Shown here: positions 1 to 53,292 of the stretch, one piece after another
Numbering within the stretch: position 1 is the first letter of the stretch
Layout: the number at the start of each line of letters is the position of its first letter
Source of the DNA: Accumulibacter sp.
Lineage (GTDB): Bacteria > Pseudomonadota > Gammaproteobacteria > Burkholderiales > Rhodocyclaceae
Assembly: GCF_023806635.1 (NCBI RefSeq)
Contig: NZ_JAMTDQ010000108.1
Location: 1-53,292, forward strand
DNA: 53,292 bases
Reading direction: 5' to 3'
Position numbers and translations under genes: made by a program
Notes under the pieces: model-generated
Database searches by the model: none
What the model was told of the DNA's origin: nothing
What the model saw: only the letters and a program-made list of their open reading frames with translations

Positions 1-1214
1 GTCATCTGGTCGCCTTGCACCGTCCGCGACCGAAGGCGGAAGCCTACCTGCGGCTACGCACGCTGCCGGGCGAACAGGCCCAAGTCGATTGGGCGCACTT
101 CGGCCATCTGGAAATCGGCCGCGCCCGCCGGGCCCTGATGGCGTTCGTGATGGTACTGGCGTGGTCGCGCATGATCTACCTGCGCTTCTTCCTCGATGCG
201 CGCATGGAGAACTTTCTGCGCGGCCATGTCGGCGCGTTTGGCGCCTGGGGGGGCCTACCGAGAGTGCTGCTGTACGACAATCTGAAGAGCGCCGTCCTCG
301 AGCGACAAGGGCAGGCGATCCGCTTCAATCCCACCTTGCTGCAGTTCGCCGGTCATTATCGCTACGAGCCTCGCCCGGTGGCGATCGCGCGGGGGAATGA
401 GAAGGGGCGCGTGGAAAGGGCCATTCGCTATGCGCGCGAAGCCTTCTTCGCCGGTCGCAGCTTCCTGGATCTGGCGGGCCTCAATGCGCAGGCCGAGGCC
501 TGGTGTACGGGAGAAGCGGCGGACCGGCGTTGCCCCGAGGACCCTGCGCTGAGTGTACGCGAAGCCTTCGCGCTGGAAGCGGCTCATCTGCTGGCGTTGC
601 CGGACCATCCGTATCCGACCGATGAGCAGGTGGCGGTGAAGGTCGGCAAGACGCCCTATGTGCGCTTCGACCTGAATGACTATTCGGTGCCTCCGGAGCA
701 GGTGCAGCAGACGCTGACGGTGGTCGCCGACCCACTGCGGGTGCGTATCGTCGATGGCCAGACGGTGCTGGCGACACACCGGCGCAGCTACGACCGGGGG
801 CAGTGCATCGAGGAGCCGGCGCATCTCGCGACCCTGGTCGAGCAGAAGCACCAGGCCAGTTTGCACCGGGGGACCGACCGGCTGACCCGGGCGGTGCCGG
901 AGAGCCGGGAGTTGCTCGTCCAGGCGGCCGGCCGGGGGGCGAATCTGGGGGCAATCACGGCGGCGCTGCTGCGTTTGCTCGATCGCTATGGGGCGAGCGA
1001 GTTGCAGGCAGGCATCGAGGAGGCTCTGGCCCGTCAGGTGCCGCACCCGAACGCGGTGCGCCTGGCACTGGAGCGTCGGCGCGAGACCACCGACCGGCCG
1101 CCACCGGTCGAGATCTCCTTGCCCGAGCACCTGCAGCGCCGCGATACGCCCGTCCGGCCGCATCGGCTGGAACCCTACGACCGACTGACGGAGGCGAGCG
1201 ATGATCCCGAGTGA
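1..1214 (+). CDS. istA: IS21 transposase IstA, 3' part
   Basis: DDE transposase of an IS21-family element, which cuts and joins the element ends with IstB as ATP-dependent helper. The frame is open from the first base; about 400 residues are visible, so roughly the first 100 of a usual ~500-residue IstA are missing. The integrase core starts with [10 protein letters not shown] (first catalytic Asp in a QVDW context), continues through [11 protein letters not shown] (second Asp) and an [12 protein letters not shown] segment that carries the third acidic residue. The C-terminal part is the usual variable IstA tail. The stop codon overlaps the start of istB by 14 nt, the normal arrangement in this family. 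No frameshift is visible, so the element may still be active. Confidence 0.93.
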
Positions 1215-1962
1215 GGCCTTGCGCAAACGGGCACAAGCCTTGAATCTGCATGGCTTGCTGGCCCATTGGTCGGAGCTGGCCGAGTGCGCCTGGGTCGAGC
1301 CCTTGCTGACCTGGGAGGAGACCGAACGGGCCCGGCGCAGTCTGGAGCGCCGTCTGGCCGATGCGCACATCGGCCGCTTCAAGCCGCTCGCGGATTTCGA
1401 TTGGGACTGGCCCCAGCAGTGCGATCGGACCGCGATCAGCGAGTTGATGAGCCTGGAGTTCCTGAAGAGCGCGAGCAATGCCATTCTGGTCGGGGCAAGT
1501 GGGCTGGGCAAGTCGACGATCGCCCGCAACATCGCGCACCGGGCCGTCCTGTCGGGGCATACGGTGTTGTTTGCCACCGCCGGTCAGCTCCTCGGCGATC
1601 TGGCAGCGATCGACAGCGATTCGGCTCTGCGCCGGCGATTGCGTCACTATGCGGCGCCGGCGCTGCTGGTGATCGACGAGGTCGGCTATCTGTCGTATTC
1701 GAACCGCCACGCCGATCTGCTCTTCGAGCTGATCAACCGTCGCCACGAGTGCCGCAGCACGCTGATCACGACCAACCGTTCGTTCTCCGAGTGGCCGGAG
1801 GTCTTCCCCAATGCAGCCTGTACTGTCGCCCTGATCGATCGTCTCGTTCATCACGCCGAGATCGTCGCCATCAAGGGGGAATCCTATCGGCGCAAGGAGG
1901 CGCAGGAACGCACCGAGCAGCGAGCCCGGAAACGCCGATCCGCAGCCGGGGCTGCCACATGA
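1201..1962 (+). CDS. istB: IS21 helper ATPase IstB
   Basis: 253-residue AAA+ ATPase that assists IstA in target selection and strand transfer. Walker A is GASGLGKST near residues 98-106, Walker B is [10 protein letters not shown] near 155-164, and the sensor-like [15 protein letters not shown] follows near 195. Length and motif spacing are standard for IstB. The start overlaps the istA end by 14 nt in another frame, so the two are probably translationally coupled. The stop overlaps the start of a small downstream ORF (ATGA, 1959-1962). It appears intact. Confidence 0.95.
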
Positions 1963-2201
1963 AGCCTTATCACCTGCCTTCCGGGCTGGGCGGTGGGCTC
2001 GATTTCCTGATCTGTGCCGACTGGACCCCGGAGCAGGCGCTGGCCGTCGTCGAACTGCTCGAAGATCTGCGTGACCGCATCTGGGCTCACTACGAGTTGG
2101 CGCTCTTCGACTTGCTGCGACAGGAACGCGACGGTCCGCGCGAACCACTTCCTGGCGACCACAGCACAGCCGACCACTGGCCTGACGAACCCCCGTTCTG
2201 A
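1959..2201 (+). CDS. Small third ORF of the IS21 element, unknown function
   Basis: 80-residue acidic protein beginning [16 protein letters not shown] and ending in DEPPF. Its ATG overlaps the istB stop by 4 nt (ATGA), and a strong terminator follows 23 nt after its stop, so it is transcribed with istAB as a passenger of the element. A helical centre (residues about 20-52, QALAVVELLEDLRDRIW) is the only clear structure; no catalytic motif is visible. I do not recognise a family. The tight coupling and the position before the terminator argue for a real gene. Confidence 0.6.
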   Translation: MKPYHLPSGLGGGLDFLICADWTPEQALAVVELLEDLRDRIWAHYELALFDLLRQERDGPREPLPGDHSTADHWPDEPPF

Positions 2202-2215
2202 ACATCGTCGATCGC

Positions 2216-3268
2216 TCAGACTTCAAGGGGCCTCCGTCGGCCCCTTTTTATGTCGACTCCACCACTCAACCATTCTCCGCCATCTTTGCGCGCCAGATAT
2301 CCGCGCTTCTTCGCAGCCACTAACATGAACTGACATACAGGGCAAGTTACCTTCCCGTTTCTTACCGTACCAGGCCCGAATTCTGAGACCGGGAGCGCAG
2401 TGCGCACATCGACGGCTATTGAACGGTCCTTGACTATTAGCTTTACTCCGACCCCTCGGCGGCGAGAAATCAGTGTCTGATTCATCAGTGGTATTACCGC
2501 CCCACATCCAGGCCCTTCGCATTGAATAGTCCTTGCCCATAGGTATGCAATCGGTTTAGCTCCATCTGGGTCAGCCGGGTAGAACTCTGCGCACTTCTTA
2601 GTCGCCTCTTGCTTTAACCACGTCCCCCATTTATTGGCCTCATCGGCCAGGCGCTGCCCAAACTTCGGGATGTATTCCAGCACCACCTTATTCAGTAACA
2701 CCGGGATTGGATTCAGATCGCTGGCGAAAGCATCGGCCCCTACACGCAGAGCCTCCAAGGGTAGCGATCCTCCTCCAGCAAACGGATCAAGCACCAACGG
2801 TCGGGTACCGGGAACGCCGCCGAGCGACTCATGGGCGACCTGTGTCAGCCCGCGACTGGTGGCAAGGTAAGTGCTGTCCCTCGAGTTGTCCCAGTTCGAG
2901 AAATCCGCGATGAAGTCGAGCAAGGCGCCGCGTAGCTCCACCGGGTCATCGAACAGCGCCGGGTTCTTGCGTGCGCCGTCGAACCGGCGCCGACTTTCCG
3001 GGGAGAGCAGGATTTGCTGCTCGTGCGTCGTCCATGCCTGCATCGCCTGCCGCGCGGCATTGAGAAAGTCGACCGGGCAAGCGGGGTCGGCGGGGTCGGG
3101 CCAGAGGGATGCGAGGATGACTGCCCGGCATGCGGCCAGCGGGCGGCGTGCCCACCAGATGTGCAGGGTCGAGATGTGCCCGTGGCGGATGCCTTTCTCG
3201 CGCCGTGCATGCGCGGAAATCCGCTTGATCGGGAGATCCACCTCGATGAGGCGTTTCGGATAGTTCAT
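2216..3268 (-). pseudogene. DUF1156-type adenine-specific DNA methyltransferase, truncated by IS21
   Basis: N-terminal about 335 residues of a DUF1156 DNA methyltransferase; full proteins of this family are about 900-1000 residues. Hallmarks are the N-terminal NYPKRLIEVDLPI and the HIWWARRPLAACRAVIL segment (DUF1156), then the SAM-binding motif LDPFAGGGSLPLEALR near residues 164-179 and a zinc-ribbon-like TCPVC near 310. Homology stops at about LARKDGG; the last ~20 residues (to a stop at 2216) are read from IS21 DNA. The catalytic (D/N)PPY motif, which in this family lies further downstream, is therefore missing here. I chose the ATG at 3268 because it overlaps the upstream TOPRIM-like gene by 4 nt (ATGA); a start 9 nt earlier is possible. 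The rest of the gene may lie beyond the left end of the IS, outside the window. The role was probably self-DNA modification for the linked helicase system. Confidence 0.85.
2225..2249 (+). terminator. Rho-independent terminator of the IS21 operon
   Basis: Perfect 8-bp stem AAGGGGCC/GGCCCCTT (2225-2232 and 2239-2246) with the 6-nt loop TCCGTC, followed by a T run to 2249. It lies 23 nt after the third IS ORF. It would end istAB transcription and also protect the IS from read-out into the broken methyltransferase gene. Confidence 0.8.
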
Positions 3269-3852
3269 GCGCGCCATCCCTTGAAGACGGCGCGCATCTC
3301 CTCAACAAAGCGCCCCAGCGACGCGTCGGTTCCCGCCACGCGGGATAGATCCATCGCATTCACGATGTCGTCGGCAAACTCGATTCCGCCAAGACTGGGC
3401 ACAATGCCACTGGCCCGAATGGCGTCTATCAGCACTTTCTTGTAGCGCGCGCGCTCGCATTTCGTGTCCGGCGCATCGCAGCCGCGACCGAAAAGCGCCT
3501 TGAAGGCCGCCGAGTCCGCCAGCAGCCAGCGCTCGATATGCGGATCGGGCACGGCACATACAGTCGGGACAGCAATCTTTCCGGTCTCGGCGTTGATCTG
3601 GCGCAGACGTTCCACCAAGCCTCTGCAATTGGCATCGGTGGCAACCACTAGCAAATCCGGCAGGTTGTCACGCCCGCGCATCAGGTCCCGCAAGAAGTGC
3701 TTGAGCTCAGTCACGACCGCACCATGTCCACGGCGCGCGTTGCGCCAGTCCATGTGAACCTGGATGCCAGACTCCGCAGCCAGCCGTTGCAGCAATGCGG
3801 CAAGAAACTCCTTGTGAGCCTGGTCCTCGACAAAGAGCGCGATGTCACGCAT
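3265..3852 (-). CDS. TOPRIM-like small protein paired with AAA ATPase
   Basis: 195-residue protein starting MRDIALFVEDQ. The arrangement of an N-terminal strand with Glu9 (FVEDQ), then a hydrophobic strand ending in VVATDANCRG (Asp73, Asn75), fits a TOPRIM fold like those encoded next to OLD-like or RloA/AriA-type ATPases. The second acidic position would be Asn rather than Asp (DxN). The motif calls are mine and no fold prediction was run. The start at 3852 was chosen because it overlaps the ATPase gene by 8 nt (ATGCGTGA); the frame is open further upstream but that part has no homology-like character and lies inside the ATPase gene. In an OLD-like pair this subunit would be the nuclease or effector arm. 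The nearest families by style are the RloB/DUF4435/DUF4276 class, but I cannot choose between them. Confidence 0.65.
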   Translation of the reverse strand: MRDIALFVEDQAHKEFLAALLQRLAAESGIQVHMDWRNARRGHGAVVTELKHFLRDLMRGRDNLPDLLVVATDANCRGLVERLRQINAETGKIAVPTVCAVPDPHIERWLLADSAAFKALFGRGCDAPDTKCERARYKKVLIDAIRASGIVPSLGGIEFADDIVNAMDLSRVAGTDASLGRFVEEMRAVFKGWRA

Positions 3853-5158
3853 CGAAATCTCCCCGCAGCATTCGCTCGGAGACGGTGAGTTCATCCTCGT
3901 TCTCATCCATGAGCGCCTGGTCGACGTCGCCTCGCTTTGCCAACGCCCCCCAGGCCGCAAAGGGCTCGATCCGCGTTTCGCCATCGACGCGCTTGCAGGC
4001 AAACAGCGATTCCTCTTCCACCAGATCAGGCAATAGTGGCGAATGCGTTGTCACGATGTATTGGGTTTCTCCGAACGACGCCCGGGTTTTGAGCAGTTCG
4101 GCCACCAACTGGATGCGGCGCGGATGGATGCCGTTCTCGGGTTCCTCGAAACCGATCAACGATGGCTGTTCTTGCGCACCTGCCAGCGACAAAAGCCCAA
4201 GGATGCGCAATGTGCCTTCAGACAGGATGCGCGCAGGTACCGAAATGCCGTGCTCCCTCAGCTTGAGTTCGACCTCGCCGAGCTTGCTGACATCCACATC
4301 GATACCTTGCACGTTGGGCATGAGGGTACGCATGGCTTTTTCCACGGCCGTGAATTGGCGCGGATCGAGCGCCTTCAACGTGTTGAGGAAGGAGGCCAGT
4401 TCTTCGCCCATCTGTCCGATGTGTCGAACCTCCTTGACCGGATTGGAGGTGCGCATGCGCTCACGCGGTTCGAAGTAAAAAAACAACCAGCTTTCCAACT
4501 CCTTGCGCATCGCGACCAGATGCGGGTAATGCGGGGGGTAGTGCGGCAGGGAGAGAATGCTGTGATCCAGATGGCGTTCGTAATAAGTCGGGTGCGCCTG
4601 GCCCTCAAGGCGCAGGTGCAGTCGATTACCTTCGCGCGACAGGAAGGGTCTGCGCTTGCCGATCGGCTCGCCCTTGTCCGTCAATGCGGCGAGATATTCG
4701 TCCGCAACGCGGAGCACCCCTGACTTCGGTCTCATTTCAATCTCGATTCGGTAACGCAGGTTTCTTGCCTTGACGGCAGCGATGGTCCTGGCTGAGATGC
4801 CATCCGCTTCGAGTTCTCCTGAACGGCGCATTTCCCAGATCTGACGATTGACGGCATCGACGACGGCATTGGAAAGCCGTACGTCGACCTCGATGGAAAA
4901 TGACAGGCTATCCTTCTCCAGCAAGCCTTCGATGCCTTTTTCTCCGAATGAGAATGATTCGAGCGGCTTGCCACGGTAAGGGGGAGCGAACGCCTCCTTG
5001 ATCGTTCTTTCCGTCGTAAGCTTCGACAATAATTGCAGACAGTCGAGGAAGTTGCTTTTTCCCGCTGCATTGGGGCCGAAAAGAATCGACAGGTCGGCGA
5101 GTCGAAGGTCGAGGTGCTTCAGCGACTTGTAGCCATCGATCTTGACGCGTGTCAGCAT
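3845..5158 (-). CDS. AAA ATPase, OLD/RloA-like (ABC-type ATPase head)
   Basis: 437-residue ATPase. Walker A is FGPNAAGKSNF (residues about 27-37), preceded by the typical KIDGYKSLKHLDLRL start. The ABC signature-like segment is LSEGTLRILGLLSL (about 324-337), Walker B is LIGFEEPENGIHP (about 346-358) and the H-loop is TTHSPLLPDL (about 379-388). A poorly conserved helical insert lies between residues 90 and 300. This is the SMC/Rad50-like AAA_21 architecture found in many defence ATPases (OLD, RloA, AriA). Translation starts 1 nt after the helicase stop, and the end overlaps the TOPRIM-like gene by 8 nt, so ATPase and TOPRIM protein are probably made in fixed ratio and form a complex. No frameshift is visible. 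Confidence 0.88.
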   Translation of the reverse strand: MLTRVKIDGYKSLKHLDLRLADLSILFGPNAAGKSNFLDCLQLLSKLTTERTIKEAFAPPYRGKPLESFSFGEKGIEGLLEKDSLSFSIEVDVRLSNAVVDAVNRQIWEMRRSGELEADGISARTIAAVKARNLRYRIEIEMRPKSGVLRVADEYLAALTDKGEPIGKRRPFLSREGNRLHLRLEGQAHPTYYERHLDHSILSLPHYPPHYPHLVAMRKELESWLFFYFEPRERMRTSNPVKEVRHIGQMGEELASFLNTLKALDPRQFTAVEKAMRTLMPNVQGIDVDVSKLGEVELKLREHGISVPARILSEGTLRILGLLSLAGAQEQPSLIGFEEPENGIHPRRIQLVAELLKTRASFGETQYIVTTHSPLLPDLVEEESLFACKRVDGETRIEPFAAWGALAKRGDVDQALMDENEDELTVSERMLRGDFDA

Positions 5159-5159
5159 G

Positions 5160-8100
5160 TCATTTCACCTCGTTCGGATTGACAATGTATTCAGCCCGGT
5201 CCTGGTTGAGTTCGACTGGCGATCGGATCGAACTGACGTTCAGCCTGTAATGGTCGACCTTCACCACCGGCTGCCATTCCAATGTCGCCGGGTTGCGCAG
5301 AATGTTAATGTTGGGCGTCTCGGCTGCGCAGTGGAACACAACATACAACCAGTAATCGTTGGCGAGACGCTGGGCGGTGCGGTATTCATTGGACGTCAGG
5401 GCCACCTCGCCGGCATGGGCGCGTCCCTTGACCTCGATGAAACGCACATCGATGGCAGTCTTCGGGTCTTCCGGATGTGGCATGCGCGAGATCAGGTCGA
5501 ACCCGCGATTGTCGGCCTCGACGCTCTCGACGACGCGGCCTTGCGCCTCCTCGTGGGCGATCACCGCCTTGACGGCGATCCGCTCGATTTCCGGGTCGCT
5601 GACCATGGGCGCGATGCCGGGCGCGGTTCGTTCGGGGTGTGGCAACACCCACACGCGGCCGATGTGCTGGATGTCGCCAACCGAACACTGCTTTTCCTGC
5701 TCCAGTTCGCCACGCCGGCGTTGCAGGCGGTGGTCGAGTTCCAGCAGCTTGTCCTCGGAAATCCTGATGCGCCCGTCCAGACCGGATTCCTGACTGCCGG
5801 ATTCCCTCTGCTCGATGAGTCCGGCCTGGATGCGTTGCTCGCGGTCGATGATGGTGTTGAGCGAGAGTTCGATGTGGCGGGAAATCGTAGCGGTCTCGCG
5901 GGCGCGCTCTTTCTGCACTTCGTCGAGCAACGGATTCAGCGCGCGCTCCAGCAGTGTCATTTCGAGCTGGGTGCGGCCTGGCAAGGCATCGTCGGCGGGG
6001 ACAGCCTGCGGCCTGGTACTGGCGGTCAGGTCGAGGAACAGGGTGGGCTGCTTGATGGCCAGGTTGCCATCCGTGCCGGTCTGGACCACGAACAGGCGCT
6101 TGTGGAGGGTATTGCCCCGGCCATCACGGATCGAGGCGCTGAACACGTCCAGCCGATACGGTTGCGCGCTGTGCAGGTCGAAGAACACCGTGCCCCGCTT
6201 GAGGTGGTCCTGCACCTGCGTGAGCACTTCGTCGCGCACCGTTTCAAAGAGGGGATGGCCGGGAGTCACCCACTCCAGGGTGGCATCCTGCTTGAGCAGT
6301 TCCTTGTCGAAAACAATGTTGCCGTATTCGCGGCCAAGCTTGCCGAATCGGGATTCAAGGCGTTCGCCCGTCGGCCAGAGGTTGCGCGGCACGCGACCGA
6401 CCTTGTAGGTGCGGGCTCCGGCCTTGACGGGCTTCGCAGCGATCCCGGTCACGCCGGCCGAGCCGAGGAAGAAGTCCTCGATCACTTCCGGCACCAGGCG
6501 GCGTTCCTTGGCTTCGGCTGACTTGCCGACGATGGCCGAAAGGTTCAACTCGCGTTTTGCGAGGCCTTCCAGGGTTGAGTTGGTGATGTTCTCGAAGCGG
6601 GAGCGGTCGACCTGCTCGATGATGCGCGCCTTGATGAGATCCTCGGTCATCTGGTTCTGCGCGTACATGTCGCGCAACATCTTTTCGAGCTGGTTGGCCG
6701 GGAAGACGTCGCCCAGGACATTGAAGATCTTGCCGGTGCGCTTGGGATCGAGGTCGTCCTGGATGGCTTCGATCCGCTCAAAGAGCTTTTGCAGCACACG
6801 GCCCTCGCGGGTGTTGCTGCTGACAAAATTGAAGATCAGGCAATCCTTTTCCTGGCCGTAGCGGTGGATGCGGCCCATGCGCTGTTCCAGCCGCACCGGG
6901 TTCCAGGGGATGTCGTAGTTGATCATCAGCCAGCAGAATTGCAGGTTGATGCCCTCGCCGGCAGCCTCGGTGGCGACCAGCACCTGGGCGGATTCGCGGA
7001 ATTCGCGCTCGGCAAAAATGCGGGTGCCCGGCGTGTCACGATCGCCGATCTTCATGCCGCCGTGAATCTGCGTCAGCGTCAGCCCCCACTCGCGCAGCTT
7101 GCCGAGAGGGCGTCCGTCGTGGCCGTCGCCAGCAAGGAAGCCCAGGGTGTCCTTGTGCTCGGTGAAGATGAGCAGCTTCATTTTCGGGTCGGCGAATACC
7201 CCCTGTTGCTTCAGCAGTTCCTTGAGGGATACGAGCTTGGTCTCGATCTCCTTCTTTTCGAGATCGCGCGCCTGGTTGATGAGCTTGGTCAGCTCGGCGA
7301 TTTCCTCGCGCAGGGCGGCAGGGTCGATGTTGGCGACCGCATCCTCCAGCCGGGCGATGATTTCCTGCTGCTCCTCGTCGGACAAGTCCTCGAAATCATC
7401 CGGCAGCTTCTTGTTCATCAGTTCGCGGCGGTAGCCCTCGGGATCCTTCAGGATGCGCTCGCGCTTGTCGCGCATGCGCTCCAGGCTGCGCCGCACCGCG
7501 TACAGGCTCGATGCAAAGCGGCGCTGGAGCATGGCCATGGTGAATGCCAATGCCCGGCCGCGCGCGGAGTCGTCCTGCGCCGCCTTGACGGATTGATCCT
7601 CTACGTATGTGGTCAGCTGGTGATAGAAGTCGTATTCCTCGTCGGAGATCTTGAATTCCGAGGTAGTGACGATGCGCTGGGTGAACAGTGCTTTGACGTG
7701 TCCGGTTTCCGGTGCCGGGAACGTGACCAGCGCTTCCTTGACGCGCCTGAGGTAAAACGGCGCTTCGTGACGTGCCATGGCTTCTTCGAGGCTGCTGATG
7801 TCGCCGTAGACGTCACGATCAAGCAGCTCGAGGAAGAGGCAGAAATTCTCCGGATCGCCCTTGTGCGGGGTCGCGGTCATCAGCAGGTAGTGGTCGGTCA
7901 TTTCCGACAGAGCCTCGCCCAGCTGATAGGCGAGGGTTTTCTTGTCGCTGCTGTAGGCCGACATCTTGTGGGCCTCATCGACGATGATCAGATCCCAGCG
8001 ACTACGCAGAAGGCTGCCCTTCGCATCCTCGATCCGCGATACCCAGGACACCGACGTGACGACCTGATCCTTTTCCTGCCACGGGTTGGAACCGTAGTTG

Positions 8101-8657
8101 GCGCGCAGGACATCGCTGCGAATGACCTCGAAGCTCTCGCGGAACTTGTCCTTCATTTCGCGTTGCCACTGGAATGTCAGGTTGGCGGGGGTGATGATCA
8201 ATACGCGCTTGACCAGGCCGCGTATCTTCAATTCCTTGATCAACAGGCCAGCCATGATCGTCTTGCCGGCGCCCGGGTCATCGGCCAGCAGGAAACGGAT
8301 ACGTGGCAGTTTCAGGAAATAGTCGTAAACCGCTTCGAGTTGATGCGGGAGCGGGTCAACACGGGCGATCGACAAAGAAAAATACGGGTCGTATTCATAG
8401 GCCAGTCCGAGGCGCATGGCTTCGATACCGAGCCGGAACTTGCCGGCGTCGCCGTCGAACGGTTCCTGCGCCGGCGATGCGGTCAGCAATGCGAGTTGAT
8501 CCGCTGTGAGAATGGGCTGAAAGACCGTGTTGGATCGAATGCCGCGCGCCGCCAGCTTGACGGCGTTCCCCATGGGCATCAGGGTGAGAATCTCGACAGG
8601 CTCGGGAAACAGCGCGCCGCTGACCGTGATATTGGGCTTGAGTTCTTCGGCCAGCAT
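5160..8657 (-). CDS. SNF2/DEAH-type helicase with C-terminal DUF3883 domain
   Basis: 1165-residue superfamily 2 helicase. Motif I is LADDPGAGKTIMAG (GAGKT at 129-133), motif II is IIVDEAHKMS (DEAH 227-230) and motif III is LLMTATPHKG. The second RecA lobe has LLIFTEHKDTLGFL, then LVATEAAGEGINLQ and QRMGRIHRYGQEKD (motifs V and VI). A long coiled coil rich in Glu/Lys (about 395-475) sits between the lobes. The C-terminal ~120 residues contain DVRFIEVKGRA and NEYRTAQRLANDYWLYVV, the DUF3883 ('NO VEIN' C-terminal) signature, a suspected PD-(D/E)xK-like nuclease fold. This architecture resembles the DrmD-type helicase of DISARM and other restriction-linked translocases. It overlaps the upstream HTH gene by 1 nt (TGATG). 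Likely role: DNA translocation or remodelling of invading DNA. Intact. Confidence 0.9.
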   Translation of the reverse strand: MLAEELKPNITVSGALFPEPVEILTLMPMGNAVKLAARGIRSNTVFQPILTADQLALLTASPAQEPFDGDAGKFRLGIEAMRLGLAYEYDPYFSLSIARVDPLPHQLEAVYDYFLKLPRIRFLLADDPGAGKTIMAGLLIKELKIRGLVKRVLIITPANLTFQWQREMKDKFRESFEVIRSDVLRANYGSNPWQEKDQVVTSVSWVSRIEDAKGSLLRSRWDLIIVDEAHKMSAYSSDKKTLAYQLGEALSEMTDHYLLMTATPHKGDPENFCLFLELLDRDVYGDISSLEEAMARHEAPFYLRRVKEALVTFPAPETGHVKALFTQRIVTTSEFKISDEEYDFYHQLTTYVEDQSVKAAQDDSARGRALAFTMAMLQRRFASSLYAVRRSLERMRDKRERILKDPEGYRRELMNKKLPDDFEDLSDEEQQEIIARLEDAVANIDPAALREEIAELTKLINQARDLEKKEIETKLVSLKELLKQQGVFADPKMKLLIFTEHKDTLGFLAGDGHDGRPLGKLREWGLTLTQIHGGMKIGDRDTPGTRIFAEREFRESAQVLVATEAAGEGINLQFCWLMINYDIPWNPVRLEQRMGRIHRYGQEKDCLIFNFVSSNTREGRVLQKLFERIEAIQDDLDPKRTGKIFNVLGDVFPANQLEKMLRDMYAQNQMTEDLIKARIIEQVDRSRFENITNSTLEGLAKRELNLSAIVGKSAEAKERRLVPEVIEDFFLGSAGVTGIAAKPVKAGARTYKVGRVPRNLWPTGERLESRFGKLGREYGNIVFDKELLKQDATLEWVTPGHPLFETVRDEVLTQVQDHLKRGTVFFDLHSAQPYRLDVFSASIRDGRGNTLHKRLFVVQTGTDGNLAIKQPTLFLDLTASTRPQAVPADDALPGRTQLEMTLLERALNPLLDEVQKERARETATISRHIELSLNTIIDREQRIQAGLIEQRESGSQESGLDGRIRISEDKLLELDHRLQRRRGELEQEKQCSVGDIQHIGRVWVLPHPERTAPGIAPMVSDPEIERIAVKAVIAHEEAQGRVVESVEADNRGFDLISRMPHPEDPKTAIDVRFIEVKGRAHAGEVALTSNEYRTAQRLANDYWLYVVFHCAAETPNINILRNPATLEWQPVVKVDHYRLNVSSIRSPVELNQDRAEYIVNPNEVK

Positions 8658-8863
8658 CAGTGTTCTTTGTTGGCGGTGGATCTACCCGCGACCTGGGAAC
8701 GGATCCAGGCCTCGATGTCGGACTTGGTGAATCGCCACGCCCCGCCGACCTTGAATGCAGGGACTTTCTTGGATGCAGCGAGCCGATAAAGGGTGCGCTC
8801 GGCCACCTTGAGGTAGTTAGCGGCCTCCGGGAGGGTCATGATTTCAGGTTGTGGCCTGGCCAT
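8657..8863 (-). CDS. Excisionase/MerR-like HTH DNA-binding protein
   Basis: 68-residue protein with one winged-helix excisionase-type fold: LPEAANYLKVAERTLYRLAA (residues 11-30), then KKVPAFKVGGAWRFTKSDI (32-50), the standard wing and 'sequence after HTH' pattern. It is the first gene of the helicase-ATPase-TOPRIM-methyltransferase operon and its TGA overlaps the helicase ATG by 1 nt. Such small proteins commonly head defence cassettes and are thought to regulate them; binding to the palindrome at 8901-8910 is my inference. The start at 8863 gives the natural family length; an ATG at 8839 is an alternative. The frame is open for 42 further codons upstream without family resemblance. Confidence 0.82.
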   Translation of the reverse strand: MARPQPEIMTLPEAANYLKVAERTLYRLAASKKVPAFKVGGAWRFTKSDIEAWIRSQVAGRSTANKEH

Positions 8864-8900
8864 TTGAAATGGGTAGTTTGAGGTGGAAAAATTGGCAACT

Positions 8901-8938
8901 ATTGCGCAATGATACGTTGATAGCTGCTTCAGGCTCAA
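8901..8938 (-). promoter_or_regulatory. Candidate promoter and palindromic operator of the defence operon
   Basis: On the minus strand, TTGAGC (8933-8938) and TATCAT (8909-8914) are 18 nt apart and lie about 45 nt before the HTH start. The perfect 10-bp palindrome ATTGCGCAAT (8901-8910) touches the downstream edge of the -10 element and is a good position for a repressor site. No other candidate with both elements was seen between the HTH gene and the recombinase remnant. Confidence 0.5.
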
Positions 8939-9755
8939 CCCAACCCAGGAATATGTTGCGACCGGAACGCACTGACCTACGCCGGGCACACCCTATGGAA
9001 CCGCCATGCCGAGCGCGAGGGTGGTGGCTATATCGGCGGTACCAAGATGCGGCCTCGTACCGAATGGGCAATTCAGCTTGATACGCATGAGGCGTTGATT
9101 TTCGACGACGAGGCCGAATCCATCCTGGCAGCTGTTGACACCGGCAAACGCAGAGCAGGCAAACCGAACGCCCGTATCTATCTGCTCTCCGGCATCCTGA
9201 CCGCGCCTGATGGCGTCATGTGGAACGGTGATAGCGGCTTCTATCGAATCCCCAAGGGTCCGCGGACTGCGGCCGAGTCGGTCGACCGTGCCGATGTCGA
9301 GCAGGTGGTTGCGAGGTTCTCCAGCGGCGAACTCGCTCAGGAAATTGCCGACTACTACCGGAAGCTGTCTGAACCCGCCAAGGACGCTGGGCGCGAAGTT
9401 GCCACGATGCGCCGGAGGATTGTCGATATAGAGAAACGCATCGGCAGGCTGACGATGCTGCTGTCGGAGACATCTGCGCCCGAGGCCCTGTTGCGACAGA
9501 TCGAGGCCTTGGAGGCCGAGCGTGAGACGGCGATCGAATCGATGAATGGACTGACTTCAGACGCAACAATGGCACGAGCCATGAGGGCTGTTGGCGTTCA
9601 GGACGTCAAACGGATGTTGGCTGGTCTGGCGGAAGACTTGAATCCAGCGCCCGGAATCGCTCCGGGACACGCTACGTCAAGTCTCGAACGGGGTCATACT
9701 CGACCCAAAAACATTTGGTGCGTCAATCACTTACCGCATCGACCCCGGTATAAGA
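8939..9755 (+). pseudogene. Serine recombinase remnant (C-terminal part, frameshifted)
   Basis: A plus-strand frame reads NALTYAGHTLWNRHAERE, then GGGYIGGTKMRPRTEWAI, HEALI, YLLSGIL and a Glu/Arg-rich coiled coil. This is the recombinase and zinc-ribbon region of a large serine recombinase. The N-terminal catalytic resolvase domain (Ser nucleophile) is absent. Between about 9640 and 9665 the frame shifts by one: the family-like C-terminus (GVILDPKTFGASITYRI, about 9690-9745) is read in the next frame. The gene is thus doubly dead. It ends about 15 nt from the CCA end of tRNA-Glu, which makes it a likely relic of the integrase that brought in the island. Confidence 0.8.
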
Positions 9756-9767
9756 GCGGGTTCAGGC

Positions 9768-9843
9768 TGGCGTCCCCACGGGGATTCGAACCCCGGTACC
9801 TACCGTGAAAGGGTAGTGTCCTGGGCCTCTAGACGATGGGGAC
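9768..9843 (-). tRNA. tRNA-Glu (TTC)
   Basis: 76-nt tRNA with encoded CCA. The acceptor stem GTCCCCA pairs with TGGGGAC, the anticodon loop reads CTTTCAC (anticodon TTC), and the T arm is GGGGTTCGAATCCCC. It lies 20 nt after tRNA-Ala on the same strand and shares its promoter. Its 3' end borders the recombinase remnant, so it may be the island attachment site. Confidence 0.97.
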
Positions 9844-9863
9844 CCGGAACCTCTTTCGGCTTG

Positions 9864-9939
<76 letters not shown>

Positions 9940-9956
9940 GCCCGAAAGAAGCCGCG

Positions 9957-9985
9957 ATTATAGGCAGTCGATTCGCCACTGTAAA
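9957..9985 (-). promoter_or_regulatory. Sigma-70 promoter of the tRNA-Ala/tRNA-Glu transcript
   Basis: Minus-strand TTTACA (9980-9985), a 17-nt spacer and a consensus TATAAT (9957-9962), with the -10 element 17 nt before the tRNA-Ala 5' end. The bases after the -10 are GC-rich (CGCGGC), as in stringently controlled stable-RNA promoters. Confidence 0.85.
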
Positions 9986-10128
9986 GCGCGAATCGCGACG
10001 CGAACGGCAACCGCCACTCGGTGCCTACGGCACGACCTGCCGTCTTCCGGCGCGAGCGGCTGCGCCGTGGCGACCGCCGCTTCGTTGCCACGCCACGCAG
10101 CTGACCCGGGGAAGGATCCATCGTGGTC

Positions 10129-10320
10129 CGCAGGCGGTCGTCGCGGCGCTCGACAAGGGCATCGGGCGATGCGCCCGGGCGCGGCGCGGTCAGCTCGCCG
10201 AGTTCACCGGCGTCTCGTCGCCGTACGAGGCGCCACTGGCGGCCGATCTGACGCTCGACCTGTGGCGACTCGCCCTGCAGGAGGAGGTGGCGCAGTTCGT
10301 CGGACGCATCGGTCATCATG
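10129..10320 (+). pseudogene. Remnant of a CysC (adenylylsulfate kinase) C-terminus
   Basis: One plus-strand frame reads DKGIGRCARARRGQLAEF, then TGVSSPYEAPLAADLTLD and LALQEEVAQFV. This matches the end of APS kinase (family pattern: DPKGLYxxAR, then EFTGxxxPYExP and a Leu/Asp strand). Only about 60 residues are recognisable; the P-loop and the rest of the kinase are gone, and no start or clear stop delimits it. The bases upstream (9986-10128) show nothing recognisable. It is a decayed fragment in the tRNA-proximal spacer, so no function is expected. Confidence 0.6.
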
Positions 10321-10329
10321 ACCCTGCTG

Positions 10330-10566
10330 CGGCCGGAGTGGCGCCCGACCCACGCGCGGGCGACACGGGTCGTCGAGTCAAGCGAGGTGCGAGAACCGCC
10401 GAGCGACTTTCACGGCGAAGTCGTACCGGCGAGCGAGGGTCGCGGCGTCGAAATGGTCTGCGATGAGGGCCGGCGCACCATCGCAGGCGCTCGCCGGCGT
10501 TGCCCGGGGCGCGTGCCCGGCGCGAGGATGGCCGGCCGCGCCGGCGTCCCACGCCGCCCTGCGGCA
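10330..10566. other. Spacer between cysC remnant and gltX
   Basis: No intact gene. A short minus-strand frame (about 10385-10485) reads ADHFDAATLARRYDFAVK and ends in FSHLA-stop, with coding-like GC-rich third positions. It may be the tail of another lost gene, but I do not recognise it and it has no start. Confidence 0.35.
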
Positions 10567-11988
10567 TCACGCCGCCGCATCGGTCGCCGGGCTCGCCAGG
10601 CGACCGGCACGCGCCAGCCGTTCGAGGGCGGTGGCGCGCGGAAAGAGCGCGATCAGCGCGTCGACCGAAGGCGTCTGCTCGAGGCCGGTCAGGAGGACGC
10701 GCACCGGCATCGCCAGCTTCGGCATCTTGAGACCGTGGCGGGCGACGCACTCCTTGATCAGCGCGGCGATTGCCGCCGCCTGCCAGGGCACTTCGCCGAG
10801 CCGGGCGGCGAAGTCGTCGAGCAGCGGCAGCGTCTCGGGCGTCAGGTGGCGGGCCAGCAGTTCGCTCCTCGGCTGCAGGTCGATATAGAACGGCTCGGCG
10901 ACATCGGCCAGTTCGTTGAGGTTGCCGACGCGATCCCTGTGCAGCTCGATGATCGCCGCCAGCGACGGCGTCTCGCCGACGACGACGTCGCGCGCTGCCA
11001 GCCGCGGGCGAACCAGGTCAGCCAGCCGGCCGGCGTCGCAGCGGCGCAGGTAATGCGCGTTCAGCCAGTTGAGTTTCTCGCTGTTGAACTGGGCTGCCGA
11101 CGGGGTGATGTGGTCGAGATCGAACCACTCACAGAACTGCTGCAGCGAGAAGATCTCGTCGTCGCCGTGCGACCAGCCGAGACGGGCGAGGTAGTTGAGC
11201 ACCGCCTCGGGCAGGTAGCCCGCATCGTCGTACTGCATGACACTCACCGCGCCATGGCGTTTCGACAGTTTCTGCCCGTCGTCGCCGAGGATCATCGACA
11301 GGTGGGCGTAGAGCGGCACCTGGGCACCGAGCGCCTGCAGGATGTTGATCTGCCGCGGCGTGTTGTTGACGTGGTCGTCGCCGCGGATGACGTGCGTGAT
11401 GCCCATGTCCCAGTCATCGACGACGACGCAGAAGTTGTAGGTCGGCGAACCGTCGGCGCGGGCGATCACCAGGTCGTCGAGCTCGCTGTTGGCGAATTCG
11501 ATGCGGCCCTTGACGAGGTCTTCCCAGGCGACGACGCCGTCCGCCGGATTGCGGAAACGGACCACCGGCTCGATCCCGGCCGGCGGCGCCGGCAGGTGCT
11601 TGTCCGGCTGGGGCCGCCAGCGGCCGTCGTAGCGCGGCTTGCGGCCCTGTTCGCGCTGCTCGGCGCGCAGGCGGTCGAGTTCGTCGGGCTGCATGTAGCA
11701 ATGGTAGGCGGTACCGGCGGCGAGCATCTCGGCGATCACCTCGCGATAACGCGGCATGCGCTGCGTCTGGTAGAACGGGCCCTCATCGTGCGCGAGGCCA
11801 AGCCAGCGCATGCCGTCGAAAATCGCCTGCACGGCCTCGGGGGTCGAGCGGGCGAGATCGGTGTCCTCGACGCGCAGGATGAAGCGGCCACCGTGGCGCC
11901 GCGCGTAGGCCCACGAAAAGAGCGCGGTGCGCGCACCGCCGACGTGCAGGAAACCGGTTGGCGAGGGAGCAAAGCGGGTGCGGATCAT
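10567..11988 (-). CDS. gltX: Glutamyl-tRNA synthetase
   Basis: 473-residue class I aminoacyl-tRNA synthetase that charges tRNA-Glu with glutamate in the cytoplasm. The HIGH motif appears as HVGG (residues 15-18) in the N-terminal [17 protein letters not shown]. The KMSKS loop appears as KLSKR (about 243-247). The C-terminal helical anticodon-binding region follows. Length and start are standard ([12 protein letters not shown]). The two downstream tRNAs, one of them tRNA-Glu, lie on the same strand about 600 nt away with their own promoter. A minus-strand TAGAAT at 12018-12023 could be the -10 element, with a poor -35. This is the discriminating-type length; a nondiscriminating role cannot be excluded from sequence alone. 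Confidence 0.97.
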
Positions 11989-12161
11989 GATCGCCGGTCG
12001 CAGTAGGTAAAGCGTTCATTCTAGTTGAAGCGCGGTCCCGACGGGCTGCGCCATCGCCATCGCCGCGTCGCCGCACCCGCCGCCGGCCATGGTTGCCAGT
12101 CGCCACAGTCGGCAACCGCCGCCGTCTTTCCGCCGGCGCCGGCATGGCGTATCCTTGGCCG

Positions 12162-13751
12162 ATGGGAATTCGTGGCGTGATCGCTGCATCGGAACCGCAC
12201 ACGGCGGCCGCTGGTGTCCGGGTGCTGCAGCGCGGCGGCAACGCGGTCGACGCGATCGTCGCCGCCAAGCTCACGGCGACGGTCACCGAACTGCCGCTGA
12301 CTTCACTAGGAGGCGGTGGCGCCTGCATCTGGGGTGACGCACGCGACGGCTACGAGGTGCTCGACTTCTTCGGCGCCGCGCCGGGACTCGGACTGGCCAG
12401 CTGGCCGATCCTCGACTTCGCACCGATCACCGTCGACTTCGGCGAGACCAGCCAGGTCTTCCACATCGGCAAGGGAGCGGCTGCGGTGCCCGGAGAACTC
12501 GTCGGCCTGCTCGCCCTGCACCGGCGCGCCGGCCGTTTGCCGCTGCGCGAGGTGGTCGCGCCGGCAGTGACGTGGGCGCGCGACGGTTTCCGCGTCAGCC
12601 CGCAGATCGCCATGATTGCCGGCCTGATCGCGCCGATTGCCAGCAACTCGGCCACGGTGCGCCGCATCTTCCAGCCGGTGGGGCGTCTACCACGGGCGGG
12701 CGATCGGCTGGCCAACCCGGATCTCGGAGATTTCCTGCAGGCACTGGGCGATGGCAGCGCGGATGCGCAGGTCGCCACCTACCGCTCCGCGCTCGTCGAG
12801 CATTTCGGTCCGGAACACGGCGGGCTGATCACCGCCGAAGATGTCGCCGCCTACGCGCCGGCGACGCGCCCGCCGCTGCGCATTCCCTTCGGGGACCACA
12901 TGGTCCTGACCAACCCACCACCGTCGGCCGGTGGCGGCCTGATCGGCGCCGGCCTGCGCATCGCCGAGGAACTCGGCCTCGGCGGCGAGGAATTCCTCTC
13001 GCCGGCGCATCAACTGGCTGTCGCAGCGGTCCTGGCGACGGTCTCGGAAGTGCGCGGTGCCGGCTACGACCGCCGCCTGCACGCCGACCCGGAAGCGATC
13101 CGGCAGCTCGTCGCCGGCTGCAGCCTGCCGCAGTGGGCCCGGCACGCACGCGCCCTTTGTCGAGAGAACACCCTGGGCGCGACGACGCACATTTCGGTGA
13201 TCGACGCCGACGGCATGGCGGCGGCGATGACGACCAGCAACGGCGAGGGCTGCGGGCATGCCCTGCCGGGGCTGGGCATCCACGTCAACAACTTCCTCGG
13301 TGAGGACGACATCAACCCGGCCGGCTTCCACCGCCTGGTGGCAGGCAGCCGGATGAGCACGATGATGTCGCCGACGATCGTCCTCGCCGGCGAGCGGCCC
13401 CACCTCGCGCTCGGCAGCGGCGGATCGAACCGCATTCGCAGCGCCATCCTGCAGACCCTGCTCAACGTGCTGGCCTATGGACGCCCGCTCGACGAAGCGG
13501 TGAATGCCGCGCGCCAGCACATCGAAGGCCGGCAGCTGTGGTTCGAGACCGCCGGCCTGACCGCTGGCACCGCCGACGCCCTGCAGGCACGCTGGCCCGG
13601 CGCGACCCGCTTCGCGTCGGCCAGCATGTTCTTTGGCGGCGTGAACTGCGTCGCCAGCATCGACGGACGACTCGCCGGCGCCGGCGACCAGCGGCGTGGC
13701 GGCATCGTCATGTTCGCCGACGAAGGCTCTGCGGCAGCCCTGCCGGACTGA
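12162..13751 (+). CDS. Gamma-glutamyltransferase-family protein
   Basis: 529-residue Ntn-hydrolase of the gamma-glutamyltranspeptidase family, which cleaves or transfers gamma-glutamyl groups (glutathione or related compounds). The N-terminal GVRVLQRGGNAVDAIVA is the family signature. The autocatalytic Thr is the first of TTHISVIDADG (around residue 368 from this start), followed by the small-subunit segments AAAMTTSNGEG and SRMSTMMSP. The start at 12162 puts the protein directly at MGIRGVIAASEPH; an ATG at 12144 adds six residues, and neither has a strong ribosome site. I see no signal peptide, unlike periplasmic GGT, so a cytoplasmic gamma-glutamyl hydrolase role is plausible. It is divergent from gltX and convergent with the phasin gene. 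Confidence 0.88.
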   Translation: MGIRGVIAASEPHTAAAGVRVLQRGGNAVDAIVAAKLTATVTELPLTSLGGGGACIWGDARDGYEVLDFFGAAPGLGLASWPILDFAPITVDFGETSQVFHIGKGAAAVPGELVGLLALHRRAGRLPLREVVAPAVTWARDGFRVSPQIAMIAGLIAPIASNSATVRRIFQPVGRLPRAGDRLANPDLGDFLQALGDGSADAQVATYRSALVEHFGPEHGGLITAEDVAAYAPATRPPLRIPFGDHMVLTNPPPSAGGGLIGAGLRIAEELGLGGEEFLSPAHQLAVAAVLATVSEVRGAGYDRRLHADPEAIRQLVAGCSLPQWARHARALCRENTLGATTHISVIDADGMAAAMTTSNGEGCGHALPGLGIHVNNFLGEDDINPAGFHRLVAGSRMSTMMSPTIVLAGERPHLALGSGGSNRIRSAILQTLLNVLAYGRPLDEAVNAARQHIEGRQLWFETAGLTAGTADALQARWPGATRFASASMFFGGVNCVASIDGRLAGAGDQRRGGIVMFADEGSAAALPD

Positions 13752-13871
13752 TGCCGGAAAGCGCGGCAGCCGCGCGCCGCTCGCTCGCCCCCCCGCTGCT
13801 GGCCGGCGACGCTGCAGCGGGGAGAGGAGGACGGCCGACACCAGGCCGCCGGCGCCGCGCCGTGTGCCGGC

Positions 13872-14354
13872 TCAGGCGCCGGGCGGTGGCGGCAGCTTCA
13901 GGACGTCACGGATCTCGTCGAGGCTGGCGGGGACGCGATTGACGATCGCATCGGTGGCCTGCTGATTGGCCTTGGCGACGATCTCTGCCAGTTCGCGCAT
14001 CTTGCTGACTGCCGTCTCGAAGGCCTTCTTCGCCAGCTCGGTTTCGGCTGCCATGAGTTGCTGCGGCGAGCCCGCCCTGGCGAGGCCACCGACCGCCGTC
14101 GTCATTCCCTGGACGGTCTCCTGCAGGATCTTCAACTGCCACTCGCCGACCGCCTTGATCCCTTCCATCGCGGCGCGGTTGGCGGCGTTCAGTGCCTCGA
14201 GATTGTCGCGCTGGCTCGCCAGCAGCGCGTCCATGTTGACGCCCGGAACCTGGATCCGTGCGAGGGCGTTCAGCAACTGCTCGCTGGCCTTGCTCGGGTC
14301 CAGGCTGCCCAGACCCTGCAGCCATTCGCCCATTTGTTTTGACATGTCGATCAT
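13872..14354 (-). CDS. Phasin (PHA granule-associated protein)
   Basis: 160-residue amphipathic helical protein without signal peptide. It begins MIDMSKQMGEWLQGL, has long Ala/Gln/Glu-rich helices (LLASQRDNLEALNAANRAA, residues about 43-61) and ends in a Pro-rich KLPPPPGA. This is the phasin_2 pattern of proteins that coat polyhydroxyalkanoate granules and control their size. The start at 14354 follows a GGGAGAA ribosome site. The next gene upstream on the same strand is a PHB depolymerase-like esterase, so the two may be co-expressed, though 94 nt separate them. Confidence 0.85.
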   Translation of the reverse strand: MIDMSKQMGEWLQGLGSLDPSKASEQLLNALARIQVPGVNMDALLASQRDNLEALNAANRAAMEGIKAVGEWQLKILQETVQGMTTAVGGLARAGSPQQLMAAETELAKKAFETAVSKMRELAEIVAKANQQATDAIVNRVPASLDEIRDVLKLPPPPGA

Positions 14355-14448
14355 GCTCGTTCTCCCACTCAGGTGACCATCCGAAGATTGGCTGCCATCG
14401 ACCTCCGGCAGCCGCCGCTGGCGTCGCATGACTGCCTGCGCACCACCC

Positions 14449-15840
14449 TCACCTGACCGGCACCGGCAGCAGCTCGCGCCCGCCGGCAAGGATGTTGATC
14501 ATCTGGGCCACCGCCCGGATCTGCTTGCCGGCCTGAGTATGATACCCCGTGTGCGTGTAGTACTGTCCCCACCAGTCCCAGCATCCTCGCGGGTTGACCG
14601 GCGGAGTCGCCACTGTCCCGTTGCGCACCTGCACCTGTGGATAGACGACGACGATGTCGTTGGCCTGCGCCCACTCGTTGTAGCCGGCGAACTTGGCGAA
14701 GAGGTTGCCAGACTGACCCGGCCTGCGGTCGGTGAGACCGCCTTGCCGGCAACCATGGAAGGCGACGTGCAAGCGGCACTGGCGGCCATCCCGGCACGCC
14801 GGGGGCACGAACACGTAGCCCTCCCTGGCCATCGAAGCGTTCTGCAGCTCGTTGTAGGGGATGTCGGAGAACTTGCCGAAGACCAATCTCTGGTCGAAAG
14901 CCTTGACGTCGCTTTCCGCAACCTCCACCCGACCACCCTGGAGCGCTTGCGCACCATAGATGCGTCGGAGGATGGCACCCGCCAGATCGACGTCCTGCAG
15001 GTCCTTGCATACCGCCTGCTTGCCGGGCGGCGGGCAGGGCGCCGCCGCGCCCGCTCTGGCAGCCGGCGGACAGACGCAGCGCTCGCGCAACTGACGTTGC
15101 CTGGCGACGGCCTCGCAATCGTCGATAAACGCGTCGCCATCGACCGGTGGTGGTGGCACCGGCGGCAGCGGGCAGTTGCCCACCACACCGCCAGCAGGCT
15201 TGTTGAAGGTATCGCGGACCATCGTGTGACGGGCCGGGAAGCTCCGGTTGTAAGCGATATGGCCCGCCTCGATGGCAGCCTTGTCGGCATCGGCATAGAA
15301 GTGGAAGACGGCATCCATCACGCCGTGCGGAACGATGGCGTCGTACTCGGCGCTGATCAGGTACACTTGGTCGCCCTGGAGTCCCGCAAGCTTGCTGATG
15401 CGGCCAGCCGCTTCCTGCGTCTTCGCCTCGGCGAACGATGCTGCGGCCACGCGCCGGGCTTCCTGCCCGCTCTTCGGGGCCCGATCAGTCTTGCCGCACC
15501 ACTTCGCGTCGAGCCCGAGCTGGCGACACTCGAGCATGACGAACTGGCTGCACTTCGTTACCGCGTCAATGATGCTGCCCGCCGCGCAATGGTAAGGACC
15601 GCCGGCGACGACACCAACCCCCATGATGTGCTCCGAATGGGCCACATGAAACTGGTGCGCCATGAAACCACCCGACGAGATGCCGGACACCGAGATCTGG
15701 GCCGGGTCGATATTGACGCCGGCCACGACGTCATCCAGCGATGGTGCAGCAGCCGCGCCCTGCACGACGGCCAGCATGGCTGCGGCAGCAGTCGTCAGAA
15801 AGTGCGGCCTGCTCTTGTTGATCGAGTACCGTGACATCAT
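14449..15840 (-). CDS. Exported PHB depolymerase-family esterase
   Basis: 463-residue alpha/beta hydrolase. The start at 15840 is fixed by a GGGAGG ribosome site; a signal peptide follows (basic MMSRYSINKSR, hydrophobic FLTTAAAAMLAVVQG, cleavage near AAAAP). The lipase box is SGISSGG (nucleophile Ser55), the HGCRQGG segment supplies the oxyanion/His-type motif late in the protein, and a Cys-rich stretch around residues 230-280 suggests disulfides in the periplasm or outside. The family (PF10503-like esterase PHB depolymerase) hydrolyses 3-hydroxybutyrate polymers or other esters such as ferulate. Because it is exported it would not act on the cell's own native granules without lysis. The adjacent phasin gene supports a PHA link, but a broader esterase role is possible. 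Confidence 0.8.
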   Translation of the reverse strand: MMSRYSINKSRPHFLTTAAAAMLAVVQGAAAAPSLDDVVAGVNIDPAQISVSGISSGGFMAHQFHVAHSEHIMGVGVVAGGPYHCAAGSIIDAVTKCSQFVMLECRQLGLDAKWCGKTDRAPKSGQEARRVAAASFAEAKTQEAAGRISKLAGLQGDQVYLISAEYDAIVPHGVMDAVFHFYADADKAAIEAGHIAYNRSFPARHTMVRDTFNKPAGGVVGNCPLPPVPPPPVDGDAFIDDCEAVARQRQLRERCVCPPAARAGAAAPCPPPGKQAVCKDLQDVDLAGAILRRIYGAQALQGGRVEVAESDVKAFDQRLVFGKFSDIPYNELQNASMAREGYVFVPPACRDGRQCRLHVAFHGCRQGGLTDRRPGQSGNLFAKFAGYNEWAQANDIVVVYPQVQVRNGTVATPPVNPRGCWDWWGQYYTHTGYHTQAGKQIRAVAQMINILAGGRELLPVPVR

Positions 15841-16111
15841 GTTCCTCCCGTTCGTCTTCGCCTCGAAAACCGATGACGCCTGATCCTGCCTCAGGCCCTG
15901 CGCGAAGGCCACGGCGCTCGCCGGATCCCCGCGAAGCACGCCCGGACTGAGTGCGGCACACTGCCTTGGCGCCATGAGTTCTGTTAGAGCAGGGTCATGA
16001 TGCAGTGCACTATTCAGGATAGGCGGCGGATACCTGAAGTCAAGCTGCGAGTCGGTCGCGATCGGAAAACGGACAACCGGCACCGAACGTCGGCAGCAGT
16101 TGCGGCGCGTG

Positions 16112-16139
16112 GCGAACAAACTGCCGTCGAGCACGGCAG
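16112..16139 (-). terminator. Terminator after the L,D-transpeptidase gene
   Basis: Minus-strand hairpin CTGCCGT/ACGGCAG with a 5-nt loop (16121-16139) followed by TTTGTT. A second 9-bp inverted repeat (CAGCGGCGG/CCGCCGCTG, 16149-16175) lies between it and the stop codon. Nothing else is recognised between 15841 and 16111, which is the leader of the esterase gene. Confidence 0.6.
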
Positions 16140-16181
16140 TCGCCTGCAGCGGCGGGCGCAGGCACCGCCGCTGTGGTCGCG

Positions 16182-17204
16182 TCAGTGATCGGGGAAGGAA
16201 CTCAGGACGGCCATGTCGAGCCCGGTCGTGTGCTCGAGCACCGGTGCATCGGTCACCAGCAGCGTCGTTCCGGGGCGAATCTCGGCTGCCAGAAGCGCCT
16301 GGAAATCGGCCGGAATCGTGATCTCGTCCACCACCTTCGGGTCCGGCCGTGTGTCGGCATCACCCATGTGCCCGACCAGACCGACGCCAGTCCACTGATG
16401 CTCCAACAGCCCGCCGGATTGCGCACCTTCCCTGGCGACGAAGACGTGGCTGCCAACGGGCTGCTGCGGCTTGCGGAATGCCGCCCTGGCGCGGCCGATC
16501 TCGACGCCGTTGCGCAACACCAGGACGCGCTCGTCGTAGCGGCTCAGGAGGATCGACAGCGGGCCCGACGGCGACTTCTCCGGCTCCCAGCGATGGCCGC
16601 TGGCGACCGGCAGGCGGCGATGCTCGGCCCGGCCACCGTCATCGTTGACCGGGCTGAGGAATGCCGGATGCCGGAACTCCGCCGGCGCCGAGCCGGCCTT
16701 CGCGATCACCACCGTCATCCCCTTCGGTGCGGCGTCGAACAGCAGGCGAGCAAACTCGCTCGGCAGATGCACGCAACCGTGCGACTCCGGATAGCCGGGG
16801 ACGCCACCGGCGTGCAGCGCCACGCCATCCTGGGTGAACTTCTGCGTGTAGGGCATGGCGGCGTTGTGGAACTTCGACGAATGGTGATCCTTGTCCTTGA
16901 GGAACGTCTGGAAGACACCGCTCGGAGTCTCGTAGCCGGGCTTGCCGGTACTGACCGAGGCGGTGCCGATGAGCAGGCCATTGCGATAGGTGTAGGCGCG
17001 CTGCTCTTCGAGACTGACCAGCACCAGGATCGGACCAGCCGGTGCGAGTTGCGGCGCCCAGGTGAATTCCCCGTTGCGCAACTGGTCGGCTGGTGTCTCG
17101 AACGGCACGGGCTCCCTGGCGCCCCAGAAAGGTGCGCGCTCGGCCTGGATGCTGCCGACCAGGCCGAAGAACAGGGCGACCGCGATCGTGTAGATTCTCG
17201 TCAT
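16182..17204 (-). CDS. L,D-transpeptidase (YkuD domain), exported
   Basis: 340-residue protein with an N-terminal signal peptide (MTRIYTIAVALFFGLVGSI, cleavage near IQAER). The YkuD catalytic domain spans about residues 58-170; the active-site block is ALHAGGVPGYPESHGCVHLP, giving His131, His142 and the nucleophile Cys144. This enzyme class makes 3-3 cross-links in peptidoglycan or attaches proteins to it in the periplasm. The second half (about 200-335) contains a partly similar strand pattern (ILLSRYDERVLVLRNG, then GSHVFVAREGA), which may be a degenerate second YkuD-like domain with no catalytic Cys motif. It is transcribed alone, divergent from ybiB. Confidence 0.9.
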   Translation of the reverse strand: MTRIYTIAVALFFGLVGSIQAERAPFWGAREPVPFETPADQLRNGEFTWAPQLAPAGPILVLVSLEEQRAYTYRNGLLIGTASVSTGKPGYETPSGVFQTFLKDKDHHSSKFHNAAMPYTQKFTQDGVALHAGGVPGYPESHGCVHLPSEFARLLFDAAPKGMTVVIAKAGSAPAEFRHPAFLSPVNDDGGRAEHRRLPVASGHRWEPEKSPSGPLSILLSRYDERVLVLRNGVEIGRARAAFRKPQQPVGSHVFVAREGAQSGGLLEHQWTGVGLVGHMGDADTRPDPKVVDEITIPADFQALLAAEIRPGTTLLVTDAPVLEHTTGLDMAVLSSFPDH

Positions 17205-17617
17205 CTGGTTTCGAATCCTTCATGTGTTGAAGCTGTGCGCTGCCGGGCACGGCGACCGGAGGCGGCAACTGTACATTGGCAGTCGGCCGGTGATCAACAA
17301 CCGCGACCCGTATGGCTGCCTGCGACGGCGGGATCGCGCGTCGCGGGTGCTTCTGCCTGCCGTCGCCCCGGACCGCTACCATTTCTGGATTGATGGCATG
17401 GTTTTTGCTCTGGCCCGAGGGAAGGGTGGGGTGCCGACGGCAAGCCCGGCGAGTGCTGCCGTCGGCCGTGCGGTACGATGCTGGCTGGCGCGGCGGCTGG
17501 CGGACGGCGCAGGGTGGAGGTTGCCAATCGCAACAGGGCTGGGCGTTTGCGGCCGCTGGTGCCGCAGAATCGGATGCACAACGGCGGCATGCGGTGACGA
17601 CAACGGGAGGTGGGAGA
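17205..17617. other. Intergenic region between ldt and ybiB
   Basis: 413 nt between divergent genes. Open frames cross it, including the upstream extension of the ybiB frame, but none has family resemblance or a good ribosome site. It should hold the promoters of both genes; no convincing -35/-10 pair stood out. Confidence 0.5.
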
Positions 17618-18601
17618 ATGGACTTGGCGCTCTTGATCAGGGAAATCGGCCGCGGCGCGACGGGCGCGCGCGACCTGTCCGGCAGCGAGGCACGGCAGCT
17701 ATATGGGGCGATGCTCGACGGCATGGTTGCCGATCTCGAACTCGGTGCGATCGCCATCGCGCTGCGCATGAAGACCGAGTCGGTCGACGAGATGGTCGGC
17801 TTTCTCACCGCCGCCAGTGAGCGCCTGCCGGCGCTGCAGCGGCCGCGCGGCCGCGCCCGGCCGGTCGTCATCGCGAGCTACAACGGTGCCCGTCGAGGCG
17901 CCAACCTGACGCCGCTGGTAGCGCTGCTCCTGCGCCGTCATGGTGTGCCGGTCCTGGTGCACGGTCTGAGCCAGGACTACGGACGCGTCACCAGCGAGCA
18001 GGTGTTCTGTGAGTACGGACTGGCGCCGTGTGACAGCTTGCGCGAAGCGCAGCAACGTATCGACGAAAACGGTCTCGCCTACCTGCCGCTGCCGCAGCTG
18101 GCCCCTGGTCTGGCATCGCAGTTGGCCCTGCGCGATCGGCTCGGCCTGCGCAACAGCGCCCACAGCCTGGTCAAGATGCTGGACCCCTTTCATGGCGACT
18201 CACTGCTCCTGGCCGCAGCGACCCACCCCGATTACATCGACAGCATGCGCGCCGTGCTCCGCGCGGTCGGCGCCAACGCGCTGCTGCTGCGTGGCACCGA
18301 GGGTGAGCCGTTCGCCAATCCGAAACGTCGGCCGGCGATCGAGCATGTCCATGATGGGGAGAGCGCGATCCTCTTCGAGGCGGAACACGACAGCCTGCGA
18401 AACCTGCCGCAGCTGCCGGTCAGTCCGGCGGCGCGGGAAACGGTCGACTGGATGCGCCGCGTCCTTGTTGGCGAGCTGCCGCTGCCGCTGCCGATCGCCA
18501 ACCAGCTGGCCTGTTGCCTCTACGCCTGCGGTCGCGCCACCGACCTCAATCAGGCGAAGGCGATGGTGGCCGTCGATGGCAACCGGCTGTCGCTGGTCTG
18601 A
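17618..18601 (+). CDS. ybiB: YbiB, TrpD2-like DNA-binding protein
   Basis: 327-residue protein of the anthranilate phosphoribosyltransferase-like (TrpD2/YbiB) family, which has the nucleoside phosphorylase fold but binds nucleic acid rather than making tryptophan. The N-terminal helical bundle (DLALLIREIGRGATGARDLS through MKTESVDEMVGFLTA) is followed by the catalytic-like domain, where TrpD's glycine loop is replaced (YNGARRGANLTPLVA, residues about 81-95). The start at 17618 is preceded by GGGAGGTGGGAGA, a strong ribosome site; the frame is open for 100 more codons upstream without resemblance. E. coli YbiB is about the same length. In E. coli the gene is LexA-linked; I see no clear LexA box here. 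Confidence 0.9.
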   Translation: MDLALLIREIGRGATGARDLSGSEARQLYGAMLDGMVADLELGAIAIALRMKTESVDEMVGFLTAASERLPALQRPRGRARPVVIASYNGARRGANLTPLVALLLRRHGVPVLVHGLSQDYGRVTSEQVFCEYGLAPCDSLREAQQRIDENGLAYLPLPQLAPGLASQLALRDRLGLRNSAHSLVKMLDPFHGDSLLLAAATHPDYIDSMRAVLRAVGANALLLRGTEGEPFANPKRRPAIEHVHDGESAILFEAEHDSLRNLPQLPVSPAARETVDWMRRVLVGELPLPLPIANQLACCLYACGRATDLNQAKAMVAVDGNRLSLV

Positions 18602-18738
18602 GCGATCCTCGGCCAGTTGCCGGCGATGTTTGCGCCACGTCGCCGCCATGGCATCGCGACCCTGACCCGCATGCATCGACCCCTTCACCACGGTCACCCC
18701 ACCAGGGCCGGCGAGAAACCGGCGACCACCCGCGCCAG

Positions 18739-19038
18739 CTAGCCCGGCGTGTCAGGCGCTGCGACCTCTCGGATCAGCTGCAGATCGTTGTCCTCGGCGA
18801 AATGGAGAACGAAACGGTAAGCCATCGGCTCGATTTCGTACAATCGCCCATCGACATGAACCGCCTTTTCTCCTCTGTAGGTCTGCGGACCGACGTAGGG
18901 CGAATAGCGCATCCTCTTCTCGGCGCCAAAGACCGAGAGGACGCCACACAGCCTTTCGGCCCAGTCGCTCGGACGGAACTTCCTGCCGCCAGTGGTCAGA
19001 CCGACGATGATGAAGGAGGGATGCGGCGTCGTGCTCAT
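18739..19038 (-). CDS. DUF3579 family protein
   Basis: 99-residue protein with FIIVGLTTGGRKFRPSDWAE, then CGVLSVFG, MRYSPYVGP and a C-terminal LYEIEPMAYRFVLHFAEDND. This is the DUF3579 pattern, known mainly from betaproteobacteria; no function is established. It stands alone between ybiB (converging) and tRNA-Val. Length is typical of the family. Confidence 0.88.
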   Translation of the reverse strand: MSTTPHPSFIIVGLTTGGRKFRPSDWAERLCGVLSVFGAEKRMRYSPYVGPQTYRGEKAVHVDGRLYEIEPMAYRFVLHFAEDNDLQLIREVAAPDTPG

Positions 19039-19244
19039 GTCTCGGTGATGTCGTGGCGAAGAGGACCGGGGAATGCTCCTGAAGCTCGTTGCCCGCCTGC
19101 CCGTGCGGCTGTGGCACCGATTCTAACAGAAAGAATGGCGCTCTGCCGGCTCATGCGCTGACCGGAGCACCGCGCCAGCAACGCCACCATCACCGCGCCC
19201 TTCCCACGGGCCGCGTCCGTCGCGCCGTGCAAGCCGCCTGCGAA

Positions 19245-19319
19245 TGGTGGGCGATAGTGGGTTCGAACCACTGACTTCCACCGTGTGAAGGTGGCACTCT
19301 ACCGCTGAGTTAATCGCCC
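19245..19319 (-). tRNA. tRNA-Val (CAC)
   Basis: 75-nt tRNA with encoded CCA. The acceptor stem GGGCGAT pairs with ATCGCCC, the anticodon arm CCACC-TTCACAC-GGTGG gives anticodon CAC (Val, codon GUG), and the T arm is GTGGTTCGAACCCAC. Confidence 0.96.
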
Positions 19320-19423
19320 AACCGCCTGCAGCCCATCTGCTTGGCGAGACATCGCCGCTCGGCTGCTGTCTGCCCGCGACCTGCGCGCAGGCTCTGCGGC
19401 ACTCCGCCGGCGACGGAGGCGCG

Positions 19424-19452
19424 ATTAGAGCACAAGTCACCTTGCCGGTCAA
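19424..19452 (-). promoter_or_regulatory. Sigma-70 promoter upstream of tRNA-Val
   Basis: Minus-strand TTGACC (19447-19452), a 17-nt spacer and TCTAAT (19424-19429). It lies about 105 nt before tRNA-Val, implying a leader that would be removed by RNase P and other RNases. Confidence 0.75.
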
Positions 19453-19560
19453 TGCAGCTGCACGCGGCAGGCAGCCCGGAGGAGCAGAACCATGGGGCGG
19501 ATGCAAGCGGCAAGGCCGCTGCCGACCGCAGCCGGTGTCGTGGCATCACCAGGCACGCGC

Positions 19561-20496
19561 TCAGGCAGCAATCAGGAAGTCGCGGTTGATACCGTCACCG
19601 AGTTCGTAGATGCGGTCCATGAAGTCGGTCAGGTATTCGTGCAGACCGCCTGCAAGCACATCGTCGATGCGGGCGAAATGGAGCCGGGCATGCAGCACGC
19701 CCGCCTGGCGCTGCGTCTCGGCCGAAGCGTCGTTGGCTATCAGCTGCAGCATGCGGACGATCCCGTCGGCGCAGGCGTGCAGCGAGCGCGGCAGATCCAT
19801 GCGCAGGATCAGCAACTCGGCGACACGGGCGGGCGTGATCGCATCGCGGTACACCTTGCGATACACCTGGAATGCCGACAGCGAGCGCAAGAGCGCACCC
19901 CAGCGATAGAAGTCGCTGGCCCCTTCGTCGTCGCTCTGGCGAAGGACGTGGTACTGCATGTCGAGAATCCGTGCCGTGTTGTCCCCGCGCTCGAGCAGGC
20001 CGCCGAGACGGATGAAGTGCAGCGCATCGTCCTTGAGCATGGTGCCGAACGTGACGCCGCGCGTCACCGCCGAGCGCAGCTTGACCCAGTCGAAGAACTC
20101 ACTGATGCCGCGCGCGAGGATCTGCTCGAAGGTCTGCTGGCGCACCTCGATCCAGGTGGCGTTGATGCTCTCCCACATTTCGGCCGTCAGCGTCCCGCGC
20201 ACGGCATGCGCGTTCTCGCGTGCGGCGCGCAGGCAACTGTAGATCGACGACGGATTCGACGCGTCGGCGACCATGAATCGCAACACGTTATCGACATTGA
20301 CCCCACTGTAGCTCTCGGCGAAAGCGGACTCGAGGCTGTTCAGCGCAAGAATCGCGCGCCAGTTCTCGTTCTGCGCAGCGATCGACTGCGGAACCAGCGA
20401 CATCTGGTACGAGACGTCGAGCAGTCGTGCCAGATTCTCCGCCCTCTCGGTGTAGCGCGCCAGCCAGTACAGGTGATCCGCCGTGCGACTCAGCAT
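19561..20496 (-). CDS. Alpha-E domain protein (DUF403)
   Basis: 311-residue, almost wholly alpha-helical protein. It begins MLSRTADHLYWLARYTERAEN, the alpha-E signature, and includes RAARENAHAVRGTLTAEMW (about residues 88-106). Family members are encoded next to circularly permuted ATP-grasp enzymes, often with a transglutaminase-like protease, and the set has been proposed to make or modify a peptide; the product is unknown. Here it starts 18 nt after the ATP-grasp stop, so the two are co-transcribed. The usual transglutaminase-like gene is not downstream; tRNA-Val follows instead. Confidence 0.92.
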   Translation of the reverse strand: MLSRTADHLYWLARYTERAENLARLLDVSYQMSLVPQSIAAQNENWRAILALNSLESAFAESYSGVNVDNVLRFMVADASNPSSIYSCLRAARENAHAVRGTLTAEMWESINATWIEVRQQTFEQILARGISEFFDWVKLRSAVTRGVTFGTMLKDDALHFIRLGGLLERGDNTARILDMQYHVLRQSDDEGASDFYRWGALLRSLSAFQVYRKVYRDAITPARVAELLILRMDLPRSLHACADGIVRMLQLIANDASAETQRQAGVLHARLHFARIDDVLAGGLHEYLTDFMDRIYELGDGINRDFLIAA

Positions 20497-20514
20497 CTCG
20501 ATCCTCCGTCCATC

Positions 20515-21933
20515 TCAGTTCTCCAGCACCCAGGTGTCCTTGGTTCCCCCACCCTGCGACGAGTTGACCACCAGCGAACCCGCGCGCAGCGCCACCCGGG
20601 TCAGGCCGCCCGGCACCATGCCGCCACCACGCTTGCCGGAAAGGACGAAGGGGCGCAGGTCGAGATGGCGCGGCGCAATGCCGGAGTCGACGAAGGTCGG
20701 GCAGTTCGACAGCGCCAGCGTCGGCTGCGCGATGTACTTCTCGGGAGCGGCGATGATGCGGGCACGAAAGGCCTCGATCTCCGAGCGGCTCGCCGCCGGC
20801 CCGACGAGCATGCCGTAGCCGCCGGCGCCATGCACCTCCTTGACCACCAGTTCCGGCAGGTGTGCCAGAACGTAGCGCAGGTCTTCCGGCTTGCGCAGCA
20901 TCCAGGTCGGCACGTTGTTCAGCTGCGGCTCCTCGCCGAGATAGAAGCGGATCATGTCGGGAACATAGGGATAGACCGACTTGTCGTCGGCAACCCCGGT
21001 GCCGATGGCGTTCGCCAGGGTGACGTGACCGGCGCGGTAGGCCGACAGCAGGCCTGGCACGCCGAGCATCGAGTCCTTGTTGAACACGAGTGGATCGAGA
21101 AAGTCGTCGTCGAGGCGTCGATAGATCACATCGACCCTCTGCGGCCCTTGCGTCGTGCGCATGAATACCGTCTCGTCGCGTACGAACAGATCGCGCCCCT
21201 CGACGAGTTCGATTCCCATCTGCTGCGCCAGGAAGGTGTGCTCGAAGTACGCGCTGTTGTAGGCGCCTGGCGTCAACAGGACGACTGTTGGATTGGCGAC
21301 GCCCGTCGGCGCCACCGTGCGCAGGTTGTCGAGCAGCAGGTCCGGGTAGTGCTGCACCGGCGCAATCATGTGTCGGGAAAAGAGTTCGGGGAAGAGCCGC
21401 ATCATCATCTTGCGGTCCTCGATCATGTACGACACACCCGAGGGCACCCGCAGATTGTCTTCCAGAACGTAGGATTCACCGGCACCGGCGCGGACGATGT
21501 CGACACCGGCGATGTGCGCATAGATCCCGGAGGGAACGTCCACTCCGATCATCTCGCGGCGGAACTGTGCGTTGTTCAGCACCTGCTCCGCGGGAACGCA
21601 GCCGGCCTTGAGAATCGCCTGCTCGTGATAGATGTCGTGCAGGAAGGCGTTCAGCGCCTGCACCCGCTGCCGCAGGCCAGCCTCGAGTTGCGCCCACTCG
21701 GCCGCCGGGATGATGCGCGGAATGATGTCGAAGGGAATCAGCCGTTCGGTCCCCGCTTCCTCCCCGTATACGGCAAAGGTGATGCCGACGCGATGGAAAG
21801 CCGTGTCCGCCTCGGCCCGCTTGCGCTCGAGCCGCTCGGCCGGCATGGCGTCCAGCCATTCGGCAAAGGCGCGATAGTGCGGCCGCAGGCCGGCATCGGA
21901 ATCGTACATCTCGTTGTAGAACGCTGTGCTCAT
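20515..21933 (-). CDS. Circularly permuted ATP-grasp protein (DUF404/DUF407)
   Basis: 472-residue protein of the circularly permuted ATP-grasp type 2 family, predicted to form an amide bond with ATP. Segments are [19 protein letters not shown] (residues 4-22), [13 protein letters not shown], the [20 protein letters not shown] block (about 148-167), [38 protein letters not shown] (nucleotide-binding loop) and the C-terminal [17 protein letters not shown]. The start at 21933 gives family length; the frame continues about 150 codons upstream without homology. It is the first gene of a two-gene operon with the alpha-E protein. Confidence 0.93.
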
Positions 21934-22584
21934 GAGGCTCACCGCGACAATTGGACTCGACGACTTCAAGCAGGAAATGTGCCAGACTGGATCAGCCCAT
22001 ACCAGCCGACACCGGCGTGCCGCCAGCCGGCCGCCGACGCAAGCGGATGGTGCGCCAATGCGGCACGGCGCACGCTTTCGGTGCATCACGGCAGGGGCCG
22101 TGCCGGCCATGATCTCGCCAATCGGCAGCCGCGGCGACGCCCGCGCAGGAACGGCGGCGACGCGTCCGCCCGTGTCGCCGCCAGGGCCGCCGGCAGGCCA
22201 CCGGGAACTGACCCCTGCGGCCAGCAGCGACGACCGGCGTTCGCCGCCTGGCCACCACTCGTTGCCGTGCACGCGCGGCGATGCCCGTTCGCAAACCGCC
22301 ATGGCGCGGCCGGCAGTGCTATACTGCGCGCCGCACTCGGCAGTGAAACTGGCGAGCGCTCCAAGCATCGCGAACCTGGCCGTAAGTCTCAAGCCCCCGT
22401 CCTCCGGTGTCGATCACAGCCCCGCCCTCCCGGCAAGAAGCCAAAATGCCGACGGGCGCCGGCTCCTGTTGATCCGACAGAGTCTGTCTCGCAGCCTTTC
22501 GTTGGTTGGCGTTGCCTCTCCTGCTTCATCCGCATCCCGCGCCCGCCTGCTGGCGAGGGGCTGCGCATCGACACGAAAGACGAC
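21934..22584. other. 651-nt intergenic region with candidate rhlE promoter
   Basis: No gene is recognised between the divergent ATP-grasp and helicase genes. An extended -10 element TGCTATACT (plus strand, TATACT at 22320-22325) is the best promoter for the helicase; it lacks a good -35. It would give a leader of about 250 nt, long but not unusual for autoregulated DEAD-box helicase mRNAs. Confidence 0.45.
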
Positions 22585-24015
<1,431 letters not shown>

Positions 24016-24168
24016 CCGCGGCGGCGGCGCTCGGCAGGGTCCGCCGCCGGTCCTTGCCCTACCGCCAGGCGACCCGCCGGGGCAGCCTGGCGTGAGTGCC
24101 CGGGGTGGGACGTTGCCGGCAGCCATACCGACGACGCCTCACGCCGGCGACCGCCCAGGCCGATAGGC

Positions 24169-24684
24169 TCAGGTGCCGCCCGGCCGCCGCGCCGGCAACA
24201 CATTGCCTTTCGTTTCGAGTCGGTCCTCGAGTTCTCCGACGCATGCGGCGACGCTGTTTGCCGATTGCTCCAGCGCCGTAAGGACTTGCTTCTCGAGCCG
24301 GTCGAGCCGCTCGAGGATGGCCGCATCAGTCGCCGCCGGAGTCGCGCCGCGACCGGACAGCTGCTGCAGTTCCCCTTCGAGGAAGGAACGCAGCTCGGTG
24401 AAGCGCGAAGCCTCGGCCTTGTCCGCAAGTTCGCGGTTGAGCTGCAGCTCCTGCGCATGGCGACGCGAATCGAACAGCGCCGAAGCCTGCACATAGACGA
24501 CGAAGACGAGGAAGACCGCGGTCAGGAAGGCGATTGCGCCGAGCATGATCACGCCGAGCGGCGCCTCCACCTGCGCCACGCCGAGCGACAGCGGCGTCGG
24601 CGTCGTGAAGGCCTGCCAGTTGAGCGCCGAGAAGGCGCCGACGAGAAGCAGGACGAGCAAGAGAAAGACGGTACGCAGCTTCAT
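24169..24684 (-). CDS. LapA-domain inner-membrane protein (DUF1049)
   Basis: 171-residue protein with two membrane segments: LRTVFLLLVLLLVGAFSAL (residues 3-21) and APLGVIMLGAIAFLTAVFLVFVVYV (about 41-65), separated by the short periplasmic TTPTPLSLGVAQVE. This is the LapA/DUF1049 pattern associated with lipopolysaccharide assembly. A long cytoplasmic coiled coil follows (about 75-160, with ILERLDRLEKQVLTALEQ). LapA itself is about 100 residues, so the coiled-coil extension is unusual. The start at 24684 was chosen because the membrane helix begins at once; upstream frame is open without similarity. LapB is not adjacent. Confidence 0.75.
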   Translation of the reverse strand: MKLRTVFLLLVLLLVGAFSALNWQAFTTPTPLSLGVAQVEAPLGVIMLGAIAFLTAVFLVFVVYVQASALFDSRRHAQELQLNRELADKAEASRFTELRSFLEGELQQLSGRGATPAATDAAILERLDRLEKQVLTALEQSANSVAACVGELEDRLETKGNVLPARRPGGT

Positions 24685-24813
24685 GAGCGGATGACTCCTT
24701 GAGATGTTGCCAAGCGGCGGCCGTTGCCGCTGCGACAGGCGGATAGTATCGCAGGCTTGCCGACCACCGGCCACTGCGCAAACGGGTACTGACCGGCATC
24801 GCCCGATGCCCCT

Positions 24814-25506
24814 TCAGGGAAGCTCGGCAGACGGCATGCGCGCGAGAATGATCGCAGTTTTTCTTGCCAGCCCCGGCGCATTGCGATTGCGGTCGTAGAA
24901 GCGCGGATTGGGAACCATCCCCGCCAGCCGCGCAGCCTGTTCCGGCGAAAGCCGTGCCGCCGCGACACCGTAGTAGTGACGGGCAGCCGCTTCGGCGCCG
25001 AAGACGCCATTGCCCCATTCGATGACGTTGAGGTAAACCTCGAGAATTCTCTGCTTGCTCCACACCGCCTCGAGCATCAGCGTGATGACTGCTTCTTCAG
25101 CCTTGCGCCATGGCGTCCGCGCCGGTGTCAGGAAAAGGTTCTTGGCCAGTTGCTGCGAGATGGTCGAGCCGCCGGCAACGACGCGCCCCTTCTTCTGGTT
25201 CTTCTCGATCGCCTGCTGGATGCCGTCCCAGTCGAAACCCTCGTGATCGACGAAGCGGGCGTCCTCGGCAGCGATGATCGCACGCTTGAGGTGGAGCGAG
25301 ATGCGCTCGTAGGGCACCCATTGCCTGTGCAGTTCCGCTTCCGGTTGCTGCCGACGGAGTTCCTCGAGGCGGATGGCCATGAAGCGGGTGACGTCCGGGT
25401 TCTCCCGGTTCCACCAGAGAACCCAGCCGAACAACCAGCACTGCAGCAGGAGCAGCAGGGCGATGCCGGCGAGAAGCAGGCGCTTCGCCCAGAGCAGGAT
25501 CTTCAT
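24814..25506 (-). CDS. mtgA: Monofunctional peptidoglycan glycosyltransferase MtgA
   Basis: 230-residue membrane-anchored GT51 enzyme that polymerises lipid II into glycan strands in the periplasm. One N-terminal membrane helix (LLLAGIALLLLLQCWLFGWV, residues about 10-29) is followed by the catalytic motifs AIIAAEDARFVDHEGFDWD (catalytic Glu in AAEDARF), GGSTISQQLAKNLFL, and RILEVYLNVIEWG. The start overlaps the aroE stop by 4 nt (ATGA), fixing it at 25506. Length matches MtgA. It is the last gene of the uppP-to-mtgA gene run. Confidence 0.96.
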   Translation of the reverse strand: MKILLWAKRLLLAGIALLLLLQCWLFGWVLWWNRENPDVTRFMAIRLEELRRQQPEAELHRQWVPYERISLHLKRAIIAAEDARFVDHEGFDWDGIQQAIEKNQKKGRVVAGGSTISQQLAKNLFLTPARTPWRKAEEAVITLMLEAVWSKQRILEVYLNVIEWGNGVFGAEAAARHYYGVAAARLSPEQAARLAGMVPNPRFYDRNRNAPGLARKTAIILARMPSAELP

Positions 25507-26339
25507 TGTCCCCCGGTGTCGCGGCCGGCCGAGCGCAGCATCGCCAGCACCGGCGCCGTGGCCGGCCGGACGCCGCGCCAGAGGCAGAAAGCCTCGGCCG
25601 CCTGCTCGACCAGCATGCCGAGGCCGTCTGCCAACCTTGCCGCACCGCAACGGCCGGCGAGGCGCAGGAACGGCGTCTGCCCGTCGCCATACATCATGTC
25701 ATAGGCCAGGCTGCCGGAAGCGAAGAGACCGTCCGGCAAGGGCAACGGCGCTCCGGCAAGGCTGGCCGACGTGGCGTTGATCAGCAGATCGAAGCTCTGC
25801 CCGGCGAGTTGCGCATGGGAACAGCCGCTCACCTCGCCGGCGCTGGCCATCCGCGCCGCCAGTTCATGCGCACGGGCTTCGGTCCGGTTGGCGATCACCA
25901 GTCGGCGCGGTCCTGCCTCGAGCAGAGGACCAAGCACGCCGCGCGCCGCGCCACCGGCACCGAGCAGCAAGACACGCATGCCGGCAATCGGACATCCGAG
26001 ATTGTGCGCCAGGTCACGCAACAGGCCGGCACCGTCGGTATTGTCACCGAGCCACTCCTGACCATCGAAGGACAGCGTGTTGACCGCCCCCGCGAGCCGT
26101 GCCCGCGACGTCAGCCGCGTTGCCAGCCGGCAGGCTTCCGGCTTGAACGGCAGGGTGACGTTGGCACCGCAACCACCAGCCTCGACGAAGGCGCGCACGC
26201 TCGCGGCAAAGCCATCCAGCGGCGCGAGGATCGCCTCGTAGACCAGATCCTGGTGGCACGCGGCAGCGAAGGCAGCGTGGATCGCGGGCGACCTGCTGTG
26301 CCCCACCGGATTGCCGAAGACGCCGTAGCGGTCGCTCAT
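25503..26339 (-). CDS. aroE: Shikimate dehydrogenase
   Basis: 278-residue NADP-dependent enzyme that reduces 3-dehydroshikimate to shikimate in aromatic amino acid synthesis. Substrate-site motifs are FGNPVGHSRSPAIH (residues 7-20), NVTLPFK (catalytic Lys, about 60-66) and LGDNTDGAGLLRDL (catalytic Asp, about 97-110). The nucleotide-binding loop is LLGAGGAARGVLGPL, followed by IANRTEARA for NADP choice. The start at 26339 overlaps the TonB-like gene stop by 4 nt (ATGA); the end overlaps mtgA by 4 nt. It sits in an operon otherwise concerned with the envelope. Confidence 0.97.
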   Translation of the reverse strand: MSDRYGVFGNPVGHSRSPAIHAAFAAACHQDLVYEAILAPLDGFAASVRAFVEAGGCGANVTLPFKPEACRLATRLTSRARLAGAVNTLSFDGQEWLGDNTDGAGLLRDLAHNLGCPIAGMRVLLLGAGGAARGVLGPLLEAGPRRLVIANRTEARAHELAARMASAGEVSGCSHAQLAGQSFDLLINATSASLAGAPLPLPDGLFASGSLAYDMMYGDGQTPFLRLAGRCGAARLADGLGMLVEQAAEAFCLWRGVRPATAPVLAMLRSAGRDTGGQ

Positions 26340-27226
26340 CGCTTCGCTGCCCTGGTCTCCAGGCTGTCGCGCTGGGTGAAGTTCCACGTGCGCGTGATCA
26401 CCAGGGTGTCGGTATCGTGCCGGATGGCCGGCGGGAAGGCGGCAAAGGGCGAAGCCATGACGACGATCCGGCGAGCCGCGTCGTCGAGGATGCGGTGGCC
26501 CGACGAACGGTTGATCTCGACGGCGTCGACCGTACCGTCGCTCCGCAGCGTCACCGTCAGGACGAGGCTGCCGTAAAGCTTGCCCCGCGCCTCGGCCGGG
26601 TAGTTGAGCGTGCCGACCCGCTCGACCTTCTGCCGCCACTCCTCGAAGTACTGGGCGAAACGGTATTCCATCGCGCTGCTGCCGATGAACTGCTTGCGCG
26701 GCCGCTTGCTGTATTCATCGAGTTCCTTGGCGATCTCGCCTTCGAGACGCGCCATCGCCAGCGCACTCTGGGCCAGGTCCCGGCCACTGAGGTTCGCCAC
26801 CGGATCCGGCTGCGCCTCGCGGGCGGCGGTCGCGGGCACCGAATCGTGGCTTCGTGCCTGCGTCGCCAGCCGCTGCTGATGCGCCTCGAGCGCCTGCACC
26901 CTCTTCTGCGAGTGCTCGAGCTCGTCACCTTGCTGCTGCCGCGGCGCGGCAGGCATCGGCGTCTTCGCCCGGCGCTCGTGCTCGGTATTGCCGCCATTGT
27001 CGAGGTTGGCCTGGGCCTGCACCGTCGCTTCCTCCGGTGCACGCGCCGAACGGCGATTGACGAGGACGACGTCGAGCGCCCGCTCGCGGGCGGCACGCGA
27101 GGCTTCCGGGAAGCGAAAATGCAGCGACAGCAGCAAGCCATGCAGCAGCAGTGAAAAGCCGACCGCCAGCGCCAACCGGTGGTTGGCCGACCATCGCTCG
27201 AACCGATGCACCGATCGCTGCCTCAC
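26336..27226 (-). CDS. TonB-family energy transducer-like protein
   Basis: About 296 residues. An N-terminal membrane anchor (LALAVGFSLLLHGLLLSLHF) is followed by a long charged, Gln/Ala/Arg-rich linker with coiled-coil character, then a TonB-C-like domain (LNYPAEARGKLYGSLVLTV, then LRSDGTVDAVEINRSSGH and ASPFAAFPPAI). The topology is that of proteins which reach from the inner membrane towards outer-membrane receptors. No ExbB/ExbD genes or receptor are nearby, so it may serve envelope stability rather than iron uptake. Start is uncertain: I prefer the GTG at 27226 just after the rnb stop; an ATG at 27265 would overlap rnb by 38 nt. Confidence 0.82.
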   Translation of the reverse strand: MRQRSVHRFERWSANHRLALAVGFSLLLHGLLLSLHFRFPEASRAARERALDVVLVNRRSARAPEEATVQAQANLDNGGNTEHERRAKTPMPAAPRQQQGDELEHSQKRVQALEAHQQRLATQARSHDSVPATAAREAQPDPVANLSGRDLAQSALAMARLEGEIAKELDEYSKRPRKQFIGSSAMEYRFAQYFEEWRQKVERVGTLNYPAEARGKLYGSLVLTVTLRSDGTVDAVEINRSSGHRILDDAARRIVVMASPFAAFPPAIRHDTDTLVITRTWNFTQRDSLETRAAKR

Positions 27227-27227
27227 C

Positions 27228-29144
27228 TCAATCGACAGCCTCCGGCAGGGTGACCACCACCTCATCTTCCGTCGACGACGACAGGGTCTCGACGTAGCGA
27301 CAGACGAGGCCCAGGGTCAGGTAGTCCACCGATTCGACCTGCAGCAGGATTCGTTGCCCCGGCTTGAGCTCCGGCGCCGAGGGCACACGCTGTACCAACG
27401 GCAGGTCGTCGAGCCGCGCCAGGTTCTCGCGGCCGATGGTCGCCGCAATGCGCTCGATTCCCTGCTGCCGCAACCAGCGCAGGCACCAGTAACGCTCCAT
27501 GCCGCGCTGAAATTCGGCATAAGCTGCATAGGTCAGTTCGAAGTCGCGCAGGGCGGCGAAGAGGGCATCCGAGCGGGCCGCAAAAGGAGGCGTCGCGGAC
27601 TGCAGGCAGGCAAGCAGCTGCCACTGGTTGAGCAGGTCGACGTAGCGCCGCAGCGGTGACGAAAGCCAGGCATACTGCTTCACGCCGAGGCCCTCGTGAG
27701 CCTGCGGCGCCGTGCTCATGCGCACCTTGCCGCCACCCTGCACGCGGTAGATCGCCGCCACCCCTCGACTGGCCAGCAGGGCGCCCCAGGTACTGTTGGC
27801 AACGATCATCAGTTCGGCCACCAGCTTGTCGAGCGGGCTGCCGCGACGGCGCGCGGAAATCTCGACGCGACAGCCCTCAGCGTCGGCGAGGTCGCCCTCG
27901 ATACGGAAGTTGAAGTCCTTGTTGTCCGGCGTCGCCGACGGCTTGCCGCGCCGGCCCTCACAGGCGTTGGCCAGTTGCCAGAGCGTCAGCAGCTCGTCGC
28001 GGAAGGGGAAATCCGCCAGTCCGGCGGCCAGAGTCCGCTCGTTGAACAACGGCTCGATGTCGTGGTGACGCAGGTTCGCCACGACCGGAACGATCTCGAG
28101 CCGTGACTCGTCGCCGATGATCTCCATCTCCGGTGTCACCGTGAGATAGAGCGAGACGGCCGGAATCGCTCGCCCACTCGCGAGAGTGTAGTGCTCGACC
28201 ACCGCGTCCGGCAGCATCGTCAACTTGCTTCCGGGCATGTAGACGGTCGACAGCCGGGCACGCGCGATTCCGTCGAGCGCCGAGCCGGGAGCGATGCCGA
28301 GCCCCGGGGCAGCAATGTGGATGCCGACCCGCCAGCCGACACCGGGCAGCGACTGCACTGAAAACGCGTCGTCGATCTCTGTCGTCGTCGCGTCATCGAT
28401 CGAAAAGGCCGGCACGCCAGCATGCGGCAGCCCAGCCGGCAGCGACGGCAGCTCGACGGCGGGGAACGCCGTCCCGCGCGGGAACTGCTCCAGCAGAAAG
28501 CGCTGCAGATGATAGTCGTACGGCGAACGGATGGCGCCACAGCGGTACAGGAGGTGGGTAGCCGAGAGGCCCGTCTCGCTGCACGCGGCTTCCAGAGCCT
28601 TGCTCTCGGCGCGACTGCGATCCGGCTTGTACAGCAGTTGCGCGAGCAGCGGCGGAAACTCTGCCGGCAGGGTGAACGACGTCAGTTGCGCCACCATGCG
28701 CTCGATCGTCAGCGCCTGCTGACGTTTCCTCTCGAGACCGGCGAGAGCGGCCTGCAGGATTTCCGGCGGCGCCTTGCGGAAGCGGCCGCGACCCTTGCGG
28801 TGGAAATAGATCGGCGCTGCGTGCAGCGCCAGCAGCAGCGCCGCTGCTTCGGCCGCAGTCGCGGCGTGCCCGAAGTATTCGTTGGCGACGTCGGCGAAAT
28901 GGAATTCTCCATCAGCGACACACTCCCAGAGAAAGTCCGCTTCGATACCCGGCAACAGCGATTCGGCCTGCTCGAGCAGAACGGCCGGCGCCGGATCGCC
29001 GTAACGCAACAGAACACTGGCCGCCTTGATCTTGCTGCGCTTGCCCGATGCGGTTTCGACCTGCAACGAGCTGTCGTTGTCGGTCAGAATGGTGGCCGCC
29101 CGAAAGGCGCCTTCCTCTTCGAACAGTACGTGCATCGGGGCCAT
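27228..29144 (-). CDS. RNase II-family exoribonuclease
   Basis: 638-residue 3'-5' exoribonuclease of the RNB family. The catalytic acidic cluster is AFSIDDATTTEIDDAFSV (residues about 246-263). Other RNB blocks are GWRVGIHIAAPG, RLSTVYMPGSKLTMLP, VAELMIVANSTWGALLA and YAWLSSPLRRYVDLLNQW. The N-terminal ~200 residues are shorter and different from E. coli RNase II cold-shock domains, and a short S1-like strand pattern (KPGQRILLQVESVDYLTLG) ends the protein. It is the plant/bacterial 'RNB-containing' subgroup rather than RNase R, which is much longer. The start overlaps the yqiA stop by 1 nt; an alternative ATG lies 9 nt in. Confidence 0.92.
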   Translation of the reverse strand: MAPMHVLFEEEGAFRAATILTDNDSSLQVETASGKRSKIKAASVLLRYGDPAPAVLLEQAESLLPGIEADFLWECVADGEFHFADVANEYFGHAATAAEAAALLLALHAAPIYFHRKGRGRFRKAPPEILQAALAGLERKRQQALTIERMVAQLTSFTLPAEFPPLLAQLLYKPDRSRAESKALEAACSETGLSATHLLYRCGAIRSPYDYHLQRFLLEQFPRGTAFPAVELPSLPAGLPHAGVPAFSIDDATTTEIDDAFSVQSLPGVGWRVGIHIAAPGLGIAPGSALDGIARARLSTVYMPGSKLTMLPDAVVEHYTLASGRAIPAVSLYLTVTPEMEIIGDESRLEIVPVVANLRHHDIEPLFNERTLAAGLADFPFRDELLTLWQLANACEGRRGKPSATPDNKDFNFRIEGDLADAEGCRVEISARRRGSPLDKLVAELMIVANSTWGALLASRGVAAIYRVQGGGKVRMSTAPQAHEGLGVKQYAWLSSPLRRYVDLLNQWQLLACLQSATPPFAARSDALFAALRDFELTYAAYAEFQRGMERYWCLRWLRQQGIERIAATIGRENLARLDDLPLVQRVPSAPELKPGQRILLQVESVDYLTLGLVCRYVETLSSSTEDEVVVTLPEAVD

Positions 29145-29719
29145 TATAAACCGCAGAATTCAATGATTTGCGGCAGCATTCGGGGAAAGCTGAGGAAGCT
29201 GTGATCGCCACCCTCGATGACGATCTGCTGGCTCCCGGCATAGCAGGCCAGCGCCTGGCGATAGTCGAGGACCTCGTCGCCGGTCTCGACCAGGAGCAGG
29301 TAGCGCTGCGCGCTCACCTGCGGTGCTTCGAGCAGGCGTAGCTCGGCAACATGCTCGTCGGTGAAGTCGAAGCTTTCGCCGCTATGGAAATTGCTGTGCC
29401 TGCCGACCAGACCAGCGAGAAGTTCCGGTGCCATCACTGCCGGATTGATCAGGACCGCGCGCAGGTCGTGCTTCTCCGCCAGCCAGCTCGCGTAGTAACC
29501 TCCCAGCGAACTGCCCACCAGCGTCGTCTCGCCCGCGGCGCCAGACAGCATCGCCTCGGCGCTGGCGATGGCGGCCAACGGGGCGGGTGGCAGCGCAGGA
29601 CAGCTGAAACGATCACCGAGGCCGCGTGCCACCATGAAATCGCCGAGCAGCCGCGCCTTCCATGATGCCGGCGACGAACAGAAGCCGTGCAGGTAGAGAA
29701 CGCGTGGTCCGGCCGCCAT
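29144..29719 (-). CDS. YqiA/YcfP-family alpha/beta hydrolase
   Basis: 191-residue serine esterase-like protein. It starts GPRVLYLHGFCSSPASWKA (oxyanion HGF), has the nucleophile elbow GSSLGGYYASWLAE (residues about 68-81), an acid-region DEVLDY (about 158-163) and the catalytic His in GGDHSFLSFP (about 174-183). All of the triad is present. E. coli YqiA is a short-chain acyl-ester hydrolase of similar size with no assigned pathway. It is translated 1 nt after uppP on one side and overlaps rnb by 1 nt on the other, so it belongs to this operon. Confidence 0.9.
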   Translation of the reverse strand: MAAGPRVLYLHGFCSSPASWKARLLGDFMVARGLGDRFSCPALPPAPLAAIASAEAMLSGAAGETTLVGSSLGGYYASWLAEKHDLRAVLINPAVMAPELLAGLVGRHSNFHSGESFDFTDEHVAELRLLEAPQVSAQRYLLLVETGDEVLDYRQALACYAGSQQIVIEGGDHSFLSFPRMLPQIIEFCGL

Positions 29720-29720
29720 C

Positions 29721-30545
29721 TCAGCCAGCGGTCCACGCGATCAGCTCGTAGTGCCAGGTGAGCAGGACGACGATGCCGAAAGCGATGCGGTACCAGGCGA
29801 AGATCGAAAAATCGTGCGTGCTGATGTAGCGCAGCAGGCCACGCACCGCCCAGAACGCCGAGATGAACGAGGCGACGAAACCCACCACCCACATGCCCAG
29901 GTCGTCGAAGGAGAGCAGCGCACGTTCCTTGTAGAGCTGGTAGATGCTGGCGCCGATCAGCGTCGGCATCGCCAGGAAGAAGGAAAACTCGGTCGCCGCC
30001 CGTCGTGACAGGCCGAAGAAAAGGCCGCCGATGATCGTCGCCCCTGAGCGGGAGGTGCCTGGAATCAGCGCCAGCGCCTGCGCCAGACCAAGCTTGAAGG
30101 CATCGGCAAGCGACAGATCGTCAATCGATTCGATGCGGATGCGATGCTCACGACGCTCGGCCCAGAGAATGACCAGGCCACCGATGATGAAGGCCGCTGC
30201 CACCACCGGCGCGTTGAACAGGTGCGCCTTGATCGCCTTGCCGAAGAACAGGCCGATGACCGCCAGCGGCAGGAAGGCGACCAGAATGTTGAGCGCGAAG
30301 CGCTGCGCGGCGGGCTCGCTCGGCAGTCCGCGGACGACGCTGCCAATCTTCGTCCGGTACTCCCAGCAGACAGCGAGCATGGCGCCGGACTGGATGACGA
30401 TTTCGAACAGCTTGCCGCGCTCGTCGTTGAAATCGAGCAGATCGCCGGCAAGGATCAGGTGGCCGGTCGAAGACACCGGCAGGAACTCGGTGATTCCTTC
30501 GACGATACCGAGAATCAGGGCTTTGAGCAGCAGCAGGAGATCCAC
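29721..30545 (-). CDS. uppP: Undecaprenyl-diphosphatase UppP (BacA)
   Basis: 274-residue integral membrane enzyme that removes a phosphate from undecaprenyl diphosphate, recycling the lipid carrier of cell-wall synthesis and giving bacitracin resistance. Signature segments are [20 protein letters not shown] (residues about 13-32, catalytic Glu in ITEFLP) and [15 protein letters not shown] (about 169-183, catalytic Arg). About eight hydrophobic helices are visible. First gene of a run with yqiA, rnb, tonB-like, aroE and mtgA; together with mtgA it makes this a cell-wall-oriented operon. Confidence 0.97.
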
Positions 30546-30577
30546 AGCAGACTTTCAAAAAGCCGCCATTCTAGCAC

Positions 30578-30847
30578 TCAGGGCCGGGTTGCCCGTTCGA
30601 GCGCCGTCAGCCAGACGAGCGCCTGATACCGATCGGCGCCGCACATCTCGTGCGAGGGCTGCAGCCCGGCACAGCACGCAGGACGTTCTGCCCTGCCCCA
30701 GAGAAGACATCGATGATCCGCAGCCAGGCTGGCGCAAGGCTCCCCGGCCGCCTTGCCATGCGGGTGACCGGGCATCGGCGTGCTGATCGAGGGCGCGATG
30801 CAACAGGCGCCACAGCCCGCGCGACAGTCAGGCCCGCCTGTCACCAC
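30578..30847 (-). CDS. YkgJ-family cysteine cluster protein
   Basis: Small protein of about 89 residues with the Fe-S or zinc-type motif CRAGCGACC near its N-terminus, then CASLAADHRC, LLWGRAERPACC and a final MCGADRYQALVWL. This is the YkgJ (CxxxCxxCC) pattern; the metal and function are unknown. The start is uncertain: GTG codons at 30847 or 30844 precede TGGPDCRAGC and overlap the upstream IclR gene by about 20 nt, while an ATG at 30907 gives an Arg-rich extension typical of antisense reading. Confidence 0.7.
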   Translation of the reverse strand: MVTGGPDCRAGCGACCIAPSISTPMPGHPHGKAAGEPCASLAADHRCLLWGRAERPACCAGLQPSHEMCGADRYQALVWLTALERATRP

Positions 30848-31718
30848 GGCCTGGCGCCGCCTCGCAGTGGCCCGCCGATGCTGCGACCTCCGCTGCCTCG
30901 CCACCACCGTATCCGAGCCGGCGCGACAGGGTCGCCGCGGCTTCCTTCGTCAACCGTGCCGTCGGGCTGTCCCAGTCGAGGTCGAAGCTGCCTATGATGC
31001 CGAGCAGGGTCAGCGCTGCCACCATGCGACCGGCGTGGTTGAAGACCGGCGCACTGAAGCCGTTGACCCCGGGCGTGACGCTGCCGGCGGCACGGGCGAT
31101 GCCGTGCCGCCGGACCTCGTCGAGCTGCACCGTCAGCGCCGCGCGCAATGCTGCCGGCGTCGCCTGCCTCGCCGCCGCAGCCGCCTCGATCTCGGCATCG
31201 AGCATCCGGCGCAGATAGGGCGAACGGAAGAAGGCAGCAAAGGCCTGTCCGGTGGCCGACGAGAGCAGCGGCAGAACGACGCCGGTACGCAGGGTCACGG
31301 TGACCGGACCGCCCGCCTCGAGCCAGCGAACGCAGGTCGCACCGCGGTTGCCCCACATGGCGAGGGCGACGGTCTCGCCGGTGCGCTCGCAGAGATCATC
31401 GAGTACCGGGCCGGCCAGACGCACGGGATCGAGCCTCGCCAGGCTGGCCAGCCCAAGTTCGAGGGCAAAGCCGCCGAGGTCGTAGCGTCCGGTGTTCGCA
31501 TCCTGTTCGACCAGCCCCATGCGGATCAGGCTGACCAGATAGCGACGCGCCTTCGCTGCCGGCATGCCGGCGCTGCGCGACAGGTCGCGCAGCAGCAGAG
31601 AGCGACCACTGCTCGCCAGTGCCTGCAGCAGCCGGGTGCCAATCTCGACCGACTGGATCCCCTGACGCTGCCCGGCGGGATCGCTGACCTCGCCTTCGGG
31701 CACCGCGCCGGCGATCAC
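30828..31718 (-). CDS. IclR-family transcriptional regulator
   Basis: 296-residue regulator. The N-terminal winged helix spans about residues 22-80 (SVEIGTRLLQALASSGRSLL, then LRDLSRSAGMPAAKARRYLV). The C-terminal IclR effector domain (about 95-270) includes GETVALAMWGNRGATCVRW and GVNGFSAPVFNHAGRMVAAL. The effector is unknown; the family senses small carbon compounds. It starts with GTG at 31718, 1 nt after the tpx stop, so it may be co-transcribed with tpx. The neighbours give no obvious catabolic target. Confidence 0.88.
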   Translation of the reverse strand: MIAGAVPEGEVSDPAGQRQGIQSVEIGTRLLQALASSGRSLLLRDLSRSAGMPAAKARRYLVSLIRMGLVEQDANTGRYDLGGFALELGLASLARLDPVRLAGPVLDDLCERTGETVALAMWGNRGATCVRWLEAGGPVTVTLRTGVVLPLLSSATGQAFAAFFRSPYLRRMLDAEIEAAAAARQATPAALRAALTVQLDEVRRHGIARAAGSVTPGVNGFSAPVFNHAGRMVAALTLLGIIGSFDLDWDSPTARLTKEAAATLSRRLGYGGGEAAEVAASAGHCEAAPGRGDRRA

Positions 31719-31719
31719 C

Positions 31720-32223
31720 TCAGGCCAGCGCCTGCAGGGCCGCGGCGTAGTCCGGCTCGTCCTTGATCTCGGCGACGAGCTGACTGTGCAGCACGCGATC
31801 GTCGGCGTCGAGAACGAGCACCGCGCGTGCTGCGAGGCCGGCCAATGGCCCCTCGCTCAGCGCGACCCCGTAATCGGTGAGAAACTCCCGGCCGCGCATG
31901 GTCGACAGCGTCACCACCCTGTCGAGTCCTTCGGCGCCACAGAAGCGGCTTTGCGCGAAGGGCAGATCGGCAGAGATGCAGAGCACGACGACTCCCGAGA
32001 GCGCGCTCGCCTGCTCGTTGAACCTGCGTACCGAGGTGGCGCAGGTCGGGGTGTCGATGCTGGGAAAGATGTTGAGAATCTTGCGCTGGCCAGCAAAGCT
32101 GCTCAGCGTGACGTCTGCAAGGTTCTTGCCAACCAGCGAGAAGGCCGGTGCCGCCTGGCCTGGCTGCGGGAAACTGCCACTGAGCTGAAAGGGCTTGCCA
32201 CCCAGAGTCACTGTGCTTGTCAT
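31720..32223 (-). CDS. tpx: Thiol peroxidase Tpx
   Basis: 167-residue atypical 2-Cys peroxiredoxin that reduces hydrogen and lipid peroxides using thioredoxin. The peroxidatic Cys61 lies in [16 protein letters not shown] and the resolving Cys95 in [16 protein letters not shown], both standard for Tpx. The start at 32223 gives [16 protein letters not shown], the family N-terminus. Followed at 1 nt by the IclR-type regulator. Confidence 0.97.
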
Positions 32224-32343
32224 GTCGGGTCCTGGTCGGTAGTGGGGGTTTGAGGGACCGGAGAAGGCCGCTTGCCAGCTGCCCCGGAGCCCCTTAGTCA
32301 TTATGGCATGAGCGGAGTTCAGCGCCGACGACGTGCAGGCGAG

Positions 32344-35016
32344 TCAGCGACGCGCGCGCACTTGCTTCTCGACGCCGACCACGAGGTAGGCGAGCACGCC
32401 AACGGCGCCGATCTCGAGCCATTCCCGCCCGCCGATCGGGGCCGTTGCAAACAGGCGGTTCATCAGCGGCAGGTAGGTCAGAGCAGCCTGCAGCAGGGCC
32501 ATCATCAGGATGCCGTACCAGATCGCCGGATTGGAGAATAGCCCCAGCCGCAGGGCCGAAACTTTCAGCGAGCGGCAGTTGAAAAGATACATGCCCTCGA
32601 CGACGACAAAGACGTTGACCGCGACCGTGCGCGCCTCGGCGAGCGAATGGCCCTGCCCCAGCTCGCGCAGGAAGAGCCCAAAGGAACCGGCAAGCAACAG
32701 CAGGCTGACGAGAACGATGCGCCAGACCAGCGCTGCGTCGAGAATCGGCGTTCCCGGCGCTCGCGGCGGACGGCGCATGACCGCGTGCTCGATCGGCTCG
32801 AAGGCCAGCATGAGGCCGAGAAAGACCGCCGTCGTCATGTTGATCCAGAGAATCTGCAGCGGCGTGATCGGCAGGGTCGCCCCGGCAAGGATCGCTGCGA
32901 CGATCACCAGGCCCTCGCCGAAGTTGGTCGGCAAGGTCCAGGTGATGAACTTCACCAGGTTGTCGTAAACCCCCCTGCCCTCCTCGACGGCGGCCTCGAT
33001 GGCAGCGAAATCGTCGTCGGTGAGGACCATCTCGGCGGCGTCCTTGGCCACTTCGGTCCCGCCGAGGCCCATGGCGATGCCGATGTCGGCCTGCTTCAGG
33101 GCTGGCGCGTCGTTGACCCCGTCACCGGTCATCGCCACCACCTCGCCATTCGCCTGCAGCGCCCGCACCAGACGCAGCTTCTGCGCCGGCTCGACGCGCG
33201 CGAAGACGTTGACCCGGCGCACCGCTTCGCACAACGCCTGGTCATCGAGCGCCGCCAGCTCGCGGCCGCCGATCGCCGTCTCACCGGCGCGGGCGATCCC
33301 CATCTGGCGGGCAATCGAAAGGGCCGTGGCGGCGTGATCGCCGGTGATCATCTTGACCGTGATGCCGGCTGCGTGACAGGTCCTGACCGCGGCGATCGCC
33401 TTTGGTCGTGGTGGATCGACCATGCCCACCAGTCCGACGAACTCCAGGCCGGCGTCGACACTGCTGGCAGTCAGCGAGCCGGCGGAGCCAGCGGCGAGGC
33501 GAGCCACCGCCAGCACCCGCAGACCGGCCGCCGCCATCGTCGCAGCAGCGCTCTCGATTTCCCCGCGGCGCAGCGCGACGCTCCGCCCGTTGCCGTCGAG
33601 CATGCTCAGCGAACGCGACAGCAACTGCTCGAGCGCCCCCTTGAAGTAGGCGACCCGGGCTCCGTCGATGTCATGCAGGGTCGCCATGTATTGCCGTGCG
33701 GAATCGAAGGGAATTTCGTCCAGACGCGGAAACAGCTTCTGCAGCGTCCGCTCGTCGAGCCCCGCCTTGCGCGCAACGACGAGCAGAGCCCCCTCGGTCG
33801 GATCGCCGACGATCTCCCAATGGCGGTTGCTCCTGTTCAGGCCGGCATCGTTGCACAGCGCCCCGGCGACCAGGCACTCACGCAGGGCGCCGACCACGTC
33901 GCCACCATCGCCGACCTTGCCGCTTGGCGAATAGCCACTGCCGCTGACCACCGTCCGGACGCCACCGGCGTGGATTTCGCGCACGGTCATCTGGTTCTCC
34001 GTCAGGGTCCCCGTCTTGTCCGAACAGATCACCGTCGTGCTGCCGAGAGTCTCGACCGCCGGCAGCTTGCGAATGATAGCCCGCCGCCGCGCCATGCGGG
34101 ACACACCGATGGCCAGGGTGATCGTCATCGCCGCCGGCAGCCCTTCTGGAATCGCGCCAACCGCCAGCGCCACCGCTGCCATGAACATGGCAAAAGCCGA
34201 CTCGCCCCGCCAGATGCCGACGACGAAGGTCAGCACGGCGAGCAGCCCGATGGCAAGCAGCAGCCAGTTGCTGAATGCCGTCATGCGACGGGTCAGCGGC
34301 GTCGTCAGATCCGGCGCCTCGGCGATCAGCCGCGAGATGCGACCGGTTTCGGTATGGTCGCCGGTCGCCACGACGATGCCAGCTCCCTGGCCGCTGATCA
34401 TCACGGTCCCGGCGTAGGCCATGTTGCAACGTTCGGCAAGCAGGGTGTCTTCCGGCAAGGCATCGTCGCTCTTGGCCACGGCCGTCGACTCGCCGGTCAG
34501 GGCCGCCTCGATCGCCTGCAGATCCCGGCTGCGGAACAGCCGCAGGTCGGCCGGCACCTTGTCGCCCGCCGCCAGCAGAACGACGTCGCCAGGGACGAGC
34601 TCGGTCGATGACAGGCGCTGCTTGCCACCCCCCCGAAGAACCGTGACCTCACTGATGACCGATCGGGCAAGCGCTGCCAGGGCGCTCTCGGCGCGACCTT
34701 CCTGGATGAAGCCGATGACCGCGTTGACCAGCGTGACACCAAAGATCACGGCGGCGTCGACCCATTCGCCGAGAACGGCGGTGACGAGTCCGGCCAGCAC
34801 CAGCACCAGCACCAGCGGCTGCACGAACTGCAGGGCGAAACGCAGGAGCGGTCCCCGGATCGGCGCTGGTGTCAGGCGGTTCTCGCCGTGTCGCGAACGG
34901 CGGCAGCTCACTTCCGCCTCGTCGAGGCCCTGCTCGAAGCTTGCAGCCAAGCGAGCCGCCGCTTCCTCTGCCGGCAGCGAGTGCCAGGCGACATCCTGCA
35001 GCGATGAGGTGCTCAT
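32344..35016 (-). CDS. P2-type cation-transporting ATPase
   Basis: 890-residue integral membrane pump. Motifs: LTGES (173-177, dephosphorylation loop), the membrane PEGLP (290-294) that binds cation in P2 pumps, the phosphorylation site CSDKTGTLTEN (Asp333), the MVDPPRP and KMITGDH hinge segments, and AMTGDGVNDAPALKQADIG. N-terminal cation-ATPase domain and six C-terminal helices are present. The family covers Ca2+-exporting and Na+/K+-like bacterial pumps (PacL/Pma1-like); the transported ion cannot be set from sequence by eye. The start at 35016 is chosen by family length; the frame is open far upstream without similarity. It is a single gene. Confidence 0.93.
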   Translation of the reverse strand: MSTSSLQDVAWHSLPAEEAAARLAASFEQGLDEAEVSCRRSRHGENRLTPAPIRGPLLRFALQFVQPLVLVLVLAGLVTAVLGEWVDAAVIFGVTLVNAVIGFIQEGRAESALAALARSVISEVTVLRGGGKQRLSSTELVPGDVVLLAAGDKVPADLRLFRSRDLQAIEAALTGESTAVAKSDDALPEDTLLAERCNMAYAGTVMISGQGAGIVVATGDHTETGRISRLIAEAPDLTTPLTRRMTAFSNWLLLAIGLLAVLTFVVGIWRGESAFAMFMAAVALAVGAIPEGLPAAMTITLAIGVSRMARRRAIIRKLPAVETLGSTTVICSDKTGTLTENQMTVREIHAGGVRTVVSGSGYSPSGKVGDGGDVVGALRECLVAGALCNDAGLNRSNRHWEIVGDPTEGALLVVARKAGLDERTLQKLFPRLDEIPFDSARQYMATLHDIDGARVAYFKGALEQLLSRSLSMLDGNGRSVALRRGEIESAAATMAAAGLRVLAVARLAAGSAGSLTASSVDAGLEFVGLVGMVDPPRPKAIAAVRTCHAAGITVKMITGDHAATALSIARQMGIARAGETAIGGRELAALDDQALCEAVRRVNVFARVEPAQKLRLVRALQANGEVVAMTGDGVNDAPALKQADIGIAMGLGGTEVAKDAAEMVLTDDDFAAIEAAVEEGRGVYDNLVKFITWTLPTNFGEGLVIVAAILAGATLPITPLQILWINMTTAVFLGLMLAFEPIEHAVMRRPPRAPGTPILDAALVWRIVLVSLLLLAGSFGLFLRELGQGHSLAEARTVAVNVFVVVEGMYLFNCRSLKVSALRLGLFSNPAIWYGILMMALLQAALTYLPLMNRLFATAPIGGREWLEIGAVGVLAYLVVGVEKQVRARR

Positions 35017-35241
35017 TGGACGAGTCTTCTCCAGGGGCAACGCCCGGCGCCGACGTTGCTGTATCATTCTAGCATCCGTGCCCGACGGTCGGCCGCAGCA
35101 GTGGAACGAGCCGCGCTGACCGTGGCGTGAGGAGGAAACCTGGGGACAGATATCGCCATTCTGAACGGCGGGATCGGCGGGTGCTCGCGACCGCGTGCTG
35201 ACACGCGGCCGTGGCGCGGCTGGCGAACGCCGATTTTCGTG

Positions 35242-36108
35242 ATGGCGTGTGTGCTGCTCACCGGAGATGCGCTGGCCCACAGCATCGCCGACAATGACGT
35301 CAGGCCACTCCTGGCGCCCGCGGCCGCACCGCTGGCCGAACCGAGCGAGACGAACCTGCCGGCTGCGCCCGGGCTTGGCGGCGCTCTCGACGAGCAGGAG
35401 GCGTCGCCACCATGGCTGTCGCACGGGCCTTTGCCGCTGCCGGCGATGCCAGCGCTGGATGCCGACGAAGCCGCTCATTCCTTTGCCCCGGCATCACGAC
35501 TGCCACCGGGGAGAACGCGCCGACAGGGGTCTCGGGGCCCGGCTGCCACGCCTGGCGGCTCGCCGCTCCCGCCGCCCGCAGGCCTGCTGCCCGGCATTGA
35601 GGACATCCTCGCTGACCTGAACAACCTGCAGCAAGCAGCAACCGATCTCATCGTCGAAACCACCGATGCACGCATCGGCCCGGGAGGGCGGGTGAGTTTC
35701 TCCATCGCCGGTATCGAGGGCTTCCATTACAGCGCACGCGACGGCCACGCCGAGATCGGACACGGCGGGCTCGCGCTGACCGTCAGCGACACGTCCGGCG
35801 ACCGCCGCCCTCCGGATGCCGGGGGGCGCACGGCGCCGACGATTCCCGCCAGCCACGATGCGAGTCCGCCGTTGCACCTCATCGAACTCCTCAGGGAGGT
35901 GCTCGCCTATCCGCTGGTCTGGGTCCTCGCCTTCCTGCTGCTCGCCGGCAAGATCGCGCTGCTGGTCGCCACCCGGCGTGGCCGCAAGCACCGCCACAGG
36001 AGGCGTCCCGTCACTCGGCAACAGGAAACACCACAACGGGTCCGCAAGCGAGTCCGCATCCGTGTCCGCCAACGGCAGCCGGTGGTCGGCCTGCAGCAAC
36101 CCCGCTAG
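35242..36108 (+). CDS. Unknown exported protein with C-terminal membrane anchor
   Basis: About 288 residues. An N-terminal signal-like segment (MACVLLTGDALAHS) is followed by a Pro/Ala-rich low-complexity part (to about residue 115), then a small folded stretch (about 117-180: LLPGIEDILADLNNLQQAA, FSIAGIEGFHYSARDGHAEI). Near the C-terminus, PLVWVLAFLLLAGKIALLVA is a membrane helix, and the tail is very basic (HRHRRR, RKRVRIRVRQRQ). Topology predicted: most of the protein in the periplasm, basic tail in the cytoplasm. Start is uncertain: a GTG at 35239, the ATG at 35242, or an upstream non-ATG start (a GGAGG site lies at 35131-35135). I do not recognise a family. Coding is supported by the signal, helix and codon pattern. 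Confidence 0.6.
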   Translation: MACVLLTGDALAHSIADNDVRPLLAPAAAPLAEPSETNLPAAPGLGGALDEQEASPPWLSHGPLPLPAMPALDADEAAHSFAPASRLPPGRTRRQGSRGPAATPGGSPLPPPAGLLPGIEDILADLNNLQQAATDLIVETTDARIGPGGRVSFSIAGIEGFHYSARDGHAEIGHGGLALTVSDTSGDRRPPDAGGRTAPTIPASHDASPPLHLIELLREVLAYPLVWVLAFLLLAGKIALLVATRRGRKHRHRRRPVTRQQETPQRVRKRVRIRVRQRQPVVGLQQPR

Positions 36109-36223
36109 TTGCCGCGAAGCCTTCGTCGGCCTTCGTTCGAGCCCGCATGCGACCAACCAGGTTGCGCGCAAGTGATCGTTTTCAAAAGGGATTCTTTGTT
36201 CGGCGACGGCTGCCGGCTTGCGC

Positions 36224-36229
36224 TATACT
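36224..36229 (+). promoter_or_regulatory. Candidate -10 element for gpmI
   Basis: TATACT at 36224-36229, about 70 nt before the gpmI start. The region 17 nt upstream does not match a -35 hexamer well. Confidence 0.4.
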
Positions 36230-36300
36230 GGCACTGACGCCGCTGCACAGCGACCTTTGGCGGCCTGCTTGCCCACACTCAACCTCCCCAGGAATCCATC

Positions 36301-37947
36301 ATGTTGCAGAAATCTGCCTCCTTCCCCGGAATTCAGGGCCCTATTGTCACGATCATCATGGATGGCTACGGCATCGCCAGGACGGATGTCGGCAGCGCCA
36401 TCGCTGCCGCCAGGAAGCCCACCTTGGACCGCCTCCTCGCCAGTTGCCCGAACGTCAGCCTGCGTGCCCATGGCACCGCGGTCGGAATGCCCTCCGACGA
36501 TGACATGGGCAACTCAGAAGTCGGCCACAACGCCATCGGTGCCGGCCAGGTCTACAGCCAGGGCGCCGCGCTGGTCGCCGACGCCATCGCCGCGGGCTCG
36601 ATCTGGCAAGGCGCAGCCTGGCAGCAGATCGTCGCCGGCGCCAAGGCAGGCCGCGGCGTCATCCACTTCCTCGGCCTCTTCTCCGACGGCAACGTGCACA
36701 GCCACATCGACCACCTGCGGGCGATGGTCCTGCGCGCGAAGGCGGAAGGTGTGCCAAGCGTGCGCGTCCATGTCCTGCTCGATGGGCGCGACGTTCCCGA
36801 AACCAGTGCCCTCGACTATGTCCTGCCGTTCGAAGCCTTCCTGGCGGAGGTCAGTGGAGCAGGCTTCGACGCCCGCATCGCCTCCGGCGGTGGCCGCATG
36901 AGCATCACCATGGACCGCTACGAGGCGAACTGGAACATGGTCGAGCGTGGCTGGCATACGCACGTCCTCGGTGAGGGCGAGCAGCACGCCAGCGCGTCGC
37001 TGGCGATCGAGTCGCTGCGTGCGCGCTCGCCGGCAACGATCGACCAGGATCTGCCGCCGTTCGTGATCGCCAGCGACGGCCAGCCGGTCGGCGCCATCGA
37101 GGACGGTGACTCGGTCGTCTTCTTCAACTTCCGCGGTGACCGCGCGATCGAGATCACACGTGCCTTCGAGGAGGCCGACTTCGACAAGTTCGACCGCGTC
37201 CGCCTGCCGCGCGTCACCTATGCCGGAATGTTGCAGTACGACGGCGACCTCAAGCTGCCGAAGCGCTTCCTGGTCGACCCACCGGCGATCCTCGACACCA
37301 TGGGCGAGTGGTTCGCCAAATCGGGAATCACCCAGTTCGCCTGCTCGGAAACGCAGAAGTTCGGCCACGTGACCTACTTCTGGAACGGCAACCGCTCGAA
37401 CAGGTTCGCTGGCGAGACCTACGAAGAGGTGCCCAGCGACGTCGTCCCCTTCGAACAACGGCCGTGGATGAAGGCCGCGGAAATCGCCGATGCGATGATC
37501 GCTGCCCTCAGGAGCGGCCATTACCGGACGCTGCGCTGCAACTTCGCCAACGGCGACATGGTCGGCCACACGGGGCACTTCCGCGCGGCGACGATGGCAA
37601 TCGAAGCCGTCGACCTGCAACTGGCACGCATCCTGCCGGTGATCGACGCGCTGGGTGGTGTGGCCCTGATCACCGCCGATCATGGCAACGCGGACGAGAT
37701 GTACGAGATCGACAAGAAGAGCGGGCAACCAGCCAGGAATGCGGACGGGTCGTTCAAGAGCAAGACCTCGCACACCTTGAACCCGGTGCCGCTGATCCTC
37801 TACGACAACGTGAGCGGCGGCAAGCTCGGCCTGACTCAGACCGCCGGCGCCGGCCTGTCGAACATCGCTGCGACGATCGCCAACCTGCTCGGTTTCGAAA
37901 AGCACGACAAGTGGGACGAGAGCCTGCTGACGGTCAAGCAGGTTTAG
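36301..37947 (+). CDS. gpmI: 2,3-bisphosphoglycerate-independent phosphoglycerate mutase
   Basis: 548-residue, metal-dependent enzyme that interconverts 3- and 2-phosphoglycerate in glycolysis. It is a member of the alkaline phosphatase superfamily. The N-terminal metal site is IIMDGYG (Asp21) and the phosphoserine nucleophile is Ser72 in DDMGNSEVGHNAIGAG. The second metal cluster is NFANGDMVGHTGHF and ITADHGNADEM near the C-terminus. Length is typical. It converges on pgk-tpiA, so three glycolytic enzymes cluster here. The first bases upstream hold a possible -10 element but no clear ribosome site beyond CAGGAATCC. Confidence 0.96.
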   Translation: MLQKSASFPGIQGPIVTIIMDGYGIARTDVGSAIAAARKPTLDRLLASCPNVSLRAHGTAVGMPSDDDMGNSEVGHNAIGAGQVYSQGAALVADAIAAGSIWQGAAWQQIVAGAKAGRGVIHFLGLFSDGNVHSHIDHLRAMVLRAKAEGVPSVRVHVLLDGRDVPETSALDYVLPFEAFLAEVSGAGFDARIASGGGRMSITMDRYEANWNMVERGWHTHVLGEGEQHASASLAIESLRARSPATIDQDLPPFVIASDGQPVGAIEDGDSVVFFNFRGDRAIEITRAFEEADFDKFDRVRLPRVTYAGMLQYDGDLKLPKRFLVDPPAILDTMGEWFAKSGITQFACSETQKFGHVTYFWNGNRSNRFAGETYEEVPSDVVPFEQRPWMKAAEIADAMIAALRSGHYRTLRCNFANGDMVGHTGHFRAATMAIEAVDLQLARILPVIDALGGVALITADHGNADEMYEIDKKSGQPARNADGSFKSKTSHTLNPVPLILYDNVSGGKLGLTQTAGAGLSNIAATIANLLGFEKHDKWDESLLTVKQV

Positions 37948-38171
37948 CGGAGGAAAGCGCGCGGGACGCGCCAGCAGCCACAACTCCGGCTCGAGGCCGA
38001 AGTCCCGCGTGCAGATGTTGCGAAACGAAGCCTGCCCGGCTGGCCGAAGTCATCCGGCCTGACGCTGCCGAACGGTGCGCCCGGGGCGTTCGTGGCTTCA
38101 ACGCTGCGGTTCCCGGCCGATGGATCGGAGACAGTCGCGCGTCGAGGATGAAGCCGCCGGTTCTCCCCGGC

Positions 38172-38206
38172 GGCGCGCGGCAGCCGCATCGGCGCTGCCG
38201 CGCGCC
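38172..38206. repeat. Perfect 12-bp inverted repeat between gpmI and tpiA
   Basis: GGCGCGCGGCAG (38172-38183) and CTGCCGCGCGCC (38195-38206) form a perfect 12-bp stem with an 11-nt loop. It sits between converging genes and can form the same hairpin in both transcripts. No T run follows on either strand, so it is either a factor-dependent terminator aid or an mRNA-stabilising element. Confidence 0.7.
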
Positions 38207-38229
38207 GATGTGGGCCGCCGCGCCCGTGC

Positions 38230-38997
38230 TTACTTGTCGAGAACCTCGCCCGGACGGACGATACCCAGGAACGAGTCCGCCTTCAGTGCCGCACCACCGA
38301 TCAACCCGCCGTCGATGTCCTTCTGTGCCAGCAGGCCGGCAGCGTTCTCGGGTTTCATCGAACCGCCGTACTGAATGCTGATCGACTGGGCAACGCTGTC
38401 GCCGTAGAGCTTCGCCAGCAGGCCGCGGACGAAGGCGTGCGCTTCCTGCGCCTCGTCGTCGCTGGCGGTGACACCGGTGCCGATGGCCCAAACCGGCTCG
38501 TAGGCGATCACCGTGGACAGGGCATCTTCGGCTGAGAGACCGGCGTAGGCGCCGTTGACCTGCGTCGTCAGAACGCTTTCAAGGCGGCCTTCCTTGCGCT
38601 CGGCGAGCGTCTCGCCGATGCAGACGATCGGCTTCATGGCGAGCGAGAGGACCTTCCGGACCTTCTTGTTGACCGTCTCGTCGGTCTCGCCGAAGTAGCT
38701 GCGCTGCTCGGAGTGGCCAATGATCACGTACTCGACACCGATCTCCTTGAGCATGTCGGCGCTGACCTTGCCGGTGAAGGCACCCTGGTTCTCCCAGTGC
38801 ACATCCTGCGCGGCGAGCTTGACGTTGCTCCCCTGCAGCACTTCGGCCACCTTCGCCAACGCGAGGTGGGTCGGGGCGATCGCGACGACCACCTGCTTGA
38901 CGTCCCTGGCGGCGGCGACCACTTCAGCAGCCAGCTTCACGGACTCGGCAACGGTCTTGTTCATCTTCCAGTTGCCGGCGATTACGATTTTGCGCAT
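38230..38997 (-). CDS. tpiA: Triose-phosphate isomerase
   Basis: 255-residue TIM-barrel enzyme interconverting dihydroxyacetone phosphate and glyceraldehyde 3-phosphate. Catalytic residues are in AGNWKMN (Asn9, Lys11), IIGHSEQR (His near 95) and AYEPVWAIGTG (Glu near 167), and the phosphate loop is SIQYGGSMKPEN. It starts 75 nt after the pgk stop on the same strand, so a pgk-tpiA operon is likely. The start at 38997 gives the standard MRKIVIAGNWKMN. Confidence 0.98.
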   Translation of the reverse strand: MRKIVIAGNWKMNKTVAESVKLAAEVVAAARDVKQVVVAIAPTHLALAKVAEVLQGSNVKLAAQDVHWENQGAFTGKVSADMLKEIGVEYVIIGHSEQRSYFGETDETVNKKVRKVLSLAMKPIVCIGETLAERKEGRLESVLTTQVNGAYAGLSAEDALSTVIAYEPVWAIGTGVTASDDEAQEAHAFVRGLLAKLYGDSVAQSISIQYGGSMKPENAAGLLAQKDIDGGLIGGAALKADSFLGIVRPGEVLDK

Positions 38998-39071
38998 GGT
39001 ATTCCTCGATGTTGTATGGCGGGGATGACTGGCGAAGCCGAGCGGCCCCGGCCTTGCCGGGGCCGTCGGCA

Positions 39072-40328
39072 TCACTTCTCGGAGAGCGCGGCAACGCCGG
39101 GCAGGATCTTGCCTTCCAGATACTCGAGCGAAGCGCCGCCGCCGGTGGAGCTGTGCGTGACCTTCTTGTCGGCACCGTATTTCTTCGCCGCGGTGGCCGT
39201 GTCACCGCCGCCGATGACGGTGATCGCACCCGCCGCGGTCGCCTCGACGACCGCCTGCGCCATCGCGCGCGTGCCGGCCTCGAACTTCTCGAACTCGAAG
39301 ACGCCCGCCGGACCATTCCAGATGATCGTCCTCGCCTTCCTGATGGCGTCGCTGAAGATGCGCGTCGACTCGGGACCGCAGTCGAGCCCCAGCCAGCCGT
39401 CCGGAATTCCGTCGACATCGTTGGCCGTGCCCGTGTTGGCATTGGCGTCGAACTTGTCGCCGATGACGAAATCGACCGGCAGGAGGATCTCCTTGCCTTT
39501 CTCGCGCGCTTTCTCCATCAGGCCAGTTACCAGCTTGGCGCCTTCTTCGTCAAACAGCGAGTTGCCGATCGGCATTCCCGACAGTACCTTCTTGAAGGTA
39601 AAGGCCATGCCGCCGCCGATGATGATCTGGTCGGCCTTGTCGAGCAGGTTGTTGATCAGCTGGATCTTGTCGGCAACCTTGGCGCCGCCGAGGATTGCCA
39701 GCAGTGGCCGCTGCGGCGACTCGAGAACGGCCGAGAACGCCGCCAGTTCCTTGTTCATCAGGTAGCCGGAAGCGCGTTCAGGAAGTTGCACGCCGGTCAT
39801 CGACGAATGGTCACGGTGCGCCGTACCGAAGGCATCGTTGATATAGACGTCGGCGAGCCGGGTGAGCGAAGCTCGAAACGCCTTGACGTCGTCCGGGCTG
39901 GCCTTCAGCTTGGTGACCGTCCCGTCGGCATTGGTGACGCTGGCCTTGCCCTCCTCCTCGATGTGGAAGCGCAGGTTCTCGAGCAGTATGACCTCGCCCG
40001 GCTTGATCTGGGCGCAGGCGGCCTCGACTTCGGGGCCGACGCAGTCGGGCAGGAACTTCACCGGCCGCCCGAGCAGACCCTCGAGGGCGACGGCCACCGG
40101 CGCCAGGCTGAACTGGGGGTTCGCCTTGCCGTCCGGACGGCCCAGATGTGACATCAGGATGACGGCCGCCCCCTTCTCCAGGGCATGTTTGATCGTCGGC
40201 AGCGCGGCCTCGATGCGTTTGGTGTTGGTGATCGCACCGGTCACCTTGTCCTGGGGAACGTTGAAATCGACGCGGATCAGGGCGCGCTTGCCTTCGAGCG
40301 CGAGATCTTCGATGAACAGTTTGGACAT
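39072..40328 (-). CDS. pgk: Phosphoglycerate kinase
   Basis: 418-residue two-domain kinase making ATP from 1,3-bisphosphoglycerate. Substrate-binding segments are [10 protein letters not shown] (residues 19-28), [14 protein letters not shown] (about 60-73) and [13 protein letters not shown]; the nucleotide part has [27 protein letters not shown] and [13 protein letters not shown]. The start at 40328 is preceded by a GAGGAA ribosome site. About 220 nt separate it from the PLD-like gene upstream, with no other gene seen there. Probably co-transcribed with tpiA. Confidence 0.98.
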
Positions 40329-40551
40329 GATTTCCTCGAGAGTGAGTTGGTGTTGAGAAAAGCTGGAATCAGGATCGCGAAAGGCATGGTGTCTCCGTAA
40401 TGGATGTCGGACGACTTGACTGACCGCCGTCTCTTGGCCACCGCATTGCGCCAGTGCAACCGGTGGCAAGGCGCTTCGACCACGCAGACGAAGTATCCTT
40501 GGCGCCGCTCCTGGAGTCAATTGTCTATCGTCAGCCGGGCAGATCCGGCGC

Positions 40552-42147
40552 TCAGTAGTAGATCCTGAACAGCCTCTGGATCTGCTCGAATTCGTGCAGA
40601 TAGGCCTTCGCCACCTCGCGATGGGTCGCGAGAACGAGCAGGTCGTGCGAAAAGACCGAGGTGTTGTACCAGTTGAAGCTGCGCTCGATGACGGTCGCCT
40701 CGTCGATGATGCAGTACTTGGAATGGATCGGCGAGTAGGGCACCGGGTGATCGGTCTGCCCGTACACCAGGCCGACCGCGATGCCGGCGGTGCGCAGGCC
40801 CTGTACGGCGGGAAGCAGCGGGCGATTCAGCTCCTCGGCCATGGTTCGCTCGATGCCGACACGACCCTGCCGCGCCAGATGCCCATTGAGCAGGATGTGC
40901 ACGTGCACGCCGCGGTTCCTGGCATGGATCAGCGCATCGACGACGCTGTCGCCGTGCTCGCCGAGCAGGTTGCCGATGAGGAACAGCGTCAGCTTGATCG
41001 AATGCTTCGCCCGGTGGATTTCCGCCAGGATCGCATGGTGCGGACGGTAATACCTGCCGTCGAGCAGCGCCTGCCGGCCAAAGGTGTAGAGCAGATTGAA
41101 CGGGCTCAGTGGATCGACGCCATAGCGCTGATTGACGCCACCGCGTTCGCTCTGGAAGACGTTGTCGAGCAGACGGCAGACTCCCTTCGAGTGGAAGGTC
41201 ATGCCGGACTCCCAGTTCGCCCACCAGCGGTCGAAGGTGATGTTGAACGAGCCCAGGATGCAGTCCTCATCGTTGAAGATGATGAACTTGGTATGCATGT
41301 CCGGATCGACTTCGATCAGGTGGTGGTGCGGCGTGCAGAAGACGCCCAGCAGCTCGACGCCGGCACGCTTGAGGCGGGCGTAGTTGTCACTGTTGGTCAG
41401 CGTCATCTTCCGCCAGTCGACGATGCACTGGACCCATACGCCCTGCTCGCTGGCGTGCACCAGATGGTGGGTGAAGTCGTGGTCATCGATGCAGTCCACA
41501 CTCACCTTTATCGTGCAGAAGCGGTTCGGGTCCCGGTGCTTGCTGCGGATCACCTTGTCGATGTGATCATGGATGAAGCGCTTCGGATGGTACGGATGGT
41601 GCTGTTGGCCCTTGGTGAACTTCGGGATCAGGTGCAGCGAGTCGAAGTGGTGGTTGTACCAGTCAACGTCACTCTGCAACTGCCAGGCGTTGCATTCATG
41701 GGTGCGGTAGCCGTTGTGCGTCGCCCACTCGGAGCTGATCCTGCGGTACTGCGGTTGCTCGCTGCGCAGCTGCTGCCAGTCCATGAAGATGTACTCGAGC
41801 TGCGAAGGCAGCGAGTGTTCGTCACGGTGGACGACGAAGGCGAACTTGACGCAGTTCACCCGGCCGAAGCTGCGCGACTCGGGGTGGATGTAGAAGTCGC
41901 GCGTCCGCCGCTTGTGGTGGTTCCACTGGATGTCGTAGGGATCGGTGTCGACGATGTAGGTTTCGCAGATGCCATAGTCCCGATAGACCCGCAGGATCAC
42001 CTTGAGGTTGAGCTGGGCGCCGAAGGAGACATCGAAGATGATCTTGCCCCAGCGCAGGTAGAACTTCTCGTTGAAATCGTTGCTGCGCACGAACGAACCG
42101 CCGAGGTTTGCGTGCACCGGTACTGCGTAGTTCTCTGCCTTGTCCAT
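40552..42147 (-). CDS. Phospholipase D-like protein, two HxK motifs, novel N-terminal domain
   Basis: 531 residues with no signal peptide. The C-terminal two thirds (about 185-531) carry two PLD halves. Half 1 is HTKFIIFND (His285, Lys287) then GSFNITF; the Asp expected five residues after the Lys is Asn292, followed by Asp293. Half 2 is HSKYCIIDE (His475, Lys477, Asp482) then [10 protein letters not shown], intact. The N-terminal ~170 residues are rich in aromatic residues and beta-like ([44 protein letters not shown]) and match nothing I know. The family contains nucleases, phospholipases and synthases; the substrate is unknown. It lies 77 nt downstream of the CBM21/EEP gene on the same strand and is probably in one operon with it and the carbamoyltransferase. 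Confidence 0.85.
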
Positions 42148-42224
42148 GTCGAAAGTGACTGCCTGTCGTGTAAGGGCCGTCCGTTAGCCTGGGCAGCGGA
42201 GCAAGCCGTGAGAATGGGGCCGGA

Positions 42225-43727
42225 TCATGTCGGTTCGAAGGTCATCAGATAGCCGAGATGGTCGGACACCCTGCCGTAATCGCGGTCGGTGAAAACGCTG
42301 CGGGCTGACGTGATGCGCAACCGGCTGCCCTGGCGCAGGAACACGTAATCGATCCGCTGATCGTCGTCGAGGTCCTGCGGCCAGCCGGACTCCGCGGCTT
42401 CGAAAATCTTGCCGAACACCAGCGGGGAGGTCGCGGCAAGGTACTGGTCGCGATACTCGCGCGACTCGACGACCAACTGGTAGCCCAATGAGCCGGCCTT
42501 GATGTTGAAGTCGCCGCAGAGCATGCTGGCCGCGATCCCGTCGCCCGCCTCCTCAGCTGCCCAGCGGCGGAGATTGCCGAACTGCTCGGCAAAGCCGTCC
42601 TCCCACCAGCTCAGGTGCGACGAGAAGACGTTGAGCAGTCCAAAGCGCGGCACGCGCACCCGCGCCATGACGACCTTGCGCGAATGGATGCTGTAGGGGT
42701 CCGTGCTGCGCGAGACGTAGCGCGCCCGGTGGCTCTCGACCGGGTAGCGGCTGAGTACCGCCACCCCCTCCCGGTAGCGGTCGAAACCGAGATGCGACCA
42801 GTCGGTGACCAGTTGATATGGCGCTGCGAGCCGCTCGTTGATGATCCTCGCCGTGTTCGTCTGCCAGTCGCCGCGGCCTTCATTCCAGAGTTCGGCGACC
42901 TCCTGCAGGCAGACGATGTCCACCCCGAGTTCTTCGATCGCCCGCGCGATCTGTGACAGCTTGCGATCCTGCTGCTCCTCCTGACAACAGTGCAGGTTGA
43001 GGATCATCAGCGTCAGCGGCCGCCGCTCGACGACGTACTCGTGACCGTACGCATCGTCACGGAGCACGCCCCGCTGCCTGGTCTCACAGCTGATGCGGTA
43101 GCGCACGCGGAAGGCGTCACCGACCCGCAGCCCGGCCTGCCAGATCTGACAGCCGTAGTGGTTGGGGTTGCGTGCGTTGCTGAGGAACTCGCTGTCCCAG
43201 TAGTTGCGCCGGCAGCGGGCGTTCGACTGCTGCGTGCTTCGCCAGTCGTCGGTGGTCCATTCGATGCTGACGCGGCGCACGTCGAGGCCGCTGTCGACCG
43301 CCACGACCACCGGCAGCAGTCGCTGCTGGTCGGCCAGGCGGGGCTCGAAGCCGACGTTCAGCAGCGCGCAGCCGGCACCCGGCATGATCCCCGAGTCGGC
43401 CTGGATGCGGTGGTTCGCGCCGCCGTTGTTGTCCCAGTACTCGCTGCCGCCGGCGCGGTAGCGAACGGCGAACTCGACGTTGCCGGGCAGTCGTCGATCC
43501 TCGGCCAGGGCAACCGCCATTGTCGCCAGCCAGTACTCCTTCTCCGCGTCGACGGCTGCGTGGTAGGCCGCCGGCAAGCTGTGCCAGATGCCGTCCTCGC
43601 CCGCCCAGTGCACTTCGACGGTCTTCTCGAAAGCCAGGTTGTGCACCAGCAGCATGAACGACAGCTCCTGTTGTGCCGATTTCCTGCTGATGATGTTCCT
43701 TGCGTAGAGCAGTTTGATCTTGTTCAT
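42225..43727 (-). CDS. Endonuclease/exonuclease/phosphatase-family protein with CBM21-like domain
   Basis: 500 residues with no signal peptide. Residues about 21-108 match the CBM21 starch/glycogen-binding module of PPP1R3-type subunits: VHNLAFEKTVEVHWAGEDG at the start and VEFAVRYRAGGSEYWDNNGG at the end, with the ligand-binding WDNN. A second, weaker module of the same type seems to span about 139-231 (VSIEWTTDDW, FRVRYRI, DDAYGHEY). Residues 238-498 are an EEP hydrolase domain: LNLHCC, CLQEVAE (Glu276), SSHLSWW, LCGDFNIKAG (Asp406, Asn408), DQRIDYVFLR (Asp460) and VSDHLGY (Asp489, His490), all catalytic positions present. The start at 43727 overlaps the carbamoyltransferase stop by 4 nt (ATGA). 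Known EEP enzymes cleave phosphodiesters or phosphomonoesters. A glycogen-bound phosphatase is my inference. Confidence 0.85.
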   Translation of the reverse strand: MNKIKLLYARNIISRKSAQQELSFMLLVHNLAFEKTVEVHWAGEDGIWHSLPAAYHAAVDAEKEYWLATMAVALAEDRRLPGNVEFAVRYRAGGSEYWDNNGGANHRIQADSGIMPGAGCALLNVGFEPRLADQQRLLPVVVAVDSGLDVRRVSIEWTTDDWRSTQQSNARCRRNYWDSEFLSNARNPNHYGCQIWQAGLRVGDAFRVRYRISCETRQRGVLRDDAYGHEYVVERRPLTLMILNLHCCQEEQQDRKLSQIARAIEELGVDIVCLQEVAELWNEGRGDWQTNTARIINERLAAPYQLVTDWSHLGFDRYREGVAVLSRYPVESHRARYVSRSTDPYSIHSRKVVMARVRVPRFGLLNVFSSHLSWWEDGFAEQFGNLRRWAAEEAGDGIAASMLCGDFNIKAGSLGYQLVVESREYRDQYLAATSPLVFGKIFEAAESGWPQDLDDDQRIDYVFLRQGSRLRITSARSVFTDRDYGRVSDHLGYLMTFEPT

Positions 43728-45490
43728 TCGTCCTGGGCGTCGATCAGCTGTCGTTCGGCTCCGTCCTTGACCACCAGGACATCCTCCATCACCAGGTACT
43801 GCAGGTCGGAGCCGAAGAACATGTTGAGTGCATCGGTCGGCGAGCAGATCATCGGCTCGCCGCGGCGGTTCAGGGAAGTGTTCAGCACGACACCGTTGCC
43901 GGTGAGTCTCTCGAGTTCCCGCATCAGGTCGTAGTAGCGCGGATTGAACTCGCGCCGCAGAACCTGCGCACGCGAGGTGCCATCTTCGTGCACGACTTCG
44001 GGCACCCGTTCCTTCCAGCCGTTGGCAACCTCGAAAGTGAAGGTCATGAACGGCGCCGGATGCGCGCTGCCGAGCATCTGCGGTGCGACTGTATCGAGCA
44101 TGCTCGGGCAGAACGGCCGCCAGCGCTCGCGAAACTTGATCTGCGCGTTGATCCGGTCGGCGACCCCGGCAACGCTCGGGCAGCCGAGGATCGACCGCCC
44201 GCCGAGCGCGCGCGGTCCGAACTCCATCCTGCCCTGGAACCAAGCCACCGGATGGCCGGCTGCGAGCAGGCGGGCGACGCGCAACGGGACGGCGGTCAGC
44301 CGTTGCCACGCCGGCCGGGCCGGATGACGGGTGCAGGCGGCGATGATGTCCTCGTTGCTGTATGCCGGGCCGAGATAGACGTGCTCCATCTTCTCGACCG
44401 GCACGCCACGCTGCACCGAGACGTAGGCAGCTGCACCAACCGCCGTGCCAGCGTCACCGGAAGCCGGCTGGACGAAGAGTTCGCGTACATCCGGGCGGGC
44501 AATGATCTTCTGGTTGAGCTTGACGTTGAGTGCCCCGCCGCCGGAGAAGGCAAGGCGGCCAGTCTCCCGCAGGATGTCCCCCAGATAGTGGTCGAGCATC
44601 TGCAGCGACAGATCCTCGAACAGCTTCTGCATGCTCGCGGCGTAATGGATGTAGGGGTCGTCGGCAACGTCCCCCGCACGCTTCGGACCCAGCCAATCCA
44701 CCAGCTTCGGCGAGAAGTAGTACCCCTTGCCCGCTTCCTTGTAACGGCGGAAGCCGATGACGTTCGCGTAGCCCGTATTGACCGTCAGCTCACCGTTCGC
44801 GAAGCGGGCGAGGCGGGCGAAGTCGTAGCGTCCCGCATCGCCGTAGGGCGCCATTCCCATCACCTTGTATTCGCCGTCGAGCATCTCGAAGCCGAGGTAC
44901 TCGGTCAGCGCACCGTACAACCCACCCAGCGAATCCGGATCGTAGAACTCCTTGATCTTGTGGATCCGGCCGTTCTCACCGTAGCCGAAGAAGGTCGTCG
45001 CATACTCGCCCTTGCCGTCGATGCCGAGAATCGCCGTCTTTTCCTCGAAGCCGGCGCAGTGGTAGGCGCTCGCGGCATGCGCGAGGTGGTGCTCGACGGG
45101 TACGATCTCGGTCTTCCGCAGATCGAAACCCAGTTGTTGCAGACACCACTCGATCCGCCTGCGATAGCGATGGAAGCGGCGGTTGCCGGTCAGGATGGCG
45201 TCCAGCGCACGATCCGGAGCGTACCAGTAGCGCCGCGCATAGTGCCAGCGCGCCGGTCCGAACAGGCTGATCGGGGCAAAGGGAATGGCCACCGCATCGA
45301 CATCGGACGGCCGCATGCCGGCGAAATCGAGGCAGAACTTCGCCGCCTCGTAGGGCATCCGGTTCTTGGCATGCTTGTCACGCACGAAGCGCTCCTCCTC
45401 CGCGGCAGCGACGAGCCTGCCATTGCAGTAGAGAGCTGCCGAGGGGTCGTGCGTCAGCGCGCCGGACAATCCGAGTAGGGTCAGTGCCAA
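43724..45490 (-). CDS. NodU/CmcH-type carbamoyltransferase
   Basis: 588-residue O-carbamoyltransferase that transfers a carbamoyl group from carbamoyl phosphate to a hydroxyl of a sugar or other small molecule, via carbamoyl-AMP. The N-terminal Kae1/TsaD-like ATP fold has GLSGALTHDPSAAL (residues 7-20), VEHHLAHAASAYHCAGF (metal-binding His pair, about 132-148), GIDGKGEYATTF and LAFSGGGALNVKLNQ. The C-terminal carbamoyltransferase domain has WFQGRMEFGPRALGGRSI and ERWRPFCPSML, then NTSLNRRGEPMICSPTDAL. All family blocks are present. It leads a likely three-gene operon with the CBM21/EEP and PLD-like genes. The substrate is unknown and no glycosyltransferase is nearby. Confidence 0.93.
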   Translation of the reverse strand: MALTLLGLSGALTHDPSAALYCNGRLVAAAEEERFVRDKHAKNRMPYEAAKFCLDFAGMRPSDVDAVAIPFAPISLFGPARWHYARRYWYAPDRALDAILTGNRRFHRYRRRIEWCLQQLGFDLRKTEIVPVEHHLAHAASAYHCAGFEEKTAILGIDGKGEYATTFFGYGENGRIHKIKEFYDPDSLGGLYGALTEYLGFEMLDGEYKVMGMAPYGDAGRYDFARLARFANGELTVNTGYANVIGFRRYKEAGKGYYFSPKLVDWLGPKRAGDVADDPYIHYAASMQKLFEDLSLQMLDHYLGDILRETGRLAFSGGGALNVKLNQKIIARPDVRELFVQPASGDAGTAVGAAAYVSVQRGVPVEKMEHVYLGPAYSNEDIIAACTRHPARPAWQRLTAVPLRVARLLAAGHPVAWFQGRMEFGPRALGGRSILGCPSVAGVADRINAQIKFRERWRPFCPSMLDTVAPQMLGSAHPAPFMTFTFEVANGWKERVPEVVHEDGTSRAQVLRREFNPRYYDLMRELERLTGNGVVLNTSLNRRGEPMICSPTDALNMFFGSDLQYLVMEDVLVVKDGAERQLIDAQDE

Positions 45491-45638
45491 GGTAGGGAAT
45501 TCTCAGAGGATCAGGTTTTCCGCCCGGCAGCCAGGCGACTTGCGGCGCGGCGCAGCATACGGCGACAGTATACCCGCCGCGGCCGCAGTTCTGTTCGCCG
45601 ACGCGCAGCCGTGGCGCAAAAAGCGCCGGCAAAGACCC

Positions 45639-46514
45639 TCAGTAGGGTCGCGGTTCGCCTTCCGGCCGCGTCTTGAAGCGGCGGTGCACCCAGTAGTACT
45701 GCTCCGGCATGGTGCGGATCGCCTGCTCGATCCAGGCATTCATTCGCGCCGTGTCCGCCACGACATCGCGACTCGGAAAATCCTGCCACGGCTCGCCGAC
45801 CGTCACCAGGTAACCTGTGGCGTCGGGCAGGATGCGCGTCAGGCAGGGCACGACCGTGGCGCCCGCCAGTCGCGCCAGTCGTGACAGACCGGGAACGGTC
45901 GCCGCCGGAACGCCGAAGAAGGGCACGAAGATCGAATCCCGCCGCCCGAAGTCCATGTCAGGCAGGTAGTACAGCGGGCGTCCCGACTTCATCGCCCGGA
46001 CGCTGGTCCGCACCGGCTCCTGGCGCGACAGCAGCAACTGGTCGCCAAAACGCTGACGACCACGGAGCAACAGGTCATCGAAGACGCGATTCGACTGCAC
46101 GGCGTAGATGCTCGCACAATCGAAGCGCATGGCGATCGCCGCGCCACCGGCATCGAGTCCGACGAAGTGCGGCGTCAGCATCAGCACCGGCCGCCCCGCT
46201 GCGACCAGGGTCCGCAGGTGCTCGTCGCCGACAACGGTGAGCAGGCGCGACAGCCGCTCCGTGCTCGCCCACCAGAGCAGGCTGCGCTCGAGCATGCTGC
46301 GGCCGAGCACCCGGAAATGGTCCCGCGCCAGCTGCCACCGCTGCTCGTCGGAGAGATCCGGGAAACACAGGCGGAGGTTCACCAGGACGATGTGGCGTCG
46401 CCGCCGGCCGAGGTGGAAGGAAAGGCTGCCAAGCGCGCTGCCGCAACGCGCCAGCACGGGCAGCGGCAGCCAGTGCAGCAGCCAGAGCAGCCCGACCGCC
46501 AGCCGACTCAGCAT
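45639..46514 (-). CDS. LpxL/HtrB-family lipid A acyltransferase
   Basis: 291-residue membrane-anchored acyltransferase adding a secondary acyl chain to lipid A precursors (or a related lipid) on the inner membrane. The N-terminal helix (VGLLWLLHWLPLPVLARCGS) is followed by RHIVLVNLRLCFPDLSDEQR, the catalytic HX4D motif TPHFVGLDAGG (about residues 115-125), and YYLPDMDFGRRDSIFVPFFG. The start at 46514 gives the family N-terminus; a start 57 nt earlier is open but not hydrophobic. Which acyl position it modifies cannot be told. Confidence 0.9.
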   Translation of the reverse strand: MLSRLAVGLLWLLHWLPLPVLARCGSALGSLSFHLGRRRRHIVLVNLRLCFPDLSDEQRWQLARDHFRVLGRSMLERSLLWWASTERLSRLLTVVGDEHLRTLVAAGRPVLMLTPHFVGLDAGGAAIAMRFDCASIYAVQSNRVFDDLLLRGRQRFGDQLLLSRQEPVRTSVRAMKSGRPLYYLPDMDFGRRDSIFVPFFGVPAATVPGLSRLARLAGATVVPCLTRILPDATGYLVTVGEPWQDFPSRDVVADTARMNAWIEQAIRTMPEQYYWVHRRFKTRPEGEPRPY

Positions 46515-46613
46515 GCCGGTTTGCCAACACCCTGCAGACAACGGTCCTGCAGGCCTGCTGTCAAGAGACAACTGCCCTGCCAGACCCGGGCTGGACTGCG
46601 GTGTGTCACGGTG

Positions 46614-47924
46614 CTAGAGCAGTTCCTCCAGGCGCAGCCGGATGATGCGCCCGCGCACCGCCGCCAGCGACTCGATGGCGGCAATCGCCATATCGACCTC
46701 CCGTTCGCGCGTCTTGTGGGTCAGCATGATGATGTCCGTCTGCTCCTCGCCCTCGCCCGGTTCGCGCTGGATCATGGCGACGATCGAGATGCCGTTGTCG
46801 GCGAGAATCCGCGTCACGTCCGCCAGCACACCCGGCCGGTCCTCGACCCGCAGGCGCAGGTAGTAGCTGCTCACCACGGCGGAGATCGGCAGGATCGCCA
46901 GGTCGACCATCGCGTCGGGCTGGAACGCCAGGTGGGGCACGCGATGTTCGGGGTCGGCGGTGTGCATGCGGGTGACGTCTACAAGATCGGCGATGACTGC
47001 CGAAGCGGTGGGTTCGGCACCGGCGCCCTTGCCGTAGTAGAGCGTCGCACCGACCGCATCGCCCTTGACCAGGACCGCGTTCATCGCCCCCTCGACGTTG
47101 GCGATCAGTCGCTTCGACGGGATCAGCGTCGGATGCACGCGCAGCTCGACACCCGCAGCGGTCCGCTTGGTGATGCCGAGCAGCTTGATGCGGTAACCGA
47201 GTTGCTCGGCGTAGCGGATGTCGGCCGCATCGAGCCGGCTGATGCCCTCGATGTGTGCCTTGTCGAAGTTCATCGCGGTGCCGAAGGCGATTGCCGACAT
47301 GATGCTGAGCTTGTGCGCCGCATCCACCCCCTCGACATCGAAGGTCGGATCAGCCTCGGCGTAACCGAGGCGCTGCGCCTCCGCGAGCACCGTGGCGAAC
47401 GGCAGCCCCTTGTCGCGCATCTCGGAAAGGATGAAGTTGGTCGTACCGTTGATGATGCCGGCGATCCATTCGATGCGGTTCGCCGTCAGTCCTTCGCGCA
47501 GCGCCTTGATGATCGGGATGCCACCGGCGACCGCCGCCTCGAAGGCCACCATCACCCCCTTCTCACGAGCGGCAGCGAAGATCTCGTTGCCATGCTTGGC
47601 GAGCAGCGCCTTGTTGGCCGTCACCACATGCTTGCCGTTGTCGATGGCCTGCAGCACGAGTTCCCTGGCCACATCGCAGCCGCCGATGAGTTCGACGACG
47701 ATATCCACCTCCGGATCGCGGACGACGGCAAAGGCGTCGTCGGTCACGCGGCAGGCGCCAGCCGTCAGCTCCTGCGCCCGCGCCGGGTTGCGGTCGGCGA
47801 CGACGCTGATGCGAATCGGTCGGCCAGCACGGCGGGCGATCTCCTCGCCATTGCGGCTGAGGACCGAGAACGTCCCGCCGCCGACGGTGCCGATGCCAAG
47901 TAGTCCAACGTTGATAGCTTTCAT
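46614..47924 (-). CDS. hom: Homoserine dehydrogenase
   Basis: 436-residue NAD(P)-dependent enzyme that reduces aspartate semialdehyde to homoserine for threonine and methionine synthesis. The Rossmann loop is VGLLGIGTVGGGTF (residues 6-19), the catalytic region is GIINGTTNFILSEM with EADPTFDVEGVDAAHKL (about 206-222), and a C-terminal ACT domain (about 350-430; YYLRLRVEDRPGVLADVTRI) suggests feedback control by threonine. Third gene of a likely alaC-alaA-hom operon. thrC, which often follows hom, is absent; the acyltransferase gene is next. Confidence 0.97.
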   Translation of the reverse strand: MKAINVGLLGIGTVGGGTFSVLSRNGEEIARRAGRPIRISVVADRNPARAQELTAGACRVTDDAFAVVRDPEVDIVVELIGGCDVARELVLQAIDNGKHVVTANKALLAKHGNEIFAAAREKGVMVAFEAAVAGGIPIIKALREGLTANRIEWIAGIINGTTNFILSEMRDKGLPFATVLAEAQRLGYAEADPTFDVEGVDAAHKLSIMSAIAFGTAMNFDKAHIEGISRLDAADIRYAEQLGYRIKLLGITKRTAAGVELRVHPTLIPSKRLIANVEGAMNAVLVKGDAVGATLYYGKGAGAEPTASAVIADLVDVTRMHTADPEHRVPHLAFQPDAMVDLAILPISAVVSSYYLRLRVEDRPGVLADVTRILADNGISIVAMIQREPGEGEEQTDIIMLTHKTREREVDMAIAAIESLAAVRGRIIRLRLEELL

Positions 47925-47992
47925 GGAGCAGTCAGGAGTGAGGGTTGTCGAGGAGACGCGGCAGCCGCCTTGGCGACCGTCCGCGGTGCCTG

Positions 47993-49225
47993 TCACGCCG
48001 CCGTTGCTGCGCGCTTGCTATAGTGGGCGAGAAAGCGGGCGATGCGGGCGATGGCGTCGCGCAGATCGTCTTCGTAGGGCAGGAAGACGAGGCGAAAGTG
48101 GTCGGGCGCCGGCCAGTTGAAACCGCTGCCCTGCACGAGCAGGACACGCTCCTCGGTGAGCAGCTCGGCGATGAAGTCCTGGTCGTTGGCAATCGGATAG
48201 ATCGCCGGGTCGAGGCGGGGAAACATGTACAGCGCCGCCTGCGGCTTGACGCAACTGACGCCCGGAATGGCGGTGATCAGAGCATGCGCGAGATCGCGCT
48301 GACGGCACATGCGTCCTCCCGGAGCGACCAGGTCGTCGATGCTCTGGTAGCCGCCCAGTGCGGTCTGGATCGCGTGCTGCGCCGGCACGTTGGCGCACAG
48401 GCGCATCGACGCGAGCATGTCGAGCCCCTCGATGTAGTCGCGGGCGCCGCGCAGATCGCCGGAAACGACCATCCAGCCAGCCCGATAGCCGCAGGAGCGG
48501 TAGTTCTTGGAGAGACCGTTGAAGCTCACGGTCAGCACGTCCTCGGACAGCGACGCGATCGCCGTATGCGTCGCGCCGTCGTACAGCACCTTGTCGTACA
48601 CCTCGTCGGCGTAGATGATCAGGCCGTGTACCCGGGCAATCTCGACCAACTCGCGCAAGACTTCCTCCGGGTAGAGGGCGCCGGTCGGGTTGTTCGGGTT
48701 GATCACCACCAGCGCCCGCGTCCGCGGCGTGATCTTCGCCCGCAGATCATCGAGATCCGGCAACCAGCCATTTGCCTCGTCGCAGAGGTAGTGTCGCGGC
48801 GTGCCGCTCGACAGGCTCACCGCCGCCGTCCACAACGGGTAATCCGGCGCCGGCACGAGGACTTCGTCGCCGATGTTGAGCAGCGCGTTCATCGCCATCA
48901 CGATCAGTTCGGAGACGCCATTGCCGATGTAGATGTCTTCGAGCGTCACACCCTTGATGTGCTTCTGCTGCGTGTAGTGCATCACCGCCTTGCGCGCCGA
49001 GAAGATCCCCTTCGAATCAGCGTAGCCGGCGGCGCCCGGCAGGTTGCGGATCATGTCGAGCTGGATTTCCTCCGGCGCGTCGAAGCCGAATGCGGCGAGG
49101 TTGCCGATGTTCAGCTTGATGATGTGATGCCCGTCTTCCTCCATCTGCTTCGCGCGCTGCAGCACGGCGCCGCGGATGTCGTAGCAGACGTTGTCAAGCT
49201 TGTTCGATTTCAGTACCGGTTTCAT
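47993..49225 (-). CDS. alaA: Alanine-type PLP aminotransferase, AlaA-like
   Basis: 410-residue class I aminotransferase, likely glutamate-pyruvate. PLP-binding elements are VINPNNPTGALYPEEVL (Asn/Pro block), IIYADEVYDKVLYDG (Asp of the pyridine N) and SFNGLSKNYRSCGYRAGWM (Schiff-base Lys). The N-terminal LNIGNLAAFGFDAPEEI is typical of the AlaA/YfbQ group. The start at 49225 is chosen by homology, 10 nt after the alaC stop. Substrate assignment is by family resemblance. Confidence 0.9.
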   Translation of the reverse strand: MKPVLKSNKLDNVCYDIRGAVLQRAKQMEEDGHHIIKLNIGNLAAFGFDAPEEIQLDMIRNLPGAAGYADSKGIFSARKAVMHYTQQKHIKGVTLEDIYIGNGVSELIVMAMNALLNIGDEVLVPAPDYPLWTAAVSLSSGTPRHYLCDEANGWLPDLDDLRAKITPRTRALVVINPNNPTGALYPEEVLRELVEIARVHGLIIYADEVYDKVLYDGATHTAIASLSEDVLTVSFNGLSKNYRSCGYRAGWMVVSGDLRGARDYIEGLDMLASMRLCANVPAQHAIQTALGGYQSIDDLVAPGGRMCRQRDLAHALITAIPGVSCVKPQAALYMFPRLDPAIYPIANDQDFIAELLTEERVLLVQGSGFNWPAPDHFRLVFLPYEDDLRDAIARIARFLAHYSKRAATAA

Positions 49226-49235
49226 CGTGCAGGCC

Positions 49236-50420
49236 TCAGAGCAGGCCATCCTTCCTGAACATGTCCTTGATGCCGCGCACCGCCTGCCGCGTCCGCTCCT
49301 CGTTCTCGATCAGCGCGAAGCGCACGTGGTCATCGCCGTACTCGCCGAAACCGACGCCCGGCGACACCGCGACGCGCGCCTCGGCGAGCAGCTTCTTGGA
49401 AAACTCCAGCGACCCCATCTGGCGATAGGCTTCCGGGATGCGCGCCCAGATGTACATCGAGGCGCGCGGTATTTCGACCATCCAGCCGGCTTCGTGCAGG
49501 CCCCTGGCGAGCACGTTGCGACGCCCCTGGTAGAGCTGGCGTGCTTCCTCGACACATTGCTGCGGACCATCGAGGGCAATCACCGACGCCACCTGGATCG
49601 GCGTGAAAGTACCGTAGTCATGATAACTCTTGATCCGCACCAGCGCGTGACACAGTTCCTGGTTGCCCACCATGTAGCCGACCCGCCAGCCGGCCATGTT
49701 GTAGCTCTTCGACATGGTGAAGAACTCGACCGCGACCTCACGCGCGCCGTCGACCTGCATGATCGACGGCGCCTGGTAACCGTCGAAGACGATGTCCGCG
49801 TACGCCAGGTCATGCACCACCAGGATGTCGTGCTGCCTGGCGAGGGCGATGATGCGCTGGAAGAACTCGAGGTCGACACAGCGCGCCGTCGGGTTGCTCG
49901 GAAAGCCGAGGATCATCATTCTTGGCTTCGGGATCGACTCGCGGATCGCCCGCTGCACTTCTTCGATGAAATCGACATCCGGCGTCATCCGCACCGAGCG
50001 GATATCCGCGCCGGCGATGATCGCGCCGTAAATATGGATCGGGTACGACGGATTGGGGACGAGGACGGTGTCGCCGCGATCGAGCGTCGCCAGCATCAGG
50101 TGTGCCAGCCCTTCCTTCGAGCCGATCGTCACCACCGCCTCGGTCTCCGGATCCAGGCTGACGGCGTAGCGCCGCTGGTACCAGTCACAGATCGCCCGAC
50201 GCAGGCGCGGGATTCCCTTCGAAACCGAGTAGCCGTGCGTGTTCTCGCGCAGCGCCGCTTCGACCAGCTTGTCCGTGATGTGCTGCGGCGTCGGCCCGTC
50301 GGGATTGCCCATGCTCATGTCGATGATGTCCTCGCCACGCCGGCGGGCGGCCATCTTCAGCTCGCTGGTGATACTGAAGACATAGGGTGGCAGGCGGTTG
50401 ATGCGGGAGAACTCTCTCAT
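49236..50420 (-). CDS. alaC: Alanine-type PLP aminotransferase, AlaC-like
   Basis: 394-residue class I aminotransferase of the AlaC/YfdZ type. Segments are [20 protein letters not shown] (residues about 34-53), [34 protein letters not shown] and the Schiff-base Lys in [17 protein letters not shown]. The start at 50420 gives [16 protein letters not shown], the family N-terminus. First gene of the alaC-alaA-hom operon; having two alanine aminotransferases side by side may provide both pyruvate-linked and branched-chain keto acid activity. Confidence 0.9.
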
Positions 50421-50507
50421 GGTCGAGACTCGGGAAGTGATCGGCGCCAACGGCGCGTGCCGCTCGTTCGACGGACCGCCGACGACATCGGCCGCAAACG
50501 GCAAAGC

Positions 50508-50535
50508 CGGACTGGGAAGGCAAAAAAGCTATAAT
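50508..50535 (+). promoter_or_regulatory. Sigma-70-like promoter of the Mth938-like gene
   Basis: A consensus TATAAT at 50530-50535 with CGGACT (partial -35, 50508-50513) at a 16-nt spacing, about 32 nt before the start codon. Confidence 0.65.
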
Positions 50536-50567
50536 CCTACTTCAACGACTGCCGTGCCGCAATTTCG

Positions 50568-50939
50568 ATGAAGCTTCAGAACACCCGGACTGAAAACCTC
50601 AACACCTTCACCGCCTACGGCGACGACCATGTCGTCGTGAACGGCATCCGCCACTCCTGCAACCTCGCCGTGCTGCCCGACCGCCTGCTGCCCGAGTGGA
50701 CGCTGGCCAGCTTCGAGACGCTGAGCATCGCCGACTTCGAGCTGCTCGCCGGGCTCGACGCCGACATCGTCCTCCTCGGTACCGGCAAGCGGCTGCGCTT
50801 CCCCAGGCCCGAACTGCTGCTACCGCTGGTACGCGCGCAGCGGGGGCTCGAGGTGATGGATCTGGCGGCCGCCTGCCGCACTTACAACGTCCTCGTCGGC
50901 GAGGGGCGTCGAGTCGCCGCCGGCCTGCTCCTCGCCTGA
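50568..50939 (+). CDS. Mth938-like (DUF498) protein
   Basis: 123-residue protein with the Mth938 pattern: VVVNGIRHSCNLAVLPDRL (residues about 23-41), IVLLGTGKRLRFPRPELL (about 66-83) and LEVMDLAAACRTYNVLVGEG (about 93-112). The family is widespread (human NDUFAF3 is a relative linked to complex I assembly); its bacterial role is unknown. It starts at a clear promoter, divergent from alaC, and is followed after 53 nt by the ArnD-like gene. Confidence 0.9.
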   Translation: MKLQNTRTENLNTFTAYGDDHVVVNGIRHSCNLAVLPDRLLPEWTLASFETLSIADFELLAGLDADIVLLGTGKRLRFPRPELLLPLVRAQRGLEVMDLAAACRTYNVLVGEGRRVAAGLLLA

Positions 50940-50992
50940 GCGCAAGCCGCGCCCCGCTCGCTGCACACCGCCAGGTCCAGCCTTCGCCAGCC

Positions 50993-51895
50993 TTGACACG
51001 CATCGCCTTCAAGATTGACGTCGGCAGCTGCCGCGGCACGCTGCACGGCGTCCCGGCGCTGATCGACCTGTTGCAGCGGCACCGGGCGGCTGCCAGCTTC
51101 TTCTTCACGTTCGGCCCCGACCACGGCGGACGCGAGTCGCGGCGGCTGTCGCCGGCAAGGTACCACGATCGCCTCACACGCCTCTATGGCCTGCTGCTGC
51201 CGGCCCCTCGAATCGGCGTCCGCTGCGTCGACGGTATGCTTCGGGCACGCGATGCCGGCTTCGAGGTCGCCGTGCATGCCTGGGACCGTGTGCGCTGGGA
51301 AGCCCGCTCGCCAGCCGCCGAAAACACCTGGATCGAAGCGGAGATGACGCGGGCCTGCCGGCGTTTCAGTGACATCTTCGGTGAGCCGCCGCATGCCTGC
51401 GCAGCGCCCGGCTGGCGGACGAACCGCCATGCCCTGCGCCTGACACAGCGCCTTGGCATGGGATACGCCAGCGACTGCCGCGGGACATCGCCGTTCATAC
51501 CGGTCATCGACGGCGAAATCGTCCTCTGTCCACAGTTGCCGACGACACTGCCGACGATCGACGAGCTGCTGGCGACCGGCTCGACGTCGCTCGAGCAGGC
51601 GATCGAGCGGCTGGTCGAAGAACCATCGCGCGTCGCCGGCGACCACGTCTTCACGCTGCGCGCCGAACTCGAGGGAATGTGTTTCATCCCGGCGTTCGAG
51701 CACCTGCTCCGCGAGTGGCAAGCTCGCGGGCATGAGTCATCGACGCTGCGCGAGCTGATCGGTTCGCGCAACATCGTCACCTTGCCGCGGCATGAAGTGG
51801 TCTTCGCCAGCATCCCGGGGCGCATCGGCCCGCGCATGCTGCAGGGAAAGGCTTTCCTGCCGGCGGATCGGCATAGGGGCGGCCAGATTACCTGA
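50993..51895 (+). CDS. ArnD-like polysaccharide deacetylase with altered metal site
   Basis: 300 residues starting at TTG (LTRIAFKIDVG). It aligns along its length with ArnD, the deformylase of undecaprenyl-phosphate 4-formamido-arabinose. NodB motif 1 is DVG where E. coli ArnD has DVD, and motif 2 is HAWDR where ArnD has HAWDH, so two of the three metal ligands are replaced (each explicable by one base change: GAC to GGC, CAT/CAC to CGT). Other conserved blocks remain (AAPGWRTNRHAL, SDCRG, RAELEGM). The last ~9 residues are read from group II intron DNA inserted at about 51867. No other arn gene is nearby. The protein is probably inactive as a deformylase or decaying; a metal-independent binding role is possible. 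Confidence 0.8.
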   Translation: MTRIAFKIDVGSCRGTLHGVPALIDLLQRHRAAASFFFTFGPDHGGRESRRLSPARYHDRLTRLYGLLLPAPRIGVRCVDGMLRARDAGFEVAVHAWDRVRWEARSPAAENTWIEAEMTRACRRFSDIFGEPPHACAAPGWRTNRHALRLTQRLGMGYASDCRGTSPFIPVIDGEIVLCPQLPTTLPTIDELLATGSTSLEQAIERLVEEPSRVAGDHVFTLRAELEGMCFIPAFEHLLREWQARGHESSTLRELIGSRNIVTLPRHEVVFASIPGRIGPRMLQGKAFLPADRHRGGQIT

Positions 51896-51945
51896 CCGTC
51901 CCCCTGCCACACCACCCGGCATGCGGGTCCGCACCGGGCGGTTCG
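51867..51945 (-). ncRNA. Group II intron domains V and VI
   Basis: Domain V (about 51909-51945): the minus strand folds as CCGCCCGG with CCGGGTGG, an inner TGCG-GACC-CGCA hairpin and a 2-nt TG bulge on the 3' side, the standard domain V shape. Domain VI (about 51867-51907) pairs GGGGACGGTCAG with CTGGCCGCCCC and ends CCTATGCCGAT, with an A next to the stem as branch-point candidate. The maturase stop is 11 nt upstream, as usual. Confidence 0.7.
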
Positions 51946-51956
51946 AGTGGTTGAGG

Positions 51957-52766
51957 TTATGAGAGACGCGGCACGCCGAGTCGGTCGAAGTAGGCGATCG
52001 GCATCACACGATTCAGCGCGAAGCGGCTGTTATGCCACCAGCGACGGCTGTTTGCGGCGATCCGCTGGGCATCCTGCTCAGAGGCACCCAACGCCAGTAA
52101 TTCCCGATACATCGTCGTACCCCGACGCCAGTGTTTGAGTTGCAGAGCACGCAACCGGTGACGCAACCACTCGTCGAGTTCGCGAAACACTTTCGGCGTC
52201 TGCGCAAGCTGAAAGTACCCCTTCCAGCCCGGCAGGTAAGTCCGGAGCCGTTTTACTACCTCAGGCAGGCTGCGCCCGCCCGAGCGACGCGTCAATAGTC
52301 GGATGCGTTGCTTGTAGGTGTCCAAAGCCTTTCTGGCCACGGCGCATTTGATCCGGTCGCCCGCACTGCGCCACAACGCGTAGCCCAGAAACTTGCGACC
52401 GATCGCCGACGCAACCGCCGTTTTGGCTTCATTCACCTTCAGGTGAAGTCGGTCATAGAGGCGGCGCAGACCATCGAGAACCCGCTCGCCCGCCTGGCGA
52501 CTGCGCACATAGACATTGCAGTCGTCGGCATAGCGAACGAAACGATGCCCACGCGTTTCCAGGGCCCGGTCCACCTCGTCGAGCAGCACATTGGCCAGGA
52601 GCGGCGATAACGGACCGCCTTGCGGCGTCCCCTCATACCGCTGCATGACCACCCCGCCATCCATGATGCCGGCCACAAGGTAACGGCGAATCAGCCGCAG
52701 CACGGCCTTGTCGTCGATTCGCCTCGATAGCCTGTCCATCAGAATGTCGTGGTTGACCCGGGCCAC
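51957..52766 (-). CDS. Group II intron reverse transcriptase/maturase, N-terminally truncated
   Basis: 269 residues. RT motifs: VNHDILMDRLSRR (from the end of motif 2a/3), GTPQGGPLSPLLANVLLDE (motif 4), RFVRYADDCNVYV (YADD active site, motif 5), LKVNEAKTAVA and KFLGYAL (motifs 6, 7). The maturase part includes LPGWKGYFQLAQTPKVFREL and RRWWHNSRFALNRVMPIAYF. Fingers motifs 0-1 are missing. The frame continues upstream to about 52800 without RT similarity (VARVNHD where FDRVNHD is expected), so this is a fragment and the start at 52766 is formal. A protein of this size would lack RT function. Confidence 0.88.
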   Translation of the reverse strand: MARVNHDILMDRLSRRIDDKAVLRLIRRYLVAGIMDGGVVMQRYEGTPQGGPLSPLLANVLLDEVDRALETRGHRFVRYADDCNVYVRSRQAGERVLDGLRRLYDRLHLKVNEAKTAVASAIGRKFLGYALWRSAGDRIKCAVARKALDTYKQRIRLLTRRSGGRSLPEVVKRLRTYLPGWKGYFQLAQTPKVFRELDEWLRHRLRALQLKHWRRGTTMYRELLALGASEQDAQRIAANSRRWWHNSRFALNRVMPIAYFDRLGVPRLS

Positions 52767-52800
52767 CCTTTCGCGGGTCGCGCCCTGCGGGTTTTGAGTT

Positions 52801-53021
52801 ATACGCGCCGAACCAGTGGCCCGTATCTCCTGCTGATCCTGCCGGACCAGAGCCGGTCACTCATTCCAGCAGAAGGGACCGATTGGGGGGGCACTGACCA
52901 GACTCCCGGCAAGACACCCGACCGTGACGGGACTCGCTTGGCCTCCCTAAGCCGGCGAAGCCGGAACCAAACAGGATGAGGTTTCTGTCATAGCCAAAAC
53001 GGGATAAGCGGAGGCGACCAT
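52801..53021. other. Junction region between intron fragment and terminal ORF
   Basis: No gene seen. A short inverted repeat (AGCCGGCGAAGCCGG, around 52950-52964) and a ribosome site GGAGG (53012-53016) for the next ORF are the only features noticed. The region is probably the end of another mobile or accessory element. Confidence 0.4.
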
Positions 53022-53292
53022 GACACAGATGCTGACCGATCGCTATCACGAGCGGCTTGCCGGAACGCTCTCCTGCTACGACCGGATCGTGATTACGGGC
53101 ACGTTGCCCGGCGCGTGCTACGCGGCGGGGATGACGAGTTTTCTCAATGCCCGACACCTTCGAATTTTTGACTACCCGCGCTTTGCCGAACCGCTGCGCG
53201 ATCGCATTCGTGAAGCCGCACAGGCTCTGGCGACCGCGCAGGTGTTACGTCCCGCCCTATTCAAGCCTCTCCGTCCCGAGCTATTCCGGGGT
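53022..53292 (+). CDS. 5' part of an unrecognised ORF
   Basis: 90 codons without stop to the window end, starting MTQMLTDRYHERLAGTLSCY after a GGAGG ribosome site with 5-nt spacing. Other notable parts are DRIVITGTLPGACYAAGM and HLRIFDYPRFAEPLRDRI. The sequence looks well conserved and coding. From memory it resembles a family of hypothetical proteins of a few hundred residues that occurs in many copies near mobile DNA, but I cannot name it. From about residue 72 on (VLRPALFKPLRPELFRG) the sequence changes character and may be past a breakpoint. Confidence 0.6.

Follow-up and report, generated by a model that had tools for sequence, protein, structure and literature searches.

Near the start of the window (the whole stretch of 53,292 nucleotides analysed here, from Accumulibacter sp.) lies an operon that is very probably a degraded Hma system, a kind also classed as Type-1 'BREX-related' and centred on DUF499, in which hmaA and hmaB enclose a nested ATPase/DUF4276 pair of HEC-01 type (Table 1). 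The core is assigned to Hma because its helicase is closest to HmaA, its last gene is part of HmaB, and HmaC is present on another contig of the same genome, C25. Hma stands for helicase, methylase and ATPase (Payne 2021, PMC8565338) and is the Type-1 DUF499-centred BREX-related system, whose DUF499 protein has an RRM-type C-terminus (PMC12839542). The nesting likewise already has a name, since HEC denotes 'Hma-embedded candidates' (PMC12988326). The first-pass annotation had taken the combination for one not known; it is instead a member of this named arrangement, Hma with embedded HEC-01, and the odd mixture of genes is explained by one defence module nested inside another.

Table 1. Features of the operon and of the element that interrupts it (positions in the window).
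Feature	Positions	Strand	Size or remark
HTH_17 / excisionase-like regulator, MAD1-like	8657..8863	-	68 aa
hmaA, SNF2 helicase/translocase with C-terminal NOV_C (DUF3883), putative PD-(D/E)XK nuclease	5160..8657	-	1165 aa
HEC-01A-like OLD-family ABC ATPase	3845..5158	-	437 aa
HEC-01B-like DUF4276 protein, TOPRIM-like	3265..3852	-	195 aa
hmaB 5' part, DUF1156 and start of N6-adenine methyltransferase, truncated	2326..3268	-	~314 aa
IS21-family element in hmaB; istA 15-1214, istB 1201-1962	1..2325	+	contig begins within element

The five genes are present on one strand as originally described, with junctions of 1-13 nt where 1-8 nt had been given. The HTH and helicase genes meet at TGATG and the helicase and ATPase genes at TGACATG, while the ATPase and DUF4276 genes overlap by 8 nt (ATGCGTGA). 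The DUF1156 gene starts either at the ATG at 3268, with a 4-nt ATGA overlap with the DUF4276 gene, or at that at 3277, with a 13-nt overlap. The set of five therefore holds, except that its methyltransferase comprises the first ~314 residues only and ends at the IS21 end at 2325, and the system itself exceeds the window, with HmaC and the C-terminus of HmaB on C25.

Profile searches of the window proteins with PADLOC, Pfam and NCBIfam models support the reading as a defence operon with a restriction-like translocase/methyltransferase pair, the translocase having a C-terminal NOV_C domain. The scores with HmaA, AAA_21, DUF1156, HTH_17 and DUF4276 given below lie well outside chance expectation. 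The helicase matches PADLOC HmaA with 652 bits (E 4e-196, profile 4-1160 of 1176), above both DrmD (421 bits) and BrxH (349 bits), and its NOV_C domain, which we take to have a PD-(D/E)XK nuclease fold, scores 69 bits with Pfam. Among aligned HmaA rows, K132 is kept in 37 of 38, the remaining row being gapped, and DEAH 227-230 and D1054, E1075 and K1077 are invariant (38/38). The operon shares with Hma the HmaA-HmaB-HmaC genes, the DUF1156 methyltransferase, the DUF499 ATPase and a helicase with a C-terminal nuclease-type domain, but differs in that the source hmaB is interrupted, hmaC is on another contig and the window HmaA is divergent within its family (652 bits versus 1593-2239 for nine full-length HmaA). 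The HTH gene (Pfam HTH_17, 66.5 bits, E 2.5e-18) is not a fixed part of Hma: four of 38 loci gave a hit (E <= 1) close to where hmaA begins, and one of these was weak (E 0.25).

The operon has been damaged by an insertion sequence, an IS21 element (Pfam IstB_IS21, 192 bits; Mu-transpos_C_2, 86 bits) within hmaB, whose end at 2325 is common to contigs C75, C88 and C24. The hmaB fragment in the window matches PADLOC HmaB (150 bits) and Pfam DUF1156 (80 bits). Numbered on the 996-residue homologue at locus L022, which is intact (429 bits), the window covers about 1-320 (aligned to 4-320) and C25 724-996; the assembly, a draft that may miss a small contig, yielded neither a complete HmaB nor the middle part that carries DPPY. 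On C25, HmaC (1720-4533; 415 bits, E 1.6e-124, profile 1-912 of 941) also matches DUF499 with 58 bits. The source genome has a contig break within A-B-C, a gene order seen in L022 and L023, and we infer that C25 carries the rest of the window operon. As IS21 interrupts hmaB and the catalytic middle of this gene was not recovered from the assembly, the Hma core of the source genome is probably inactive; the nested pair looks intact. The mobile-island context proposed in the first-pass annotation stands as regards IS21, but no family was matched by its recombinase relic in the Pfam and NCBIfam profile searches and no attachment site was found. A tRNA-Glu adjoins the operon and its 3' end recurs on contig C42, but this repeat belongs to a complete second tRNA-Glu, following an apparent tRNA-Ala end, and hence gives no support for an attachment site.

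The first-pass description of the nested genes, an OLD/RloA-like ATPase paired with a TOPRIM-like protein, holds. For the ATPase, the best PADLOC model is HEC-01A (192 bits, E 4.5e-57) and Pfam AAA_21 scores 98 bits; the motifs GPNxxGKSN, SEGTLR, GFEEPENG and TTHS are kept in at least 95% of 80 aligned rows, and a sequence search of the PDB gave weak matches only, to OLD, PtuA, AriA and retron ATPases and ABC transporters. The partner matches Pfam DUF4276 with 35.3 bits (cut-off 30.2), and its predicted structure has a pLDDT of 93, although Foldseek with this model gave no match at E <= 0.001. The ATPase with a DUF4276-like partner, embedded in Hma, resembles HEC-01 of PADLOC, but the small partner of the window is weak against HEC-01B (25 bits, E 2.8e-6), a model matched by 38 of 40 DUF4276 family members (E <= 0.01). 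The TOPRIM motif is D-x-D, which is replaced by D-x-N, invariant in the sequence group of the window protein. Of 67 loci, 58 have an overlap of exactly 8 nt between the two genes, and 'DUF4276' by name was not found in the literature searched.

DISARM and PARIS, both named in the first-pass annotation, are outscored by other systems. DISARM is approached through the SNF2 helicase, but membership was dropped since DrmD reached 359 bits against the curated NCBIfam cut-off of 610, in addition to ranking below HmaA in PADLOC. PARIS (AriA/AriB) likewise pairs an OLD ATPase with a TOPRIM-type protein; it was dropped because AriA (98.6 bits) falls below HEC-01A and the DUF4276 protein had no match to AriB at E <= 0.01 (PADLOC). 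Comparison with MADS, made on MAD1, MAD3 and MAD4, gave matches of the HTH gene (NCBIfam MADS1, 79.0 bits) and the ATPase (MAD3, 160 bits) below cut-offs of 80 and 420, respectively, and membership was dropped on these scores; nevertheless, 10 of 40 DUF4276 members match the mad4 model.

The pair sits between hmaA and hmaB in the window and in L022, where the order HTH-hmaA-ATPase-DUF4276-hmaB-DUF499 is that of the window plus DUF499, and an intact relative exists in Tepidimonas fonticaldi. Across 80 ATPase loci both core genes flank the pair in eight, and 64 show neither an Hma gene nor a remnant of one in the neighbouring DNA examined, such that the pair usually occurs apart from the helicase/methyltransferase genes with which it had been treated as one set. 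On the ATPase tree, nine embedded copies entail six label changes, at least four of which are forced by well-supported branches, and an origin of the embedded copies in a single clade was rejected (p-AU 8.5e-8, for a 16-row label set with L058 left out). Some of these changes may be Hma losses, to judge from the remnants of Hma that adjoin the cassette at L024, L030, L092, L093 and L058. Identities between L022 and L029 are 74% for the ATPase, 33% for HmaA and 29% for DUF499, and between L029 and L061 they are 67%, 51% and 49%. The few flanked loci, the rejected one-clade origin and the conflict between core and cassette identities show that the pair moves independently of the Hma core. By a tblastn-based count over HmaA-anchored operons, 22 of 30 have a frame of 150+ residues between hmaA and hmaB, and 8 of 25 have one between hmaB and hmaC; the pair was matched in none of 32 HmaA-anchored stretches, and the hmaA|hmaB junction of other operons holds Septu, Schlafen-type, NYN, PIN or RloB-type modules.

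In an intact copy, the activities of the system would run as follows. HmaC, a DUF499 AAA+ ATPase, and HmaB would scan DNA, self being marked by N6-adenine methylation, and unmethylated DNA would be translocated by HmaA and cut by its C-terminal PD-(D/E)XK-like domain. The nested OLD-family ATPase may restrain a TOPRIM-like DUF4276 nuclease until a phage trigger leads to its release or activation. The pair would form a separate abortive or backup layer. It is a portable cassette whose docking site is the hmaA|hmaB junction.

By analogy, the pair might instead be a guard that senses phage inhibition of Hma and triggers the DUF4276 nuclease. Repeated docking at a restriction/modification junction would suit this role, as would the order hsdR-rloA-rloB-hsdS-hsdM in Campylobacter jejuni M1, taken from the locus tags in PMC2928727, and the logic of PARIS, which senses the anti-restriction protein Ocr (PMC12839542); most ATPase copies, however, lack a nearby Hma and many scanned neighbours are housekeeping genes, making a guard function rather unlikely. 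The frequent use of the docking site renders the idea testable. It is somewhat more doubtful that HTH, OLD ATPase and DUF4276, the same trio as MAD1/MAD3/MAD4, form a portable guard module whose docking point is the restriction-modification junction in unrelated methylation-based systems (Hma, MADS and possibly type I RM), a TOPRIM-type nuclease being triggered when the host system is disabled; the docking slot together with the likeness to MADS 1, 3 and 4 is worth noting. A mainly conserved cellular pair, not engaged in defence and present in Hma operons by chance, would account for gene neighbourhoods common to Poribacteria and Caldilineaceae loci and for neighbours including gyrB/gyrA-type genes, SelA, PheT and aspartokinase, and the archaeal OLD-family ATPase Cran1 is reported to have, apparently, no antiviral role (PMC12796447). 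Such an explanation is improbable given the patchy distribution of the pair (among 300 genomes of the order, the source genome alone has it), its repeated embedding and its matches to HEC-01 models. A new integrated five-gene system, whose helicase/methyltransferase machine could not do without the pair, would fit the tight junctions throughout the unit and the ATGA overlap of the DUF4276 stop with the start of hmaB, seen in the window and at L022, L023, L029 and L039, but is very improbable in view of the 0/32 matches, the 64/80 ATPase copies apart from Hma and the conflicting identities.

An embedded cassette within Hma, the preferred reading, has counterparts in type I RM operons. RloA-RloB are also two slightly overlapping genes between a restriction gene and hsdS/hsdM, but there the host operon is type I RM, and the partner in the window is DUF4276, not RloB. 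DarTG2 (PMC12255303) and TgvAB (PMC11411939) are nested in type I RM operons, each resembling the window in placing a defence module between the core genes of another while differing in host operon and cargo.

All five genes that the first-pass annotation grouped into one operon are present and lie close-packed on the minus strand.

Genes of the operon in the window, with Pfam families and top PADLOC models
Gene	Position	Strand	Pfam	PADLOC
HTH gene	8863-8657	minus	HTH_17	
Helicase gene (hmaA)	8657-5160	minus	SNF2/Helicase_C/NOV_C	HmaA, 652 bits
ATPase gene	5158-3845	minus	AAA_21	HEC-01A, 192 bits
DUF4276 gene	3852-3265	minus	DUF4276	HEC-01B, 25 bits
DUF1156 gene (hmaB piece)	start 3268/3277, running down to 2325	minus	DUF1156	HmaB

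For the helicase, HmaA is followed in PADLOC by DrmD (421 bits) and BrxH (349 bits). DISARM DrmD was rejected at 359 bits in NCBIfam against a cut-off of 610. In the HmaA search, nine full-length proteins score 1593-2239 bits and four further matches 514-563, which places the window's helicase among the divergent members of the family. Hma was named by Payne et al. 2021, where a passage terms HmaB an m5C enzyme (PMC8565338), and part of a later account recasts Hma as BREX-related systems centred on DUF499 and having an N6 methyltransferase; it reports embedded OLD ATPases, linked to TOPRIM, as auxiliary effectors (PMC12839542). The HEC-01B model was matched by 38 of the 40 members of a DUF4276 alignment (E <= 0.01). 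HEC is spelled out in an excerpt of PMC12988326 as 'Hma-embedded candidates', and a section of PMC12255303 gives 'Septu in Hma systems' as an example of nesting and, for type I RM operons, describes the hsdS-hsdR junction as a potential recombination hotspot. Given the HEC-01 models, the name and the published nesting, the combination that the annotation had thought unknown is an Hma core with a HEC-01-type pair, a category already known; the operon was real and sensibly described, but belongs to a known kind. MADS may carry a HEC-01-like pair, since the window's HTH protein matches MAD1 (79.0 bits, cut-off 80), its ATPase matches MAD3 (160 bits, cut-off 420) and mad4 was matched by 10 of the 40 DUF4276 members.

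The operon is damaged in the window's strain. The DUF1156 gene is incomplete where it meets an IS21-family element (Pfam IstB 192 bits, Mu-transpos_C_2 86 bits), within which the contig starts, the window being the whole contig; the element's terminal sequence is repeated on contigs C75, C88 and C24. A HmaB-profile search of the same genome found further pieces on C25, C83 and C67. C25, whose first 55 bases are a repeat common to C23, holds an hmaB C-terminal part (80% identity to residues 724-996 of the protein of L022, the intact Tepidimonas fonticaldi locus) and a 937-residue DUF499 protein, HmaC (415 bits), and we infer that it joins the window's hmaB. Residues ~321-723, including the DPPY motif (549 of L022), were not found in this genome, where, apart from the start of C25, the query matched only the other two methyltransferases; hmaB is therefore broken or at least unassembled. 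Between hmaB and hmaC, C25:958-1690 carries a toxin-antitoxin-like insert of UPF0175 and DUF3368 genes, with no tblastn match in L022 or L023. C67 (L018) and C83 (L017) each encode a DUF1156-type methyltransferase, DUF3780 and DUF499, with a PLD-helicase in addition on C67; both fit a Type-2 BREX-related system, for which part of PMC12839542 has a DUF3780 section and describes a helicase with an HKD domain. With these, the genome has at least three DUF499 proteins.

Relatives anchored on HmaA comprised 32 stretches, drawn from 34 and 18 match rows after removal of the window's own genome, of duplicates, split genes, contig-end fragments, helicase-only partial matches and a genome's second matches lacking a locus. 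Both hmaA and hmaB were placed by tblastn in 30. A same-strand frame of at least 150 residues, which is not proof of a gene, lies in the hmaA-hmaB junction in 22/30 and in the hmaB-DUF499 junction in 8/25; with a gap >300 nt as sole criterion the counts are 25/30 and 13/25. Because several stretches are close kin, these are not independent events. Cargo between hmaA and hmaB includes Septu PtuA/PtuB (both proteins in L164 and L182, the ATPase in L166), Schlafen-type proteins (L162, L163, L175, L180), NYN (L171, L186), PIN (L170, L175), an AAA + DUF3226 pair (L188) and an AAA + RloB pair (L181). The window's ATPase and DUF4276 protein had tblastn matches at E <= 1e-5 in 0/32 of these stretches.

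Among the best 80 of 126 ATPase relatives from a scan, the pair is flanked by both hmaA and hmaB in eight (L022, L023, L029, L035, L038, L039, L044, L061), with the core partly present on one side in three (L052, L074, L081) and short Hma remnants in five (L024, L030, L058, L092, L093). In L058, a 45-residue DUF499-C-terminus-like stretch after DUF4276 (11908-12042) is the likely remnant. The other 64 show no Hma core or remnant within at most 10 kb of flanking DNA to either side, a reach that contig ends often shortened; L031, L055, L060 and L075, with a weak helicase match 2.3-8 kb off, were left among them. L022 reads HTH-hmaA-ATPase-DUF4276-hmaB-DUF499, and L023 has additional Schlafen-type and ParA-type genes ahead of the ATPase. 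The 8-nt ATPase-DUF4276 overlap recurs in 58 of the 67 loci with DUF4276 placeable. Twenty proteins were scanned, 19 of them neighbours of copies of the pair, and many of these neighbours are housekeeping genes. Neighbourhoods shared within Poribacteria (L085, L087-L089, L095-L098, L101) and within Caldilineaceae (L043, L045, L049, L050, L055, L062, L064, L066, L067, L075) suggest vertical inheritance of those copies. In a KSB1 genome the pair lies between gyrB/parE-type and gyrA/parC-type genes (L037, 8029-14720). The ATPase was found at E <= 1e-80 in one of 300 genomes of the window's order, its own.

The pair moves on its own, apart from the Hma core. Placed on an 81-ATPase tree, the rows that are strictly embedded, nine in all, require six changes, at least four forced by well-supported branches, and a single clade for them was rejected (p-AU 8.5e-8). 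Shuffled labels gave a mean of 8.7 changes, with only 2/500 as low as six, so the embedded label is also clustered. Adding the one-sided and the remnant loci brings the set to 16 rows (L058 left out) and the count to eight changes, at least six forced. Loss of Hma may account for some of the changes. Cassette and core identities are in conflict: between L022 and L029 the ATPase is 74% identical, against 33% for HmaA, 36% for HmaB and 29% for DUF499, and between L029 and L061 the values are 67%, 51%, 63% and 49%.

Most likely, the core would be a restriction-modification-like machine, after a proposal in section 29 of PMC12839542, and the nested pair would act like other OLD ATPase/nuclease pairs. 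As a rival, the pair could guard the core against phage inhibitors in the manner of PARIS. The gene order resembles hsdR-rloA-rloB-hsdS-hsdM, as the C. jejuni M1 locus tags in part of PMC2928727 give it for RloA-RloB.

A frame at 9047-9808 on the plus strand, without a family in Pfam or NCBIfam, may be the recombinase relic noted earlier. A second tRNA-Glu on C42 (79-154), preceded by an apparent tRNA-Ala end, resembles the tRNA pair at window 9768-9939. In L025, a DUF4276 stop overlaps a frame (2762-3249; no Pfam family) starting MRPYPSYKDSGVPWLG, a start that presumably resembles that of HsdS.
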